From: a virus
Length of the DNA: 53,321 bases
Virus record (IMG/VR): IMGVR_UViG_3300047470_000144
Location: 1-53,321 of that record
Direction: 5' to 3' (one strand)
Shown: in pieces, positions 1-53,321 of the stretch
Position numbering within the stretch: the first letter of the stretch is position 1
Layout: each line of letters begins with the position of its first letter
The notes under the pieces: model-generated
Told to the model about the DNA's origin: nothing
Databases searched by the model: none
What the model saw: only the letters and a program-made list of their open reading frames with translations
Translations under genes and position numbers: made by a program

Positions 1-127
1 GGGGTGGGGTTGTGCGTTTCATGGCTGCATACCTTCGTCGGCGATGCTTTGTAGGCTGTCCATCTCGAGCCAATGCGTCAGGCACTGGATCATTCGATCC
101 GCCTCATCAAACGCGACTACCTGCCCA
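1..127. repeat. Terminal direct repeat, left copy
   Basis: Identical to 53195-53321. The copy cuts through small minus-strand genes that read continuously only when the two ends are joined, so the ends are an artefact of linearising a circular or permuted genome rather than a biological terminus. A length of exactly 127 fits the largest k-mer of a common short-read assembler (inference). Confidence 0.95.
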
Positions 128-311
128 GTTCATTCGGTCTTGAGGACTTAATCGGTGCCGCGTACCAAACGTGGCTCATGCGTCCCATGCGGTCCCTTGC
201 TTTCAAGTTGTTTGTTACCAGTACTGCCGGTGTGGTCTTGACGCTTGGGTCGTCGAGCGCAGCGTTCTCAGCTGGCCAGCGCTCAGTAAAAGCAATCCAT
301 GTCGGCTTCAT
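117..311 (-). CDS. Small hypothetical protein, leftward operon
   Basis: A 64-residue protein beginning MKPTWIAF. The start is set by a strong GGAGGTGA ribosome site just before the ATG at 311; a GTG one codon upstream sits too close to that site. No family is recognised. It lies directly downstream of a terminator on the same strand (333-359), so expression from pL would need antitermination or read-through. The gene ends inside the terminal repeat and is followed by the small genes now placed at the far right end of the window. Confidence 0.6.
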   Translation of the reverse strand: MKPTWIAFTERWPAENAALDDPSVKTTPAVLVTNNLKARDRMGRMSHVWYAAPIKSSRPNELGR

Positions 312-332
312 CACTCACCTCCAACCGCGAAA

Positions 333-359
333 TAAAAAGCCCGACCTAAGCCGGGCTTT
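333..359 (-). terminator. Intrinsic terminator in leftward operon
   Basis: An 8-bp stem AAAGCCCG/CGGGCTTT with an 8-base loop, followed on the minus strand by TTTTTA. It stands between the pL-proximal genes and the long train of leftward genes, like the tL terminators of lambda that are overcome by N. Confidence 0.75.
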
Positions 360-423
360 ATTCCTGAAGTAGACCTCCCTACGTCAGGGGATGTTTGCCT
401 CCTGCTGGAGGGCTTGGCTTGAG

Positions 424-432
424 TTATTTCAT
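424..432 (-). other. Possible two-codon minigene (ATG AAA TAA)
   Basis: On the minus strand an AGGAG ribosome site (441-445) is followed eight bases later by ATG AAA TAA. Two further strong ribosome-site-like sequences, AGGAGG and GGGAGG, lie within the next 75 bases without an open frame. The stretch 360-684 otherwise holds no gene I can support. Lambda bar minigenes (ATG ATA TAA) have the same form; function here is unproven. Confidence 0.25.
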
Positions 433-684
433 GGTCGTATCTCCTGTAGAACGCGCCGTTGGCATCTTGGCGGGCGCTCGCCGCTCTTAGGTTCACAAAT
501 ATGCAGATGCCCGGCGCTGATCTCCGGGTTGAGAGCCATGCCGCGGTCAGCGCCTTTCGGCTACCGCAATATCAGTTATTACGAGCCGGTACCGCGCGGG
601 CATAAAATAGTACTTAGCCGGTCAGCGCTCACTCTCGGAACTGTTAGTTTTCAAACCTGCCCATCAGCCTGGGCGTGCATCTGC

Positions 685-764
685 ATCGGGGTGTGATCTG
701 ACCCAATCTGCCCAGCAGGGAGCATCGAGCCCTGAAGTTCATCGCAACCAGATCACACTCCGAT
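685..764 (-). ncRNA. Structured RNA-like element, copy 1
   Basis: Two 16-base arms, 685-700 and 749-764, are complementary except for one G-T pair and enclose 48 bases. The same arms, base for base, enclose the related element at 1270-1383. The interiors also share blocks: on the plus strand CCAATC, then GCATCGA and GTTCAT. A 46-codon frame starting MVMERSVS runs through this copy on the minus strand, but copy 2 has no clear equivalent start, so a shared RNA or DNA structure is more likely than a protein. Function is unknown. Confidence 0.5.
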
Positions 765-830
765 ACAGACCTCTCCATCACCATGGAGATATCAGGCCAT
801 TTTCGTCTGGCAAGACGTGTACGGAGAGGG

Positions 831-1079
831 TTACTGCGCAGCCTTTGCGATGGCTGCATCAATGTATTCGTCGAGCAGGTTCTGGGTGCCGATCGCATGC
901 ATTTCTAGCGACACTTCAGAGCTGGCGCTGCGCACAAACAAGTAGCGGGCGGCATTTACCTTGAGTTCGTCACGCTCAGCAATCAGCTCCTTGACTTTCG
1001 CTTTAAGCTGAATGTTCTGCATATACATCGCGCCTTGCGCTTTCTGCGGCATGCTCATTGAGATAGTTACGTCGCTCAT
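831..1079 (-). CDS. Small coiled-coil hypothetical protein
   Basis: An 82-residue protein starting MSDVTISM, with a charged helical middle (about residues 25-45, LKAKVKELIAERDELK) that should form a coiled coil. A GGAGT ribosome site lies eight bases before the ATG. Related short proteins are common in Pseudomonas prophages, with no known role. It sits between the two copies of the structured repeat, within the pL transcript. Confidence 0.75.
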   Translation of the reverse strand: MSDVTISMSMPQKAQGAMYMQNIQLKAKVKELIAERDELKVNAARYLFVRSASSEVSLEMHAIGTQNLLDEYIDAAIAKAAQ

Positions 1080-1269
1080 CGTCTTACTCCATCTACAGGG
1101 CTTTCGAATGCCTCCCGGGGTGTGAGAGGCATTTGTAAAGCCAGATGGCCAGCCTGAATCAGCAGGAATCCATCTGATATCCGGTCGCTCTCTACTGGAG
1201 GCAGCGACTGGGTGTTGCGTCAGTCATCGATGTAGGTGGCCTCGTTGCGAGGAGTGTTGCTTCGTCCAC
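1080..1269 (-). other. Non-coding, hairpin-rich intergenic stretch
   Basis: No gene is supported here. Several inverted repeats can be seen: AATGCCTC/GAGGCATT around 1107-1132, AGATGG/CCATCT around 1144-1176, and GTCGCT/AGCGAC around 1184-1208 with an inner CTC/GAG. Together with the element at 1270-1383, they give nearly 400 bases of transcribed, strongly structured, apparently untranslated sequence between two genes. Confidence 0.4.
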
Positions 1270-1383
1270 ATCGGGGTGTGATCTGGCAGGTGCCAATCCC
1301 TGCATCGACCCGAGTTCATTCCTCCGGGCCTCGCTGGATAGAAGCTGTGCTGCTTGGCGGCAGGATTCAGATCACACTCCGAT
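1270..1383 (-). ncRNA. Structured RNA-like element, copy 2
   Basis: Arms at 1270-1285 and 1368-1383 are identical to those at 685-700 and 749-764 and pair over 16 positions with one G-T. The enclosed 82 bases share the CCAATC, GCATCGA and GTTCAT blocks with copy 1 but carry about 34 extra bases. Each arm holds TGTGATCT or AGATCACA, the half-sites of a CRP/Vfr-type palindrome, here held far apart. The function is not known. Confidence 0.5.
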
Positions 1384-1470
1384 GCGCTCTCATAGAGAGG
1401 ATCGGGCAGTTAACGACATGCTGTCGTGGCGCAGGTCCATGCATTCCGTTTCAATCGCTGCTACTGACAG

Positions 1471-1686
1471 CTACGCGGACTGCAGTGGGACCTGATCCTC
1501 TTTCAGCATCAAGTCGTGCTCAATGCAGAACTGGATTTCTGCGTCGTAACCAGCGCGATTCAGAACCTGCTGACCGTTCTGGTCGTAGATAGCTCGGTGG
1601 TGGCCGGCGCCGCTCCTGCTAGCCGTTCGCTCAACCGCATACCCGTGACGCTGGAAACAACCGTTTGGGCTGTTTGGGTTTGGCAT
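1471..1686 (-). CDS. Small hypothetical protein, first gene of pL operon
   Basis: A 71-residue protein starting MPNPNSPNG, with GAGGG seven bases upstream of the ATG. A longer frame from a GTG at 1773 exists but lacks a ribosome site. No recognised domain. It is the first well-supported gene after pL, the position of the antiterminator N in lambda, but it lacks the arginine-rich N-terminus of N, so that role is only a positional suggestion. Confidence 0.65.
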   Translation of the reverse strand: MPNPNSPNGCFQRHGYAVERTASRSGAGHHRAIYDQNGQQVLNRAGYDAEIQFCIEHDLMLKEDQVPLQSA

Positions 1687-2007
1687 CGTCTTGCCCTCGT
1701 TCGATTTTCCGGATGCGCCTGTTGCCAAGCGCATCGAGGAAATCTGTTTGTCTCTCAGGCCCGGCTCGCTCACACCGGATCACGCTTCCCACATCGCTCG
1801 GGGCCTGCGTGCCACTTGGATGACAGCTTCAGGGCTGTCACACCTGATCGCAGCCATCTCACTTGGGTGGTGGCTGGCCTGCTATGCCTGCAGGCTCGGC
1901 GGTCTATCGATGTTAAAGAGCGTTCGGCTTGTGCCAGGCATCGCTGCCTTGTTGCGGCGGGGCTTCTTCAGTCCCTCTGAACTCTGTGTTAGCCGTTCAT
2001 GGCTATA
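1687..2007 (-). other. Leader of the leftward transcript
   Basis: About 320 bases downstream of pL without a convincing gene. It contains only very short frames on the minus strand, for example 19 codons starting MPGTSRTL and 25 codons starting MAAIRCDS, none with a good ribosome site. This is where a nut-like antitermination site would be expected; I cannot identify one by eye. Confidence 0.35.
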
Positions 2008-2078
2008 AAAGTATGCGTATACGGATAATGCGTCAAGCCATATTCGACTATTTTTTCAAAAATATTCGTATGAGGTTT
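2008..2078 (-). promoter_or_regulatory. Leftward early promoter pL with operators OL
   Basis: On the minus strand TTGACG (2031-2036) and TACTTT (2008-2013) are 17 bases apart. The spacer holds the palindromic operator TATnCGTATACGnATA at 2012-2027. A second operator-like match, TATTCGTATGAGGTTT, lies at 2063-2078 and a half-site at 2041-2046. The promoter core is nearly the same sequence as pR, so one repressor would control both. Confidence 0.75.
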
Positions 2079-2090
2079 TCCGCAGGCGAC

Positions 2091-2114
2091 AAAAAGCCCG
2101 CTCACGGCGGGCTT
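2091..2114 (-). terminator. Terminator of the repressor gene
   Basis: An 8-bp stem AAGCCCGC/GCGGGCTT with a short loop and five T residues on the minus strand, starting 15 bases after the repressor stop codon. It separates the repressor transcript from pL. Confidence 0.8.
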
Positions 2115-2129
2115 CGTTGGAGGATTACC

Positions 2130-2798
2130 TTACCGGCGACGCAACCATGAGCCGGTTACAACTCCGCAGATCTTCGTTCCTTCCGGCATTTCCAGGATGC
2201 GGTTCGGGAAATCTGGGTTGAGCGCGAGCAGAAAAGTGCCTTCTTCCGTGATCTGCAGTCGCTTGAAAGTCGTCTTCCTGTCTGGATCTGGGGTCCTGAC
2301 CACGATGTCGCTGTTGTGACGTGCTTCTATTTCTGGATCAACGAGAATTATTTCACCATCCCTGTACTCCGGCCACATACTTAATCCGTTTATCTGAAGG
2401 CAGAAGGAGCTGGAGCTGTGCGCATACGGGCACTGGAGCCATTCCTCGGCATCGTTTGTTATAAGTAGATCAATAGAGTCATCGAGCATCCCGGCGGTCA
2501 CCCATGAGATCAGAGGAACTGGGTCATACAATCCATGCCCAGCACTGACATTTGAGTCCTTACCTTTTATACGGTCAATTAGACCTCCGTCCAGCAAGTC
2601 CTGCGCATCGAGTTTGAAAGCTTTCGCCAAGCTGGAGACTGTCGTGATACCCGGGTCTGATTCCTCTCGCAATGTCCGTCCGATGGTCGGCTGACCAATT
2701 CCAGATTTCGATGCAAGCTTCTGCTGGGTGTCCAAGTTTGGATTCCCAGCCATCAAGAATTTCAAGTTGTTCGCCAGTATCTGCCTGATTGAAAGCAT
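2130..2798 (-). CDS. CI-like repressor, S24 autoprotease family
   Basis: Maintains lysogeny by binding operators at OR and OL. Numbered from a GTG three codons upstream, an N-terminal helix-turn-helix covers about residues 5-70. The linker carries the Ala105-Gly106 cleavage site (WVTAGM). The C-terminal peptidase S24 domain has the nucleophile Ser143 (NGLSMWPEYRDG) and Lys182 (TTFKRLQ). RecA-stimulated self-cleavage is therefore expected on DNA damage (family knowledge). The ATG at 2798 is chosen because AGGTG lies eight bases upstream. It is divergent from the Cro-like gene, with three operators between them. Confidence 0.92.
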   Translation of the reverse strand: MLSIRQILANNLKFLMAGNPNLDTQQKLASKSGIGQPTIGRTLREESDPGITTVSSLAKAFKLDAQDLLDGGLIDRIKGKDSNVSAGHGLYDPVPLISWVTAGMLDDSIDLLITNDAEEWLQCPYAHSSSSFCLQINGLSMWPEYRDGEIILVDPEIEARHNSDIVVRTPDPDRKTTFKRLQITEEGTFLLALNPDFPNRILEMPEGTKICGVVTGSWLRRR

Positions 2799-2811
2799 CG
2801 TAGTCACACCT

Positions 2812-2888
2812 GATTCGTATCTGGCTTAGGATCGCATTAAGCAATAGTCGTTTGCGGCTTGACCGCATTATTCGTATACGGCTAGGAT
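2812..2888. promoter_or_regulatory. Operator region OR with pR and pRM
   Basis: Three related 16-base sites lie at 2812-2827, 2845-2860 and 2869-2884. The last is TATTCGTATACGGCTA, the best palindrome. pR is TTGACC (2859-2864) and TAGGAT (2883-2888), so the two right-hand operators overlap its -35 and -10. The site nearest the repressor start would control pRM, which has no strong consensus. This matches the lambda OR1-OR2-OR3 plan. Confidence 0.8.
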
Positions 2889-2919
2889 ATGCGTGAACGA
2901 CTCATAAAAGGCTTCCACC

Positions 2920-3129
2920 ATGTCCGCAGCCAACTTCCAAAACGATTTGCTCGGCTTCATCAAGGACGAGCTCCTCAGCCGCCGTGGTGAATGGCGGGAG
3001 ATCAGCGAGGCCGCACAGGTCCCGTATTTCACCATGAGCAAGATTTCCAACGGGGCCACCAAGGATCCCCGCATCAGCTCCGTCCAGGCGCTGACCAACT
3101 ACTTCCTGCAGCACCCAAAAGCCGCATAA
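2920..3129 (+). CDS. Cro-like regulator
   Basis: A 69-residue protein, the first gene after pR, divergent from the repressor. Residues about 24-48 (REISEAAQVPYFTMSKISNG) form a helix-turn-helix of the lambda-repressor type. By position and size it should be the Cro equivalent, shutting down pRM and tuning early transcription. The ribosome site is weak (AAGG eight bases upstream). Confidence 0.8.
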   Translation: MSAANFQNDLLGFIKDELLSRRGEWREISEAAQVPYFTMSKISNGATKDPRISSVQALTNYFLQHPKAA

Positions 3130-3164
3130 CCGATTTCATTTCTGAAGCCAGGAGCAACACCGAT

Positions 3165-3356
3165 ATGTACGACAACAACCGTCACCTGAAGGATCGGGAA
3201 ATCAAGTCTCGTTATGACGACGAGACATACGAAGCGCTGAAAGCCGTAGCACGCCTACACAAGCTTCAGCTCGCCGTCTTCGTGCGCATGTGCGTCGAGG
3301 AAAAGCTGGAGAGCATCGTGGAACAGGATGTTACCGCTCAACGCAACATGGGCTGA
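3165..3356 (+). CDS. Small ribbon-helix-helix-like protein
   Basis: A 63-residue protein starting MYDNNRHL. The pattern of a short strand followed by two helices (YDDETYEALKAVARL, then VFVRMCVEEKLE) resembles Arc/CopG-type DNA-binding proteins. AGGAG lies ten bases before the ATG. It occupies the place of cII in lambda but is not a CII homologue by eye. A second protein of similar pattern follows at once. Confidence 0.65.
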   Translation: MYDNNRHLKDREIKSRYDDETYEALKAVARLHKLQLAVFVRMCVEEKLESIVEQDVTAQRNMG

Positions 3357-3376
3357 AGTCCCTGAAGGAGCACTCC

Positions 3377-3625
3377 GTGCCTGAAAACATGATCTGCCAT
3401 GGGATCGATGGGCAGCTCTACGAAAAGCTCGAGCGACTGGCAAAGCAAGAAGGAATTACGCCAGAGGAATACGCCGCACGCTTGTGTAGAGAAGCGCTGA
3501 TCGAGAAGACCAGGCCAAAGGGAGCGCGAAAGATTCGACTCCTACCAGTAACAAAACGAGACCCGCTGCGGGACTCAATAGGGCCTGAAAAGGCAAAGGG
3601 AGGGACTGATGAAGACCTCGAATAG
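3377..3625 (+). CDS. Second small ribbon-helix-helix-like protein
   Basis: An 82-residue protein with GTG start at 3377, supported by GAAGGAG seven bases upstream. The N-terminal half (YEKLERLAKQEGITPEEYAA) has the same helix-helix layout as the preceding gene, suggesting a tandem pair of DNA-binding proteins. The C-terminal half is basic (EKTRPKGARKIRLLPVTKR) and could contact nucleic acid. A terminator follows 28 bases later. Confidence 0.6.
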   Translation: MPENMICHGIDGQLYEKLERLAKQEGITPEEYAARLCREALIEKTRPKGARKIRLLPVTKRDPLRDSIGPEKAKGGTDEDLE

Positions 3626-3652
3626 CTGGACCACCAAATCGGACGCGAAAAA

Positions 3653-3678
3653 AAACCGGGGCGCAATCCCGGTTTCTT
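3653..3678 (+). terminator. Early terminator, tR1-like position
   Basis: An 8-bp stem AAACCGGG/CCCGGTTT with a 7-base loop followed by CTTTC. The T-tract is short, so it may be leaky or work with Rho. Like lambda tR1 it lies between the first regulators and the replication genes. Confidence 0.55.
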
Positions 3679-3712
3679 TCACATCGCTTTGCACAACGTT
3701 CTGGAGCGAATA

Positions 3713-3904
3713 ATGACCAATCTCGATACCAGCGTCAACCCCCCGGTATTTACCTCGCACGCCGTGAGCTTTCACCAGCACGCCGCGATGTATGCCGCCC
3801 GCATGATCCGCTTCCAATACACCAAAGACTCCAAGACCAAGTTCCGCCGTGAATGCCTCCAGCACCTGAAGGCATCCCTGTCGCATGAAGGGGAATCGGC
3901 ATGA
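3713..3904 (+). CDS. Small hypothetical protein
   Basis: A 63-residue protein starting MTNLDTSV, with GGAG seven bases upstream. The C-terminal half is basic and helical (MIRFQYTKDSKTKFRREC). The stop overlaps the start of the HNH gene by four bases, so the two are translationally coupled. No family is recognised. Confidence 0.65.
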   Translation: MTNLDTSVNPPVFTSHAVSFHQHAAMYAARMIRFQYTKDSKTKFRRECLQHLKASLSHEGESA

Positions 3905-4302
3905 ACACCGAACATGATATTGCTGCCGCCATTGCTATGGAACGCGCAGCATTCCAATGCTTCCGTTCTTTCCTTGAAGAGAACCGTGACCTTCTTTCTA
4001 TTGTCGCCGCCCAGGGTGACGGCGAGTGCGGCGAACTGCTTGAGGTGATGAAAAGGATCCTCCTTGATCAGCATGGGAAGCCAGTTGTCACTTATCGGAA
4101 GAAAAAAATAAGCGCCTCCCTACGCACGGCTGTCTTCGAGCGCGACATGTACCGCTGCCGGATATGTGCTGATCATCGCGATTTGTGCGCTGACCATATC
4201 CACCCGGAATCTCTCGGCGGCGCTACATCGTTCGAGAATCTGCAGACACTGTGTCGCTCATGCAACTCCACGAAAGGCGCAAAAGTGGAGTTCGCCGCAT
4301 GA
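3901..4302 (+). CDS. HNH endonuclease-like protein
   Basis: A 133-residue protein. The C-terminal half is an HNH zinc-finger nuclease domain: two CxxC-type pairs (CRIC near residue 84 and CRSC near 120) flank ADHIHPESLGG. The N-terminal 65 residues are helical and unassigned. It overlaps the replication initiator start by four bases and shares its operon, so it is more likely an integral phage nuclease than a recent homing insertion, though this is not certain. Confidence 0.85.
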   Translation: MNTEHDIAAAIAMERAAFQCFRSFLEENRDLLSIVAAQGDGECGELLEVMKRILLDQHGKPVVTYRKKKISASLRTAVFERDMYRCRICADHRDLCADHIHPESLGGATSFENLQTLCRSCNSTKGAKVEFAA

Positions 4303-5045
4303 GCGATATCACACGCAAATTCAAAGGTGTCTGGATCCCTGCGGATATCTGGCTGGATCGTGGCTTATCAATCAACGAGAAGGTCATGTTGATGGAAATC
4401 GACAGCCTTCAAGATGACGTTCGCGGGTGCTATGCCTCCAACCAGCGGTTCGCAACATTCTTCGGCCTCTCCATCTCTCGGGTGTCAGAAATCATCAGCT
4501 CGCTTGCTTTAAAGGGGCTCGTTGAGATTGTGCAGATCCGCGAGGGAAAGCGTGTGATTGAGCGCCGAATCTTCGTAAAAAACCCCTTCGATAAACCGAA
4601 GACCCCTTCGGAAAACGCTTCGAACCCCTTCGGAAAAGGCGATGAACCCCCTTCGGAAAAGGCTCAGGAGAGGAATACAGGTCTTAGCAATACAGGGACT
4701 GAAGCGTCACCGAGTTCCTCGGCGACCCCAGCCGATGTCGATTCGGTACAGCACGAAAAGATTCGAGAGCTCTACAACTCGATCCTTGGAAGCAGCCTAT
4801 CTCGCTGCCTTGGTCTTACCGACAAGCACAGAAAGAAGATCCGCGCCTGCCACAACCTGAAGCTCGAAGGGAAGTTCGTCGTTCGCGAAGGAGGCCTCTC
4901 GTTCTGGGAAGGCCTATTTAACGACGTCCTTGATTGCCCGTTTCTGCTCGGCACCAACAACCGCGCGTGGGCTGCTGATTTCGAGTTCCTGACCACTGCC
5001 ACAAACATCCAGAAATTCATGGAGGGCAAATACGATGCTCGCTGA
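4299..5045 (+). CDS. Replication initiator, O-like, winged helix
   Basis: A 248-residue protein starting MSDITRKF. Residues about 10-85 form a helix-turn-helix or winged-helix domain (SNQRFATFFGLSISRVSEII) of the type found in phage replication proteins. The middle (95-125) is a low-complexity Pro/Lys/Glu linker encoded by the iterons. The C-terminal 80 residues probably bind the helicase. The gene overlaps the helicase gene by 11 bases. It should bind the iterons and load the phage helicase, as lambda O does with P and DnaB. Confidence 0.8.
   Translation: MSDITRKFKGVWIPADIWLDRGLSINEKVMLMEIDSLQDDVRGCYASNQRFATFFGLSISRVSEIISSLALKGLVEIVQIREGKRVIERRIFVKNPFDKPKTPSENASNPFGKGDEPPSEKAQERNTGLSNTGTEASPSSSATPADVDSVQHEKIRELYNSILGSSLSRCLGLTDKHRKKIRACHNLKLEGKFVVREGGLSFWEGLFNDVLDCPFLLGTNNRAWAADFEFLTTATNIQKFMEGKYDAR
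4581..4660. other. Probable replication origin: four iterons
   Basis: Four near-identical 15-16-base repeats of AACCCCTTCGGAAAA start at 4581, 4601, 4623 and 4645, that is, 20, 22 and 22 bases apart, close to two helical turns. They lie inside the initiator gene, as the four iterons of lambda lie inside O. Sequence immediately to the right is only mildly A+T-rich. Confidence 0.75.
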
Positions 5046-6435
5046 ACGCCCGTTGGTTGCAATGGAGGCCGAGCACGGCGTCCTCGGTGCCCTGATGCAC
5101 TCGCCTGATGAATGCGAAGTGATCGGCGCCTACCTTGATGTGTCGGACTTCAGTCAGGAGGACAACGGCGCCCTCTACGCGATGATCCTGGCCAGCCACT
5201 CGAAAAAAGTCGCTCCAGACCCGATTACTCTTTCGGAGATCCGCGCGGAGCTTCCAAGTGGCGACTCTACGCTCGTCTATGCCGCCGAGGTGATGCGCAA
5301 CGTTCCAAGCGCGGCCAACGGTAGGCATTACGCGAAAATCGTCGTAGAGCGCGCCAAGGCTCGTCGTATGTATGAGGTTGGGCAGCAGCTCATGGAGCTG
5401 GCAATGAGCGCCGGTAAAATCCCTGAGCAAGTTTCTCAGGCCCAAGCTCTCGTCATGGAGCTGAACTCCCGCGAAGACTCGCCAGACGTTGTGACCATGA
5501 AGGAAGCCCTCGGGCCTGTGTTCGAGGATATGCAGGATCGCATTGACGGCAAGCAGTTCATGGGGCTGGAGTTCGGCCTCGCCGATCTGGACAAGATCGT
5601 GAAGTGCCTGCGCCCGGGCAACCTTGCGATCATCGCGGGCCGGCCAGGGACTGGTAAGACCGTCTTGGGCATGGGCCTTGCTGACCGCGTCGCGACCAAG
5701 AAGAACGGTTCGTCGATGGTCTTCTCGTTGGAGATGCCCTACAAGGAGCTGGCAAAGCGTTCGCTCGCTTCCGAGTCTGGCGTCAGTCAGAACAAGATCG
5801 AAACGGGCGAGGCCATCCTCAACGATGAGTCGGCGGCGCGCATCACCTGCGCTGTTGCTGCTCTGTCCAAAGCCGACATTCGAATCTGCGATAAGGGCGG
5901 CCTGACGTTCTCACGCATCTGCAGCATCGCCAGATTCCAGCACCGCGCCAAGCCGCTGGACGTAATCGTCGTCGATTACCTCAGCCTGATCGCCACCGAC
6001 CCATCGGCCAAGTTGCAAAACCGGAACCTTGAACTCGGCTCGTACACCCGTGGCTTCAAAGCACTGGCGAAAGAACTGGGCATCCCGGTTGTGGTTCTCG
6101 CTCAGCTCAACCGTGGCATCGAGAACCGTACCGATCCGAAGCCGAAGATGTCGGACCTGCGCGACTCAGGCGAGATCGAGCAGGACGCTGACGTGATCAT
6201 CATGGCTCACCGCGACATGGACAGCGAGCGCGGCCAGAACGGCCTCACTGAGGTCGACGTCGTCAAGGTCCGCCACGCCAAGCCTGACTTCTGCGTTCTG
6301 CAATTCCAGGGCGAGTACGCCCGCTTCGTAAACGCTGCCGCCGCCGACTACGAGGACGTGCGTCAGCCCGCCCCTGCGCGCGAGCACCGACCATCCGCCC
6401 GCACGATGCTCGGCGTCGTCAAAGGAGTGCACTGA
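5035..6435 (+). CDS. DnaB-type replicative helicase
   Basis: A 466-residue protein. An N-terminal DnaB domain (about 8-110) is followed by a linker and a RecA-like ATPase domain. Walker A is GRPGTGKT at 202-209 and Walker B is DVIVVDYLSLI from 309. The QLNRGIENR and SGEIEQDADVI motifs near residues 360-390 are typical of DnaB. With its own helicase the phage would need no DnaB-loading P protein for that step. It overlaps the initiator gene, and TraR/DksA follows one base later. Confidence 0.95.
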   Translation: MLAERPLVAMEAEHGVLGALMHSPDECEVIGAYLDVSDFSQEDNGALYAMILASHSKKVAPDPITLSEIRAELPSGDSTLVYAAEVMRNVPSAANGRHYAKIVVERAKARRMYEVGQQLMELAMSAGKIPEQVSQAQALVMELNSREDSPDVVTMKEALGPVFEDMQDRIDGKQFMGLEFGLADLDKIVKCLRPGNLAIIAGRPGTGKTVLGMGLADRVATKKNGSSMVFSLEMPYKELAKRSLASESGVSQNKIETGEAILNDESAARITCAVAALSKADIRICDKGGLTFSRICSIARFQHRAKPLDVIVVDYLSLIATDPSAKLQNRNLELGSYTRGFKALAKELGIPVVVLAQLNRGIENRTDPKPKMSDLRDSGEIEQDADVIIMAHRDMDSERGQNGLTEVDVVKVRHAKPDFCVLQFQGEYARFVNAAAADYEDVRQPAPAREHRPSARTMLGVVKGVH

Positions 6436-6436
6436 T

Positions 6437-6655
6437 ATGGCTGACGAAATCGACATCGCGCAAGAGCGCATCGAGGCCGACATGGCCCAACGAATTGCTA
6501 CGCGCACCGTTTACACCGGCATCAGCGCCAAAGAGTGCGAGGAGTGCTCGGAAGAGATCCCTGAAGGCCGTCGCAATGCGGTCAAGGGCGTGAAGCTGTG
6601 CGTTGCCTGTGCTGAGCGGGCGGCGCTGGTGAAGCAGGGAGTGAGGCGGTTATGA
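6437..6655 (+). CDS. TraR/DksA-type zinc-finger protein
   Basis: A 72-residue protein with the C4 zinc motif CEEC (34-37) and CVAC (55-58) and the internal IPEGRRNAV stretch of phage and plasmid TraR proteins. The family binds the secondary channel of RNA polymerase and can mimic DksA with ppGpp, shifting host transcription. Here it is coupled to the replication genes. The start ATG follows the helicase stop by one base. Confidence 0.85.
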   Translation: MADEIDIAQERIEADMAQRIATRTVYTGISAKECEECSEEIPEGRRNAVKGVKLCVACAERAALVKQGVRRL

Positions 6656-6831
6656 CGGACCAATTCGATGTTACCGCAGGCCGGGCGCTTGCGGTTTTGT
6701 GGAGGCAATTCCGCAAGTGGGAGAACACGATCCCATGGCTGTTCAAAAACGGCACATTGAAACGCCTGTATCTCGCATCGAAATGCAAGGCCTTGATTGA
6801 GCATGACCGAATTTTGAGGGGCCAGCCATGA
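6652..6831 (+). CDS. Small basic hypothetical protein
   Basis: A 59-residue protein starting MTDQFDVT, overlapping its neighbours by four bases at both ends (ATGA junctions). It is rich in Lys, Arg and Trp (LWRQFRKWENTIPWLF). No family is recognised. The junctions and codon use support it as a real gene. Confidence 0.65.
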   Translation: MTDQFDVTAGRALAVLWRQFRKWENTIPWLFKNGTLKRLYLASKCKALIEHDRILRGQP

Positions 6832-7295
6832 GTAACGTCATCATCAAACCTCGCCACTTCTGGTCGGCCGGTGCCAATCGAATTCGTGATGTATTCACAT
6901 TGGCATATCTGTTTGGACTTGAGCTGGCCGCCGCCGGAGCCGTCGAGATCATTGTCCGCCCGGTGAAGTCCCGCCGAACCCTGGAACAGAACGCCAAGCT
7001 CTGGGCAATGTTGGGCGACATTTCCCGCCAAGTCGATTGGCCGGTCAATGGCGTTATGCAGAAGCTCGACAGTGAGGACTGGAAGGCGCTGATGACCGCT
7101 GCAGCACGCCAAGAGATCCGCATGGCCCAAGGCATCAATGGCGGCGTGGTCATGCTCGGTGAAAGCACCAGGCGCATGACCGTGGCCGAGTTGGGCGACG
7201 TGATCGAGTGCATGTACGTCTTCGGCGCCGAGAAGGGCGTCGTCTGGAGCGAGCCGAAAGGGCAGATGCCAGAGACTTGGGAGGCGGCAGCATGA
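6828..7295 (+). CDS. ninB: NinB-like recombination protein
   Basis: A 155-residue protein in the NinB family. The core RPVKSRRTLEQNAKLWAMLG and the later CMYVFGAEKGV are recognisable. NinB (Orf) of lambda binds single-stranded DNA and can replace host RecFOR functions in phage recombination. Together with NinG downstream it forms a lambda-like nin region. Confidence 0.88.
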   Translation: MSNVIIKPRHFWSAGANRIRDVFTLAYLFGLELAAAGAVEIIVRPVKSRRTLEQNAKLWAMLGDISRQVDWPVNGVMQKLDSEDWKALMTAAARQEIRMAQGINGGVVMLGESTRRMTVAELGDVIECMYVFGAEKGVVWSEPKGQMPETWEAAA

Positions 7296-7561
7296 GCCAG
7301 TTCAAGAGTGGCGATCTCGCGCTAACCCTCGCATACGGAATTGAGTGGCCTCCAATGACACAGGTGACGCTTGATGTGTTCCTGCCAAAAGGAACGATTG
7401 GCGAGGAGCCTGATGGTGGCTTATTCACTGCTCCGTTCGACGGGTGGGCTGTATACCGCGAAGACGAGTATGGCGCCGAGTTTTTTCGTGCCGAGCATTT
7501 GATGCCCCTGCGCGGGAATTTCCAGCCCGAGCAGCAGAAGTCGCTGGAGGTGGTCGAGTGA
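7292..7561 (+). CDS. Hypothetical protein in nin region
   Basis: An 89-residue protein starting MSQFKSGD, coupled to NinB by an ATGA overlap. It looks like a small beta-rich domain (GDLALTLAYG, QVTLDVFLPKG, GWAVYREDEYG). No family is recognised. Confidence 0.7.
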   Translation: MSQFKSGDLALTLAYGIEWPPMTQVTLDVFLPKGTIGEEPDGGLFTAPFDGWAVYREDEYGAEFFRAEHLMPLRGNFQPEQQKSLEVVE

Positions 7562-7839
7562 GCCAGAAATTTACGATGCGCTACATCGCTTGGCAGGTCG
7601 CCACAGGCATGCTCGACCGTGATATGTACCGAGAGGCTTGGAAGGGCTTCTATCGCCTTGCTTTCGCTATTACAGCATTCGTTTTGCGATTGGCGATGCT
7701 GGTTACCTTTCCGGTTTCAGTTCCGCTTATGTGGGGTTTTCTGCGGCTGATGGGGCCGGTTAATCAGCGCCGGCAAAAAGCGCGGAATGAGCGCGCACGG
7801 CATGCGTATCTCGAAAGTGTGCGAAGGGGTGAAGAATGA
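7558..7839 (+). CDS. Small membrane protein in nin region
   Basis: A 93-residue protein from a GTG at 7558, supported by GGAGG six bases upstream and an overlap with the previous stop. A hydrophobic segment at about residues 33-60 (LAFAITAFVLRLAMLVTF) predicts one or two membrane passes, followed by a very basic tail. It is coupled to NinG. Confidence 0.65.
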   Translation: MSQKFTMRYIAWQVATGMLDRDMYREAWKGFYRLAFAITAFVLRLAMLVTFPVSVPLMWGFLRLMGPVNQRRQKARNERARHAYLESVRRGEE

Positions 7840-8420
7840 GCATCCCATCGAAACCCCGCAAACCCAAGAAGTGCCAGAACCCGGCGTGCTGCGAATCATT
7901 CGTCCCTTTCCGCACTGGTCAGAATGTATGCAGTCCTCGCTGTGCGCTGGCGATGAAGGCTGTGAATCAGGAGAGGGCGCGCAAGGCACTGGATGAGTTG
8001 GGCCGCAAGGAGCTGAGAGCGGCCAAGGAGCGCGTTAAGCCGAAGGGGCAGTACATGCGTGACGCGCAACATGCGTTTAACGCCTATGTGCGAGCCAGGG
8101 ATGCTGGGCAGCCGTGCATCTCCTGCGGTACGACCGCCGACGTTCAGTATTGCGCCGGCCACTACAGGACGACCGGGTCATGCCCTGAGCTCCGGTTCGA
8201 GCCGCTGAATGTGCACCTTCAGTGCAACAAGAACTGCAACCTTTCGAAGTCCGGAAACATCCTCGGCTATCGACCGCGGCTGCTGGAAAAGATTGGCGCC
8301 GAGCTGGTTGAGTGGCTGGAAGGCCCTCATGAGCCCAAGCGCTACACCATCGAAGACCTCAAGGCCATCACCGCCGAATACCGCGCCAAGACCCGTGAAC
8401 TCAGGAGAGCAGCAGCATGA
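7836..8420 (+). CDS. ninG: NinG (Rap) recombination protein
   Basis: A 194-residue protein of the NinG/Rap family: an N-terminal cysteine cluster (CQNPACCESF and CSPRC), a long basic helix (QERARKALDELGRKELR), then CISCGTTADVQYCAGHY and HLQCNKNCNLSKSGN. Lambda Rap is a structure-specific nuclease acting on branched recombination intermediates. Length and motif order match the family. Confidence 0.92.
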   Translation: MSIPSKPRKPKKCQNPACCESFVPFRTGQNVCSPRCALAMKAVNQERARKALDELGRKELRAAKERVKPKGQYMRDAQHAFNAYVRARDAGQPCISCGTTADVQYCAGHYRTTGSCPELRFEPLNVHLQCNKNCNLSKSGNILGYRPRLLEKIGAELVEWLEGPHEPKRYTIEDLKAITAEYRAKTRELRRAAA

Positions 8421-8527
8421 TCCTCCACCTCTACTTCCTCTTCATGTTGTTGCTCGCCGGAGGTCTGCTCGAAGGCTGCCGCCGGTTGATTCGCCGGGAT
8501 CGGATTGCGCGGGGTGTGAAGCCATGA
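8417..8527 (+). CDS. Very small membrane protein
   Basis: A 36-residue protein, MILHLYFLFMLLLAGG then a basic tail, giving one membrane helix. ATGA overlaps at both ends place it firmly in the operon. Confidence 0.6.
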   Translation: MILHLYFLFMLLLAGGLLEGCRRLIRRDRIARGVKP

Positions 8528-8661
8528 TGCGGGTATGGCTGCAAATCCTGCCGGTGTTTGTCTACAAATGGCTCGCGCGTAAGTACTGCGGACAAGTAAT
8601 CGTGTCGGGGATCGCCTTCGCTGAGCCGGCAAAAGACATTTTGGTGAGGGCGAAATCATGA
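8524..8661 (+). CDS. Small hypothetical protein
   Basis: A 45-residue protein starting MMRVWLQI with a mixed hydrophobic and basic N-terminus. It overlaps both neighbours by four bases. No family is recognised. Confidence 0.55.
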   Translation: MMRVWLQILPVFVYKWLARKYCGQVIVSGIAFAEPAKDILVRAKS

Positions 8662-8825
8662 ATTGGCTCGCCATCATCTGCAGCTTTTGCACTCTCATCT
8701 GTCTCGCCTGGTTCTTCCTCGAAGGTCACGTCATCAATTTCGTGGCGTCACGGAAAAGATCGCGCCGCGCCGCATGGATGGGCAAAAAATTAATCGAGTT
8801 TGCCGAGCAGGAGAGCCACCCATGA
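8658..8825 (+). CDS. Small membrane protein
   Basis: A 55-residue protein with an N-terminal membrane helix (MNWLAIICSFCTLICLAWFF) and a basic C-terminus (SRKRSRRAAWMGKK). ATGA overlaps occur at both ends. It is the third small membrane protein in this stretch, all of unknown role. Confidence 0.6.
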   Translation: MNWLAIICSFCTLICLAWFFLEGHVINFVASRKRSRRAAWMGKKLIEFAEQESHP

Positions 8826-9031
8826 ACTGGACACCAGTAGGCGAAAGCAAGCGCTGCATCTCTTCCGAAGAGGGCTATCTGGTCAGCAAGTATTCGATGC
8901 AGGAAGGATTTGCGTATGTCGCGCGCACTCCGGCTCCTGCCTCGAAGATCCTCAGCTCCGGCACCGATCTGGACAGCGCCAAGGCCGCATGCGTCACACA
9001 TCTTGAATCGACAAAGGGGATCGCGGCATGA
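8822..9031 (+). CDS. Small hypothetical protein
   Basis: A 69-residue soluble protein starting MNWTPVGE. It reads as a compact alpha-beta domain (YLVSKYSMQEGFAYVART). It is coupled to its neighbours by four-base overlaps. No family is recognised. Confidence 0.65.
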   Translation: MNWTPVGESKRCISSEEGYLVSKYSMQEGFAYVARTPAPASKILSSGTDLDSAKAACVTHLESTKGIAA

Positions 9032-9303
9032 AAGCGCACGAATTTCTCGGCAAGGCCCAGGCTCTCATGCTGGAACGCGGCAAGCAGTACGACAAACCAG
9101 AAGGAGAGCGCAGCATGGCGACCACTGTGAGCGCGTTCAACACCATCACCGGGCAGTCGCTGACCGAAGGGGAGGGGTGGCTGTTGCTACAAATTCTCAA
9201 AGACGTCCGCCAGTGGCAGAACCCGGCCTACCACGCTGATTCCGCTGAGGACTGCGTGGCCTATGCCGCCCTGAAGGCTGAAGCACTGGCGAGGGCCCAA
9301 TAA
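9028..9303 (+). CDS. DUF6378-type phage protein
   Basis: A 91-residue protein. The pattern RGKQYDKPEGERSM, FNTITGQSLTEGEGWLLLQI and LKDVRQ matches a widespread phage family of unknown function (DUF6378, from memory of the family). The next gene overlaps its stop codon (TAATG). Confidence 0.7.
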   Translation: MKAHEFLGKAQALMLERGKQYDKPEGERSMATTVSAFNTITGQSLTEGEGWLLLQILKDVRQWQNPAYHADSAEDCVAYAALKAEALARAQ

Positions 9304-10496
9304 TGGCCGAGCGCAAAGTAACCGACGAGCAGCTCATCGAAGCGCTCAAGACCATGAGCTGGCCTCAGGCTGCAAAGCACTTCGGAATGCATACCAGAAC
9401 ACTCCAGCGCCGCCGGGAGAACATTGTGCGCAAAGGCTGGAGCCCAGAGCACGACATGGTTCACATCGTGCCGGACGGCTTCAAGCTGAAGGGCACGTCG
9501 AGCCTGTACAAGGAGGGGGTCAAGGCGCCGGTACTTCAATGGGTTAAGACCGTAGCCGACCTTGAACGCCAACGGGCCATGAATGAAGCCTTTGCCAATG
9601 CGTTCATGGAAGACGTCAACCCGCTGCCTGAAATTACAGGGCCTATTGAGGCTCTGGATACCGACATCATCCCGTGGTTTCAAATTGGGGATGCCCACGT
9701 CGGGATGCTGGCACATAGCCATGAAGTAGGCCATAACTTCGACCTGAAGATTGCTGAGCGCGAGTTGATCGTCGCCATGCACAAGCTGATCGACCGGGCG
9801 CCGAGCTGCGAACGTTGCGTGATCCAGGACCTGGGCGACATGTCGCACTATCAGGATTTCACCGCCAAGAGTGAATCCGGCCACGACTTCGACTTCGACA
9901 GCCGCTATCCGAAGATGATCGAGGTCTGCGCGCGGATCATGCGATCGATCGTCGACAAGGCCTTGGCCAAGTTCCAGTTCGTGGACGTGATCGTTAACCA
10001 GGGCAACCACTCCCGATCGAACGACGTCTGGATGCGTATCTTCCTGAACCACGTCTATCAGGAAAACCCACGCCTTCACGTCCTCGACAACTCGAGCGTG
10101 TTCATCCCGTACCGCATGGGCAACACGTTTGTCATGTGCCACCACAGCGACAAGTGCAAGCCGGATCGCCTGATTGACGTCATGGCCACCGACTTCTCCG
10201 TGGACTGGGGTGAATCGACCTACCGCTACATCGATATCGGCCACATCCACCACCGCATGCAGTCGAAGGAATCCGCGGGCGTAACGGTTGAGTCGTGGAA
10301 CCAGCTCGCCCCGGGCGACAAGTACGCCCACGACGGCGGCTGGCGTTCCCGTGCGTGCCTGAGCGCCGTGCTGCGCTCCAAGACCTATGGCGAGAAGGGT
10401 CGCATCACCATCAGTGCCGAAGAGGTCAAGGACATCATCGCCAAGGCTGTGCCAGGTGCTGAAGCTTCGAAACGTCGCGCTGTGTATTCGGTTTAA
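9303..10496 (+). CDS. Metallophosphoesterase with N-terminal helix-turn-helix
   Basis: A 397-residue protein. Residues about 10-45 form a helix-turn-helix (SWPQAAKHFGMHTRTLQRRR). A calcineurin-like phosphoesterase domain follows with its motifs in order: GDAHVG, QDLGDMSH, NQGNHS, CHHSDK and GHIHH. Phage members are usually annotated as DNA-repair-type nucleases or phosphatases; the substrate is unknown. It is the largest gene of the late part of the early operon. Confidence 0.85.
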   Translation: MAERKVTDEQLIEALKTMSWPQAAKHFGMHTRTLQRRRENIVRKGWSPEHDMVHIVPDGFKLKGTSSLYKEGVKAPVLQWVKTVADLERQRAMNEAFANAFMEDVNPLPEITGPIEALDTDIIPWFQIGDAHVGMLAHSHEVGHNFDLKIAERELIVAMHKLIDRAPSCERCVIQDLGDMSHYQDFTAKSESGHDFDFDSRYPKMIEVCARIMRSIVDKALAKFQFVDVIVNQGNHSRSNDVWMRIFLNHVYQENPRLHVLDNSSVFIPYRMGNTFVMCHHSDKCKPDRLIDVMATDFSVDWGESTYRYIDIGHIHHRMQSKESAGVTVESWNQLAPGDKYAHDGGWRSRACLSAVLRSKTYGEKGRITISAEEVKDIIAKAVPGAEASKRRAVYSV

Positions 10497-10509
10497 GGGG
10501 GAGTTGATC

Positions 10510-11175
10510 ATGGGTTACAGAAACGTCGTTTCCGCAGTTGTGCGCGCTCTGGCCGCCGAAACCATCAACTCGGCCGGGGGTTGTGACTTCGAGCCGAAGG
10601 TCCAGTGCGCCAAGCAGAAGGGGGAGATCGTCGGGAAGGAGGCGGCCCTATTACAGGACTGCATCGTGCACAAGCTGCTGCACAAGATCCTGAGCCAGCG
10701 CCACTGGTTCGCCCTAACCGCGAAGTTCAGCACGCACAATGGTCGCAAGATCGAGGCGACTGGCCGGCTGGTGGCGATCGTGACCAGCCCGGCGCCGGCG
10801 CTGTTCACCCGCAAGGCCGTGACCGCATGGGCGATCCCGCAGATCAAAGGCGTCCGCCGTGAGCCTGTGAAGGTCAAGGCGCCCCAGTTCGACGAGGACG
10901 TACCAGTGTGGCGGGTCGAGGCAGCAAAGGCCGCAGTCGAGCGCGCAAATGCCATGGCGGCCAGGCGCGGTACCAGTCAGCAGGACGGCGCAATCGTTCT
11001 CGCCGATTCGAACTACGACATGACGACTTGGGATACTCAGGGCCTTGACGACCGCACCTATCGCCGCTGGCGCCAGGCCATCCATAAAGCCCTCGAAAGC
11101 CTTGTGGATACCGCGCTGGTGGAAGCACAATTAATTCTCGAAGAGGCGGGCGTACTTGGGGAGCAGGCGGCATGA
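10510..11175 (+). CDS. Hypothetical protein, candidate late regulator by position
   Basis: A 221-residue protein starting MGYRNVVS, with a strong GGGGGAG site seven bases upstream. No domain is recognised with confidence. Visible features are LSQRHWFALTAKFS and WAIPQIKG in the middle and a helical C-terminus with YRRWRQAIHKAL. As the penultimate early gene, just before stacked terminators, it sits where lambda has Q. A role as antiterminator is inference only. Confidence 0.6.
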   Translation: MGYRNVVSAVVRALAAETINSAGGCDFEPKVQCAKQKGEIVGKEAALLQDCIVHKLLHKILSQRHWFALTAKFSTHNGRKIEATGRLVAIVTSPAPALFTRKAVTAWAIPQIKGVRREPVKVKAPQFDEDVPVWRVEAAKAAVERANAMAARRGTSQQDGAIVLADSNYDMTTWDTQGLDDRTYRRWRQAIHKALESLVDTALVEAQLILEEAGVLGEQAA

Positions 11176-11504
11176 GCGAACACACGCCAGGGCCATGGCA
11201 GATTGAGCCTCTGGACTGCATAGGCCCGCACGACAGAGAAGGGCGTGCCGATATCGTGCTTTGGGACGCTGATCTGGAAGGATTCGAGGTTGTCGTCAGG
11301 GCGGCATATTTCGATGATGTTCAGGCTAAGGCAAATGCCAGATTGATTTCGGCGGCGCCCGAGCTGCTTGAGGCGCTAGACCGGCTTGTAGTTGCCGCTG
11401 ATACCTTTTCTGTCTCAGGCGTCTACTTCAATTCGTTCAAAGAGAACTTCGCAGCCTTGAAAAAGGCCATGGAGGCCATTGAAAAGTCCAGAGGTGAGGC
11501 GTAA
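11172..11504 (+). CDS. HTPGPW-type phage protein
   Basis: A 110-residue protein. The N-terminal HTPGPWQIE and the central ANARLISAAPELLEAL are hallmarks of a very common phage protein of unknown function. It overlaps the preceding gene by four bases and is the last gene of the early operon before a terminator. Confidence 0.8.
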   Translation: MSEHTPGPWQIEPLDCIGPHDREGRADIVLWDADLEGFEVVVRAAYFDDVQAKANARLISAAPELLEALDRLVVAADTFSVSGVYFNSFKENFAALKKAMEAIEKSRGEA

Positions 11505-11613
11505 GCAAAGGAAAATCAGAAAAAGCGGATAAATCGCTTGCATTAAATGTCCGCATGTCCGAAGATTCCGTCATCTTGGGTTATGTACGTTTGTATGTAG
11601 CGCAGACAAGATC
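11505..11613 (+). other. Intergenic stretch between the last early gene and the early terminator
   Basis: About 110 bases with no gene. It is somewhat A+T-rich. A late promoter might lie here, but I see no convincing -35 and -10 pair. Confidence 0.3.
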
Positions 11614-11641
11614 AAAGCCCGGCCACTGAGTCGGGCTTTTT
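11614..11641 (+). terminator. Terminator at end of early operon
   Basis: An 8-bp stem AAAGCCCG/CGGGCTTT with a 10-base loop and a run of five T. It lies about 110 bases after the last early gene and six bases before the tRNA-Gly. Confidence 0.85.
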
Positions 11642-11646
11642 GCTAT

Positions 11647-11716
11647 GCGGGTGGCGTAGGTCGCTAGACAGCCTTCCAAGCTGACGATGAGAGTTCGATT
11701 CTCTCTATCCGCTCCA
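11647..11716 (+). tRNA. tRNA-Gly(UCC)-like, short D-arm, CCA encoded
   Basis: Acceptor stem GCGGGTG/TATCCGC (two G-T pairs), anticodon loop CTTCCAA giving anticodon TCC, T-arm GAGAG TTCGATT CTCTC, and encoded CCA. The D-arm is unusual: a 3-bp stem around a 4-base loop, without the normal GG. Total length is 70 bases. It would read GGA and GGG codons if functional. Confidence 0.75.
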
Positions 11717-11760
11717 GACACAACCAACGCCAAGTGACCGCAGATGCGGTATAGTCTTTA

Positions 11761-11894
11761 TTGATGTTTTCCCTGGACTTGCTACGTACAGCTTGACTTG
11801 CTGGTGCTGCTGGCCAATCGCTCTGCTTTATACGACGTGCAGAGAGCCATGGTTCAAATCCATGACCGGGAAGTTCTGTCAGGGAGAACATCAA
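11761..11894 (+). ncRNA. tRNA-like structured element A
   Basis: Outer arms TTGATGTTTTCCCTGGAC (11761-11778) and GTCAGGGAGAACATCAA (11878-11894) pair over about 17 positions with one bulge. Inside is a perfect T-arm (CATGG TTCAAAT CCATG, 11848-11864) and a 6-bp hairpin CTCTGC/GCAGAG with a 12-base loop (11821-11844), not the 7 bases of an anticodon loop. I cannot fold it into a normal class I or class II tRNA. It may be a degenerate or specialised tRNA. Confidence 0.5.
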
Positions 11895-11952
11895 TGCAGA
11901 TGAATGCGCAGGCTGATGCGCGAATCGTGAGAGCGAGAGGATTGTCAGCATG

Positions 11953-12044
11953 TGATGGGCTGGACTATGCAAGGTGATGTCACCGGGCGGTATCCAATCC
12001 TTCCGTATGGCGCGGGTTCGATTCCCGCCCCATCGCAAGATGGG
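11953..12044 (+). ncRNA. tRNA-like structured element B with alternative hairpin
   Basis: Acceptor-like TGATGGG (11953-11959) pairs with CCCATCG (12029-12035). A perfect T-arm (GCGGG TTCGATT CCCGC, 12012-12028) and a D-arm-like GAC/GTC with an AAGG loop are present, but no 7-base anticodon loop with T33 fits and there are about ten extra bases. The 3' acceptor strand can instead form a 6-bp hairpin with a GCAA tetraloop, CCCATC GCAA GATGGG (12029-12044). Confidence 0.5.
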
Positions 12045-12122
12045 CGATCTGTAAAACGAGGCGTTACTGCACGCCTATTGCCTCAATGCCGGAGATCAGC
12101 GCCGGCCATCTGCGCCAATTCC

Positions 12123-12147
12123 AACTAGTGCAAAAAATGCACTAGTT
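12123..12147. promoter_or_regulatory. Perfect palindromic hairpin before late operon
   Basis: AACTAGTGCA and TGCACTAGTT flank five A residues: a perfect 10-bp inverted repeat without a following T-tract. It could be a protein-binding site or a pause hairpin. It lies seven bases before a strong terminator. Confidence 0.5.
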
Positions 12148-12153
12148 CATTTC

Positions 12154-12181
12154 AAGCCCCGCCACTGTGCGGGGTTTTTTG
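12154..12181 (+). terminator. Strong intrinsic terminator before late operon
   Basis: A 9-bp stem AAGCCCCGC/GCGGGGTTT with a 6-base loop and six T residues. Together with the next one it would block late transcription unless an antiterminator acts, as at lambda tR'. Confidence 0.85.
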
Positions 12182-12211
12182 TTTCCCTCATCCGCTGCTC
12201 CCCAGCAGTTT

Positions 12212-12236
12212 GGCGCCCACACTGGCGCCTTTTTTA
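12212..12236 (+). terminator. Second intrinsic terminator before late operon
   Basis: A GGCGCC/GGCGCC stem with a 6-base loop and six T residues, 33 bases before the first late gene. Confidence 0.8.
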
Positions 12237-12268
12237 TTTCCACTACATGCAACTGAGAGGTCGAGCGC

Positions 12269-12589
12269 ATGGATTTCCTTCATCGCATGCTCGACAAGGC
12301 CGAGTGGATCATCGCCGGCCTGTTTGGAGCCATAGTTGCAAGCTGGTGGCACAAGGACGATCTGACCGATTGGAAAGCCTGGGTGGTATTCCTGATTACT
12401 GGTGTTGCCTGCGCCCTGTACCTGACGGGGATCGTCAGCACCTACCTTGGCATCATTGACCCCAGCAACGTGGCCGGTGTCGGCTTCCTCTTGGGAGCCT
12501 TCGGTGGGTCGCTCATGACTGCCGTCAACCGCGCTATCAAAGCCGCCGACTTCTGGGCGCTCATTCGCTCGAAGTTCGGAGGGGGTTAA
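12269..12589 (+). CDS. Holin-like membrane protein
   Basis: A 106-residue protein with a charged N-terminus, then three hydrophobic segments at about 13-25, 39-60 and 67-85 (WIIAGLFGAIVASWW, WVVFLITGVACALYLTGIV, VAGVGFLLGAFGGSL). Size and three-segment layout fit phage holins. It is the first late gene, although the endolysin and spanins are 27 kb downstream, so the lysis cassette is split. Confidence 0.65.
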   Translation: MDFLHRMLDKAEWIIAGLFGAIVASWWHKDDLTDWKAWVVFLITGVACALYLTGIVSTYLGIIDPSNVAGVGFLLGAFGGSLMTAVNRAIKAADFWALIRSKFGGG

Positions 12590-12592
12590 CCC

Positions 12593-12922
12593 ATGAATCT
12601 TCAAACGTTGAGCACGCTGTTCATCGGCACCATCAGCCTATGGGCGATGTGGTGCATGTTGAGCGCCCGAGTCCACGACGGAATCATCGGTAAGGTCATC
12701 TACGCCGCGATCATGGTGTCAGGGTTTGCGATCGTCACCCGCGCCGAGACGGTGTTTGTCACCCCTACGACTGCCGGCGTCACCTTCCACGGAGCACTCG
12801 CATTGGCTGGACTGAGACACTGGTTCGTTGCCAATCACTGGCCCCGCGTTAAAGCCTTGCTGTGCAAGTGCCTGCACTGCGAGCAATGCTTGAACAACAC
12901 CAACGAGGCGGACAAGACATGA
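12593..12922 (+). CDS. Membrane protein, holin or antiholin candidate
   Basis: A 109-residue protein with hydrophobic segments at about 5-25 and 33-50, and a C-terminal cysteine cluster (CKCLHCEQC). It lies between two other small membrane proteins and overlaps the next by four bases. The cysteine cluster is odd for a holin and could bind metal. Confidence 0.6.
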   Translation: MNLQTLSTLFIGTISLWAMWCMLSARVHDGIIGKVIYAAIMVSGFAIVTRAETVFVTPTTAGVTFHGALALAGLRHWFVANHWPRVKALLCKCLHCEQCLNNTNEADKT

Positions 12923-13140
12923 ACCTGATTCCCCAATGGCAACAGCTCTGGAAGATGTACAGCGTTCAACTGTCCGCGCTTCTGGTGGCACTGAACCTTG
13001 CTGCTACCTACTGGCCAGCCTTCCAAGGCGTGCTGCCTGATGGCGTGTTCACTGCGGTGAACTCCTTCCTCGGTCTGGCGGTGATCGTCTCGCGCATCAT
13101 CAAGCAGCCTGAGTTGTCCGCCGACAAGCCAACCGTTTAA
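12919..13140 (+). CDS. Small membrane protein, DUF7940-like, holin candidate
   Basis: A 73-residue protein starting MNLIPQWQQLW. The hydrophobic segments VQLSALLVALNLAATYW and TAVNSFLGLAVIVSRII resemble a short phage family found beside lysis genes (DUF7940, from memory). It is the third membrane protein in a row, so which of the three is the true holin cannot be told from sequence. Confidence 0.65.
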   Translation: MNLIPQWQQLWKMYSVQLSALLVALNLAATYWPAFQGVLPDGVFTAVNSFLGLAVIVSRIIKQPELSADKPTV

Positions 13141-13196
13141 ACCAAAGGGCGCGAACGGCTCATGCCGGCGCCACTCTCTACATCCATGGTGACGAT

Positions 13197-13370
13197 ATGG
13201 CCCGGAAAGTATTCCTGACTGCCTATCACCCATGGTGGTTCCGCCTGTACGTGGTTGCCGTGAACGCCTTCGCCTATATGGCAGGCCTGGAAGTCGACAC
13301 CGAGAAGCTCGAGGCCCAAGGGCGGAAGGCGACTCGGTATCGCGAGATCGAACCCCGCGATCAACAGTAA
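13197..13370 (+). CDS. Small hypothetical protein
   Basis: A 57-residue protein starting MARKVFLTAYHPWWF, with a short hydrophobic stretch (LYVVAVNAFAYMAGL) and a charged tail. The ribosome site is moderate (GGTGAC). It is consistent with spacing in the operon; no family is recognised. Confidence 0.6.
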   Translation: MARKVFLTAYHPWWFRLYVVAVNAFAYMAGLEVDTEKLEAQGRKATRYREIEPRDQQ

Positions 13371-13390
13371 GTGCCAGAAGGTGAAACCTA

Positions 13391-13657
13391 ATGAGCGACC
13401 AATCAGGCGACCATATTCACTTTGTGGGTGACGGCCGAGGCTGGCGCGAAGTGTTCATCGACGGCCAGCGGGCGACCAATGTGATTTGGTGTGATGCGAA
13501 GTCCGGCATTGCGGTAGTTGCCGATTCGCCGCTCAAGTCATCCGATGGCGAGACTGTCGACTTCCACCCTGTATGGGGTGAGATCAAGGTTTTCGCCACT
13601 GGTGGTTACATCCAAGGCGGCCAAACATTCCGAATGGGCGAGGGGCCAATCCTATGA
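13391..13657 (+). CDS. Small hypothetical protein coupled to Ntn hydrolase
   Basis: An 88-residue protein starting MSDQSGDHIHFVGDG. Predicted all-beta, with repeated Gly/Asp turns (GRGWREVFIDGQRATNVIW). AAGGTG lies upstream. It overlaps the Ntn-hydrolase gene by four bases, so the two may work together. No family is recognised. Confidence 0.7.
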   Translation: MSDQSGDHIHFVGDGRGWREVFIDGQRATNVIWCDAKSGIAVVADSPLKSSDGETVDFHPVWGEIKVFATGGYIQGGQTFRMGEGPIL

Positions 13658-14085
13658 CGACCATCGCCTACAAGGACGGCATCATTGCCTATGACGGTCG
13701 AGTCTCCCGAGGCAGCACCATCGTTTACGACGACTTCGACAAGATGCGCGAACGTGAAGGCGTGTGCTTCTTCGGTACTGGCTCTACTGGCGACATCAAT
13801 GAGCTGATCGGCGCATGGTTTGGTGAAGAGATCGTCGGCGAGTGTGGGGCGAATGCCCTGGTGCTGCACGACGGAAGCCTGACTCTGATCGGCTACGACG
13901 AGGGCAAGGTCTGGAAGAGCCCTGTGGTTCTTGACAGGTCGTACTCCATTGGCAGCGGTTCGGAACATGCCCTGACAGCAATGGACATGGGCGCATCTGC
14001 CTACCAAGCCGTCGAGATTGCCATGAAGCGTGATAGCTGCACTGGCGGCAAGATCAGAACGATCACAGTCAAGCCCATCGAATGA
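13654..14085 (+). CDS. HslV/proteasome-like Ntn hydrolase
   Basis: A 143-residue protein whose start MTTIAYKDG would expose Thr2 as an N-terminal nucleophile after Met removal. Asp14 (AYDGR) and Lys30 (FDKMRE) line up with the HslV catalytic residues Asp17 and Lys33 with a four-residue shorter loop. GTGSTGD and YSIGSGSEHALTAMDMG match later HslV blocks. It lies between the lysis and terminase genes. It could be a prohead or host-directed protease; no ATPase partner is encoded nearby. Confidence 0.75.
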   Translation: MTTIAYKDGIIAYDGRVSRGSTIVYDDFDKMREREGVCFFGTGSTGDINELIGAWFGEEIVGECGANALVLHDGSLTLIGYDEGKVWKSPVVLDRSYSIGSGSEHALTAMDMGASAYQAVEIAMKRDSCTGGKIRTITVKPIE

Positions 14086-14086
14086 T

Positions 14087-14124
14087 CGTTGAATGGCGTT
14101 CGAACGACGTTGAATGAATCGTTC
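14087..14124. promoter_or_regulatory. Candidate terminase recognition site (cos or pac)
   Basis: CGTTGAATG occurs at 14087-14095 and 14108-14116, exactly 21 bases apart (two helical turns). The perfect palindrome CGTTCGAACG (14097-14106) lies between them and another CGTTC follows at 14120-14124. It sits in the 70-base gap before the small terminase gene, the usual place for packaging sites. Confidence 0.5.
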
Positions 14125-14155
14125 TGCAATAACACCCCATGAATGAGGCAAGCCC

Positions 14156-14686
14156 ATGGCCCTATGTGGCGCTAAAACGCGCTCAGGGGAACCATGTAAG
14201 CGTCACGCTGTTCCGGGTTCCTCGCGGTGCAAGTTACACGGCGGTGCGGCATCGAAGGCCAACAAGGCCAACAAGCACGCCGCGAAGCCTGGCTCAATCT
14301 ATAGCCAGTTCATGACCGAGGCCGAGAACGACATGCTTGCTCACATCGAGCTTGGGCGTGTTGATGACGAGCTTCGCCTGACGCGTATCCGATTGATGCG
14401 CGCTCTGAATCAAGAAAATGAGCGTGGCGACACTGCCGAGCTTGAGGCAAGGGTTGAGCGTGAAGGCGCCGGTGAGTACCAAGCCAAGACTGAAGAGAAG
14501 TTCAAGGTCCGGGACTACGCCGGGCTTATTGATCGTCTCACCGGCCGAATCGAAAGCCTTGAGCGAACCCGCGCCGAGCTGCTGAAGACAAACCCTGTCG
14601 AGTTGCCACCGGTGACCAGAATCGAGATCGAGGTGGTAGGTGGAAGGAAGGACGCTGCGGGTGCAAATGACGCAGCCTCAGGCTGA
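14156..14686 (+). CDS. Terminase small subunit candidate
   Basis: A 176-residue protein. The N-terminus has the CGAKTRSGEPCKRHAV ... CKLHGG zinc-type motif shared by many phage small terminases. The rest is helical and charged, with LIDRLTGRIESLERTRAEL forming a coiled coil suited to oligomerisation. It overlaps the large subunit by 47 bases if the GTG start of that gene is used. It should recognise phage DNA and recruit the large subunit. Confidence 0.75.
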   Translation: MALCGAKTRSGEPCKRHAVPGSSRCKLHGGAASKANKANKHAAKPGSIYSQFMTEAENDMLAHIELGRVDDELRLTRIRLMRALNQENERGDTAELEARVEREGAGEYQAKTEEKFKVRDYAGLIDRLTGRIESLERTRAELLKTNPVELPPVTRIEIEVVGGRKDAAGANDAASG

Positions 14687-15914
14687 CTTCTATCAACTGA
14701 CCGAGAAGTATCCGGCGTTTGTCGGTGGGTTTGGTACGGGCAAGACTGAAACCCTCGCCAACTGCGCGCTGAGAGACGCTCTGGCATCATCCAGCGCTTT
14801 GATCGCACTGTACGAGCCCACCTATGACCTTGTCCGCCTCATCCTTGCCCCGCGCATGGAAGAGAAGCTGTCGGACATGGGCATCCGGTACAAGTACAAC
14901 AAGCAAGAGAACATCATTTACACGAGCTCGCCCAACTGCGGTGACTTCGTACTGCGGACGCTGGAAAATCCTGCCCGCATCATTGGCTACGAGTCTTACC
15001 GGGCGCACGTCGACGAAATCGACACGCTGAAGAAGACGCTGGCACAGATGGCCTGGCGCAAGATCATTGCGCGAAACCGGCAGCGGCCTGCTGGAGTGGA
15101 CGACCCTTTCAATCGGGTGTCTGCCTACACGACGCCGGAAGGCTACCAGTTCGTCTATGACACCTGGGGACGCAACCCAAAGCCTGGCTACGTGATGATC
15201 CAGGCGGCGACCAGCTCAAACCCGTTTCTGCCTGAGGACTACGAACAGAGCCTGCGCGAGAGTTATCCGCCGGCGCTGATCTCGGCCTACCTCGAAGGCA
15301 AGTTCACCAACCTGACATCCGGCAGCGTTTACCCTGACTTTGATCGGGTGCTGAACCATTCGAATGCCACGCTTGAGCCTGGCGAGGCTGTGCTAATAGG
15401 CATGGACTTCAACCGGTTGAAGATGAGCGCCGTGGTCTATGTGCTGCGCGATGGATGGCCTGTCGCGGTCGATGAGATCGTTGATGGCCGCGACACGCCG
15501 CAGATGGTCACCATCTTCAACGAGCGCTACAAGCTCAAGGGGCACGCCGTTCAGGTGTTCCCTGACGCATCTGGCCAAAACTCCAGCAGCAAGAACGCAA
15601 GCGAGTCTGACCTGAGCATCATTCGCCAGGCCGGCCTATCTGTCCGTGTCAACTCTACAAACCCGGCTATTGCTGACCGTGTGAACGCCGTCAACGCGCT
15701 GATCCTCAACGGACAGGGCGAGCGCCGACTGAAGATCAACACGAATCGCTGCCCGCACCTCACTGATGGTCTCGAGCAGCAGGCATACGACAAAAACGGC
15801 ATGCCGGACAAGACAAGCGGGATCGACCACGTCATTGACGCAGGTGGTTACCCGCTGGCTCATCTGTTCCCAATCGTCAAACGAACAGCCACTCAAGTAC
15901 CTCTGAGACTTTAA
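14640..15914 (+). CDS. Terminase large subunit
   Basis: A 424-residue ATPase/nuclease that powers DNA packaging. A Walker A-like motif GGFGTGKTETLA lies near residue 29. AHVDEIDTL is the probable Walker B and catalytic-Glu region. The nuclease half has the acidic motifs GMDFNRLKM and VFPDASG and a C-terminal GIDHVIDAGGYPL. The GTG at 14640 is preceded by AGGTGG; an ATG at 14667 is an alternative start without a better site. Confidence 0.93.
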   Translation: MEGRTLRVQMTQPQADFYQLTEKYPAFVGGFGTGKTETLANCALRDALASSSALIALYEPTYDLVRLILAPRMEEKLSDMGIRYKYNKQENIIYTSSPNCGDFVLRTLENPARIIGYESYRAHVDEIDTLKKTLAQMAWRKIIARNRQRPAGVDDPFNRVSAYTTPEGYQFVYDTWGRNPKPGYVMIQAATSSNPFLPEDYEQSLRESYPPALISAYLEGKFTNLTSGSVYPDFDRVLNHSNATLEPGEAVLIGMDFNRLKMSAVVYVLRDGWPVAVDEIVDGRDTPQMVTIFNERYKLKGHAVQVFPDASGQNSSSKNASESDLSIIRQAGLSVRVNSTNPAIADRVNAVNALILNGQGERRLKINTNRCPHLTDGLEQQAYDKNGMPDKTSGIDHVIDAGGYPLAHLFPIVKRTATQVPLRL

Positions 15915-15917
15915 ACT

Positions 15918-17306
15918 ATGAGCAGTGACGATCCGAGCAAGACGCTGCCCGCAGTGGAAGCCATGCGCCAAGACTGGGCGATTGTTGATCCCCTGATGGG
16001 TGGCACCAGAGCGATGCGCGAGGCCGGGGCTGAGCTACTGCCAAAGTGGCCGAAGGAAGATGAGTGCGACTACAAGGGTCGCCTGAGCCTGTCCACCCTG
16101 TTCCCGGCTTACCGTGAGACGGTCAAGAACAACACTGGCCGAGTATTCGCTGAGCCGATCGTGCTGGGAGATGATATCCCTACAGTGCTTGTTGAGCTGA
16201 CTGAAGACTTCGACCGCCAGGGTAACAACCTGCAGGTCTGGGCGAAGTCGTTCTTCTTTCAGGCAATGTCGCACGGCTTGTGTCATGCGCTGGCAGAATA
16301 CCCGAACATTCAGCGCGCCGACGGCCAACTGGTCACCAGTGCTGACGCGATCGCCATTAACGCGCGTCCATACGCCATTATGATTCGCCCCCAGCAGGTG
16401 TTGGGCTGGCGCTTCAGCAATCGCAACGGCAAGCATGTCCTTGATCAATTCCGCTACATGGAGTCGGTCGAAGAGGAGGACGGCTTGTTCGGCATGAAGC
16501 GTATAGACCAGATTCGCGTGCTGACTCCAGGCGCATGGCAGACCTACCGCGAGAAGGCTGACGATAAAGGCCAGAAGACGTGGGCGCTGTACGAGGAAGG
16601 CACTACTTCCCTTGAACACATCGCACTGACGACCCTCTACACTGACCGCACCGGTTTCATGACGGCCAAGCCGCCGCTACTGGAGCTGGCTTACCTCAAC
16701 GTCAAGCATTGGCAGTCCCAGAGCGATCAGGACAACATCCTGCACGTCGCTAGGGTGCCGATGCTGGCTGTAATCGGGCTTGCTGAGGGTGAGACGATCA
16801 CTGTTGGCGTTGGCTCTGCGACAAGCCTGCCAAAAGACGCCGACATGAAGTTTGTCGAGCACACCGGCAAATCCATTGAGGCTGGCCGAACTGCACTGCA
16901 AGACCTAGAAGACCAAATGCGAGTCGCCGGCGCCAAGCTGCTCCAGAAGGACAAGCAGGCCGTCAAGACTGCTACGCAAGCCGAGGAAGAGGCTGCTCAG
17001 GAGCTGAGCCCGCTTCAGGCCATGGCGAGCGGCCTGGAAGACGCGCTGGATCAGATCCTTCAGCACTTCGCCGAGTTGAGTGGTTTGCCGGAAGGTGGCC
17101 ATGTTCAGGTGCAAGGCAATTTCGACGTGGACTTCGCGGTAGAGACGACTCTCCCACTGCTGCTCAACATGGCATCGCAAGGCCGCCTGTCCGACGAGAC
17201 GCTGTTCTCGGAGATGCAGCGCCGCAACGTGGTGTCGAGTGACATCAAGTGGGACGAAGAGAAAGCCAAGATTGCCGAACAGGGGCCGAGCCTCGGAGCG
17301 CTCTAA
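15918..17306 (+). CDS. Portal protein, DUF4055 type
   Basis: A 462-residue protein. The N-terminal FPAYRETVKNNTGRVFAEP and the following tryptophan-rich region match phage portal-like proteins of the DUF4055 family. It forms the dodecameric DNA channel at one capsid vertex. Position between terminase and the head morphogenesis protein supports this. The C-terminal 80 residues contain a long helical segment (QAEEEAAQELSPLQAMASGL). Confidence 0.88.
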   Translation: MSSDDPSKTLPAVEAMRQDWAIVDPLMGGTRAMREAGAELLPKWPKEDECDYKGRLSLSTLFPAYRETVKNNTGRVFAEPIVLGDDIPTVLVELTEDFDRQGNNLQVWAKSFFFQAMSHGLCHALAEYPNIQRADGQLVTSADAIAINARPYAIMIRPQQVLGWRFSNRNGKHVLDQFRYMESVEEEDGLFGMKRIDQIRVLTPGAWQTYREKADDKGQKTWALYEEGTTSLEHIALTTLYTDRTGFMTAKPPLLELAYLNVKHWQSQSDQDNILHVARVPMLAVIGLAEGETITVGVGSATSLPKDADMKFVEHTGKSIEAGRTALQDLEDQMRVAGAKLLQKDKQAVKTATQAEEEAAQELSPLQAMASGLEDALDQILQHFAELSGLPEGGHVQVQGNFDVDFAVETTLPLLLNMASQGRLSDETLFSEMQRRNVVSSDIKWDEEKAKIAEQGPSLGAL

Positions 17307-18422
17307 ATGCCAAACGTCAACCAGTTACTTGAGGACGAGCAGATTGCTCACAGTGTAAACCTCGAAAAGTACAAGGTTGGCGTGGTCAAGCGGATAATCT
17401 CGCTGCTGAATAGGTCCGATGCTGACCTTTCGGCGGCGCTGTCTGCTGCATTGGAGCGCCTGCCTGCTGAATCCTTCACGGTTGAGCGCCTGGAGCTGCT
17501 GCTGGATCAGGTGAGACTGATCAACACTCAGGCCTATGCGTCTGTAGCCACTGAGCTACAGAACGACCTGAAGGAGCTGGCAGGCTACGAGGTCAGTTGG
17601 CAGCGAGCATTGTTCGAGTCGGCCATCCCTAATCCGGTGCAGGTTCGCTTCCCGATTGCGAGTGTCAGTGCTGAGCAGGCTTACAGCGCGGCCATGTCGA
17701 GGCCCTTTCAAGGGAGATTGCTGCGCAACTGGTCAACCGAGATCGCCGCCGACCGCATGGTCAAGATACGCAACGCCATCCGCACCGGTTACCTCGAAGG
17801 CAAGACGACTGATCAGATCATTCGCGGCATTCGTGGCTCTCGGGCTACTGGATACGCTGATGGCTTCCTTGAGCGCCCCCGCAAAGACCTTGCAGCGGTC
17901 GTCAGGACGGCTGTGAGCCACACTGCTGCGACTGCACGGGATGAGTTCAATAAGGCCAACGCTGAGATCCTGAAGTCGGAAGATTGGACCTCGGTCCTCG
18001 ACCTGAAGACCTCTCCCGGCTGCATCATCCGCGACAAAAAGTCATACACGCCCGTCACGCACAAGCCGATCGGTCACAAGATACCGTGGCTGCAAGGCCC
18101 TGGGCGTCTGCACTTCTGCTGCCGTAGCACGTCAATCGTTCGCACCAAGTCATGGCGCGAACTTGGAATTGATATCGACTCCATGACTCCGGCGCAGCGG
18201 GCCTCTATGGATGGCCAAGTCCCGGGCGATCTCAACTATAAGGAATGGTTTAATCGCCAGTCCGAAGCCCGCAAGATCGAGGTGCTCGGCCCGGTACGCG
18301 CTCAGTTGTTGAAGGATGGCAAGCTGGAACTCGAGGATTTTTACTCGGCGACCGGTGAGTTCCTGACTCTAGACCAGATGCGCGCCCGTGATGCTGCGGC
18401 ATTTGCTAAGATGGCGGCCTAA
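17307..18422 (+). CDS. Minor head protein, Mu gpF/SPP1 gp7 family
   Basis: A 371-residue protein. The region about residues 150-280 has the family motifs RIRNAIRTG-like (MVKIRNAIRTGYLEGKTTDQ), AVVRTAVSHTAATARDE and the cysteine-containing GRLHFCCRSTSIV. These proteins are needed for head morphogenesis, or travel with the portal or DNA. It starts immediately after the portal stop. Confidence 0.88.
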   Translation: MPNVNQLLEDEQIAHSVNLEKYKVGVVKRIISLLNRSDADLSAALSAALERLPAESFTVERLELLLDQVRLINTQAYASVATELQNDLKELAGYEVSWQRALFESAIPNPVQVRFPIASVSAEQAYSAAMSRPFQGRLLRNWSTEIAADRMVKIRNAIRTGYLEGKTTDQIIRGIRGSRATGYADGFLERPRKDLAAVVRTAVSHTAATARDEFNKANAEILKSEDWTSVLDLKTSPGCIIRDKKSYTPVTHKPIGHKIPWLQGPGRLHFCCRSTSIVRTKSWRELGIDIDSMTPAQRASMDGQVPGDLNYKEWFNRQSEARKIEVLGPVRAQLLKDGKLELEDFYSATGEFLTLDQMRARDAAAFAKMAA

Positions 18423-18437
18423 CTCGGAGGTATCGCA

Positions 18438-18710
18438 ATGCAAGATTCTGCAAGCATGATGATCGTCCACAAGCTCTATACCCATGACGCAGCGGGCAAC
18501 GTACTGTCCGGAGCATGCCTGAAGCTGCTGGACCGTGATGGCAAGGTGGCCTCCGAGCTCCACGGCAAGGTTGGCTCGCCATGCTTCGGCGTGACGCATC
18601 CTCATTACTGCCAAGTCAAGGGTGAAGGCCCATACACTCACGAGACCGCCGACGGTGTCACGGTTGAGTTTGAAGTGGTCACGACTGCTGTATCACACAT
18701 CGCCAGCTGA
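18438..18710 (+). CDS. Small hypothetical protein in head module
   Basis: A 90-residue protein starting MQDSASMM, with GGAGG upstream. A compact beta-rich domain (LYTHDAAGNVLSGACLKLLD ...). It abuts the next start exactly. No family is recognised. Confidence 0.65.
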   Translation: MQDSASMMIVHKLYTHDAAGNVLSGACLKLLDRDGKVASELHGKVGSPCFGVTHPHYCQVKGEGPYTHETADGVTVEFEVVTTAVSHIAS

Positions 18711-18962
18711 ATGACCGACAAACCCCGCTTCCACGTAATCGACGGCACCGCTCCACCGGATACCACGGCCGAGCAGGTGCGCAAGCGTGTGCGTGCGATG
18801 CCGAAGCCTGAGGCGATGATTCAATGCCATCGCTGCGGTGGAAGGGAAGTGATCGAATCCAAGATCGGCGTCCTGATGAAGAACGGCAAGCCAACTGGCG
18901 GGACTAAGGCGCTGCTATGCGTCGTGTGCCTGCTTAAAGGCGAGAGGGTGGTGCTGATATGA
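18711..18962 (+). CDS. Small zinc-ribbon protein
   Basis: An 83-residue protein with CHRCGG and CVVC, four cysteines spaced as a zinc ribbon, and a VRKRVRAMPKP basic stretch. It probably binds nucleic acid or protein. It overlaps the next small gene by four bases. Confidence 0.7.
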   Translation: MTDKPRFHVIDGTAPPDTTAEQVRKRVRAMPKPEAMIQCHRCGGREVIESKIGVLMKNGKPTGGTKALLCVVCLLKGERVVLI

Positions 18963-19102
18963 TCCAAGAACTCAGTAACAGCGACATGAAAGCCGGCATC
19001 AAGGCCGTTCTCGAAGCTCGCGCCGACAATGCACGGATTGACCGCATGATCGGGATCGCTTTGCTGCTCACAGCCGCACTGGCGTTCTGCGTCACGCCGT
19101 AG
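18959..19102 (+). CDS. Small membrane protein
   Basis: A 47-residue protein starting MIQELSNSDM with one C-terminal membrane helix (MIGIALLLTAALAFCV). It is coupled to the zinc-ribbon gene by an ATGA overlap and followed by two terminators. Confidence 0.6.
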   Translation: MIQELSNSDMKAGIKAVLEARADNARIDRMIGIALLLTAALAFCVTP

Positions 19103-19123
19103 CGTCACGAAACGAATTCAACC

Positions 19124-19150
19124 AGCCCTGGCATCCGCCGGGGCTTTTTT
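19124..19150 (+). terminator. Terminator before scaffold gene
   Basis: Stem AGCCCTGG/CCGGGGCT with one mismatch, a short loop and six T residues. It is the first of two in tandem. Confidence 0.75.
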
Positions 19151-19167
19151 ATGCCCACGATTCACAC

Positions 19168-19195
19168 AAGCCCCGTCCATGACGGGGCTTTTTAT
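19168..19195 (+). terminator. Second tandem terminator before scaffold gene
   Basis: A perfect 10-bp stem AAGCCCCGTC/GACGGGGCTT with a 3-base loop and TTTATT. Strong internal terminators inside a late operon imply that late RNA polymerase is antiterminated. Confidence 0.85.
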
Positions 19196-19232
19196 TGCCG
19201 CCAGGCGGCCAACAGACCCAAGGGGTTAGCAG

Positions 19233-19997
19233 ATGTTTATTTTCGGCAAGTGGTATCCGTTGATGGCTCCAGAAGGCGAAGGCGGCAATGGTGGCGGTGG
19301 CGACACTCCCCCTCCTGCTCCATCACCTGAGGTGCAGGCGCAGATTACCGCTGCGGTAGAAGCGGCTGTAGGCGGCCTGAAGACCAAGAACAGCGAACTG
19401 CTCGGCAAACTTAAGGCTGCTGGCGAGAACGCTGCTCGTTTCGAAGGCATCGACCCTGATGCAGTTCGGAACATCCTCTCGAAGTTCGCCAACGACGAAG
19501 AAGCCGGCCTGATTGCTGCCGGCAAGATCGACGAAGTGCTCGACAAGCGCACCACGCGCATGAAAGCAGGCTTCGAACAGGAAACCGCCAAAGAACGTAC
19601 CGCTCGCGAAGCTGCCGAGGCCCGGGCTGACAAGTTCAGTCGCCGAGTCCTTGAAAACGGCATCCGCGCAGAAGCCGCCGCTGCTGGCCTCCACCAGTAC
19701 GCAATCGATGACGCGCTGCTCCGTGCCAGTGCGACCTTCAAGCTCGACGACGAGGGCAACCCTGTCGCCGTAGAAGACGCATTCGGCAAGGACGGCAAGC
19801 CGCTGACGCTCAAGGAGTGGTTCAGCGACATGAAAGACAAGGCTCCGCACTGGTTCCCAGCTTCCGCCAATGGCGGCGGTGCTCAACAGAGCAACGTGCA
19901 GATGGGGGCCAAGACCATGAAACGAACCCAATACGAAGCCTTGAGCCCCCTCGATCAGCGAGCGGCGATCAAGGCGCAAATCAAGATTGTCGATTAA
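19233..19997 (+). CDS. Scaffolding protein
   Basis: A 254-residue protein directly before the coat gene. A flexible Gly/Pro-rich N-terminus (EGEGGNGGGGDTPPPAP) is followed by long charged helices (LKTKNSELLGKLKAAGENAA, EQETAKERTAREAAEARADK), typical of scaffolds. The ribosome site AAGGGG lies eight bases before the ATG. It directs prohead assembly and then leaves. Confidence 0.85.
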   Translation: MFIFGKWYPLMAPEGEGGNGGGGDTPPPAPSPEVQAQITAAVEAAVGGLKTKNSELLGKLKAAGENAARFEGIDPDAVRNILSKFANDEEAGLIAAGKIDEVLDKRTTRMKAGFEQETAKERTAREAAEARADKFSRRVLENGIRAEAAAAGLHQYAIDDALLRASATFKLDDEGNPVAVEDAFGKDGKPLTLKEWFSDMKDKAPHWFPASANGGGAQQSNVQMGAKTMKRTQYEALSPLDQRAAIKAQIKIVD

Positions 19998-20010
19998 GAG
20001 GTAACACCGC

Positions 20011-21183
20011 ATGGGCACTTTGACCCTCACCAGTCTGATTCCTTCCATTCAGGAAGCGATGGACGTTGTATCCCGCGAGCTGGTCGGTTTCATCCCGGCC
20101 GTATCCCGTGACTCCACTGCAGAGCGTGCAGCCGTCGGCCAAGCCGTTGTTTCGCCAGTTGTTGGCGCGATGGCTGCTGAAGATCTGGTTCCAGCGGCTT
20201 ACGCTGCTGATACTCCGAACCAGACCATCGGCAACGTGCAGATGACCATCAGCAAGGCGCGTTCGGTGCCGTTCGGCATCACTGGTGAGGAAACTCTGGG
20301 CCTGCGTAACGCCGGCACTCTGGGTGACATCAATGCTCAGCGTATCGCCCAAGCCATTCGTACGCTGACCAACGAAGTCGAAGGCGACCTCGCCGCCCTG
20401 CACATCAACACCTCGCGCGCCTACGGCACCCCGGGTACCACTCCGTTCGGTACTGCTGGCGACCTGAGCGACTTTGCCCAGGCCCGTAAGATCCTGGACG
20501 ACAACGGCGCGCCGCAAAGCGATATGCACATGGTTCTCGGCGGCGCTGCTGTTGCGAACATTCGCGGCAAGATGTCCACCCTGTTCCAGACCAACACCGG
20601 CGGCGCTCAGTCCGAAGCTCTGTTGCGTCAAGGCGCTCTGGGTGAATACCAAGGCATGCTGCTGCACAACTCGGCGCAGGTTCGTGAAGGGGTTGCCGTT
20701 GGTACTGGCGCTGCCGCCACCACCAACGCTGCCGGTTACGCTGTCGGCGCGACCGTCATCACCCTGGCTTCGGCAGGCACCGGCACCATCATCGCGGGCG
20801 ACGTTGTCACATTCGCTGGTGACACCAACAAGTACGTTGTTGTGACCGGCGATACCGACACCTCCAACGGCGGCTCGATCACCATCGCCGAGCCGGGCCT
20901 GCGCGTTGCAATGAGCGCTGCCGCCAAGGCGATCACCGTTGTGGCCGCTGCTACTCGCAACATGTTCTTCCACCGCTCGGCCATCCAACTGGCTACCCGC
21001 GCTCCTGCGATGCCAGAAGGTGGCGACGCTGCTGACGACGTAATGCTGGTTACCGACCCTGTGTCGGGCCTTACCTACGAGTTCGCGATCTACAAGCAGA
21101 AACGCCAAGTGCGCTACGAGATCAACCTGGCATGGGGCGTGAAAATGATCGCTCCTCGTCACTCGGGCCTCCTGCTGGGCTAA
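20011..21183 (+). CDS. Major capsid protein, P22 gp5-like
   Basis: A 390-residue protein. The N-terminal PSIQEAMDVVSRELVGFIPA and the later ARSVPFGITGEE and EVEGDLAALHIN are typical of the P22-type coat family with the HK97 fold. A Gly/Thr-rich segment at about residues 250-310 may be the surface insertion domain. Codon use is strongly biased to C/G-ending codons, consistent with very high expression. Confidence 0.88.
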   Translation: MGTLTLTSLIPSIQEAMDVVSRELVGFIPAVSRDSTAERAAVGQAVVSPVVGAMAAEDLVPAAYAADTPNQTIGNVQMTISKARSVPFGITGEETLGLRNAGTLGDINAQRIAQAIRTLTNEVEGDLAALHINTSRAYGTPGTTPFGTAGDLSDFAQARKILDDNGAPQSDMHMVLGGAAVANIRGKMSTLFQTNTGGAQSEALLRQGALGEYQGMLLHNSAQVREGVAVGTGAAATTNAAGYAVGATVITLASAGTGTIIAGDVVTFAGDTNKYVVVTGDTDTSNGGSITIAEPGLRVAMSAAAKAITVVAAATRNMFFHRSAIQLATRAPAMPEGGDAADDVMLVTDPVSGLTYEFAIYKQKRQVRYEINLAWGVKMIAPRHSGLLLG

Positions 21184-21190
21184 TCGGAAC

Positions 21191-21212
21191 GCCCGGGGCT
21201 TCGGCCTCGGGC
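21191..21212 (+). promoter_or_regulatory. UUCG-tetraloop hairpin after capsid gene
   Basis: A 9-bp stem GCCCGGGGC/GCCTCGGGC (one G-T pair) closed by TTCG, seven bases after the coat stop and not followed by T residues. Probably an mRNA 3'-end stabiliser or processing boundary that raises coat mRNA lifetime (inference). Confidence 0.6.
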
Positions 21213-21229
21213 CTTCAGTGGAGATACAC

Positions 21230-21577
21230 ATGCCAGTTATTCAAGTAAAGCCATGGGGTGACGACCAAGGCGATTTCGTTGAAATCAATGACTTCGACTT
21301 CGACCCAGATTTCCATAGCCTGCTGGGCGACTCTTCGTCCGGCAGTGATGACAAGGCCAAGCTGACCGCTGCCGAGATCAAGGCCAAGCTGACCGAGCTG
21401 GGCGTAGAGTTCAAGGGTAACGCTTCGCGTGATTCGTTGCAGGAGCTGCTGGACGCTCGCGTTGCTGGCGATCTCGCTGTTGCTGCGCTGAAGGCCCAAC
21501 TGACCGAAAAGGGTATCGAGTTCGCCGAAGACGCCGACCTCGCCACTCTGCAAGCACTGCTCCCAGCCGAGGAATAA
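21230..21577 (+). CDS. HeH/LEM-repeat head protein
   Basis: A 115-residue protein. The C-terminal 70 residues hold two similar helix-extended-loop-helix motifs: IKAKLTELGVEFKGNASRDS with LQELLDA, and LKAQLTEKGIEFAEDADLAT with LQALLP. These HeH/SAP-like motifs bind DNA or proteins. The N-terminus is acidic. GGAG before the ATG at 21230 decides the start over an upstream GTG. Confidence 0.75.
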   Translation: MPVIQVKPWGDDQGDFVEINDFDFDPDFHSLLGDSSSGSDDKAKLTAAEIKAKLTELGVEFKGNASRDSLQELLDARVAGDLAVAALKAQLTEKGIEFAEDADLATLQALLPAEE

Positions 21578-21580
21578 GTC

Positions 21581-22000
21581 ATGGCATCAGCGAATTCGCT
21601 ATTCCTCCCGAAGCGTATGGCTGATGCCTACTTCTCCGGCACTTTCAAGATGCTGCTGGTTTCGGCGGTTCCGTCCGAGACCGAGCTGGATACCTTCGAC
21701 TTCCGCAATGACGTTGTGACTGAGGTTGCTGCGTCTGGCACGTATGCAACCGGCGGATCGACGGTGACCTGCACTGTTGGCTCCGTTGACACGACCAACA
21801 ACCGTGTCGCGGTGACCTTCGGCAACCCTGCGGCCTGGACTGGCGCGACGATCAGCGCTGTCGGCGGGTGGATCTACAAATCAGTCGGCACTGCTGCCAC
21901 TGACGAGCTGGTCACCTTCGTGGACTTCGGCGGCACCGTCACCAGCACGGCAGGCAGCTTCACTGTCACGCTGTCCTCTCCGCTGTACGTCAACCGCTAG
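21581..22000 (+). CDS. Structural protein, Thr/Gly/Val-rich
   Basis: A 139-residue beta-rich protein starting MASANSLFLPKRMADAY. Conserved-looking blocks are FSGTFKMLLVS, VTCTVGSVDTTNNRVAVTF and FVDFGGTVTSTAGSF. It has the look of a head decoration or minor structural protein; the exact role is unknown. Confidence 0.7.
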   Translation: MASANSLFLPKRMADAYFSGTFKMLLVSAVPSETELDTFDFRNDVVTEVAASGTYATGGSTVTCTVGSVDTTNNRVAVTFGNPAAWTGATISAVGGWIYKSVGTAATDELVTFVDFGGTVTSTAGSFTVTLSSPLYVNR

Positions 22001-22008
22001 GTGATCTG

Positions 22009-22806
22009 ATGGCTATTACGTCGCTTGACCAGCTCATCGCGGCGCCGTCGCAGCGTGTGTCGATCATCAAGACCGGCTCTGTCACGTCTGTGGCGACCAT
22101 CCCGACTCAGATGATCAACGCGGGCGGCAACCCTGGCGCAGGCACGCTGGCTGGATCGAACACCGCAAGCGGAGTGGTGCCTACGGATGCGAACGGCGGC
22201 TTCCCGACGATCAATGCATTCTCGGGCAGCAATACCGGCTACATCTCCAACATGACGTTCGGGGCTACGGTTGGCTGCCGGCTGCATCTGTTCGACTGCC
22301 TGTTCAAGGCAGGTGCGTACACGTTCAACACCACGACCGCGCTGACGTCGCAGCCAAGCTATGCGTCGCGCGTTCCGGGCGGAACCGACTTCACATGCAC
22401 GGAGCTGTGGATTGAGGCGGTGACTGCCTTCACTGGTAACCAGAGCATCGCGATCACCTACACCAATCAGGACGGGGTGACAGGGCGGTCCACAGGCAGC
22501 GTAGCAACCGGCGTCGCGCCGATTGCCAACCGGATGCTTCAGTTGCCGTTGCAAACCGGTGACACGGGCATTCAGAAGGTTGAGTCAGTGATCAGCACGG
22601 TGTCGACTGCGGGGACGTTCAACGTTCTGGTGCTGCGCCGACTGTGGTCTGGTCGAATCCTGCTGGCGAATAGCGGCGACACGCACGACTTTCTCAAGAC
22701 AGGCATGCCGCAGGTGTTCGCAGACAGTGCGCTGATGGTGGTTTCTCAGCCGGACGGCACTACAACCGGCGGCTTCGAGCTGATGTTCGAGGTCGTCAAC
22801 GGGTGA
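22009..22806 (+). CDS. Structural protein, possible head decoration
   Basis: A 265-residue beta-rich protein starting MAITSLDQLIAAPSQRV. Rich in Thr, Gly, Ser and Asn, no membrane segments. It lies between the coat region and the connectors, suggesting a virion component. Family not recognised. Confidence 0.7.
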   Translation: MAITSLDQLIAAPSQRVSIIKTGSVTSVATIPTQMINAGGNPGAGTLAGSNTASGVVPTDANGGFPTINAFSGSNTGYISNMTFGATVGCRLHLFDCLFKAGAYTFNTTTALTSQPSYASRVPGGTDFTCTELWIEAVTAFTGNQSIAITYTNQDGVTGRSTGSVATGVAPIANRMLQLPLQTGDTGIQKVESVISTVSTAGTFNVLVLRRLWSGRILLANSGDTHDFLKTGMPQVFADSALMVVSQPDGTTTGGFELMFEVVNG

Positions 22807-22810
22807 TCCC

Positions 22811-23788
22811 ATGGCCAAAAACGTTTGGCGGGTCTATCCGTCTGGTCGAATATCGGTAACGGACTTCGTCACGCAGGGCTCTGAGTCGACTGCTGTTGCG
22901 TCGATCGTTTCTGGCTTCTGGTCTGCTGGCGGCGATGCGGCAGTGACTGGCGATGTTGCGCAGATTGGCCTTGCGGCGTTCGATGCGGTCGCGTCTGGGG
23001 CTGCGACGGTCAGTCCAGCGCCAAGCGTGCTGCCGCTTACCGCTCCAGTGGGCTCTGCGTCCGCCTCGACAGTGGTGAATGGCTCGGCCAGCGCCGCTGC
23101 GGCCTCGATGGCGCTGTCTGCCCCGGCATCGGCTGCCACTGGTGGCGCTTCACGGTCTGCGGCTCCTGCCGCAATCACGGCGAGCGCGCCGGTAGCATCC
23201 GGCACTGGTTCTGCGTCGAAGTCGGCAGCTCCCGCCACTATGGCGTTGAGCGCGCCGGTATCAAGCGGTTCAGGATCGGCTTCAGCACCGGCCTCGATCG
23301 CCAGCATCACCCAGGCCGCGCCGAACGCCTCGGCATCTGGAAGTACGACGGCCAATGGCAATGCTTCGGCATCGTGCGCAACACTGGCTCTCGCTCCTGC
23401 AGGTGCAACAGCTCAAGGTGGCGCCTCTAAGGCTGCCGGACTGTCCTTTGTCGGGCTTTCTGCTCCTACGGGCAGTGCGCAGCCAGCGGTGTACGCCACC
23501 GGTGCAGTCGCGCCGATCATCTTCATCGCGCCGGCAACCACTGCGACGGGTTCTGCGGTAACGACCGGCACCATCGACGAAGTGTCATTTGACCCCTCGC
23601 AAGGCTCGGCCGCCGGCACTGATGCCAATGCGCAGCAGTATCCACTGGCTGGCTTGACGCAGGTCTATCCGCTTGACGGCCTGGCACAGCAGATGCCGCT
23701 CGCTGGACAGTCGCAGGAGTACCCGCTGGCCGGACAATCGAACACTCGCCCGCTCGCCGGGCAAACACAAACTTTCCCGCTGGGGTAG
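22811..23788 (+). CDS. Ala/Ser-rich repeat protein with C-terminal PLAGQ repeats
   Basis: A 325-residue protein. After about 65 N-terminal residues (MAKNVWRVYPSGRISVTDFV) come roughly 180 residues of degenerate Ala/Ser/Gly/Thr repeats with a period near 30, each containing ALSAPV- or ITASAPV-like cores. The last 50 residues are six copies of an 8-residue unit resembling YPLAGQSQ. Low-complexity virion proteins like this often form flexible surface fibres. No family is recognised. Confidence 0.7.
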   Translation: MAKNVWRVYPSGRISVTDFVTQGSESTAVASIVSGFWSAGGDAAVTGDVAQIGLAAFDAVASGAATVSPAPSVLPLTAPVGSASASTVVNGSASAAAASMALSAPASAATGGASRSAAPAAITASAPVASGTGSASKSAAPATMALSAPVSSGSGSASAPASIASITQAAPNASASGSTTANGNASASCATLALAPAGATAQGGASKAAGLSFVGLSAPTGSAQPAVYATGAVAPIIFIAPATTATGSAVTTGTIDEVSFDPSQGSAAGTDANAQQYPLAGLTQVYPLDGLAQQMPLAGQSQEYPLAGQSNTRPLAGQTQTFPLG

Positions 23789-23791
23789 CAC

Positions 23792-24304
23792 ATGGCACTT
23801 ATTGTCGAAAACGGCCAAGGCTTGGCGGACGCCGAGAGTCTGTGCTCGGTTTCCTACGCCGATGCCTATCACGATGCGCGCGGCAACACGATCTGGGCCG
23901 CGCTGAGCACGCCCGAGAAAGAGCAGGCGCTGCGCAGGGGCACGGACTACATCGAACGCACCTACGGCATGCGCTTCTGCGGCTACCGGGTCAACTCGAC
24001 TCAGGCGCTGTCATGGCCACGCTACGAGGCGCGCCGCAAGGACAGTGGTCGCTGCGAATACTGGCCGAGCGATGCAGTGCCGAATCCAATGGCTCAGACC
24101 TGCGCCGAGATGTCGATGAAAGCCGCCCAAGGCGAGCTGGACAAGGATTTTGATCAAAGCAAGCTAACAAAGGCGGTGACCGTCGGGCCGATCAAGAAGG
24201 AATACTTCGATAGTGACGGCGTGATTCGCTACCGGCACATCGATAAGAGCATGGCTCAGTTCATCGAAGGCTCAGGCAGCAGCATCTCTATGGTGCGGTC
24301 ATGA
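23792..24304 (+). CDS. Head-tail connector, DnaT-like annotation family
   Basis: A 170-residue protein. SYADAYHDARGNTIWAALST, DYIERTYG and ALSWPRYEA are hallmarks of a family often labelled DnaT-like ssDNA-binding protein but found in the head-completion position of siphophages. It probably forms the adaptor ring below the portal. It overlaps the next gene by four bases. Confidence 0.78.
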   Translation: MALIVENGQGLADAESLCSVSYADAYHDARGNTIWAALSTPEKEQALRRGTDYIERTYGMRFCGYRVNSTQALSWPRYEARRKDSGRCEYWPSDAVPNPMAQTCAEMSMKAAQGELDKDFDQSKLTKAVTVGPIKKEYFDSDGVIRYRHIDKSMAQFIEGSGSSISMVRS

Positions 24305-24690
24305 CTGATATCTATGACGAGGCGAAAGCCGTTGCGATCGAGATGTTGGCGCCGCGCTCAAATGGTGGCATGGGCCTAGAACTGACGCTTACGCGCGTCA
24401 CGAAGGGCGAGTACGACCCTGATACAGGCTCAAGCCCGGTGACCACCGATCTGTTCGAAGGCTCTGGCTTTCGCGAGAACTACCGGAACAGCGATATCGA
24501 CGGCTCCCGCATCAAGCAGGGCGACGTGAAGATCCTTGTCTCTCCGGTGCAACTGACCGGCGCCGACATGCCAACACCAATCACCCTCGACAAGATCCTC
24601 TTCGACGGCGACACCTACACGGTGCAGAACGTCGAACCTTGGAACTACGCCGGCCTCAACGTCGGCTTCAGCGTGCAGGCCCGAAAATGA
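24301..24690 (+). CDS. Head-closure (stopper) protein candidate
   Basis: A 129-residue protein starting MTDIYDEAKAVAIEM. The sequence from ILVSPVQLTGADMPTPITLD to VQNVEPWNYAGLNVGFSVQA resembles phage head-closure proteins. Order (adaptor, this gene, neck, terminator) supports the role. It is coupled by ATGA overlaps on both sides. Confidence 0.72.
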   Translation: MTDIYDEAKAVAIEMLAPRSNGGMGLELTLTRVTKGEYDPDTGSSPVTTDLFEGSGFRENYRNSDIDGSRIKQGDVKILVSPVQLTGADMPTPITLDKILFDGDTYTVQNVEPWNYAGLNVGFSVQARK

Positions 24691-25256
24691 GTTTTGCATT
24701 GGATCTGAAGGCGTTCGCCGCGAAGGCCGAAGCCAATGCCGAAACCGTGATCAAGAAGGTCGCCATCGACCTGCTGGGCGCCGTGGTAGATCGATCGCCA
24801 GTCGGCAACCCTGAGCTTTGGGCGGCCAACGCCACCGCGACCCAGTACAACAACGAAGTGGCCAGACTCAATGCCGATCTGCGTAACGATCCGGCGAACC
24901 TGACCAAGAACGGACGGATGAAGCCCGGGCGACTCATTAAAGACGGCATGGATCTTGTCGCCGGCGGCGATTACGTCGGCGGGCGGTTCCGGGGCAACTG
25001 GCAGGTTAGCTTCGACACGGCCAAGACTGGCACGCTCGAACGCATCGATCCGACCGGACGCGAATCGCTCGGCTCCGGGACAGCAGTCATCCAAGGGTTC
25101 ACGACAGAGGTCGGCACCATCTGGATGATGAATAATCTCCCGTACGCCCAGCCGCTTGAGTATGGGCATTCCAGTCAGGCGCCCGCCGGCATGGTCCGCA
25201 TCTCCGTGCTGGAGGTGCAGATGTTCATCAGCAAGGCCGTATCGGAGCTTCCCTAA
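24687..25256 (+). CDS. Neck/tail-completion protein, HK97 gp10-like
   Basis: A 189-residue protein starting MSFALDLKAFAAKAEANAE. VIKKVAIDLLGAVVDRSPVG, RGNWQVSFDT and YAQPLEYGHSSQAP are typical of the gp10-like neck family. It joins head and tail. The start overlaps the previous stop. Confidence 0.82.
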   Translation: MSFALDLKAFAAKAEANAETVIKKVAIDLLGAVVDRSPVGNPELWAANATATQYNNEVARLNADLRNDPANLTKNGRMKPGRLIKDGMDLVAGGDYVGGRFRGNWQVSFDTAKTGTLERIDPTGRESLGSGTAVIQGFTTEVGTIWMMNNLPYAQPLEYGHSSQAPAGMVRISVLEVQMFISKAVSELP

Positions 25257-25678
25257 TGTCAGACCGAATCATCAGAAGCCTCTTCGATGCGCGCCTGAAG
25301 ACTTGGGCAACTGCCCGTGTCCCACCGCTGCCCATCGAATACGAGGATGTCGCGTTCACGCCGCCAAGCGACGGTTCGCCCTATCTGCGCAGTTACCTGT
25401 TGCCGGCCAACACGACCAGCGAAGACCTTGAAGGCAAGCACACGGCTTACCGTGGCGTCTACCAGGTCAGTGTCGTGACAAAGGCCGGCGAGGGGCGCGG
25501 TGCCGCCAGCTTGATTGCTGACGAGCTTGCCGCGCTGTTCCCAAACAATCTGGCGATGACCAAGACCTCGCTCACGGTCTACACCAGATCGCCGATGTCC
25601 ACTGCTACTGCGCAGCCGGGCGACACCACTACCACGCTGCCGCTGTCGTTCGTTTATCGAGCCGACACCACCACCTAA
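25256..25678 (+). CDS. Tail terminator, DUF4128-like
   Basis: A 140-residue protein. IRSLFDARLKTWATARVPPL, YLRSYLLPANT and HTAYRGVYQVSVV match the lambda gpU-like tail terminator group (DUF4128). It caps the tail tube and joins it to the neck. Its start codon shares one base with the previous stop. Confidence 0.82.
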   Translation: MSDRIIRSLFDARLKTWATARVPPLPIEYEDVAFTPPSDGSPYLRSYLLPANTTSEDLEGKHTAYRGVYQVSVVTKAGEGRGAASLIADELAALFPNNLAMTKTSLTVYTRSPMSTATAQPGDTTTTLPLSFVYRADTTT

Positions 25679-25700
25679 TCCGCCCATTGGGCAAACCCAG

Positions 25701-25724
25701 AACCCGCCATTGAGCGGGTTTTGT
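25701..25724 (+). terminator. Terminator between connector and tail modules
   Basis: A 7-bp stem AACCCGC/GCGGGTT with a 6-base loop followed by TTG. Moderate strength. Confidence 0.65.
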
Positions 25725-25748
25725 CATTTCTGCATAGAGGAAACCCCC

Positions 25749-26396
25749 ATGGGATACAAGCTGCCCAACGGCGCGACGTTCGAACACGCCGCTACCTACG
25801 CTTCTCCGCTCGCGTTCTCGGCAATCACCAACGCAACTTCGGCAATCTGTACCGTGGTTGGCGCAACCCTCGTTGTTGGCGACATCCTGCTGGTCACTTC
25901 CGGCTGGACTGCGCTGAACAACAAGGTCGTGCGAGTTTCGGCCGCAACTGCGACTGCGATCACTCTGGAAGGCATCGACACCACCAGCACAACCGTTTAC
26001 CCGGCTGGCTCCGGCGTTGGCAGCCTGAAAAAGATTCTGACCTGGGTGCAAATCCCGCAGATCACCGACGTGGCCTTCTCTGGCGGCGATCAGAATTATG
26101 CCGATATCGTCTTCCTCGAAGACCAACAGGGCCGTCAACTGCCTACCGATAAGGCGGCTGCCAGTATGGTCCTGACCGTTGCCGACGATCCGACTCTGGC
26201 CTATGTGCCGATCGTGCAAGCCGCTGACCTGGCTCAGACCTGCCAAGCCGCGCGCCTCAATCTGCCAGGCACCGACAAGATCTACTACGGCGCCTACACC
26301 TCGTTCTCGCTGCAGCCGGCCGTGTCCCGCAACAACATCTTGACCCGCACCGTATCCATGGCGCTGCAAGCCTCGCCTACCCGCTACCTGTCGTAA
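25749..26396 (+). CDS. Major tail tube protein
   Basis: A 215-residue protein starting MGYKLPNGATFEHAATY. Beta-rich with repeated Thr/Ala/Val strands and the region TWVQIPQITDVAFSGGDQNY. Position before the frameshifted chaperone and tape measure, and strong codon bias, identify it as the tube subunit (lambda gpV equivalent). GAGG lies nine bases upstream of the ATG. Confidence 0.85.
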   Translation: MGYKLPNGATFEHAATYASPLAFSAITNATSAICTVVGATLVVGDILLVTSGWTALNNKVVRVSAATATAITLEGIDTTSTTVYPAGSGVGSLKKILTWVQIPQITDVAFSGGDQNYADIVFLEDQQGRQLPTDKAAASMVLTVADDPTLAYVPIVQAADLAQTCQAARLNLPGTDKIYYGAYTSFSLQPAVSRNNILTRTVSMALQASPTRYLS

Positions 26397-26405
26397 GGAA
26401 ATCAC

Positions 26406-26789
26406 ATGGCTAGCTTCAAAGTCGAGAAAAACGCCACGTTCAAGGCTCAAGTCGAGATCCCGCGTGTTGGTTTCGACCCGATCACCGCCGAGGTCGAGTT
26501 CAAGTATCGCGACCGCAAAGAACTGTCGGCCTACTACGACAAGTGGAACGAAGCCCGCGATGTCGCAGCCAAGGAAGCTATGAAGGACGGCACGACCTGG
26601 GAGATGGCCACCGCCGCTCAGATCAAGCTGGAAGTCGCTCAGCTCAAGGAGATCTTGGTCGGATGGGACTTCGAGGAGGCCTTCACTGACGAAAGCCTGC
26701 TCGATCTGGTGTCTGGCTTCCAAGGCGCTCCGGCGGCTTTGCTGGATGCGTACCAGAAAGCCTATGTGGTTGCCCGCCGGGGAAACTGA
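26406..26789 (+). CDS. Tail assembly chaperone, gpG-like
   Basis: A 127-residue protein, KYRDRKELSAYYDKWNEARD and WDFEEAFTDESLLDLVSGF being typical of the chaperone that wraps the tape measure. The last codons are CGG GGA AAC TGA, a perfect G GGA AAC slip site at the stop. Ribosomes that slip by -1 make the 229-residue G-GT fusion. It acts before tube polymerisation and is absent from the mature virion. Confidence 0.88.
   Translation: MASFKVEKNATFKAQVEIPRVGFDPITAEVEFKYRDRKELSAYYDKWNEARDVAAKEAMKDGTTWEMATAAQIKLEVAQLKEILVGWDFEEAFTDESLLDLVSGFQGAPAALLDAYQKAYVVARRGN
26780..26786 (+). promoter_or_regulatory. -1 programmed frameshift site GGGAAAC
   Basis: The heptamer is read G GGA AAC in the chaperone frame with the TGA stop as the next codon. 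It differs from the lambda G/T site (GGGAAAG) by one base. The -1 frame continues open without a stop to 27094. Confidence 0.9.
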
Positions 26790-27094
26790 TTGCCGCTGCG
26801 CGCGCGCTCTATGAGCCCGGCGCGTCAGCCGATGATATGGCGCTGTTCGGCCTGACCATGGATGACGTGGATGAAGAAGTGGAGGTCTGGCCGGACAACT
26901 GGCCAGTCTTCCGCCTGTTCAATGCCCTTGGCACCCAATGGCGCACGGGTGCCGCCGGCGCGACCGGACTGGACTACTCGGTCGTTCGCGAAGTGGCAAC
27001 CCTCATCGGCATCAAGAAGCGGCAAATCCCCGAACTCTTTCCTGACCTTCAAGTAATGGAGGCCGAAGCGCTCGCTGTCATGGCCGAGAAGTGA
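26786..27094 (+). CDS. gpT-like extension, made by -1 frameshift
   Basis: The -1 frame reads LIAAARALYEPGASADDMALF and then DDVDEEVEVWPDNWPVFRL to LQVMEAEALAVMAEK, about 102 codons after the slip. The region resembles the DUF1799 family seen as the second half of tail chaperones. An internal ATG at 26837 lacks a ribosome site, so frameshifting is the likely source. The T domain would bind tube subunits while G holds the tape measure. Confidence 0.85.
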   Translation: MIAAARALYEPGASADDMALFGLTMDDVDEEVEVWPDNWPVFRLFNALGTQWRTGAAGATGLDYSVVREVATLIGIKKRQIPELFPDLQVMEAEALAVMAEK

Positions 27095-27116
27095 AAAACA
27101 TTGTCAGGAGAATGGC

Positions 27117-29927
27117 ATGACACAAGACATTGCCAGCCTTGGGATCAAGGTAGAAACCGGTGACGTAGCCAAGGCGTCAACCGAACTTGACGGCCTGACG
27201 CAGGCCGGTGCGAAGGCGCAGAAGGCAACGGAAAGCCTTTCTACCGAGAGCAAGAAGGCTGGCGCATCCATCAAGGCTATGGCGGCCGAGACGAAAGCGG
27301 CTGAGGCTGCTGCTGCCAAGCTTGAAAAACAGACAAATGCAACTGGCCTGTCAGCTAAGCAAACTGCTGCCGCGCTGCGTGGTGTGCCGGCACAGGTCAC
27401 GGACATCGTTACGAGCCTCCAGGGCGGGCAAGCTCCACTTACGGTTCTCCTTCAGCAAGGTGGACAACTCAAGGACATGTTCGGCGGGATTGTCCCTGCC
27501 GCGCGCGCACTCGGCGGTTACGTTGCTGGCCTGATCAACCCATTCACCCTAGCTGCTGCTGCGGCTGCGGCGCTCGGTCTTGCATACTTCAAGGGCAGCG
27601 AAGAGGCGACGGCTTACAACAAGGCGCTGATCCTCACCGGTAACGCTGCTGGCACCAGTGGCGACCAACTCGCATCCCTCGCGGAACAGGTGTCGTCAAC
27701 GGTTGGCACCACCGGTGCCGCTGCTGAGGTGCTGGCAAAGCTGGCTGGAAACGGCAAGATCGCCGGCGAAAGCTTCGGCGAGATCGCCACGGCCGCGATC
27801 GAGATGGAAAAGGCCACGGGCAAAGCGATTGATGAAACGATCGCTGAGTTCGCCAAGATCGCCAAGGACCCGGTCGCTGCTGCGAAAGAGCTGAACGACC
27901 AGTACAACTTCCTGACTGCCTCGGTCTATTCGCAGATCGTTGCGCTGAAAGAGCAGGGCGATACCATCGGCGCGGCCAAGCTGTTGACGGACGCCTACGC
28001 GGACACCATCAAGACCCGCACGGCTGACGTGACTGCCAACCTCGGGCTTATCGAGAGCGCCTGGAAGAAGGTCAAGTCGGCTGCTGCTGGCGCGCTTGAT
28101 GCAACGCTTGATGTTGGCCGTACCCAGTCGATCGATGCGCAGATTGCCGAGCGCGAGAAACTACTTGCCTCGCGCAAGGATGGATTTCTCGCAAACCTGT
28201 TTCCCGATACGCTCGGCGCAAACAGCGAGTCGACAAAGTTCATCGAGGGACAGGTTGATGCTCTCAAGCGCGCCAAAGTCCAGATCGAAGCCAATGCCAA
28301 GGCTGAAGGCGATCGCGTAAAAGTCCAGAAGGAAGGGATTGATGCGTCGATCAAGCTCAAGGCAATCAGCGATGCCAACCTCACCAACGAGGAAAAGCGC
28401 AACAAGCTGATCAAAGAATACAAGCGCGAAGTCGAGGCGCTGCGCAAGGCGGACCCCAACAGCCCGCTGGTTCAGGCCGACGTCGTCGCCAAGAACATCC
28501 AGAACATCAAGGACAAGAACAAAGATCCGGCTGCGAAGCCTGGCCGCGTCAACCTGACCGACGTCAACGACGCTCAGAACGCAATCAAAGCTATTCAGTC
28601 GGCCTACTCCAACTCTGAGAAAGAACTTGAGGCGCAGCAGAAGGCTGGCCTGATCTCGCAACAGAGCTACCTTGACCAGCGCACCGCGTTGATCAGGGCG
28701 GAGCGTGAGGAGGTCACTGGGGCCTACCAGTCGCAGATATCGGCACTGGAGACTCTGAAGGACAAGTCCAGCACGACTGGCGAGCAACGGATCCAGCTTG
28801 ACCAGAAGATCGCCGATGCCCGCGCCAGCATGGTCAAGGCGCAGAAGGATGCCGACAGCCAGCTCAATATTCTGTCCATCAATGAACAGGGCCTGGTCAA
28901 GGCTCAGACTGCCGCCTCGGAAGCGTATGTTGCTCAGCTTGAGCGGCAACGCGCCGCGCTCGAAACATCCGGTACGCGCGCTGCAAATAGTCTTGGCCTT
29001 GGTGATCGACAGCAGGGGCTGCAAAACAGTCTCGATGGGGCGACCGACAAGTTCAATGAAGAGCGCGCCAAGCTGCTGGATCGCCGAAGGACGGCCCCAG
29101 ATAAATACAGCATGGATGCGTACCAAAAGGATTTGGCTAGTCTCCAGACGGCGGAAGACCGCTACCGAGAAACTGTCATTGGCAACTACGACAAGATGTC
29201 AGCAGCGCAATCAAACTGGCAAGCAGGAGCTACTTCAGCATTCGCAAACTACCTGGAATCCTCAAGGGACGTTGCCGGTCAGACCAAAAGTCTGTTCACA
29301 AATGCCTTCAGTTCCATGGAAGACGCCATTGTCCAGTTCGCCATGACCGGCAAGCTGTCGTTCTCTGACTTCGCCAAGTCCGTATTGGCCGATATGGCCA
29401 AGATCGCCGTTCGACAAGCCAGCTCTTCGGCACTCAGCGGGTTGTTCGGCATCGTTGCAAACGTCGCCAGCTCTTATTTCACCGGTGGAAGCGGGAATGG
29501 GTTGGCAACTGGTTCGGCTGGAGCAACGTCTTCAAACCTTGGGGCTTCGCAGGCTGGATATTCAGCGCCTTATTTCCAGGCAAAGGGCGGCGCTTGGCTC
29601 GGCGGCGTGCAGATGTTCGCCAATGGCGGAGCGTTCTCCAATAGCGTGGTAACCCAGCCTACTGCTTTCGCCATGGGCAATGGTGGACTAGGTGTTGCTG
29701 GTGAGGCCGGACCGGAAGCGATCGTTCCTCTGGCTCGCGATTCACAGGGTCGCTTAGGGGTGCGGGGCGGTGCTGGAAACTCCAGCACGATCAACGTAAG
29801 CGTGACTGTGGATGCAACTGATGGCGGCGGTGCAACACCAAATCCTGCGCGCCTGGCCGAGGCTATCAAAGTTGTGTGCCGTCAAGAAATTGCCAACTCT
29901 CGCCGAAATGGCGGTCAACTTGCTTAA
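27117..29927 (+). CDS. Tail tape measure protein
   Basis: A 936-residue protein. An N-terminal coiled coil is followed by AAALRGVPAQVTDIVTSLQG with QAPLTVLLQQGGQLKD, a Pfam-type tape measure domain. A hydrophobic segment lies at about 128-160 (ALGGYVAGLINPFTLAAAAA), with long coiled coils through residues 230-700 and a C-terminal glycine-rich domain (FANGGAFSN, GEAGPEAIVPL). Its length sets the tail length, roughly 140 nm by the usual 1.5 angstrom per residue (family rule). Confidence 0.93.
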   Translation: MTQDIASLGIKVETGDVAKASTELDGLTQAGAKAQKATESLSTESKKAGASIKAMAAETKAAEAAAAKLEKQTNATGLSAKQTAAALRGVPAQVTDIVTSLQGGQAPLTVLLQQGGQLKDMFGGIVPAARALGGYVAGLINPFTLAAAAAAALGLAYFKGSEEATAYNKALILTGNAAGTSGDQLASLAEQVSSTVGTTGAAAEVLAKLAGNGKIAGESFGEIATAAIEMEKATGKAIDETIAEFAKIAKDPVAAAKELNDQYNFLTASVYSQIVALKEQGDTIGAAKLLTDAYADTIKTRTADVTANLGLIESAWKKVKSAAAGALDATLDVGRTQSIDAQIAEREKLLASRKDGFLANLFPDTLGANSESTKFIEGQVDALKRAKVQIEANAKAEGDRVKVQKEGIDASIKLKAISDANLTNEEKRNKLIKEYKREVEALRKADPNSPLVQADVVAKNIQNIKDKNKDPAAKPGRVNLTDVNDAQNAIKAIQSAYSNSEKELEAQQKAGLISQQSYLDQRTALIRAEREEVTGAYQSQISALETLKDKSSTTGEQRIQLDQKIADARASMVKAQKDADSQLNILSINEQGLVKAQTAASEAYVAQLERQRAALETSGTRAANSLGLGDRQQGLQNSLDGATDKFNEERAKLLDRRRTAPDKYSMDAYQKDLASLQTAEDRYRETVIGNYDKMSAAQSNWQAGATSAFANYLESSRDVAGQTKSLFTNAFSSMEDAIVQFAMTGKLSFSDFAKSVLADMAKIAVRQASSSALSGLFGIVANVASSYFTGGSGNGLATGSAGATSSNLGASQAGYSAPYFQAKGGAWLGGVQMFANGGAFSNSVVTQPTAFAMGNGGLGVAGEAGPEAIVPLARDSQGRLGVRGGAGNSSTINVSVTVDATDGGGATPNPARLAEAIKVVCRQEIANSRRNGGQLA

Positions 29928-29936
29928 GGCGGAATC

Positions 29937-30266
29937 ATGCTGACCTTCACATGGGTGCCAACCTATGAATCGACCATGACATTTACGCCAAAGGCAAGGG
30001 TCATCAAATTCGGGGAAGGCTATGAATTGCGGCAAGGTGACGGCATCAACCGTAGCCCACGGTCCTACTCACTTGTATTCAAACGAGTTTCATCCGAAAT
30101 AAACGCCATCGACATGTTCTTGTCTGCGCGCGGCGCCGTTGAGGCATTTTTTTATACACACCCGGGGCGAGTTGTTGGCGCGTTTGTGTGCCGTGAATGG
30201 GTAAGGACAAACGTTGCAAGGGGCGTGGACAGCATCGCCGCGACTTTTGAGGAGGTTTACGAATGA
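29937..30266 (+). CDS. Minor tail protein M-like
   Basis: A 109-residue protein of the lambda gpM-like minor tail family: MLTFTWVPTYES, RVIKFGEGYELRQGDG, and AFVCREWVRTNVARGVDSIA near the end. It is part of the tail-tip complex that caps the tape measure. A close paralogue forms the N-terminus of the gene at 36878. GCGGAATC lies before the ATG, and the end overlaps the L-like gene by four bases. Confidence 0.88.
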   Translation: MLTFTWVPTYESTMTFTPKARVIKFGEGYELRQGDGINRSPRSYSLVFKRVSSEINAIDMFLSARGAVEAFFYTHPGRVVGAFVCREWVRTNVARGVDSIAATFEEVYE

Positions 30267-30955
30267 CTGCGCTAGAGGGCCAGCTATCACTGGCGACCGG
30301 CTTAAGCATCTGGGAGGGCTTTGAATTGGTTCTCCCGGATCAAACTATCCGGTTCCACAAGGGTGTCAGTGAAAATCTAGGATCGGTCTTTTGGCAGGGT
30401 GAGCCGTACAGTCCATGGCCAATCAATGCCTCTGAGTTTTCCACCCCAAGTCAAGGATCTCCAGCGCGGCCAAAACTGCAGGTTGGCAACTTCGGCGGCA
30501 CTATCTCTGCCCTGTGCCGTCAATACGAAGACCTTCTCGGAGCTACGCTGCGACGTCGCCGCACCCTGGTAAAATACCTGGATGCTACGAATTTTGCCTC
30601 TGGGAATCCAACGGCAAATCCAGCCGAGGAGTACCCAATAGAAACCTGGATAATCACCAGGAAGGCCCACGAAAATCCATCTGCGATCGAGTTCGACCTT
30701 GGCTCCCCCTTGGACTTGCATGGAGTAAAATTACCGCGTCGCCAGGTAGTGGCGGGCACATGCCTTTGGGCCTATCGCTCGGGAGAGTGTGGGTACGCTG
30801 GAGGGCCTGTTGCTGACCGCCTGAATAATCCAACCAGTGACCTTGCAGCCGATCAATGCAGCAAATCCATAACTGGTTGCAAGTTGCGCTTTGGCGTGTA
30901 CGGGGAGCTTCCTTTTGGCGGATTCCCAGGTATCGCCAGTGTGCCGAGGCTTTAA
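30263..30955 (+). CDS. Minor tail protein L-like
   Basis: A 230-residue protein. The N-terminal domain (LSIWEGFELVLPDQTIRFHK) and the C-terminal cysteine-rich domain (TCLWAYRSGECGYAGGPV, ADQCSKSITGCKLRFG) match lambda gpL, whose C-terminal cysteines hold an iron-sulfur cluster. Four cysteines are present here in the right order. It forms a hub ring of the tail tip. Confidence 0.9.
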   Translation: MTALEGQLSLATGLSIWEGFELVLPDQTIRFHKGVSENLGSVFWQGEPYSPWPINASEFSTPSQGSPARPKLQVGNFGGTISALCRQYEDLLGATLRRRRTLVKYLDATNFASGNPTANPAEEYPIETWIITRKAHENPSAIEFDLGSPLDLHGVKLPRRQVVAGTCLWAYRSGECGYAGGPVADRLNNPTSDLAADQCSKSITGCKLRFGVYGELPFGGFPGIASVPRL

Positions 30956-30956
30956 A

Positions 30957-31688
30957 ATGAGCGATCTGATTAAGCAGTGTAAGGCGGACGCTGAAGCTCA
31001 TGCGCTCGCTGAGTACCCGCGCGAATCCGTCGGCTTGGTAATAAGCGTTCGCGGCAAGCCGCGTTATGTGCCATGTCGGAATATTTCGGAGGAGGCTGAC
31101 CACTTCATCCTTCATCCAGAGGATTATGCGGCGGCTGAGGATCTTGGCGATATTGCAGTCATCATCCACTCTCACCCGGATGCCGGGCCAGAGCCAAGCA
31201 TCCACGACATGGCAAGCCACGCGGTCAGCCGGACAGCCTGGTGGATTGTGGGGATAATGGACGGCCAGACCTCATGGCATGAAATGCCAGCAGCAGGAGA
31301 ACTTCCGCTGGAGGGTCGCGTCTTCGTCCACGGTGTCATTGATTGCTACACACTGGTGCGGGATTACTACCGTCAGGTGCTCGGCATCACGCTGTTGGAC
31401 TTCCACCGCAAGGATGACTGGTGGCATAACGGCGAGAACCTGTATGTCGACAACTTCGAGAGGACCGGGTTTGTGTCGGTGGCCACTCCTGAGGAAGGCG
31501 ACCTGATTGTCATGGCAATCGGTAGCCCGACACCATGTCATGGCGCGATCTGGCTGAAGGGAGATGTAATCTTGCACCACCTTTACGGGCGCCTTAGCTG
31601 CAAAGAGGTGTATGGCCGGTCTTATCGCGAGTGTACGACACATATTCTGCGGCACCGCGATATGATGAGGACCTGCTATATCGATTGA
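30957..31688 (+). CDS. Tail assembly protein K-like, JAMM + NlpC/P60
   Basis: A 243-residue two-domain protein. The N-terminal JAB/MPN domain has Glu23 (PRESVG), His71-x-His73 and Asp84 (HSHPDAGPEPSIHD), the full JAMM zinc site. The C-terminal NlpC/P60 domain has Cys130 (VIDCYTLVRDYY) and His195 (CHGAIWL). Lambda gpK has the same layout. The peptidoglycan-cutting half probably helps tail passage or is used during tip assembly. Confidence 0.92.
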   Translation: MSDLIKQCKADAEAHALAEYPRESVGLVISVRGKPRYVPCRNISEEADHFILHPEDYAAAEDLGDIAVIIHSHPDAGPEPSIHDMASHAVSRTAWWIVGIMDGQTSWHEMPAAGELPLEGRVFVHGVIDCYTLVRDYYRQVLGITLLDFHRKDDWWHNGENLYVDNFERTGFVSVATPEEGDLIVMAIGSPTPCHGAIWLKGDVILHHLYGRLSCKEVYGRSYRECTTHILRHRDMMRTCYID

Positions 31689-31749
31689 ATAGGCCCTGTA
31701 TTGCATGCGTGTTACCTGTTAGATTCGCCAAAACCCTTGGAGGATCTGT

Positions 31750-32085
31750 ATGCGGAACGCTCTTGTTGCATTGGCGCTGGCTGCTTTGGTCGGCTGCACG
31801 ACTACCGGGTTACAGGATCAGCCGCCGGCTTACTCTGGGTCCTCTCAAAAGACACCGCAAAACCTCGCGCGCTGCCTAGCGCCCAAGTGGCAGGAGATAA
31901 ACTCAGCTACCAGTTCGGTTGAGACGCAAACGGGATACAAGATCGCCGTGCCGTCTCTGTTCGCTGGAACCATAGCTCTCGCCACCATCGACGGCAGCGC
32001 ATCAGGCTCCACCGTCAGAGTGTTCCTTCCATCCGACTGGGCCGGGACTCAGGGGTGGAAGGATGCTGCAAAAACCTGCACCTAA
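31750..32085 (+). CDS. Phage lipoprotein, possible superinfection exclusion
   Basis: A 111-residue protein with a clear lipoprotein signal: MRNALVALALAALVGC, lipobox LVGC with Cys16. The rest is a small soluble domain with two further cysteines (ARCLAPKWQEI and KTCT). GGAGG precedes the ATG, there are 60-base gaps on both sides, and it has its own terminator. Lipoproteins in this position can act like Cor of phi80/T5-type systems by blocking the receptor; that is inference. Confidence 0.75.
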   Translation: MRNALVALALAALVGCTTTGLQDQPPAYSGSSQKTPQNLARCLAPKWQEINSATSSVETQTGYKIAVPSLFAGTIALATIDGSASGSTVRVFLPSDWAGTQGWKDAAKTCT

Positions 32086-32101
32086 CCACATCAATTTGTA
32101 A

Positions 32102-32126
32102 AGGCCGCCTACGGGCGGCTTTTTAT
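32102..32126 (+). terminator. Terminator after lipoprotein gene
   Basis: A GCCGCC/GGCGGC stem with flanking A-T pairs and TTTTTATT. It isolates the lipoprotein as a separate unit within the tail genes. Confidence 0.75.
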
Positions 32127-32141
32127 TGCCTGGAGAAAAAT

Positions 32142-32753
32142 ATGGCCGCTGCCATGACCACCATTTTGCTATCCGGCAGCTTGGCAAAGAAGTTCGGCCG
32201 CGAGCATTCCAGGATGCTCGAAAGTGGCTCGGTACAAGAAGCCTTCAGCGCACTCAAGCACACCCTTGAGGGCTTTGCTGATTTTGTAGCCGACCTGTCA
32301 AGACGCGGTACGAAGTTTGCGATTTTCCGCAATCGAGAAAACGTTGGAGTCGATCGTCTCACGATGAGCGGGGCTTCTGAGATCCGTGTTGTTCCGGTAA
32401 TCGTGGGCAGCAAAAGCGGAGGGTTGCTGCAGACAGTGCTCGGGGCTGTATTGATCGTTGTCGGCGTTGTTGTAACGGGAATGAGCTTTGGTAGCGCCGC
32501 TCCCGTTGGTGCCGCCTTGATTGGGGTTGGCATCGGCATGGTCGCTGGCGGCATTCTTCAAATGTTGTCGCCCACGCCTAAGGCCCCATCACAGGAGGAT
32601 CAGGGTGCGACTGAGAATAAGCCTAGTTACCTGTTCAACGGCGCTTTCAACTCTACACAGCAGGGCGTTCCGGTGCCCGTGGTTTACGGCCAGATGCTGG
32701 TCGGATCGAGCGTCGTATCCGTCGGCACATGGTCAGAGGCGATCCCCGTATGA
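32142..32753 (+). CDS. Tail assembly protein I-like
   Basis: A 203-residue protein starting MAAAMTTILLSGSLAKKFG. A ubiquitin-like N-terminal half is followed by a glycine-rich hydrophobic segment (LGAVLIVVGVVVTGMSFG to GVGIGMVAGGILQML) and a C-terminal GVPVPVVYGQMLVGS motif, all as in lambda gpI. GGAG lies upstream. It overlaps the J gene by four bases. Confidence 0.9.
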   Translation: MAAAMTTILLSGSLAKKFGREHSRMLESGSVQEAFSALKHTLEGFADFVADLSRRGTKFAIFRNRENVGVDRLTMSGASEIRVVPVIVGSKSGGLLQTVLGAVLIVVGVVVTGMSFGSAAPVGAALIGVGIGMVAGGILQMLSPTPKAPSQEDQGATENKPSYLFNGAFNSTQQGVPVPVVYGQMLVGSSVVSVGTWSEAIPV

Positions 32754-35700
32754 GCGAAGTAATCGTCGGTCGCAAGGGTGGTGGTGGGAAAGGCGGCGGA
32801 AGCAGCGGCACTGCTCGCACGCCAATCGAGGCGCCAGACAGTCTTCGATCCAAGCAGCATGTGCAAATTCTGCATGCGCTTTGCGAGGGCGAGATTGAGG
32901 GCATTCCCTACGGTGATATGGGGATTTTTTTTGATGATGTACCACTTCAAAATACTGATGGGACTTACAATTTCTCTGGCGTAAAGGTTGATTTCCGCGC
33001 CGGCACCCAGTGGCAGTCTTATATCCCGATCGCTGGCCTTGAGGCAGAGCAGACTGTCGGTGTCGAAATGAAGTACATGGTCGCCATTGAGCGGGCGATC
33101 ACTGACACCGATGTTGATGCAATCAGAATCACTGTGAGTGTGCCCCAGCTTTCAACGCAGGACGTAAAGCTTGGCGATATGAACGGATCAAGAGCCGACT
33201 TCAGGGTTGAAGGCAAGCTGGGGTCTGGCTCTTGGAGCCTGCTGTGTGCAGATATCGCTATTGGCGGCAAAACGATGAGCCGCACCCAGTTTTCGTACCT
33301 GATTCGTCTTCCTGCATCTGGCGGGCTGCCGCGCTACGTTCGCCTTACCCGCCTGACCGCCGACGCGGTCAGCCAGGCCACGCAAAACAGAACATTCTTT
33401 GATAGTTTGACCTGGATTTGGGATGAGAAGCTTCGCTACCCAAACACCGCTATGGTTGGCCTGTCGCTGGATGCTCAGCAGTTTTCCACCATTCCTCGAA
33501 TGGCCTTTATGGTGCAAGGAACTAAGGTCCTTGTCCCGGTTAACTATGACCCTGTGACCAGGGTCTACACAGGATCATGGGACGGCACATTCAAGCGCGC
33601 GTGGTCTGATAACCCGGCTTGGGTGTGGTACGACATGCTGACCAATACCCGGTATGGGCTGGGCGGTCTTCTCGACTCGACCATGATCGATAAATACGCG
33701 CTGTACAGCATCGCGCAATACTGCGACGTCTTGGTCCCTAACGGCTATGGCTCTGGCGGTTTAGAGCCAAGATTCACTTGCAATTTGGCACTTATGACGC
33801 AGCAGGATGCATGGAAGCTGGTCAACGACATGGTGTCGGTTTTCAGGGCAATCTGTTTTTGGGCTGGCGGCACCCTTACAGCCGTTCAAGATGCGCCGAG
33901 ATCGAGCCGCTACCTGTTCAATAACGCAACAGTGGTGGGTGGTGAGTTCGGCTATCAATCCGTAGCGTCTGACCAGCGCTTCAACGTCGCAGCAGTTACA
34001 TGGAACAACCCATTCCAGCAGTACAAGCAGTCTGTAGAAGTTGTTGAGCGTCAGGATCTTATCGCCAAGTGGGGACGAATTCAGCAAAACGACGTTATGG
34101 CGATCGGATGCACATCTCGCGGGCAAGCCAACCGGCTTGGGCGCTGGATTTTGTACGCCGAGAGTGAGGCGGTTACATTTGCAGTCGGCGCCGATGGCGC
34201 CATACCTATGCCAGGTGATGTCATCGATATTGCCGATGCAAACCGGGCCGGTGCGCGTAATGGAGGCCGTATTTTGGCCGGCAGTACCGCGTCAACCTTG
34301 CTGCTTGACGGGCCGGTCGGGTTCGGCGACACCGGGGTGATCAGTGTCATCCTGAGTGATGGCAGCTTGGCGACAAGGACTGTGACCGTAGCTACAGGCG
34401 CCACCTCCGTCAGCGTGTCTCCGGCGTTGTCTCCGGCACCTCTTGCCTCGGCCCCGTGGGCCTTTGCCTCTGCCAGCCTGGATACTCAGAAATTTCGCAT
34501 TATCGGAATTACCGAGGGTGATGACGGAACATACGCTATTAATGCCATTGCCTTTGACCCGGACAAATTCGATCAGGTCGACTTTGGGACGCCAGACATC
34601 GATGCCCCGATCAGCATCGTTAATTTCGGCGCACCCAATCAGGTAGGGGATTTGACTTTCACAGAGTCTCTTTATGAAACCGGTGGAGGATTGGCGGCGG
34701 CAAGGCTCACTGTAAGCTGGACACCGCCAGCGCGCGCCATGCGCTACCAAGTCCAAGTGCAGAAGCCTGGCTCAAACTGGGAGGATATCGGCGATGTTAC
34801 GACGCCAAGCATTGATTTTGATGCTGCCTCCTACGGCTATTGGTCTGTCCGGATCACTCCCGTATCAGCCCTCGGGTTGACTGGTGCTGCATCGCAAAAG
34901 AGCTACCTAGCTCAGGCTCTGGCAGCCCCTCCCGCCGAACTGAACGGGCTTCGGCTGGATGCCATCAATAGCGTTGCTACGCTGGCGTGGGAGCCAGCCC
35001 CTGAACTGGATGTGAAGTTGGGCGGCGCCATCAGTATCAGGCACTCGCGCAATTTGGGCGCCACTTGGTCGGCCGCACTGCCATTATCCGACGTAGCAGG
35101 GCGCTCGACTTCTGCCGTTGTCGCGCTGCTGCCAGGCAAATACATGGTTCGCGCAGTCGACTCATCCGGAAACGGGGGGCCAGTCAAAGAGGTCTGGTCA
35201 GACGCCCAGGTCCCACTTCCTGCCAACGTATTTGTGACGCTTAGTGAGTCTCCGGGTTTCCCTGGGGTTGCCACGAATGCTTCTGTAGTGGAAGGCATCC
35301 TCAAGCTCTCTGGCGCCGACTTGTTCGACTCTCTGACAGATGTTGATGCGATGTATGTCGACCTCGACAAGATGGGCGGCTCACTGCCAACCATGTCTTA
35401 TCGGTTTGCTGCTCCGCTGGATCTTGGCTATGTCTACGACAATCGTCTGACCGCTTATGTCGAGGCGTCGATCTATACGGATAGCCTGTATATCGACTCC
35501 GTTCTAGATTTCGATGCTTTGGCGTCAACTGACGGCGATCCTCCGAATGGCGCAACGCTTTCGCTATGGGTCAGGACTTCTGATGTCTCGCCTGCGGTTT
35601 GGTCAGACTGGAAGCCGTTTGTGGTCGGCGACTACCGGGCTCGTCAGTTCGATTTTGAATTGCGCGGGGCGGTATCTAGCGTCACCGACTGGATTGATGT

Positions 35701-35965
35701 CTCGACCCTGCAGGTCGTGGTTGACATGCCAGATCGGGTTGAAAGCGGGAATGACATTTCCGTTCCGGTCGGCGGTCTTGCAATCACGTACAGCCCTCCA
35801 TTTAAAGCCAACCCAGCGGTCAGCCTGACGGCTCAAGGCTTGTCGCCAGGCGATTACCTGGACGTGTCATCCAAGACGGTGACTGGTTTCACGGTCTTCA
35901 TTCGAAATTCAAGCGGTGTCGCCCAATCCGGCAGATCGATTGACTACATCACCAAGGGATACTGA
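32750..35965 (+). CDS. Central tail fibre / host specificity protein J
   Basis: A 1071-residue protein. The N-terminal half matches lambda gpJ: GKGGGSSGTARTPIEAPDSL, EGEIEGIPYG, and WIWDEKLRYPNTAMVGLSLD. Fibronectin type III-like domains lie at about 640-830 (LTVSWTPPARAMRYQVQVQK). The C-terminal 250 residues should include receptor-binding parts. The tip trimer contacts the cell surface and helps set host range. Confidence 0.93.
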   Translation: MSEVIVGRKGGGGKGGGSSGTARTPIEAPDSLRSKQHVQILHALCEGEIEGIPYGDMGIFFDDVPLQNTDGTYNFSGVKVDFRAGTQWQSYIPIAGLEAEQTVGVEMKYMVAIERAITDTDVDAIRITVSVPQLSTQDVKLGDMNGSRADFRVEGKLGSGSWSLLCADIAIGGKTMSRTQFSYLIRLPASGGLPRYVRLTRLTADAVSQATQNRTFFDSLTWIWDEKLRYPNTAMVGLSLDAQQFSTIPRMAFMVQGTKVLVPVNYDPVTRVYTGSWDGTFKRAWSDNPAWVWYDMLTNTRYGLGGLLDSTMIDKYALYSIAQYCDVLVPNGYGSGGLEPRFTCNLALMTQQDAWKLVNDMVSVFRAICFWAGGTLTAVQDAPRSSRYLFNNATVVGGEFGYQSVASDQRFNVAAVTWNNPFQQYKQSVEVVERQDLIAKWGRIQQNDVMAIGCTSRGQANRLGRWILYAESEAVTFAVGADGAIPMPGDVIDIADANRAGARNGGRILAGSTASTLLLDGPVGFGDTGVISVILSDGSLATRTVTVATGATSVSVSPALSPAPLASAPWAFASASLDTQKFRIIGITEGDDGTYAINAIAFDPDKFDQVDFGTPDIDAPISIVNFGAPNQVGDLTFTESLYETGGGLAAARLTVSWTPPARAMRYQVQVQKPGSNWEDIGDVTTPSIDFDAASYGYWSVRITPVSALGLTGAASQKSYLAQALAAPPAELNGLRLDAINSVATLAWEPAPELDVKLGGAISIRHSRNLGATWSAALPLSDVAGRSTSAVVALLPGKYMVRAVDSSGNGGPVKEVWSDAQVPLPANVFVTLSESPGFPGVATNASVVEGILKLSGADLFDSLTDVDAMYVDLDKMGGSLPTMSYRFAAPLDLGYVYDNRLTAYVEASIYTDSLYIDSVLDFDALASTDGDPPNGATLSLWVRTSDVSPAVWSDWKPFVVGDYRARQFDFELRGAVSSVTDWIDVSTLQVVVDMPDRVESGNDISVPVGGLAITYSPPFKANPAVSLTAQGLSPGDYLDVSSKTVTGFTVFIRNSSGVAQSGRSIDYITKGY

Positions 35966-35967
35966 AT

Positions 35968-36831
35968 ATGTCGCAACATGACTTTAATATCGCAAACGGC
36001 CCGGGGGCGACCTTTCGGGGCGACTTGAATAATGCCTTGGCCGCATTGGCGTCTATGAGCAGCGGCGCGACAGCTCCATCCCCAACCTTTGCCTGTCAGA
36101 TGTGGGCCGATACCGGAACTGGGCGTATTCGGCGCCGGGATAGCGGGAATACGTTTTGGATCGATCTCGGTCCAATCAACCAGAATGCAACAGGCCAACT
36201 GATTGCAGTTCGTGTCTTTGCCGCTGCAGGCAGCAGCACCTATACACCAACTGCAGGCACAAACTCTGTTATTGCTGAGGTGCAAGGAGCTGGCGGTGCA
36301 GGGGCTGGTGCGCCAGCAACTGGTGCAGGCAACGGATCGCTGGGAAGCTCTGGCGGTGCCGGGGCTTACGCCATAAGCTTTTTCAGTACAGGGTTCTCCG
36401 GTGTAACCATCACAGTTGGAGCTGGCGGAACCGGTGTTTCTGGCGCGGCGGGTAACGTCGGCGGCACCTCTTCGTTTGGTGGGCTTATTAGCTGCCCTGG
36501 CGGCAAAGGTGGAAATACGGCGGGGCCTTCCTCGGGGGCATTTTTTGCATTCACCGGGAACAGTAACGCGGCAACAGGCGGGAATTTGTCGTCAAATGTT
36601 GGCGCAGGAGGTGCATTTTCTATCTGCCTCAACTCTGGCAGCCTAATCGCAGGCCCAGGCGGCGCATCGATGTTCGGTCCCGGCGCAGTTCCATCAGGGA
36701 TTGGCGGCACCGGCATTGCTTCTGGCTCATACGGCTCTGGCGGCGCAGGGACCATTCAGGTGGCCAGTGGATCTGCTGCAACTGGCGGTGCCGGGGCCAA
36801 TGGCATCGTGCGGGTTTGGGAGTACAGCTAA
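35968..36831 (+). CDS. Glycine-rich tail fibre protein
   Basis: A 287-residue protein. The first 100 residues are an attachment domain (MSQHDFNIANGPGATFRGDL). Residues about 105-280 are glycine-rich (GAGGAGAGAPATGAGNGSLG), ending ANGIVRVWEYS. Such glycine-rich domains form polyglycine-helix adhesins at fibre tips in other phages. It is probably a side or terminal fibre working with the J protein. Confidence 0.8.
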   Translation: MSQHDFNIANGPGATFRGDLNNALAALASMSSGATAPSPTFACQMWADTGTGRIRRRDSGNTFWIDLGPINQNATGQLIAVRVFAAAGSSTYTPTAGTNSVIAEVQGAGGAGAGAPATGAGNGSLGSSGGAGAYAISFFSTGFSGVTITVGAGGTGVSGAAGNVGGTSSFGGLISCPGGKGGNTAGPSSGAFFAFTGNSNAATGGNLSSNVGAGGAFSICLNSGSLIAGPGGASMFGPGAVPSGIGGTGIASGSYGSGGAGTIQVASGSAATGGAGANGIVRVWEYS

Positions 36832-36877
36832 TGGAACGAGTCCCAGGCCGGATTAGTTTGGCGATGGGGGCGGCATC

Positions 36878-37813
36878 ATGCTGACATTTGCATGGGTTCC
36901 AACCTACAACTCAAACAAAACAGTAAAACCTGAAGTCAAGGTTATAAAGTTCGGTGATGGCTATGAACAAAGACAAGGTTCAGGACTGAACCGTCAGCCT
37001 CGAACCTACAATTTGAGTTTTCAGCGTACATCCTCAGAGATTGACGCGATCAGCTCCTTCCTTTATTCGCGCGGCGCCGTAGAAGCCTTCAACTACGTAC
37101 ACCCTGGCAGCCCTACTGGGACATTCGTTTGTCGGAGCTGGGTGCGGACTAATGTCGCACGCGGCGTCGACCGCATTGAAGCAACATTCGAAGAGGTTTA
37201 CGACGCCATGGTAGTAGTTGCGATGTATGGGGATTCGACGACTTTTGGCGCCGAGCTTCTTCCGAGCGGGAAATGGATTAAATCGCTCAGTAACGTGCCC
37301 GCCGTCATACAAAGCAAATACTCAGGCGGGGTCACTGTCCTGAATAAAGGTATCAGCGGCGTAACCATGCCGCAGATGGTGATTGGTGCCTATCCGGCAA
37401 CTAAGACCTGGGCGCAGGAAATGGCGGAGTCGTATGCCAATATCGTCGTTCTCAACTTTGGTATCAATGATGCCAACACGGTTTGGGAGGACGACTACCA
37501 AATCAACTATTACGCTACTCAACTCATTGATATTGCTCAGGCTCATGGGAAAATTGTCGTTATCGAAACTCCAAATCCTGTCAATACGCCGCTCTACACT
37601 CGCCTGTCTCAGGTTGCGTATGTGATCAGAACGCTGGCTCAGTCTAGATCGCTGACATTGGCAGATCATCACCTCTGGATACAGACCGGGCTGCCAAGCT
37701 GGGAGACGTATCTTCCCGATGGAATCCACCCAAATGCAGCACTTTATACCTACAAGGCAGATTCCCTCTACAGCGTGCTTAACCCAGTCGTTCAAAGCCT
37801 GATAACTCATTGA
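36878..37813 (+). CDS. M-like tail protein fused to SGNH/GDSL hydrolase
   Basis: A 311-residue fusion. Residues 1-109 are a close paralogue of the M-like protein at 29937, even sharing the GCGGnATCATGCTGAC start region. Residues 113-311 are an SGNH hydrolase with all catalytic blocks: Ser120 (YGDSTTFG), Gly158 (NKGISG), Asn197 (NFGINDAN), and Asp281/His284 (LPDGIHPN). The natural reading is an esterase or deacetylase docked on the tail tip through the M domain, acting on surface polysaccharide. The substrate is unknown. It lies between the fibre and fibre-assembly genes. Confidence 0.88.
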   Translation: MLTFAWVPTYNSNKTVKPEVKVIKFGDGYEQRQGSGLNRQPRTYNLSFQRTSSEIDAISSFLYSRGAVEAFNYVHPGSPTGTFVCRSWVRTNVARGVDRIEATFEEVYDAMVVVAMYGDSTTFGAELLPSGKWIKSLSNVPAVIQSKYSGGVTVLNKGISGVTMPQMVIGAYPATKTWAQEMAESYANIVVLNFGINDANTVWEDDYQINYYATQLIDIAQAHGKIVVIETPNPVNTPLYTRLSQVAYVIRTLAQSRSLTLADHHLWIQTGLPSWETYLPDGIHPNAALYTYKADSLYSVLNPVVQSLITH

Positions 37814-37826
37814 TATGGAGAATTAA

Positions 37827-38246
37827 ATGAAGAGCTACGCAAGAATTTGCGAGGGTCAGGTGCAGGAGATATTTGCCACCGATCTCGATATCACGCAGAT
37901 GTTCCACCCTGATATGATTTGGGTGGACATTACAGCGCTTGAGCCGGCACCGGTGGTTGGATGGTCGGCTATTGAGTTGCCGGATGGCTGGCAGTTTGAA
38001 AAGCCAGTTGCGATTATCCCAACCAATGCAGAATTGATCTTGTCATCCATGGTTGAGCGAGATGCACGCCTTGATGCCGCCGACGAAGCTACGGCGGGGA
38101 TGGCTGATGCTTACATCGCTGGCCTCTTGGAGGCTGAAGATGTTGCGAAGTTCAAAGCATTTGCTGCTTATAAGCTCGCCCTGAACAAGATCGATAAGCA
38201 GCCTGGATATCCACAAACAATCGCGTGGCCAATGCTGCCGCAATAA
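37827..38246 (+). CDS. Tail fibre assembly protein
   Basis: A 139-residue protein of the Tfa/caudo-TAP type: an N-terminal domain (MKSYARICEGQVQEIF), a middle with PDGWQF, and a C-terminal helical region ending FKAFAAYKLALNKIDKQPGY, KIDKQPGYPQTIAWPMLP. It helps fold or attach fibres and presumably serves the preceding fibre or fusion gene. GGAG lies upstream. Confidence 0.85.
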   Translation: MKSYARICEGQVQEIFATDLDITQMFHPDMIWVDITALEPAPVVGWSAIELPDGWQFEKPVAIIPTNAELILSSMVERDARLDAADEATAGMADAYIAGLLEAEDVAKFKAFAAYKLALNKIDKQPGYPQTIAWPMLPQ

Positions 38247-38257
38247 CGGAGAGAATC

Positions 38258-38344
38258 ATGCCTATCACCGCGCAGCAACTGCTGCAGATCCTCCCGAACG
38301 CCGGCAAACAAGCCGGCGTTTTTGCGTCTGCGCTAGGCGACTGA
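38258..38344 (+). pseudogene. Remnant of GH19-type endolysin N-terminus
   Basis: A 28-codon frame with a good GGAGAG ribosome site reads MPITAQQLLQILPNAGKQAG and then VFASALGD. This is the usual opening of Pseudomonas phage GH19 (chitinase-like) endolysins, from memory of that family. It stops at 38344, where the reverse-strand HNH gene begins to overlap. The bases encoding NAGKQAGVF form a perfect terminator. It may be a remnant, or a leader kept for the terminator. Confidence 0.6.
38297..38324 (+). terminator. Terminator within the endolysin remnant
   Basis: A perfect 9-bp stem AACGCCGGC/GCCGGCGTT with a 6-base loop and five T residues. It ends the tail operon just before the HNH gene coming from the other strand. 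Confidence 0.88.
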
Positions 38345-39064
38345 CCTTCGATCCTTCCGAAGGTATGACTCCCTGTCCCTGCGCGACGGCAGCCGGTCGC
38401 TCTGGGTGACTGCCAGCTCAATGGGGATGCCGGCCTTGATTCGATAGTGGGCTGTGGTGAGCTTCACTCCGAAGTGCCTACATGCGTGGCCGATGCTGTT
38501 GAAGAGGACGCCGTCGATCTCAATTTTTGTCAGGCCTCGACGGTTCTCGGCGCCTTGCTCCTGGACAGTTGCCCATCGGCAGTTGCCGGGAGAGTAGTCC
38601 TTGTTCGACTCTTTGCGGTCGATGCTGTATTGGCCAGCAGGACGCGGACCCATGTCTTCCAGGAAGTTTTCGAACGAGTGCAGCCAGCGCTCACAAACCC
38701 TGATGCCGCGCCCGCCCCAGTTTGGGTAATCCTTGAATTTCTCGTCGTAACACCTGCGCTTCATTCCCAGCCAGGTTTTGTATTCGACCGAGACCTTTCC
38801 TCTGCGCTTGTGTCCGTGGGTTACCGATCGTTCGGCGCGAATTTTGATGAAGTCCCGGTTGGCGCCCATGGATGACGCCCATTCGGACAATAAGCATCCG
38901 CAAGACTTGGTTGCTCCGCTTCGTAGACCCTTCGAGTTAATTGCCGACTCCTTCCCGCAATCACAACGACACAGCCACATCGACCCACCGTTAGTAGCCA
39001 CTCCTGCATAGCCGATTACGAACAGACGGCCATAGCGAAGCCCGGAAATATCAATCCGTTTCAT
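38333..39064 (-). CDS. HNH homing endonuclease-like protein
   Basis: A 243-residue protein on the minus strand inside the rightward late operon. A zinc-ribbon N-terminal part (WLCRCDCGKESAINSKGLRS, SCGCLLSE) is followed by YKTWLGMKRRCYDEKFKDYP and the nuclease region GQYSIDRKESNKDYSPGNCR, ending with an AP2-like tail. AGGTG six bases before the ATG at 39064 sets the start. Its reverse direction and location between two endolysin sequences mark it as a mobile insertion. Confidence 0.85.
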   Translation of the reverse strand: MKRIDISGLRYGRLFVIGYAGVATNGGSMWLCRCDCGKESAINSKGLRSGATKSCGCLLSEWASSMGANRDFIKIRAERSVTHGHKRRGKVSVEYKTWLGMKRRCYDEKFKDYPNWGGRGIRVCERWLHSFENFLEDMGPRPAGQYSIDRKESNKDYSPGNCRWATVQEQGAENRRGLTKIEIDGVLFNSIGHACRHFGVKLTTAHYRIKAGIPIELAVTQSDRLPSRRDRESYLRKDRRSVA

Positions 39065-39095
39065 TTGCACACCTATATGTATGGAGGACGGCCTG

Positions 39096-39590
39096 ATGGC
39101 AGTCGTTAGCGAAAAAACAGCTGGGAGCAGAAACGCGATTGCGTTCCTGGATATGCTTGCGTGGTCAGAAGGGACGTCGACGAGCAAATACACCCGTGAC
39201 GATGGGTACGACGTTGTAGTTGGCGGGATGGACAGCCCGAACACGTTTGGCAGTTACGCCGATCACCCGGGCATTCTGGTGTCGGTCAACAAAGCCGGAC
39301 TAAAGTCGACGGCGGCAGGCCGCTACCAGCTGCTGAAACGCTGGTGGACTGCCTACCGGAAATCGCTCGCGCTGAAAGACTTCTCGCCACTGAGCCAGGA
39401 TCTGGTGGCGCTCCAGCAGATTCGTGAGCGTTCGGCGCTGGCCGATATCCATGCTGGGCGAATTGAGTCGGCGATCGAGAAGTGCTCGAACATCTGGGCA
39501 AGCCTTCCCGGGAACACCTATGGACAGCGCATGCACAAGAAGGAAGACCTGCTTGTGCGCTTCGTGTCGCTGGGCGGGGTGGTGGCATGA
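39096..39590 (+). CDS. Endolysin, lambda gpR-like (GH104)
   Basis: A 164-residue lytic transglycosylase. AIAFLDMLAWSEGT carries the catalytic Glu25; GYDVVVGG, LKSTAAGRYQLLKRWW and NIWASLPGNTYGQ are close to lambda R. It cuts peptidoglycan once the holin opens the inner membrane. GGAGG eight bases upstream favours the ATG at 39096 over one at 39081. It overlaps the spanin by four bases. Confidence 0.93.
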   Translation: MAVVSEKTAGSRNAIAFLDMLAWSEGTSTSKYTRDDGYDVVVGGMDSPNTFGSYADHPGILVSVNKAGLKSTAAGRYQLLKRWWTAYRKSLALKDFSPLSQDLVALQQIRERSALADIHAGRIESAIEKCSNIWASLPGNTYGQRMHKKEDLLVRFVSLGGVVA

Positions 39591-40102
39591 GCATCTGGCT
39601 GCGATTCCTTCCTTATATAGCTGCCGTGCTGCTTGTGCTCGGGTCGCTGTACGGCGCCTTTCACCATGGCGTAAGTGTCACTGATACAACATGGCAGGCC
39701 AGATGGTCCGCACGCGACACATTGGATGCGACCGCACGGGCCGAGAACGAGTCGTCCGCCCGTGCGCGCGAGCAAGCCTACCAACTCTCAATCAACAAGG
39801 TGGTGCAAGATGGCCAGCGTACGATCGATCAACTCACTGCTGCCGCTGCTGCTGAGCGTGCTTCTCGTAACGGGGTGCAGCTCGAAGCCGACAAGCTTGC
39901 CGCTCGACTCGCAGCCAGTCAGGCCGGCGGCCATTCCTGCACTGCCGCCACAAGCGCGGCAGCTACCAGTGCCATCATGGTGTTTGCCGACGTGCTCAAG
40001 CGCGCTGATGAAAGAGCGGGCGATTTGGCAGGATATGCTCAGGACAGCCATGCCAGGGGAGTGACGTGTCAGCAGGCTTATGGCGCGCTGTCGTCTGACT
40101 GA
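39587..40102 (+). CDS. Inner-membrane spanin Rz, DUF2514 type
   Basis: A 171-residue protein with an N-terminal membrane helix (WLRFLPYIAAVLLVLGSLYG) and a long periplasmic coiled coil (residues 30-130), the usual i-spanin plan. The lipoprotein Rz1 is encoded in another frame inside it. Together they fuse inner and outer membranes in the last step of lysis. The stop abuts the stop of the reverse-strand gene at 40103. Confidence 0.9.
   Translation: MSIWLRFLPYIAAVLLVLGSLYGAFHHGVSVTDTTWQARWSARDTLDATARAENESSARAREQAYQLSINKVVQDGQRTIDQLTAAAAAERASRNGVQLEADKLAARLAASQAGGHSCTAATSAAATSAIMVFADVLKRADERAGDLAGYAQDSHARGVTCQQAYGALSSD
39810..40064 (+). CDS. Outer-membrane spanin Rz1, nested in Rz
   Basis: An 84-residue lipoprotein entirely inside the Rz gene in a different frame. 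The signal SLLPLLLSVLLVTGC has a TGC lipobox, and the mature part is proline-rich (PLDSQPVRPAAIPALPPQ), both standard for Rz1. AAGGTGG lies seven bases before the ATG. It pairs with Rz across the periplasm. Confidence 0.88.
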   Translation: MASVRSINSLLPLLLSVLLVTGCSSKPTSLPLDSQPVRPAAIPALPPQARQLPVPSWCLPTCSSALMKERAIWQDMLRTAMPGE

Positions 40103-40303
40103 TCACCACGCGGTGATTTTTAACTTCTCGAACTCAACGTATTCGGCCCACTCATTTTGAATGGCTGGGTCGTTGTATACGCCATCGGTCTTTGTCAGGC
40201 TGTAGACGTGCCCTGCTGATTTTTTCTGCGCTTCGAACGGTTCGCGGAATTGCTCCTCGTCGATACCGTCTGCTGGAAGTTTAGATTTCAGAAAGTCGAA
40301 CAT
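40103..40303 (-). CDS. Reverse-strand small protein next to attP
   Basis: A 66-residue acidic protein starting MFDFLKSKLPADG, with GAGGG seven bases before the ATG. It is transcribed against the late genes, between spanin and attP, so it would be expressed independently in the prophage, as lysogenic conversion genes are. No family is recognised. Its end is tail to tail with Rz. Confidence 0.7.
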   Translation of the reverse strand: MFDFLKSKLPADGIDEEQFREPFEAQKKSAGHVYSLTKTDGVYNDPAIQNEWAEYVEFEKLKITAW

Positions 40304-40520
40304 ATCAATCCCTCGGTGGTCTGGTCCGTATCTGGAGTGTATCAAAGTGCCATACATATGGATTGGTGTTTGGTCGGCAGAACGCCGGAGATGGCGATGG
40401 GGGAAATCTGGTGCAATGATTCCCCCAAAACATGATTAATCATGTGTGATGGCGATGCATCGGAAGTGAGGCCCTGAAGGGGTCCGCAGGAAATGCTACC
40501 AATGATCATTAGAGGGGAAA

Positions 40521-40583
40521 ACGGATTCGAAATCCGTTGTACCTTCACCGGTACCTAGGGTTCGAATCCCTATCTCTCCGCCA
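40521..40583 (+). tRNA. Partial tRNA-Ser(CGA), attachment core
   Basis: Begins at the anticodon stem: ACGGA TTCGAAA TCCGT (anticodon CGA), then a serine-type long variable arm (GTACCTTCACCGGTAC), the T-arm AGGG TTCGAAT CCCT and the acceptor strand TCTCTCCG with CCA. No matching 5' half lies upstream. On integration it restores the 3' end of the host tRNA-Ser gene. Confidence 0.85.
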
Positions 40584-40590
40584 TATTTAA

Positions 40591-40625
40591 AGGCCCCGAG
40601 CGCATTTTGCCTCGGGGCCTTTTTG
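40591..40625 (+). terminator. Terminator after the tRNA-Ser end
   Basis: A perfect 10-bp stem AGGCCCCGAG/CTCGGGGCCT with a 10-base loop and a T-run, eight bases after the CCA. It probably supplies the terminator of the host tRNA after integration and may be part of the identity block. Confidence 0.88.
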
Positions 40626-40703
40626 CATTTGGTTGTAGATTGGGGGAAATCGGGGGGAATGGCTTCTCTTGCGATTCCCCCAAGCACCCGCCAATATTCC
40701 GGA

Positions 40704-41681
40704 ATGGCCTCTTACGAAAAGCGCGGAAACGCATGGCGGGCTCAAATCCGCCGAAAGGGATACCCACACCTCAATGCAACCTTCGACACCAAGGCAGAAG
40801 CCCAGCGATGGGCCGCCGAGATCGAGGGTGACATGTCGCGCTCGCGATTCGTCGACACGCGCGAGGCGGAAAGCACCACGCTTGAAGAGGCGCTGACCCG
40901 ATACGTCAACGAGGTGAGCGAGTCGAAGAAAGGGTCTGCGCAAGAGAAGGTCCGGGCCAAGAAGTGGCAGAAGTCGGAATGGGGCGCCAAGTCTCTGGCC
41001 GCGATCCGCTCCAGCGACATGGCCGCGTACCGCGATGCCGAGCTGAAGGCCGGTAAGTCCACGGCAACCGTTCGGCTCAATCTCGCACTGATAAGCCACC
41101 TCTATACCGTCGCAGCGAAGGACTGGGGCATCCAGGGGCTGAAAAACCCGTGTACTGCCATCCGCATGCCGAAGGGCAGCAAGCAACGTGAACGCAGGCC
41201 GACCACCGCCGAACTGAAAGCGCTGTACAAGTACGCCGCAGAGATCAATGCCGAGTTGCCGGTCATCATTGAGCTGGCAGTAGAGACGGCAATGCGCCGC
41301 TCAGAGCTGGTCATGCTGCGCAAGGATCAAATCCGGGGGAGGGTTGCCTTCCTCGAAGACACGAAGAACGGCGAGCGCCGATCCGTTCCGCTATCGAAGC
41401 GGGCGGCGGAACTCTTGGAGGGATTGCCGACGCCGATCGACGGCGGCAGGTTCTTTCACTTGAAGCTGGACAGCGTGAGCAACTATTTCGCGCTGGCGTG
41501 CGAGGCGGCGAAGATCAAAGACCTCCGCCTTCACGATATGCGCCATGAGGCGACAAGCCGCCTGTTTGAGCGTGGCCTTTCGTTGATGGAAGTGGCGAGC
41601 ATCACCGGGCACAAGACCTTGGCAATGTTGCGCAGATATACTCATTTATGCCCCAACGATCTCGCCGAAAAACTCGGTTGA
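40704..41681 (+). CDS. int: Tyrosine integrase
   Basis: A 325-residue phage integrase. The N-terminal arm-binding domain (MASYEKRGNAWRAQIRRKGY) and core-binding domain are followed by a catalytic domain with Arg198 (ETAMRRSEL), Lys221 (DTKNGERRSVPL), His277 and Arg280 (LHDMRHEA), His303 (ITGHKTLAML) and Tyr312 (RRYTHL). The ATG at 40704 is chosen because upstream candidates (TTG 40623, ATG 40659) lie within the arm sites. It is adjacent to attP, reading away from it, and meets the leftward operon tail to tail with a 36-base overlap. Confidence 0.93.
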   Translation: MASYEKRGNAWRAQIRRKGYPHLNATFDTKAEAQRWAAEIEGDMSRSRFVDTREAESTTLEEALTRYVNEVSESKKGSAQEKVRAKKWQKSEWGAKSLAAIRSSDMAAYRDAELKAGKSTATVRLNLALISHLYTVAAKDWGIQGLKNPCTAIRMPKGSKQRERRPTTAELKALYKYAAEINAELPVIIELAVETAMRRSELVMLRKDQIRGRVAFLEDTKNGERRSVPLSKRAAELLEGLPTPIDGGRFFHLKLDSVSNYFALACEAAKIKDLRLHDMRHEATSRLFERGLSLMEVASITGHKTLAMLRRYTHLCPNDLAEKLG

Positions 41682-42152
41682 TCTGATTCGCTTCTCCGAC
41701 AAATACCACTCAGTAGCTTCCTTCGAGGAAAGGAATCCGGCCTTTTCGTACCTGGTGCCGCCGATCATAAGCTGCGCCCGGAAACGCTCTCCTCTTTTGG
41801 TTGTGTACGCTGAAGCGCCCTGCGGGATGTAGCTATTCACTGAGTTGAGTGATGGGCTCGCCTCTCGTAGATTCTTCAGTTGATTGTTTGTCCGGCGGCA
41901 GTCGCGGTGATCGATCTGCACTCCGCACTCAGGGCCCCACCGCCCCGTGCATAAGAAATAAACGACATGGTGGCAATAAACCTTGACCCTGACCCCTGGC
42001 ACTGTCACCGCCATGTAGCCATTTTTCATTAGATGCCCGACTGAGCTGCCAGCAGCTAGACGGTTACTGGCGATAAGCCGAAATACGCCTCCGGTTTCCG
42101 GGTCGCAACCGAAATGCTTTGTCACTGCATCTTTGATTTTTTCGTATCCCAT
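41646..42152 (-). CDS. HNH endonuclease-like protein at end of leftward operon
   Basis: A 168-residue protein. The central YCHHVVYFLCTGRWGPECGV, QIDHRDCRRTNNQLKNLREA block is a phage HNH motif, followed by an AP2-like DNA-binding tail (RFRAQLMIGGTRYEKAGFLS). The ATG overlaps the stop of the excisionase-like gene (TGATG). The 3' end overlaps the integrase gene by 36 bases, tail to tail. Confidence 0.85.
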   Translation of the reverse strand: MGYEKIKDAVTKHFGCDPETGGVFRLIASNRLAAGSSVGHLMKNGYMAVTVPGVRVKVYCHHVVYFLCTGRWGPECGVQIDHRDCRRTNNQLKNLREASPSLNSVNSYIPQGASAYTTKRGERFRAQLMIGGTRYEKAGFLSSKEATEWYLSEKRIRSTEFFGEIVGA

Positions 42153-42403
42153 CACGCCACCCCGCGCAGCGTCGGCGGCGCCTGTCGCTTCCTGCCAGCC
42201 TTTGGCGCCTTGTTCACCCCATCCCGACATCCCCGCAAGAACTCCCGCACGTCTTCCCTTAGCCAGCAATGCCGGCTCCCCATCTTGAAGCTCTTCGGCA
42301 GCCAGTCGACCCCACGGCTCAGCCCCTGCCGCACCGCCGCTTCCGTGCGGCCGAGCATCCGCCCCAATCCCTCGATGTAGATAATCTCGGCTTCATCACC
42401 CAT
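42152..42403 (-). CDS. Excisionase-like HTH protein
   Basis: An 83-residue protein of AlpA/MerR-like winged-helix type: EGLGRMLGRTEAAVRQGLSR followed by KSFKMGSRHCWLREDVREFL. This helix-turn-helix plus wing layout is typical of phage excisionases. Position at the far end of the pL operon, next to integrase, supports a role in excision. Confidence 0.7.
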   Translation of the reverse strand: MGDEAEIIYIEGLGRMLGRTEAAVRQGLSRGVDWLPKSFKMGSRHCWLREDVREFLRGCRDGVNKAPKAGRKRQAPPTLRGVA

Positions 42404-42404
42404 C

Positions 42405-42749
42405 TCAACCCTCCTTGCTCAGTGCTTTGTCGATGCGAGTCAGAACTGTGCATGGGTCGTCCCATTCGTGCCATTCGCGCTTGTCGTGGTGCACGTTCTC
42501 GCAGCCGACCCAGTTACGGAGTTCTGTGGCTATTTTGCGCAGTCGTTCGTTCTCGGCCTTGAGCCGAACGACCTCGGCCGTCAGCGCCTTTACGTTGTTC
42601 GACTCATTCGCCCAGTGCCTATTGGCCGATTTGTTCTCGGCCCCCAACTTCCCCAGCATCCCATAGCACTCAGCCAGCAGGTTGTTGGCATCGTTGAGGT
42701 TCGTGGCGCCGCGCTGGCAGCGTTTCTGCAGGTCTTCGTAGTCGGTCAT
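42405..42749 (-). CDS. Coiled-coil hypothetical protein
   Basis: A 114-residue protein with a central heptad region (ALTAEVVRLKAENERLRKIA) and a C-terminal NWVGCENVHHDKREWHEWDD stretch. It has the look of the variable Ea-type proteins of phage left operons. It overlaps the Lar-like gene by four bases. Confidence 0.72.
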   Translation of the reverse strand: MTDYEDLQKRCQRGATNLNDANNLLAECYGMLGKLGAENKSANRHWANESNNVKALTAEVVRLKAENERLRKIATELRNWVGCENVHHDKREWHEWDDPCTVLTRIDKALSKEG

Positions 42750-43399
42750 GCTGGAACCTCCTCATCCTCAAACGCCTTGAAGCTAACAAAGTCGAATCCC
42801 CACCCTGCAGCGATTTCACAACGACCATATCCGTCGTACTGGCCGCGGTCGTAGTAGAAGCTGAAGGTGTAAATACCTTCGCCACGATCAAGCTCATCAG
42901 GCATGTTTTCCCTGAAGTCCTTCTGCGCCGCCTCAACCTGCTCAAGGCAAATACAACCGTGAATTGCACATACGAAAGGCTCCGTGCCACCATCGTGAAA
43001 GATTTCCATCAGAACCTCGCCACGAATCTTGAAGCTATCTACCCCATCCCTGAACCCGTCCCGCGCTGCATTGGCCATGTCTACGGCGGTGTAGAGCGGA
43101 GTAGGGCCGCCGCGAAGGTGCTCGATCATCTTGGCCTGCTGGGCGACTGTGGCTTGTAGTGCGATCAGTTCGCCATTGTCCTGCATGGTCTGGATGATGG
43201 TGCGCATTGGCGCGCGGGAGTTCCAATCGCGCAATAAGAGCGGGAGTTGCTCATCCGTCTGCGGGCAGTCTGTCTCGATATCCTCAAGAATGCATCCTTC
43301 TGCATGGTCGGCGGTGATCCGGTACCAGTCACGGCCAATCATTGAAAGGTGCGCGTCACCGCCACAGAACGGGCAAGACAGTACTTTGTGATCGCTCAT
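42746..43399 (-). CDS. Lar-like restriction alleviation protein
   Basis: A 217-residue protein. The N-terminus SCPFCGGDAHLSM with the later RDWNSRAP is the Lar-family zinc ribbon found in phage and Rac prophage proteins that relieve type I restriction. The remaining 150 residues are an unrelated extension, with CAIHGCICLEQVEAAQ and a C-terminal YDRGQYDGYGRCEI. The alleviation role is known for the family only. Confidence 0.75.
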   Translation of the reverse strand: MSDHKVLSCPFCGGDAHLSMIGRDWYRITADHAEGCILEDIETDCPQTDEQLPLLLRDWNSRAPMRTIIQTMQDNGELIALQATVAQQAKMIEHLRGGPTPLYTAVDMANAARDGFRDGVDSFKIRGEVLMEIFHDGGTEPFVCAIHGCICLEQVEAAQKDFRENMPDELDRGEGIYTFSFYYDRGQYDGYGRCEIAAGWGFDFVSFKAFEDEEVPA

Positions 43400-43581
43400 G
43401 CTTTTCTCCTCGCTTCACGCTGCGCACTGTTCCAGCCTTGTGCCCAGCGGGTCTTTGAATATGGTGTGGTGTCGTTTTCCGTTTCGAACGGGTTCTGCTT
43501 CAGGTCGACGCCGCGCAGGAACGCCGCGTAACCCTGCTCGAAAGGGTTGATCTTCTGGCCGTGCAGCTCAGCAGTTGCCAT
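43396..43581 (-). CDS. Ribosome modulation factor-like protein
   Basis: A 61-residue protein. EQGYAAFLRGVDLKQNPF followed by RWAQGWNSAQREARR matches the pattern of Rmf (GY...A..G....CPY ... W..GW..A). Host Rmf dimerises 70S ribosomes into inactive 100S particles. A phage version might affect host translation; the usual Cys of the CPY block is Asn here (NPF). Confidence 0.65.
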   Translation of the reverse strand: MATAELHGQKINPFEQGYAAFLRGVDLKQNPFETENDTTPYSKTRWAQGWNSAQREARRKA

Positions 43582-43774
43582 GGCGCACCACCTCCAGAAC
43601 CTGCTTGATCCCCTTGGCGTAGTCCGCAGGCCTGACCTGAGCCGTCAGCTCCAGATTGCAGGCCATCGTTTCCACCGGCCCGCGCTCGTCGAACATGCAG
43701 CGCGGCATATAGACGGCAGACGCAAGCATTTCGGCCGCGTACAGCCGGCCCTCTCTTTCTTCGATATGAGACAT
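43568..43774 (-). CDS. Small hypothetical protein
   Basis: A 68-residue protein starting MSHIEEREGRLYAAE, with GGAG eight bases upstream. Helical with several Met and Cys. It overlaps the Rmf-like gene by 14 bases. No family is recognised. Confidence 0.65.
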   Translation of the reverse strand: MSHIEEREGRLYAAEMLASAVYMPRCMFDERGPVETMACNLELTAQVRPADYAKGIKQVLEVVRHGNC

Positions 43775-43809
43775 GACGATGCTCCGGCTGCTGGGCGGCA
43801 AGCAGGTAG

Positions 43810-44193
43810 TTATTCGGGCTTGGCGGGAAACCACTCGGTGTCGTATTCGAGCTGCGTCACCAGTTCAGGAGTTAGGCCGGGAAGCTGTCGCTCGAACGTG
43901 AGGTAGCCGTATGGCTTTTCAATCCAGCCCGGGGCCTCTTCCATAAATTTCGACTTGTAGATCCGCAGTAGGTGGTCGACGGCCTTCTCGAAGTCCTCTT
44001 CGCGGTAATTCCCTTCACAGATACTGCCGTTGCTGACCCGCCAGACTGTCCGCTTCGGCAGCGCCTCGGCCGCTTTGATCTTTTCCGCCATCTGGTCGCG
44101 GGCATAGCGCATCTGGTCCAGCGTTAGGGTGGCGACCCATGCGTCAGTACCGATGCTTTGTTTATGTCCATGCTCACAGGTAATTTCGGGCAT
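43810..44193 (-). CDS. Hypothetical protein
   Basis: A 127-residue protein starting MPEITCEHGHKQS, with GAGGAA eight bases upstream. The CEHGH start may hold a metal. The middle is helical (DQMRYARDQMAEKIKAAE). No family is recognised. Confidence 0.7.
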   Translation of the reverse strand: MPEITCEHGHKQSIGTDAWVATLTLDQMRYARDQMAEKIKAAEALPKRTVWRVSNGSICEGNYREEDFEKAVDHLLRIYKSKFMEEAPGWIEKPYGYLTFERQLPGLTPELVTQLEYDTEWFPAKPE

Positions 44194-44261
44194 GCAGAAT
44201 TCCTCGCCAGCGCTAAATCGCAAGCAGTGAGTAGTCAACTAGGGGTTTACAACTGAAGGGG

Positions 44262-44303
44262 TTAGCGGACGTAGACGAAGTAGAACCAGGTGAGGGCGAT
44301 CAT
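44262..44303 (-). CDS. Possible 13-residue hydrophobic peptide
   Basis: ATG overlaps the stop of the upstream gene (ATGA) and encodes MIALTWFYFVYVR. It is almost wholly hydrophobic and would sit in the membrane. Coupling makes translation plausible, but there is no independent support. Confidence 0.3.
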   Translation of the reverse strand: MIALTWFYFVYVR

Positions 44304-45385
44304 TTGCGCCCACCATTCAGCGCAGCGGTGGCGTCGAGGCAGGCGTTCACGATTTCGAAGTCATGCACATACTCGTCGCAATTGCAGTCGACAACATTCG
44401 TCTCGCCGACTGACTCACATTGGCAAATCTGCTCGCCGAGCTTGTCGTAGAAATAATCTTCCATCCCATCGAACACGTCCCGCTTCGTCAGCGCAACAGT
44501 TCGCCTCTCCTTGCTTGATGGATGCTCGAACTCGAAGGGCAGCACAGTCGCGACCGGCGCTGGCGGTGCGGTGAACAGTGGTTTTACGAAGTAGGGAAGG
44601 TGCTTAGCAACATCCCATCTCAGAGTTACGCCGTGCTCTCCTTTTTCGTCTACAAACGCCCACGCCACCGGCTCACCACTCCCACTCTCCAGCTCAGCGA
44701 TGCGCGCCTGTAACAGGTCACGCTCGGAGGCCAGCGCTTCGAAATCTTCAATCGGCCCGAGTACGCCGTCCCCGTCACAAGTTCCGCATACGTCCATGTC
44801 AGGCTCTGGCGGCTGGTTGTGACCCTGATAGGAACTGTGACCGGAATAGACTTCCCCCTGGCCGCCGCAGTCACGGCACACGCAAAGGCGCGCTTTGATC
44901 CGGGCGCTCTCTGCCTGTAGCTGGGCGATGGTGGATTGCAGGGCGGCGAAATCTTGCGGTGCCGGAGAGAATCGAAGCGCTGCCTTGTAGGCCGCATCCA
45001 GTTGATCATCCAGGTCGCCGCCAGCCTTCTTGGCTTCATTGAACGCAATGATCATTTTGGCGCGGACGTCGTAGCAACGCTCGACAGGCATTGACGCCAT
45101 TTGAACGACATCTCCCACCGGCTGGCGCTCGACGACAGGGGCAGGCTCGCACAGTTTTTCAATCAGAGAGTCGCCAGCACCAGTGATTTCGTAACGTGAG
45201 AATCCGGTGGAGCGAATCACCCCGAGGCGCGCCAAAGACTTCATGCGCGGTTTCGGCACGTCATAGCCCTGGTTATCTTCGCAGGTATCAAAAAATCGAA
45301 GAATGTCCTCTTCTTGCTGCGCGGTAATTTTGAGAGTTATCGTCAGCTCCCGCGACACGCCGTCAATCGTTGGGTTATTGGTCAT
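44300..45385 (-). CDS. Large hypothetical protein with zinc-finger-like centre
   Basis: A 361-residue protein starting MTNNPTID. AAGGAG lies upstream and sets the ATG at 45385. The centre has CVCRDCGGQGEVYSGHSSYQ and CGTCDGDGVLG, a DnaJ-type CxxCxGxG pair. A coiled coil (residues about 150-170 and 215-235) flanks it. The C-terminus has CQCESVGETNVVDCNCDE. It looks like a mosaic of small phage domains with no known function. Confidence 0.7.
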   Translation of the reverse strand: MTNNPTIDGVSRELTITLKITAQQEEDILRFFDTCEDNQGYDVPKPRMKSLARLGVIRSTGFSRYEITGAGDSLIEKLCEPAPVVERQPVGDVVQMASMPVERCYDVRAKMIIAFNEAKKAGGDLDDQLDAAYKAALRFSPAPQDFAALQSTIAQLQAESARIKARLCVCRDCGGQGEVYSGHSSYQGHNQPPEPDMDVCGTCDGDGVLGPIEDFEALASERDLLQARIAELESGSGEPVAWAFVDEKGEHGVTLRWDVAKHLPYFVKPLFTAPPAPVATVLPFEFEHPSSKERRTVALTKRDVFDGMEDYFYDKLGEQICQCESVGETNVVDCNCDEYVHDFEIVNACLDATAALNGGRK

Positions 45386-45387
45386 GG

Positions 45388-45639
45388 TCAATACTCCTTG
45401 TTGTCACTAAACATGCCGGAAAGTTTTCGAACGTCGAGCTTGTAGCCCCTGAAGGCATTCAGGTATTCCGCGATAGCCTTCTGCTGGATTCGGTATTCAA
45501 GCCCGGCGATCAGATCCATAAACTTCTTTGACTGGGCCGGGACGTTGTCGGCTACGCCAGCGGCTTTGTTTTCCAAGGCGATCTGTCGAGATGCATCCAT
45601 GAGCTTCGCGTACTCGCGCTTTGTGAGCGGCTTACTCAT
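45388..45639 (-). CDS. Small hypothetical protein
   Basis: An 83-residue helical protein starting MSKPLTKREYAKLMDA. The start overlaps the end of the HNH gene by eight bases. The next gene starts three bases after its stop. No family is recognised. Confidence 0.65.
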   Translation of the reverse strand: MSKPLTKREYAKLMDASRQIALENKAAGVADNVPAQSKKFMDLIAGLEYRIQQKAIAEYLNAFRGYKLDVRKLSGMFSDNKEY

Positions 45640-46183
45640 GACTTCCTGCCTCGGGGTTGGGGTTGAGGGCGGCGTCTGACCACGTAAATCCTCGATGTGA
45701 AGAGAGACGTCCAGAGACGCATTTGAATATGCTTGAGCGATCGAAGCCGTTTTCATGAGCCTGCATCATGGTCGCGAATTCTTTTTTTTGCCCTGTCAGC
45801 ATGCAAGTGCCAACAACACGTCTGCCTTGCTTTTTCAGAACCCTGCATGAGTGCAGCCTGTTTTCAGAAACCGTCACCCACTCAAGGTTTTCTACACGGT
45901 TGTTAAGCTTGTCTCCGTCTATGTGGTTGACATGTTCTTTGCCATTAACCCGCGGGATAAAGGCTTGCGCGACAAGACGATGGACCAAACAGCTTTTGCG
46001 GTGCCCAGCTATGTTCAGATGCAGCCGGCTATATCCTTTTCGGTCAGTAGTCAGCTTTCGGACTATTTCCGCCTTGCGGCATCCAGGCCCAATAAATGGA
46101 ACGGCCTTTACGCGGCCATGGCTGCTTACCATGTATCGGCCATCGTAATTGTCGATTTCCCTCCATTCTTCATGCTCACTCAT
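45632..46183 (-). CDS. NUMOD4-HNH homing endonuclease
   Basis: A 183-residue protein. The N-terminal EEWREIDNYDGRYMVSSHGR is a NUMOD4 motif. The HNH core VHRLVAQAFIP, HVNHIDGDKLNNRVENLEWV follows, with a C-terminal DNA-binding tail (GFDRSSIFKCVSGRLSSHRG). This architecture is typical of free-standing homing endonucleases. GGGG upstream favours the ATG at 46183. Sequence is clearly more A+T-rich than its neighbours, which suggests recent arrival. Confidence 0.88.
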   Translation of the reverse strand: MSEHEEWREIDNYDGRYMVSSHGRVKAVPFIGPGCRKAEIVRKLTTDRKGYSRLHLNIAGHRKSCLVHRLVAQAFIPRVNGKEHVNHIDGDKLNNRVENLEWVTVSENRLHSCRVLKKQGRRVVGTCMLTGQKKEFATMMQAHENGFDRSSIFKCVSGRLSSHRGFTWSDAALNPNPEAGSHE

Positions 46184-46259
46184 GACATACCCCATTGAAT
46201 AAGTTGCGGAAGGCCGTGGCAGGACAGGGCGATAAGGTAGGTGGCGTAGGTGGTCATTG

Positions 46260-46457
46260 CTATTGATCCCAGTTGCTGAGTTCTTCGTCGATCTCGTCCG
46301 CCGGCTCGCCAATCTCGTCGGTGCGCCCTTCGTATTCGTAGTTGTCGTAGATCACGGCAGCCGTTTCCCAGCAGAACGCCAGGTTTGTCGGCGACCAGTA
46401 TTCGCAGATGCTGCGCATGTACATTGCTGCTCGCAAAATCCAGATAAATTTCTTCAT
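46260..46457 (-). CDS. Small hypothetical protein
   Basis: A 65-residue protein starting MKKFIWILRAAMYMR, with an aromatic N-terminal half (YWSPTNLAFCWETA) and an acidic C-terminus. It overlaps the preceding membrane gene by four bases. No family is recognised. Confidence 0.65.
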   Translation of the reverse strand: MKKFIWILRAAMYMRSICEYWSPTNLAFCWETAAVIYDNYEYEGRTDEIGEPADEIDEELSNWDQ

Positions 46458-46600
46458 GCGGTAAGACTCCAGTTAACCCCGTCCTTCGCCCGCTGATCGC
46501 GAAGCTTGGACAGGTGTGCGCCGTAAAGGCTGATGCCGATGACCCAGATGGTGACAAGCGCCACGCAGGTTAGGGCGGCGTAGAGGGCGGTCAGGATCAT
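46454..46600 (-). CDS. Small membrane protein
   Basis: A 48-residue protein starting MILTALYAALTCVALV, one membrane helix then a basic tail (HLSKLRDQRAKDG). The ATG overlaps the upstream stop (ATGA), and AAGGGC lies eight bases before it. An alternative in-frame ATG at 46627 lies inside the upstream gene. Confidence 0.6.
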   Translation of the reverse strand: MILTALYAALTCVALVTIWVIGISLYGAHLSKLRDQRAKDGVNWSLTA

Positions 46601-46899
46601 GTCGAAGCCCTTGATGCTCTGATCCATGTCTGGAAGGTCTGGCGGCAGAATCCGATGTGCGCTTCGATGTCGTCCCACTTCTTGCCCTGAGCGCGCATGT
46701 CGAGTGCCATGTTCAGGTAGTCGTCGGTGAGTTCGCGCTTGCGCCCCTTGTTGCCCAGCACGATTCCTGCGTTGTTCAGGTAGCGCACGACAGTTGGGTA
46801 AGAGCAACCTGCCGCATCTGCGATCGCATCGACTTCGTGACCAGCTGCGTGCATAGTGAAAATCAGCCCGATCGAGTCAGGCGACAGTTTCGCTGTCAT
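46597..46899 (-). CDS. Helix-turn-helix protein
   Basis: A 100-residue protein starting MTAKLSPDS, with GGAGGAA before the ATG at 46899. Two helix-turn-helix units are visible: HEVDAIADAAGCSYPTVVRY and KKWDDIEAHIGFCRQTFQTW. It resembles resolvase or transposase DNA-binding halves and may regulate phage genes. Confidence 0.75.
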   Translation of the reverse strand: MTAKLSPDSIGLIFTMHAAGHEVDAIADAAGCSYPTVVRYLNNAGIVLGNKGRKRELTDDYLNMALDMRAQGKKWDDIEAHIGFCRQTFQTWIRASRAST

Positions 46900-47038
46900 G
46901 GCTATTCCTCCGGGCGTGTTCTTGTTGGCGGGCTTTCGAGCAGCGTTCGTGGTTGCCTTTTGTGCGCGGGCGAAGACACTGATCACACAGAAATCCGAGC
47001 TCCAAATAGCCGGCGTTGAGCTTTCCTTTGGATGACAT
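46877..47038 (-). CDS. Small zinc-finger-like protein
   Basis: A 53-residue protein starting MSSKGKLNAGYLELG, with CDQC and a later HERC giving a possible zinc site, and a basic tail. GGGAGG lies upstream. It overlaps the next gene by 23 bases. The same type of short protein occurs in other Pseudomonas phages, from memory. Confidence 0.68.
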   Translation of the reverse strand: MSSKGKLNAGYLELGFLCDQCLRPRTKGNHERCSKARQQEHARRNSHDSETVA

Positions 47039-47075
47039 AAGGCCTCCCTGAAGGGTGAGGTTGAGTAGGAAGGGG

Positions 47076-48716
47076 TTAAGTGGCTGAAGCGGAGAGGACC
47101 ACTACCGATACGCTGGTGCCGGCGAACTCGTTGTTGTAGACCTGCGACCATTCATGCTTCAGGCCTGGCAGCACGTCTTTCCCCTTTGCGCTGGCCGGCA
47201 GTATCGCCACCAAGCGGCCACCGTCTGCGAGCATGGTTGAGGCGTGCTCGATATGCGCCTGCCATCGACCTTCGCTGTACGGTGGATTCATTACGATACG
47301 ATCGTACTTCCCGGTGGCCTTCCATTTCAGGAAGTCGGCGCATTCGACGTAGTGACCCTTCGCTTTCAGGATCTCACAGTGCAATTCGCTGATCTCGATG
47401 CAGACCGGCTTTGGCATAAGATCAGCCAGGCCACCTTGGCCGGCACTTGGCTCAAGGCAGGATTGGCCAGGCTGGATATCGGCAAGCTCGATTGCGGCCA
47501 TGGCTACGGGTTCTGGCGTTGGGTAGAACTGGTGTGACTTCTGGTCAGGTATGCAGCCAGAGCAAACGATCTGATCAAGCACTTCGCCTGGCTGATAGTC
47601 GAACTGCCAGTAGTGCTTAATTTTCACGGCGCCAATCGCCACCAATACCTTTTCGGCCTCGGCCTGCGTGGCCTTGTCTTTGTCCCCGTAGCCCATAACC
47701 CTCGCCATCGGAACATCGATGTAGCGCTCAGGCCACTCAGGCATGACACGCTCGCGAACGTTCCGCATTTCCGCCAGCATGGCGATGACGGCATGGGGGA
47801 GTGGCTTGTCGAACAGCTCGAAATCCTTGACCTTCTTCCTGTTCTTCGGTTTTTCGCGGAACTGCGATGGGATTGCTGCTGGGTACAGGCTGGCAAGGAT
47901 TGCGTTTAGGCGCCAGGACATCTCCGGATGCACTTCAAGGTGCGCAGTTCCTACACCGCCATAGACGCGGATGCGGAGCGAGTTGCCGTCGATCGCCATC
48001 CACTCGCCATTATGGCGGCCGGCAGCCTTGATCACGGGCTCAGTTGCCCCGTGCTTTGGCTCGTCGCGACCCATGAACTTGGCTATCACACAACGCAGGT
48101 CATTGATCTGGCCGGCTGTGCCATAGCTGTGCACTCCTGCGATGATCATGCGCTTGCTAAAACCTTCCGGCCTGTTGGTTACGTGGGTTCGGCTCAGTGC
48201 GCGAAATATTCCGTCTACACGCTCTGCCAGGAACTTGTGCCGACTCGCCAGGAGGCCCGACAGCGTGCCGCGCACGGTGTCCTCTTCGAAGTCGGGCAGC
48301 GCCGGAAGCTCAGCCTCCTGGGTGTATTTGTTTTTCTTCCGGCCCAAAGGGTTCTTGATTTGCTCGTACCACTCTTCACGCCGCTTCTGCGGCATGTAAT
48401 CGATGACATCGGTAAGACGCAGAGCCCTGTTCCAAAAATCACCGTTCAGTTGGCCTACAGCGCCTTCAAGATTGAACAGGGTCTCAACAGTCGACGGGAT
48501 ACTGTAACGCTGCTCTGCAACATTTCCGCTAATGAAGTAGTGCAGCACGCTTGCATGCTGGGGGTCGCTTACCGCCGCTGCCATAGCCTCAATATTCTTG
48601 CGTGCTGCGCCGTACTGTCCAAGCAGGCTGTCGACCAGGTCGCTCGACATCGGCGCGAAGAATTCAGTCACATCCTCGACTATCTCCCCGTATGCCGGGG
48701 TAGCTATTGCATTCAT
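47076..48716 (-). CDS. DUF4942 N6-adenine DNA methyltransferase
   Basis: A 546-residue protein. The N-terminal 370 residues are the DUF4942 region (SKRMIIAGVHSYGTAGQIND; EVHPEMSWRLNAILASLYPA). The C-terminal 170 residues are a methyltransferase with the SAM-binding motif EPSAGQGG at 422-429 and the catalytic NPPY at 477-480. It should methylate adenine in phage DNA, probably to block host restriction. No paired endonuclease is present. GGAG lies seven bases before the ATG. Confidence 0.92.
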   Translation of the reverse strand: MNAIATPAYGEIVEDVTEFFAPMSSDLVDSLLGQYGAARKNIEAMAAAVSDPQHASVLHYFISGNVAEQRYSIPSTVETLFNLEGAVGQLNGDFWNRALRLTDVIDYMPQKRREEWYEQIKNPLGRKKNKYTQEAELPALPDFEEDTVRGTLSGLLASRHKFLAERVDGIFRALSRTHVTNRPEGFSKRMIIAGVHSYGTAGQINDLRCVIAKFMGRDEPKHGATEPVIKAAGRHNGEWMAIDGNSLRIRVYGGVGTAHLEVHPEMSWRLNAILASLYPAAIPSQFREKPKNRKKVKDFELFDKPLPHAVIAMLAEMRNVRERVMPEWPERYIDVPMARVMGYGDKDKATQAEAEKVLVAIGAVKIKHYWQFDYQPGEVLDQIVCSGCIPDQKSHQFYPTPEPVAMAAIELADIQPGQSCLEPSAGQGGLADLMPKPVCIEISELHCEILKAKGHYVECADFLKWKATGKYDRIVMNPPYSEGRWQAHIEHASTMLADGGRLVAILPASAKGKDVLPGLKHEWSQVYNNEFAGTSVSVVVLSASAT

Positions 48717-48773
48717 ATCGAGCTCCAGTCAGGCGCCGCCCTCCGAAGACCGGATGCGGCAAGTGGGAAGGGG

Positions 48774-49421
48774 TTACTGCTTCGGCGCTTTCGGGAAGAA
48801 GGCCGGATGAGGTCCTCTGGAAGATTTCGGATAGTCGATGCCGAACCGATCCAGAAGGGATTTGAAGGTTTTGAAGGTGACGCCGAGCTGATTCATGGCC
48901 TGGTTACGGGTAAGGCCAACTTCCTTGAACGACTTGAGTCTTTCGGCATATTTCGCCGCCTGCTCATCGGTAAGGCGTGCCTTTCTTGGGTTTTTCCCGT
49001 TCTCTGCTCCTCGAAAATAGAACCCGTTTTCTATTGCCAGTCTTTGAAGTTGCCGTTTGGTAAGGCCAGTCTGCTCAACTGCCTGTGCGTAGGTCATTGT
49101 CTCGGACAGCTTGCGGATGCGCTCGATGTGCTCAGCTTTATCCTTGGCTCGCTGTGCTATCCGCTCCTCTCGCTCGATGTAGCACCGAGTGATCTTGTCC
49201 ATGTAGGCCGTTTCGGTGGCGGCCTGCCTTGTCACTGGCTTGGCGGTCTTCACTGTTGGAGGTGGCTCATACCGTTTCGGTGGCGGAACAAAGCTCGGCC
49301 CCTGCAACACCTCAATAGTCCCTCCTTTCCCGATCCACTCCGCTTGGAGTAGTGCCAGCTCATTACGGAATGGGTCTAACTCCTTGACCATATTCAGATC
49401 GCTGCTGATGTAGGCGTTCAT
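48774..49421 (-). CDS. Helix-turn-helix protein with two HTH units
   Basis: A 215-residue protein. A proline-rich stretch at 45-65 (VPPPKRYEPPPTV) and a charged coiled coil are followed by two helix-turn-helix segments: TYAQAVEQTGLTKRQLQRLA and LTRNQAMNQLGVTFKTFKSL. It probably binds DNA. It lies next to the exonuclease and may regulate or assist recombination. Not a recognised annealing protein. Confidence 0.72.
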   Translation of the reverse strand: MNAYISSDLNMVKELDPFRNELALLQAEWIGKGGTIEVLQGPSFVPPPKRYEPPPTVKTAKPVTRQAATETAYMDKITRCYIEREERIAQRAKDKAEHIERIRKLSETMTYAQAVEQTGLTKRQLQRLAIENGFYFRGAENGKNPRKARLTDEQAAKYAERLKSFKEVGLTRNQAMNQLGVTFKTFKSLLDRFGIDYPKSSRGPHPAFFPKAPKQ

Positions 49422-49427
49422 GGTTCG

Positions 49428-50051
49428 TCACCGTGGAATGCTTGCCAGTGTGGTTTGCACCAGCTCAAGGAATTTGGCGCGGCGTTCTTCGAGTCGCTTT
49501 AGTTCGTCCTTGAAGTCGTCGCGGGTTTGCCGGTAGACGATGAGCTGACTTGCTTCGGGGAATTCGGAGCAGTAGCTGACGAAGTCAACCCAGTCGGCCT
49601 CGGCACAATCAATGTGCCCAACAAGCTGCCAGCGATAAGCCGGGTCAAATGACTTGCGCTTGAGGTTGGCGTAATGCACGGCGGCAGTTACCGACTTGAT
49701 CTCAAGAACGCCTTTTTCGCCAATGCGGCCGTCTGGAGAATCCCCGAACGCCCCGCAGTCGAAGAAGCCGCCGTTCGTGACGTCGACGAACTCAGTGTCT
49801 TCGTAAAGCATTCTGGCGACTGGCTCCTGCTCATGCCCGCGCTCCATGTGATCCGTGGAGAAACTGAACTCAGCTTTACGCCCGGTCGCCAGTTCCAGGG
49901 CGAGTTGCAGCGCGTACTTCTTGGCCGGCTCGCCGAACGCCGCGCCGTCGTTGGCCATGATGCAGCCGAAGTTCGACGCGGTGGCCTTGCCTAAACGCAA
50001 TGCCTGCCATGCTTCCGTGTTCTGGGGGACGTCATGCCACACGCGATTCAT
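49428..50051 (-). CDS. YqaJ/lambda-exo-type recombination exonuclease
   Basis: A 207-residue protein. The N-terminal WHDVPQNTEAWQALRLGKAT, MERGHEQEPVARMLYE, GDSPDGRIGEKGVLEIKSV and YRWQLVGHIDCAEADW are the catalytic motifs of the YqaJ viral recombinase family, including the Asp, Glu and Lys of the D-ExK site. It degrades the 5' strand of duplex ends to allow recombination or concatemer formation. Confidence 0.93.
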   Translation of the reverse strand: MNRVWHDVPQNTEAWQALRLGKATASNFGCIMANDGAAFGEPAKKYALQLALELATGRKAEFSFSTDHMERGHEQEPVARMLYEDTEFVDVTNGGFFDCGAFGDSPDGRIGEKGVLEIKSVTAAVHYANLKRKSFDPAYRWQLVGHIDCAEADWVDFVSYCSEFPEASQLIVYRQTRDDFKDELKRLEERRAKFLELVQTTLASIPR

Positions 50052-50553
50052 TGGCGCATTCCTCCATCAGTTGCTGCTGGTGGTCATCCGAGATGGATAC
50101 GCGGGCCAGTACAGCGTCGAGGTTGCCGTCGCGCTTGTACGCTGCTTTGGCGTTGTTCCAGCCCTTCTGGTTCTCTGGAGTCAGCCATGCAATGACGGGC
50201 GCCTTCGGGCTGATCCGCAAGCCTTCCAGCGTCTCTTTGCCGAACTTCACGTTGCTGTCGACGTAGACAGTCACTTTGAATCCGGCCCAGTCCTCAATGA
50301 ACGGTGAGCCAGTCAGCGAGCGCATCGTCTTGCTGTTGGTTGCGTTGAGGATCATCGGCTTCAGCTTCTCGCCCGGGCGCAGTTCACGCTCGGCAAAGTG
50401 CGCGGTGTTGAATACGTCCTTTGTCTTCTTGGTCTTGTCCGGCTCAAGCGATACGCGATTGATGGTTAGGATCGTCGGCTCGACGATATCGGCGCTGCTC
50501 AGGTAGGGCGAGTCGAACGCCTTGCGGAAGTGGGTTTTCGATTCGTTGCTCAT
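50032..50553 (-). CDS. Conserved phage protein beside exonuclease
   Basis: A 173-residue protein starting MSNESKTHFRKAFDSPY. SSADIVEPTILTINRVSLEP, RELRPGEKLKPMILNATNSK and FIEDWAGFKVTVYVD form a beta-rich fold seen in many phages next to YqaJ exonucleases (from memory). It overlaps the exonuclease by 20 bases. It may be an accessory or single-strand-binding partner; no annealing protein of the Bet or RecT type is visible nearby. Confidence 0.75.
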   Translation of the reverse strand: MSNESKTHFRKAFDSPYLSSADIVEPTILTINRVSLEPDKTKKTKDVFNTAHFAERELRPGEKLKPMILNATNSKTMRSLTGSPFIEDWAGFKVTVYVDSNVKFGKETLEGLRISPKAPVIAWLTPENQKGWNNAKAAYKRDGNLDAVLARVSISDDHQQQLMEECANESRVA

Positions 50554-50888
50554 TTCGAAACACCTGCTTGCATGATGTGGTCAAGATGCTGACGGGCAAC
50601 GCTGCGGATTGCCTCGCGGCGCTCCTGCACAGAGAGCAGCTGCTTGATATCGGTAGCCAGTTCGGCGGCCATGTGGTTGACGATCCGGTCGGCAAGCTCA
50701 GACTCAATGCGATCTGCCATCTTGCGTTTCAGGCCTTCGATATCGACCATTGCCCAGACCTGACCCAGCATCTCTGGCGGGAGCTTGAAGCGAGTCGCGT
50801 AATCAGTGGCGATCCAGTTTCCATCACTGATGATCTTCAATATTGCTTTCTGTGCTGCCTGCGATACAGCGTCTTCAAATTCAGACAT
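50550..50888 (-). CDS. Hypothetical helical protein
   Basis: A 112-residue protein starting MSEFEDAVSQAAQKAI, with GGGGAG before the ATG at 50888. All-helical with KMADRIESELADRIVNHMAA. It overlaps the next gene by four bases, linking it to the recombination cluster. No family is recognised. Confidence 0.7.
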   Translation of the reverse strand: MSEFEDAVSQAAQKAILKIISDGNWIATDYATRFKLPPEMLGQVWAMVDIEGLKRKMADRIESELADRIVNHMAAELATDIKQLLSVQERREAIRSVARQHLDHIMQAGVSK

Positions 50889-51105
50889 GACGGTTCTCCC
50901 CGCCATGCAGGCGGCGTGTGAGTTCGGGTTATTGAATAGGGGATATCAGGTCACACCCGGTCTGGCGCAATCCGCAAACCTATTGGCGTAGGTCTGAAGA
51001 CGAGATACCTGATCCTAGGCGCCCTGATTGGCGGTGATGATCATCGCGCTCTTGCCGCCTTGCGCGTCTGGGCCATCCACTTAAGGCCCTCCCAGCGAGG
51101 GTGAA
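50889..51105 (-). other. Non-coding gap with long inverted repeat
   Basis: About 217 bases without a supported gene. GGATATCAGGT (50941-50951) and ACCTGATCC (51007-51015) form an imperfect stem around a smaller ACCTA/TAGGT hairpin. The left arm continues CACACCCGG, recalling the CACACTCCGAT of the two structured repeats near 0.7 and 1.3 kb, so it may be a diverged relative. A possible 11-codon frame (MAQTRKAARAR) is too weak to call. Confidence 0.35.
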
Positions 51106-51222
51106 TTACGAAGTGATTCGATCAGCGAGAGCGCTGAGAACCATCAGGAAAGTGAAGATGGCGAGTACAGGGAAGCTTCCGCGCCAGAGGAGTAGTCGAC
51201 GAGCGCGTTGGTGATTTGTCAT
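51106..51222 (-). CDS. Very small membrane protein
   Basis: A 38-residue protein starting MTNHQRARRLLLWRG with a single membrane helix (FPVLAIFTFLMVLSALA). The ATG overlaps the upstream stop (ATGA). Confidence 0.6.
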   Translation of the reverse strand: MTNHQRARRLLLWRGSFPVLAIFTFLMVLSALADRITS

Positions 51223-51590
51223 GACCAAGGCCTCAATTGCGACAGCACCAGCTCATGCAGCGCCTTGCCATTTCTGCTGATTCGCTCGCCACGGAGTTGC
51301 CATTTCTTCGTACTGGGCCAACAGTCGATCATTCGGCCATCGGGCAGCGTAAGCACGACGTGAAATCCGTTGTTGTGTTTCTTGTGGGCGATACCAGTTC
51401 GAGACAGCCACCCATCAAAGCGCTGCATGGCTTCCGCCTTCTGGCGCTTCTTGTGGCCTTCGGGGTTTGGCTCGCCCCCTTCGCCGCCGCAATTGCGACA
51501 GCAGCGCGGGTAACCGACATCATCGCCAATGAAGCCGCAGCAGCTCATGCAGTGCGAGCCATCAGCCACGTTGTCTTCGTAGAAGCTCAT
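51219..51590 (-). CDS. Cysteine-rich zinc-finger-like protein
   Basis: A 123-residue protein starting MSFYEDNVADGSHC. CMSCCGFIGDDVGYPRCCRN with CGG is a probable double zinc knuckle. The C-terminal half (GFHVVLTLPDGRMIDCWPST) is a small beta domain. It is coupled to both neighbours. No family is recognised. Confidence 0.7.
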   Translation of the reverse strand: MSFYEDNVADGSHCMSCCGFIGDDVGYPRCCRNCGGEGGEPNPEGHKKRQKAEAMQRFDGWLSRTGIAHKKHNNGFHVVLTLPDGRMIDCWPSTKKWQLRGERISRNGKALHELVLSQLRPWS

Positions 51591-51703
51591 CTCGCCACCG
51601 CCATAACAGGAAGGCTGCGAGGCTCGCCGTTCTCCTTGAACAGGCTGTACTGAAGCATCAGGACGCAAAGTCCGAAGGCGAGAATCCAGAAGAGTGGTTT
51701 CAT
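51587..51703 (-). CDS. Very small membrane protein
   Basis: A 38-residue protein starting MKPLFWILAFGLCVLM, one N-terminal membrane helix. AGGGGAAAT lies just before the ATG, and its stop overlaps the next start. Confidence 0.6.
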   Translation of the reverse strand: MKPLFWILAFGLCVLMLQYSLFKENGEPRSLPVMAVAR

Positions 51704-51704
51704 C

Positions 51705-51836
51705 TCATTTCCCCTTGTACTGGATCGGCACGAAGGTGTACTGCTCCTGTCCGTGGCGATGGACAAGCCAGTACTCCATGTCGATGCGGTTCATCAGTTC
51801 TTGGAAGGTGTAGACGCGGGTGGCGAGGCGTTTCAT
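51705..51836 (-). CDS. Small hypothetical protein
   Basis: A 43-residue protein, MKRLATRVYTFQELMNRIDM with a C-terminal YTFVPIQYKGK. The start overlaps the upstream stop (ATGA). No family is recognised. Confidence 0.58.
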   Translation of the reverse strand: MKRLATRVYTFQELMNRIDMEYWLVHRHGQEQYTFVPIQYKGK

Positions 51837-52147
51837 GGCTTCACCAATCTGTAACCAGCGTCGTAGAGAGCGACGGCATCAACGTTGGACAGCGTGCTGG
51901 CAATTGCGCACATGGCGTAAGCGGTTGAGAGGCGCTTTTGTTCAATGGCCTGAGCAAGCACCGTTCCCGTAGGCGCATGCACTCGATAATAACCACGTTC
52001 TGGCTTGTTCCAATGCAGACCGTCTCGGTCGACATAGCGAGTGCCTTCGTCGCGATGCCAGCCGCTACCATCGGCAAATTCATCAGGCTGTAGATCTTCA
52101 ATCCAAATTGGATAGCCTTCCGGCGCCTTGCTCCAATCGATTTCCAT
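51833..52147 (-). CDS. Hypothetical protein
   Basis: A 104-residue protein starting MEIDWSKAPEGYPIWIEDL, with GAGGA eight bases upstream. The N-terminal half (GSGWHRDEGTRYVDRDGLHW) is a typical small phage domain of the left operon. The C-terminal part is helical. Function unknown. Confidence 0.72.
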   Translation of the reverse strand: MEIDWSKAPEGYPIWIEDLQPDEFADGSGWHRDEGTRYVDRDGLHWNKPERGYYRVHAPTGTVLAQAIEQKRLSTAYAMCAIASTLSNVDAVALYDAGYRLVKP

Positions 52148-52281
52148 CACGAAATCCTCGCAACCAGCATGCCGCGCCGGGTCTGAATTTGGATGCGCCG
52201 TGGCAGATCGGCGACCAGAAAAAAGCCCTGACGGATCAAGGCTTCGTTCATTGCTTTGTAATCGGTGGCGATGATCGTCAT
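52147..52281 (-). CDS. Small hypothetical protein
   Basis: A 44-residue protein starting MTIIATDYKAMNEALIRQG, with a basic C-terminus. It overlaps the upstream gene by four bases and the downstream start by one. No family is recognised. Confidence 0.58.
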   Translation of the reverse strand: MTIIATDYKAMNEALIRQGFFLVADLPRRIQIQTRRGMLVARIS

Positions 52282-52472
52282 GCCGCACTCCTTGGCCGGT
52301 TCGCGACGATCGCGTTCAGCCGTTTGCAGTAGTGGTGGAATTCTTCTTCGGTGATGGCCTTGGCGGTGTAGAAGGCCGTGATGTTGCGCAGCACCAGGAT
52401 CTCGTACTTGTCCGGGCAGGCGGCGTGGTTGAGTTCATCAAGGTCTTCGTCGATCAGGATGTGAACGCTCAT
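52278..52472 (-). CDS. Small hypothetical protein
   Basis: A 64-residue protein starting MSVHILIDEDLDELNHA. An acidic N-terminal half and a basic helical C-terminal half (EEEFHHYCKRLNAIVANRPR). Overlaps of four bases on both sides. No family is recognised. Confidence 0.62.
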   Translation of the reverse strand: MSVHILIDEDLDELNHAACPDKYEILVLRNITAFYTAKAITEEEFHHYCKRLNAIVANRPRSAA

Positions 52473-52894
52473 AATTCCAGATCCTCTGCCTGAGCAATCA
52501 GGGCATCGTCTACGAGCGGCTGTAGCAGCTTCTCAGCGATTTCGCCGAGCATGCCGAGAGAGTGGTCGCTGTGACCGAGCAGCTCTTCGGCAGACACCTT
52601 GTCGGCGATCCCGCGCTTGTTCTCGATCAGCATGTAGCCGAGCGACGGGGTTGGCACCTGCAAATCAGCCAGCCGGTTATTCACATGCTCATCAACCGCT
52701 AGCGCGAAGTCGCGGAACCGAACGCCTTGCTGCGGGCTCATTCGGCGCTGGAACAGGATGTCGGCACCGCGAATCAACCGCTCAGCCGAGTCATACAGCC
52801 ACTCAGCCCGCGCCAACTCTTCCGGAGTCTCACTGACTGGAGGAGGCAACTTCGCGTCGTGCGCGGCCTGACAGATATCAAATCGTGCGTTCAT
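52469..52894 (-). CDS. Hypothetical helical protein
   Basis: A 141-residue protein starting MNARFDICQAAHDAKLPPP. GGAGG lies five bases before the ATG at 52894 and too close to an ATG one codon upstream. All-helical and acidic (HSDHSLGMLGEIAEKLLQPL). No family is recognised. Confidence 0.7.
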   Translation of the reverse strand: MNARFDICQAAHDAKLPPPVSETPEELARAEWLYDSAERLIRGADILFQRRMSPQQGVRFRDFALAVDEHVNNRLADLQVPTPSLGYMLIENKRGIADKVSAEELLGHSDHSLGMLGEIAEKLLQPLVDDALIAQAEDLEL

Positions 52895-52917
52895 CATTGC
52901 CTCCAGTAGTGGCGTGG

Positions 52918-53094
52918 TTATGCGAGGAAGTGGTGCCCGATAGCGACAGCGGCAGCTTCGGCTTCAGTGCCGAACATCAGCTCGCTTGTACTGGGCGATC
53001 CCCAGCTTTCGTAGCGGACTTTGCGCCACCACTTGCCGTAGGCTTCGTAGGGCTCGCCGATGATTTCGGTGACGTAGCAGTCGCAGAGGTTCAT
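52918..53094 (-). CDS. Small hypothetical protein
   Basis: A 58-residue protein, MNLCDCYVTEIIGEPYEAYG then KWWRKVRYESWGSPSTSELM and an Ala-rich end. The start overlaps the upstream stop (ATGA). No family is recognised. Confidence 0.62.
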   Translation of the reverse strand: MNLCDCYVTEIIGEPYEAYGKWWRKVRYESWGSPSTSELMFGTEAEAAAVAIGHHFLA

Positions 53095-53216
53095 GCGATA
53101 TACCCGCCGGGCATGGTTGTAACGATCTTCCTCGGCGCGTCATGCATCCGACCTTTGGCGCAGTCGTGGACGTCGGGGCGGGGCTTGCGGGGGAGGGGTG
53201 GGGTTGTGCGTTTCAT
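53091..53216 (-). CDS. Small basic hypothetical protein
   Basis: A 41-residue protein, MKRTTPPLPRKPRPDVHDCA then KGRMHDAPRKIVTTMPGGYI. The ATG at 53216 overlaps the stop of the tiny upstream frame. It is Pro/Arg-rich, without a recognised family. Its start lies within the terminal repeat. Confidence 0.55.
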   Translation of the reverse strand: MKRTTPPLPRKPRPDVHDCAKGRMHDAPRKIVTTMPGGYIA

Positions 53217-53321
53217 GGCTGCATACCTTCGTCGGCGATGCTTTGTAGGCTGTCCATCTCGAGCCAATGCGTCAGGCACTGGATCATTCGATCCGCCTCA
53301 TCAAACGCGACTACCTGCCCA
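53195..53321. repeat. Terminal direct repeat, right copy
   Basis: Exact copy of bases 1-127. Joining the ends at this overlap gives a 53,194-base circle and makes the leftward operon continuous from pL at about 2.0 kb through the junction to 41.65 kb. Confidence 0.95.
53213..53287 (-). CDS. Possible 24-residue peptide across the end repeat
   Basis: Also present at 19-93 in the other repeat copy. It reads MIQCLTHWLEMDSLQSIADE then GMQP, amphipathic, with AGGCGG seven bases upstream, and its stop overlaps the start of the next gene by four bases. It is the only link between the gene at 117-311 and those at the right end. Confidence 0.35.
   Translation of the reverse strand: MIQCLTHWLEMDSLQSIADEGMQP

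Follow-up and report, generated by a model that had tools for sequence, protein, structure and literature searches.

A second gpM-type tail-ring domain joined to an SGNH hydrolase domain in a lambda-like siphophage genome

The window, i.e., the whole 53,321-nt stretch of viral DNA analysed here (IMG/VR record IMGVR_UViG_3300047470_000144), carries an exact 127-bp direct repeat at its two ends (1–127 and 53195–53321), which suggests that the phage genome in this record is complete or circularly closed. The phage is a lambda-like siphophage that retains a normal gpM gene, and its tail genes follow the order tape measure, gpM, gpL, gpK, lipoprotein-like ORF, gpI, gpJ, fibre, M-SGNH, and fibre-assembly gene. 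Among the matches listed, the close relatives by gpM/gpL/gpJ (60–83% identity) were viral contigs as well as Pseudomonas moorei and Pseudomonas sp. GM18 prophages, making Pseudomonas the likely host. An endolysin-like ORF (39081–39590) lies downstream of the fibre-assembly gene, and a tyrosine integrase gene is found at 40623–41681. The genome also carries a tRNA-Pro (cgg) gene (11952–12037) and two homing-endonuclease-like genes on the minus strand, one with a weak I-TevI DNA-binding match (38333–39244; antisense to the 5′ part of the endolysin-like ORF) and one with an HNH_3 match (41646–42269). The features of the tail locus are:

27117–29927, + strand: tape measure protein (PF06791, 1.3e-78)
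29937–30266, + strand: ordinary gpM gene (tail-tip ring) of the phage (PF05939, 1.2e-27; TMP-M-L-K-I-J order syntenic in relatives)
30263–35965, + strand: gpL, gpK, lipoprotein-like ORF, gpI, and gpJ (tail-tip context)
35968–36831, + strand: tail fibre gene, immediately upstream of the fusion (phrog_863, 6.8e-44)
36832–37826, no strand assigned: inserted interval of ~995 bp between the fibre stop and the fibre-assembly start, which overlap in relatives
36866–36877, + strand: ribosome-binding region GGGGGCGGCATC, like that before gpM genes (sequence comparison)
36878–37204, + strand: gpM-like (distal tail ring) domain, residues 1–109 (PF05939, 1.4e-29; 69% to the local gpM)
37205–37810, + strand: SGNH/GDSL esterase domain, residues 110–311 (PF13472, 8.2e-17; AlphaFold2; Foldseek)
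37235–37237, + strand: codon of the nucleophile Ser120 in the GDS motif (aligned with TesA Ser10; nearly invariant among SGNH homologues)
37358–37360, + strand: codon of Gly161, the block-II oxyanion glycine (aligned with TesA Gly44)
37466–37468, + strand: codon of Asn197, block III (aligned with TesA Asn73)
37718–37729, + strand: codons of Asp281 to His284, DGIH, block V (aligned with TesA Asp154/His157)
37827–38246, + strand: fibre assembly (tfa/chaperone) gene, immediately downstream of the fusion (PF16778/PF02413)

The M-SGNH gene (36878–37813, + strand) is one open 311-codon ORF encoding a 311-aa protein and, as the initial annotation had placed it, directly follows the fibre gene and precedes the fibre-assembly gene. 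In four syntenic relatives (L009, L011, L016, and L018), the stop codon of the fibre gene and the ATG of the fibre-assembly gene overlap (GGGAGTACGCATRATGAAAACC), whereas the two are 995 bp apart in the window, and the M-SGNH gene is thus best described as a clean insertion. The sole contents of this interval are the gene and its ribosome-binding site, and the flanking genes were all retained. The gene is located within the late tail operon, 6.6 kb from gpM, and no promoter of its own was found above chance. Elsewhere in this operon, the gpK/gpI interval contains a small ORF (31750–32085) with a signal peptide and an apparent lipobox (MRNALVALALAALVGC...), which matches phrog_914, has no Pfam match, and is present in several relatives; it is a candidate superinfection-exclusion lipoprotein or tail-operon moron.

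Both halves of the encoded protein were recognized by profile searches. Residues 3–108 match Phage_min_tail (PF05939, the lambda gpM family; 1.4e-29, 103 bits against a curated cut-off of 39), and residues 117–290 match Lipase_GDSL_2 (PF13472; 8.2e-17), with a junction of only ~4 residues (DAMV) between the two domains. The M half (residues 1–109) aligns without gaps to the local gpM (29937–30266) at 69% identity (E 4e-56), and this significant alignment bears out the resemblance that had been read from the sequence alone. A sequence search against solved structures returned lambda gpM (8iyk, 1.3e-8) for the N-terminal part. No signal peptide was found in the fusion protein. An ordinary gpM, such as the one resident in this phage, has ~109 residues in a single domain and is encoded between the tape measure and gpL genes; the fusion, with 311 residues and a site between the fibre and fibre-assembly genes, departs from this description in both length and location.

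To define the catalytic residues, the enzyme half was aligned with E. coli TesA, whose reference sequence was confirmed at the published catalytic positions. SGNH blocks I, II, III, and V are all intact, comprising Ser120, Gly161, Asn197, Asp281, and His284. The catalytic set originally proposed was therefore correct for Ser120, Asn197, Asp281, and His284, whereas its Gly158 is replaced by Gly161 (N-K-G-I-S-G) as the oxyanion glycine according to the TesA alignment.

Structures of the two halves were predicted in separate AlphaFold2 runs, with SGNH homologues in one alignment and gpM homologues in the other, because MAFFT misaligned mixed sets of M and SGNH sequences, placing the KFGDG motif against GDS. 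Each domain was modelled well from its own alignment, and no confident single AlphaFold2 model spanning both domains was obtained. The SGNH half reached pLDDT values of ~90 or more across most of residues 111–310, a confident model of the expected SGNH fold, and showed a flavodoxin-like alpha/beta fold that Foldseek matched to many SGNH enzymes with a probability of 1.00. The top Foldseek matches were carbohydrate acetylesterases (Est24 of Sinorhizobium, 3.7e-10), and such enzymes, including Est24 and Axe2, are neighbours of the enzyme half in both fold and profile. With gpM rows aligned, the N-terminal half was modelled as gpM, with a beta-sandwich, E-loop, and one helix, and matched lambda gpM (8iyk; E 1.3e-9, TM 0.88 over the target) and, with a TM of 0.80, the T1 tail-tip homologue (9l9p). 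The Pfam matches and predicted folds together confirm that a second gpM domain and a complete SGNH hydrolase are present in one protein.

The M half was originally explained as a direct duplication of the phage's own M gene, a claim that did not hold. Identity between the M half and the local M (63.9% nucleotide, 68.8% amino acid) is no higher than that to the M genes of other phages (up to 66.7% nucleotide and 68.8% amino acid), and in the tree the M half falls outside the clade of 21 sampled orthologs with moderate support (80/88). A recent duplication of the local M is ruled out by these two results; because the M half is no closer to the local M than to those of others and lies outside the ortholog clade, it would stem from an old duplication or have come in from a related phage. 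The similar bases noted before both ATGs do exist, as a matching ribosome-binding region of ~12 nt, but a similar form precedes gpM in relatives, and the match is weak evidence of duplication, although it would fit an M gene that was copied along with its ribosome-binding site. Regardless of its source, the M half is well conserved. It keeps 43 of the 50 residues that are invariant in 20 orthologous M proteins (resident M: 44 of 50), and its synonymous sites are saturated while dN is ~0.25, which indicates that it evolves under purifying selection and is not decaying. This conservation argues for a docking role and favours the earlier suggestion that the M part serves as a dock.

The enzyme half has a different affinity. 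It clusters with high support (100/99) with SGNH proteins of Burkholderia-type prophages, phage Magia, and Pantoea plasmids, most of which bear a signal peptide and lipobox; in these exported or lipoprotein relatives, the export leader occupies the position that is taken by the gpM domain in the fusion. In other phages, related SGNH domains are carried by tail fibres or spikes, and the enzyme half is placed apart from the tail-fibre/spike SGNH domains sampled in the tree, which left out the G7C and Klebsiella proteins. Judged from this placement, the enzyme half derives from an exported/lipoprotein esterase lineage and not from a tail-fibre lineage. Because its nearest relatives are exported envelope esterases, an ancestral non-virion role of the enzyme half is possible. 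Several of the exported SGNH esterase genes, in prophages or phage Magia (L213, L222, and L225) and on a Pantoea plasmid (L217), adjoin Acyl_transf_3 genes; such neighbours may represent an acylation/deacylation pair for surface polysaccharide.

As the initial annotation had proposed, we searched for other M-SGNH fusions and found none in the collections searched, and the fusion was seen in one genome. There was no second M match in the 21 closest related whole records, and 161 loci, taken with their flanks, contained neither a second M ORF nor any M ORF with a long extension at its C-terminus. In 399 genomes from the genus to which Pseudomonas moorei belongs, M and SGNH were not joined at any one listed place. 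Fusions were likewise absent from collections of phages and plasmids searched at a coverage of at least 80% and, among the matches listed, from protein searches of viral and genome contigs and from two junction-pattern scans of viral contigs. These scans catch close motifs only and the matches are those listed, and the rarity of the fusion is therefore not proven. No report of an SGNH-bearing gpM or Dit was found in the open-access literature.

On balance, we consider it fairly probable that the fusion is a virion-associated carbohydrate O-acetylesterase that is mounted on the tail through its second gpM ring domain. M-SGNH subunits would be built into the hexameric distal-tail ring alongside gpM, or would stack on this ring, and the C-terminal enzyme would lie outside the ring, where the Dits of other siphophages hold their peripheral domains. 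There, it may strip O-acetyl groups from a surface polysaccharide (O-antigen, capsule, or exopolysaccharide), allowing the fibre and gpJ to reach their receptors; alternatively, the benefit could be reversible enzymatic binding to the surface polysaccharide. The acetyl-ester specificity is a guess taken from the nearest folds of the predicted model, because the SGNH superfamily also spans other activities. Its members include lipases, thioesterases, and phosphodiesterases. With regard to the substrate, we infer that it would be O-antigen or capsule. A narrower proposal, which we advance tentatively, is that gpM and its enzyme-bearing paralogues form one heteromeric hexamer whose composition sets the number of polysaccharide-modifying enzymes on the tail, and that an exported envelope esterase was recruited with gpM replacing its leader.

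Three other explanations were weighed, and all are weaker than the ring-mounted esterase. A virion-borne M-SGNH protein could dock off the gpM ring, for instance by forming a ring of its own or an adaptor that sits on gpJ/gpL or on the thin fibre encoded by the adjacent gene, which would place the enzyme in the fibre complex. The gene lies 6.6 kb from gpM and is flanked by the fibre and fibre-assembly genes, and M-like folds recur at several tail-ring positions; both points are consistent with such an arrangement. However, because the M half keeps nearly all of the residues conserved in ring-forming orthologs, the same contacts as in those orthologs are indicated, and no adaptor partner was identified; off-ring docking is thus unlikely.

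The high-support grouping of the enzyme half with SGNH proteins that are exported or are lipoproteins, from Burkholderia prophages and Pantoea plasmids, several of which adjoin Acyl_transf_3 genes, would also be expected of an esterase that never enters the virion, and that alters the host surface in the lysogen or at lysis (lysogenic conversion or release from debris), with the M domain as a recombination relic. This scenario appears improbable, given that the fusion has no signal peptide and carries the M domain in place of a leader, that the M half is under purifying selection, and that the gene forms part of the late tail operon, with no promoter of its own above chance. A chimeric assembly or an isolated, non-functional recombination product would account for the occurrence of the fusion in a single genome, among the matches listed, and the source is an IMG/VR-type virus record. 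Nevertheless, we regard an artefact as very improbable because the junctions are clean, the 311-codon frame is intact and preceded by a ribosome-binding site, the flanking genes are kept, all catalytic residues are present, the M half is strongly constrained, and the contig is closed by its 127-bp terminal repeat.

If the ring-mounted esterase is correct, a lambda-type tail ring can be decorated, or built of mixed subunits, while the original gpM gene is kept. The fusion would then offer a small, genetically tractable test of how far siphophage tail rings tolerate heteromeric subunits, and it bears on how phages gain carbohydrate-active functions outside their fibres.

In lambda, six gpM subunits form the ring that connects the tail tube to gpL/gpJ (PMC10721106), and gpM has been described as a Dit reduced to the ring domain alone (PMC7291167). 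The N-terminal 109 residues of the fusion share family and fold with lambda gpM (8iyk) and the T1 homologue (9l9p). These two proteins consist of the ring domain only and are encoded once, beside the tape measure gene, whereas the fusion is a second copy in the fibre region that carries a 200-aa enzyme. The Dits of SPP1, T5, p2, TP901-1, and 80alpha hold C-terminal domains at the ring periphery, where evolved Dits add carbohydrate-binding modules (PMC7291167), and evolved Dits or their modules aid adsorption to exopolysaccharide-bearing hosts (PMC10688798). Like the Dits and evolved Dits of SPP1, T5, p2, and lactococcal and Lactobacillus phages, the fusion pairs a ring domain with a carbohydrate-active module that faces the surface, and the position of this module is probably the same. 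In contrast, the Dit extensions are galectin/OB folds or CBM insertions on the only Dit of the phage, whereas the fusion carries a C-terminal SGNH hydrolase on a duplicate gpM and belongs to a lambda-type phage of a Gram-negative host. It lacks a galectin/OB domain and coexists with a separate, normal gpM; by analogy, the fusion would work like an evolved Dit without being one. An observation on another tail-tip core protein comes from a close relative, a Pseudomonas moorei prophage (L084, 10315–11547), in which gpL contains an in-frame insert of ~170 residues with similarity to the GTA head-spike fibre Rcc01080 (1.2e-7) and also to the tail fibre gp17 of Sf11. This insert is probably a surface-binding domain, and by analogy it supports the general idea of decorated tail-tip proteins in the same phage group.

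With respect to the enzyme, G7C gp63.1 deacetylates LPS, and two Klebsiella prophage receptor-binding proteins with SGNH domains are active as esterases (PMC13123978). Together with the Pectobacterium PP99 protein, these are tail-borne SGNH esterases whose known or predicted target, as proposed for the fusion, is an O-acetylated surface polysaccharide. They are built on fibre or spike scaffolds, whereas the anchor of the fusion is the ring protein gpM, and the N-terminal fibre or spike anchor of a tail-fibre esterase is absent. The Tal proteins of 80alpha and phi11, with a C-terminal SGNH domain, likewise place an SGNH hydrolase on a core tail-tip protein; there, the carrier is the single-copy hub protein of a Gram-positive phage, and here it is a gpM paralogue. 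Closest to the enzyme half are the SGNH esterases of Burkholderia prophages (phage Magia), which are exported or are lipoproteins and in some cases lie beside acyltransferases; they are envelope proteins with a signal peptide or lipobox where the fusion has a tail-type gpM domain. SGNH esterases carried on tails are thus already known, as are decorated tail rings, and what is new in this phage is the placement of an SGNH domain on a duplicated gpM.
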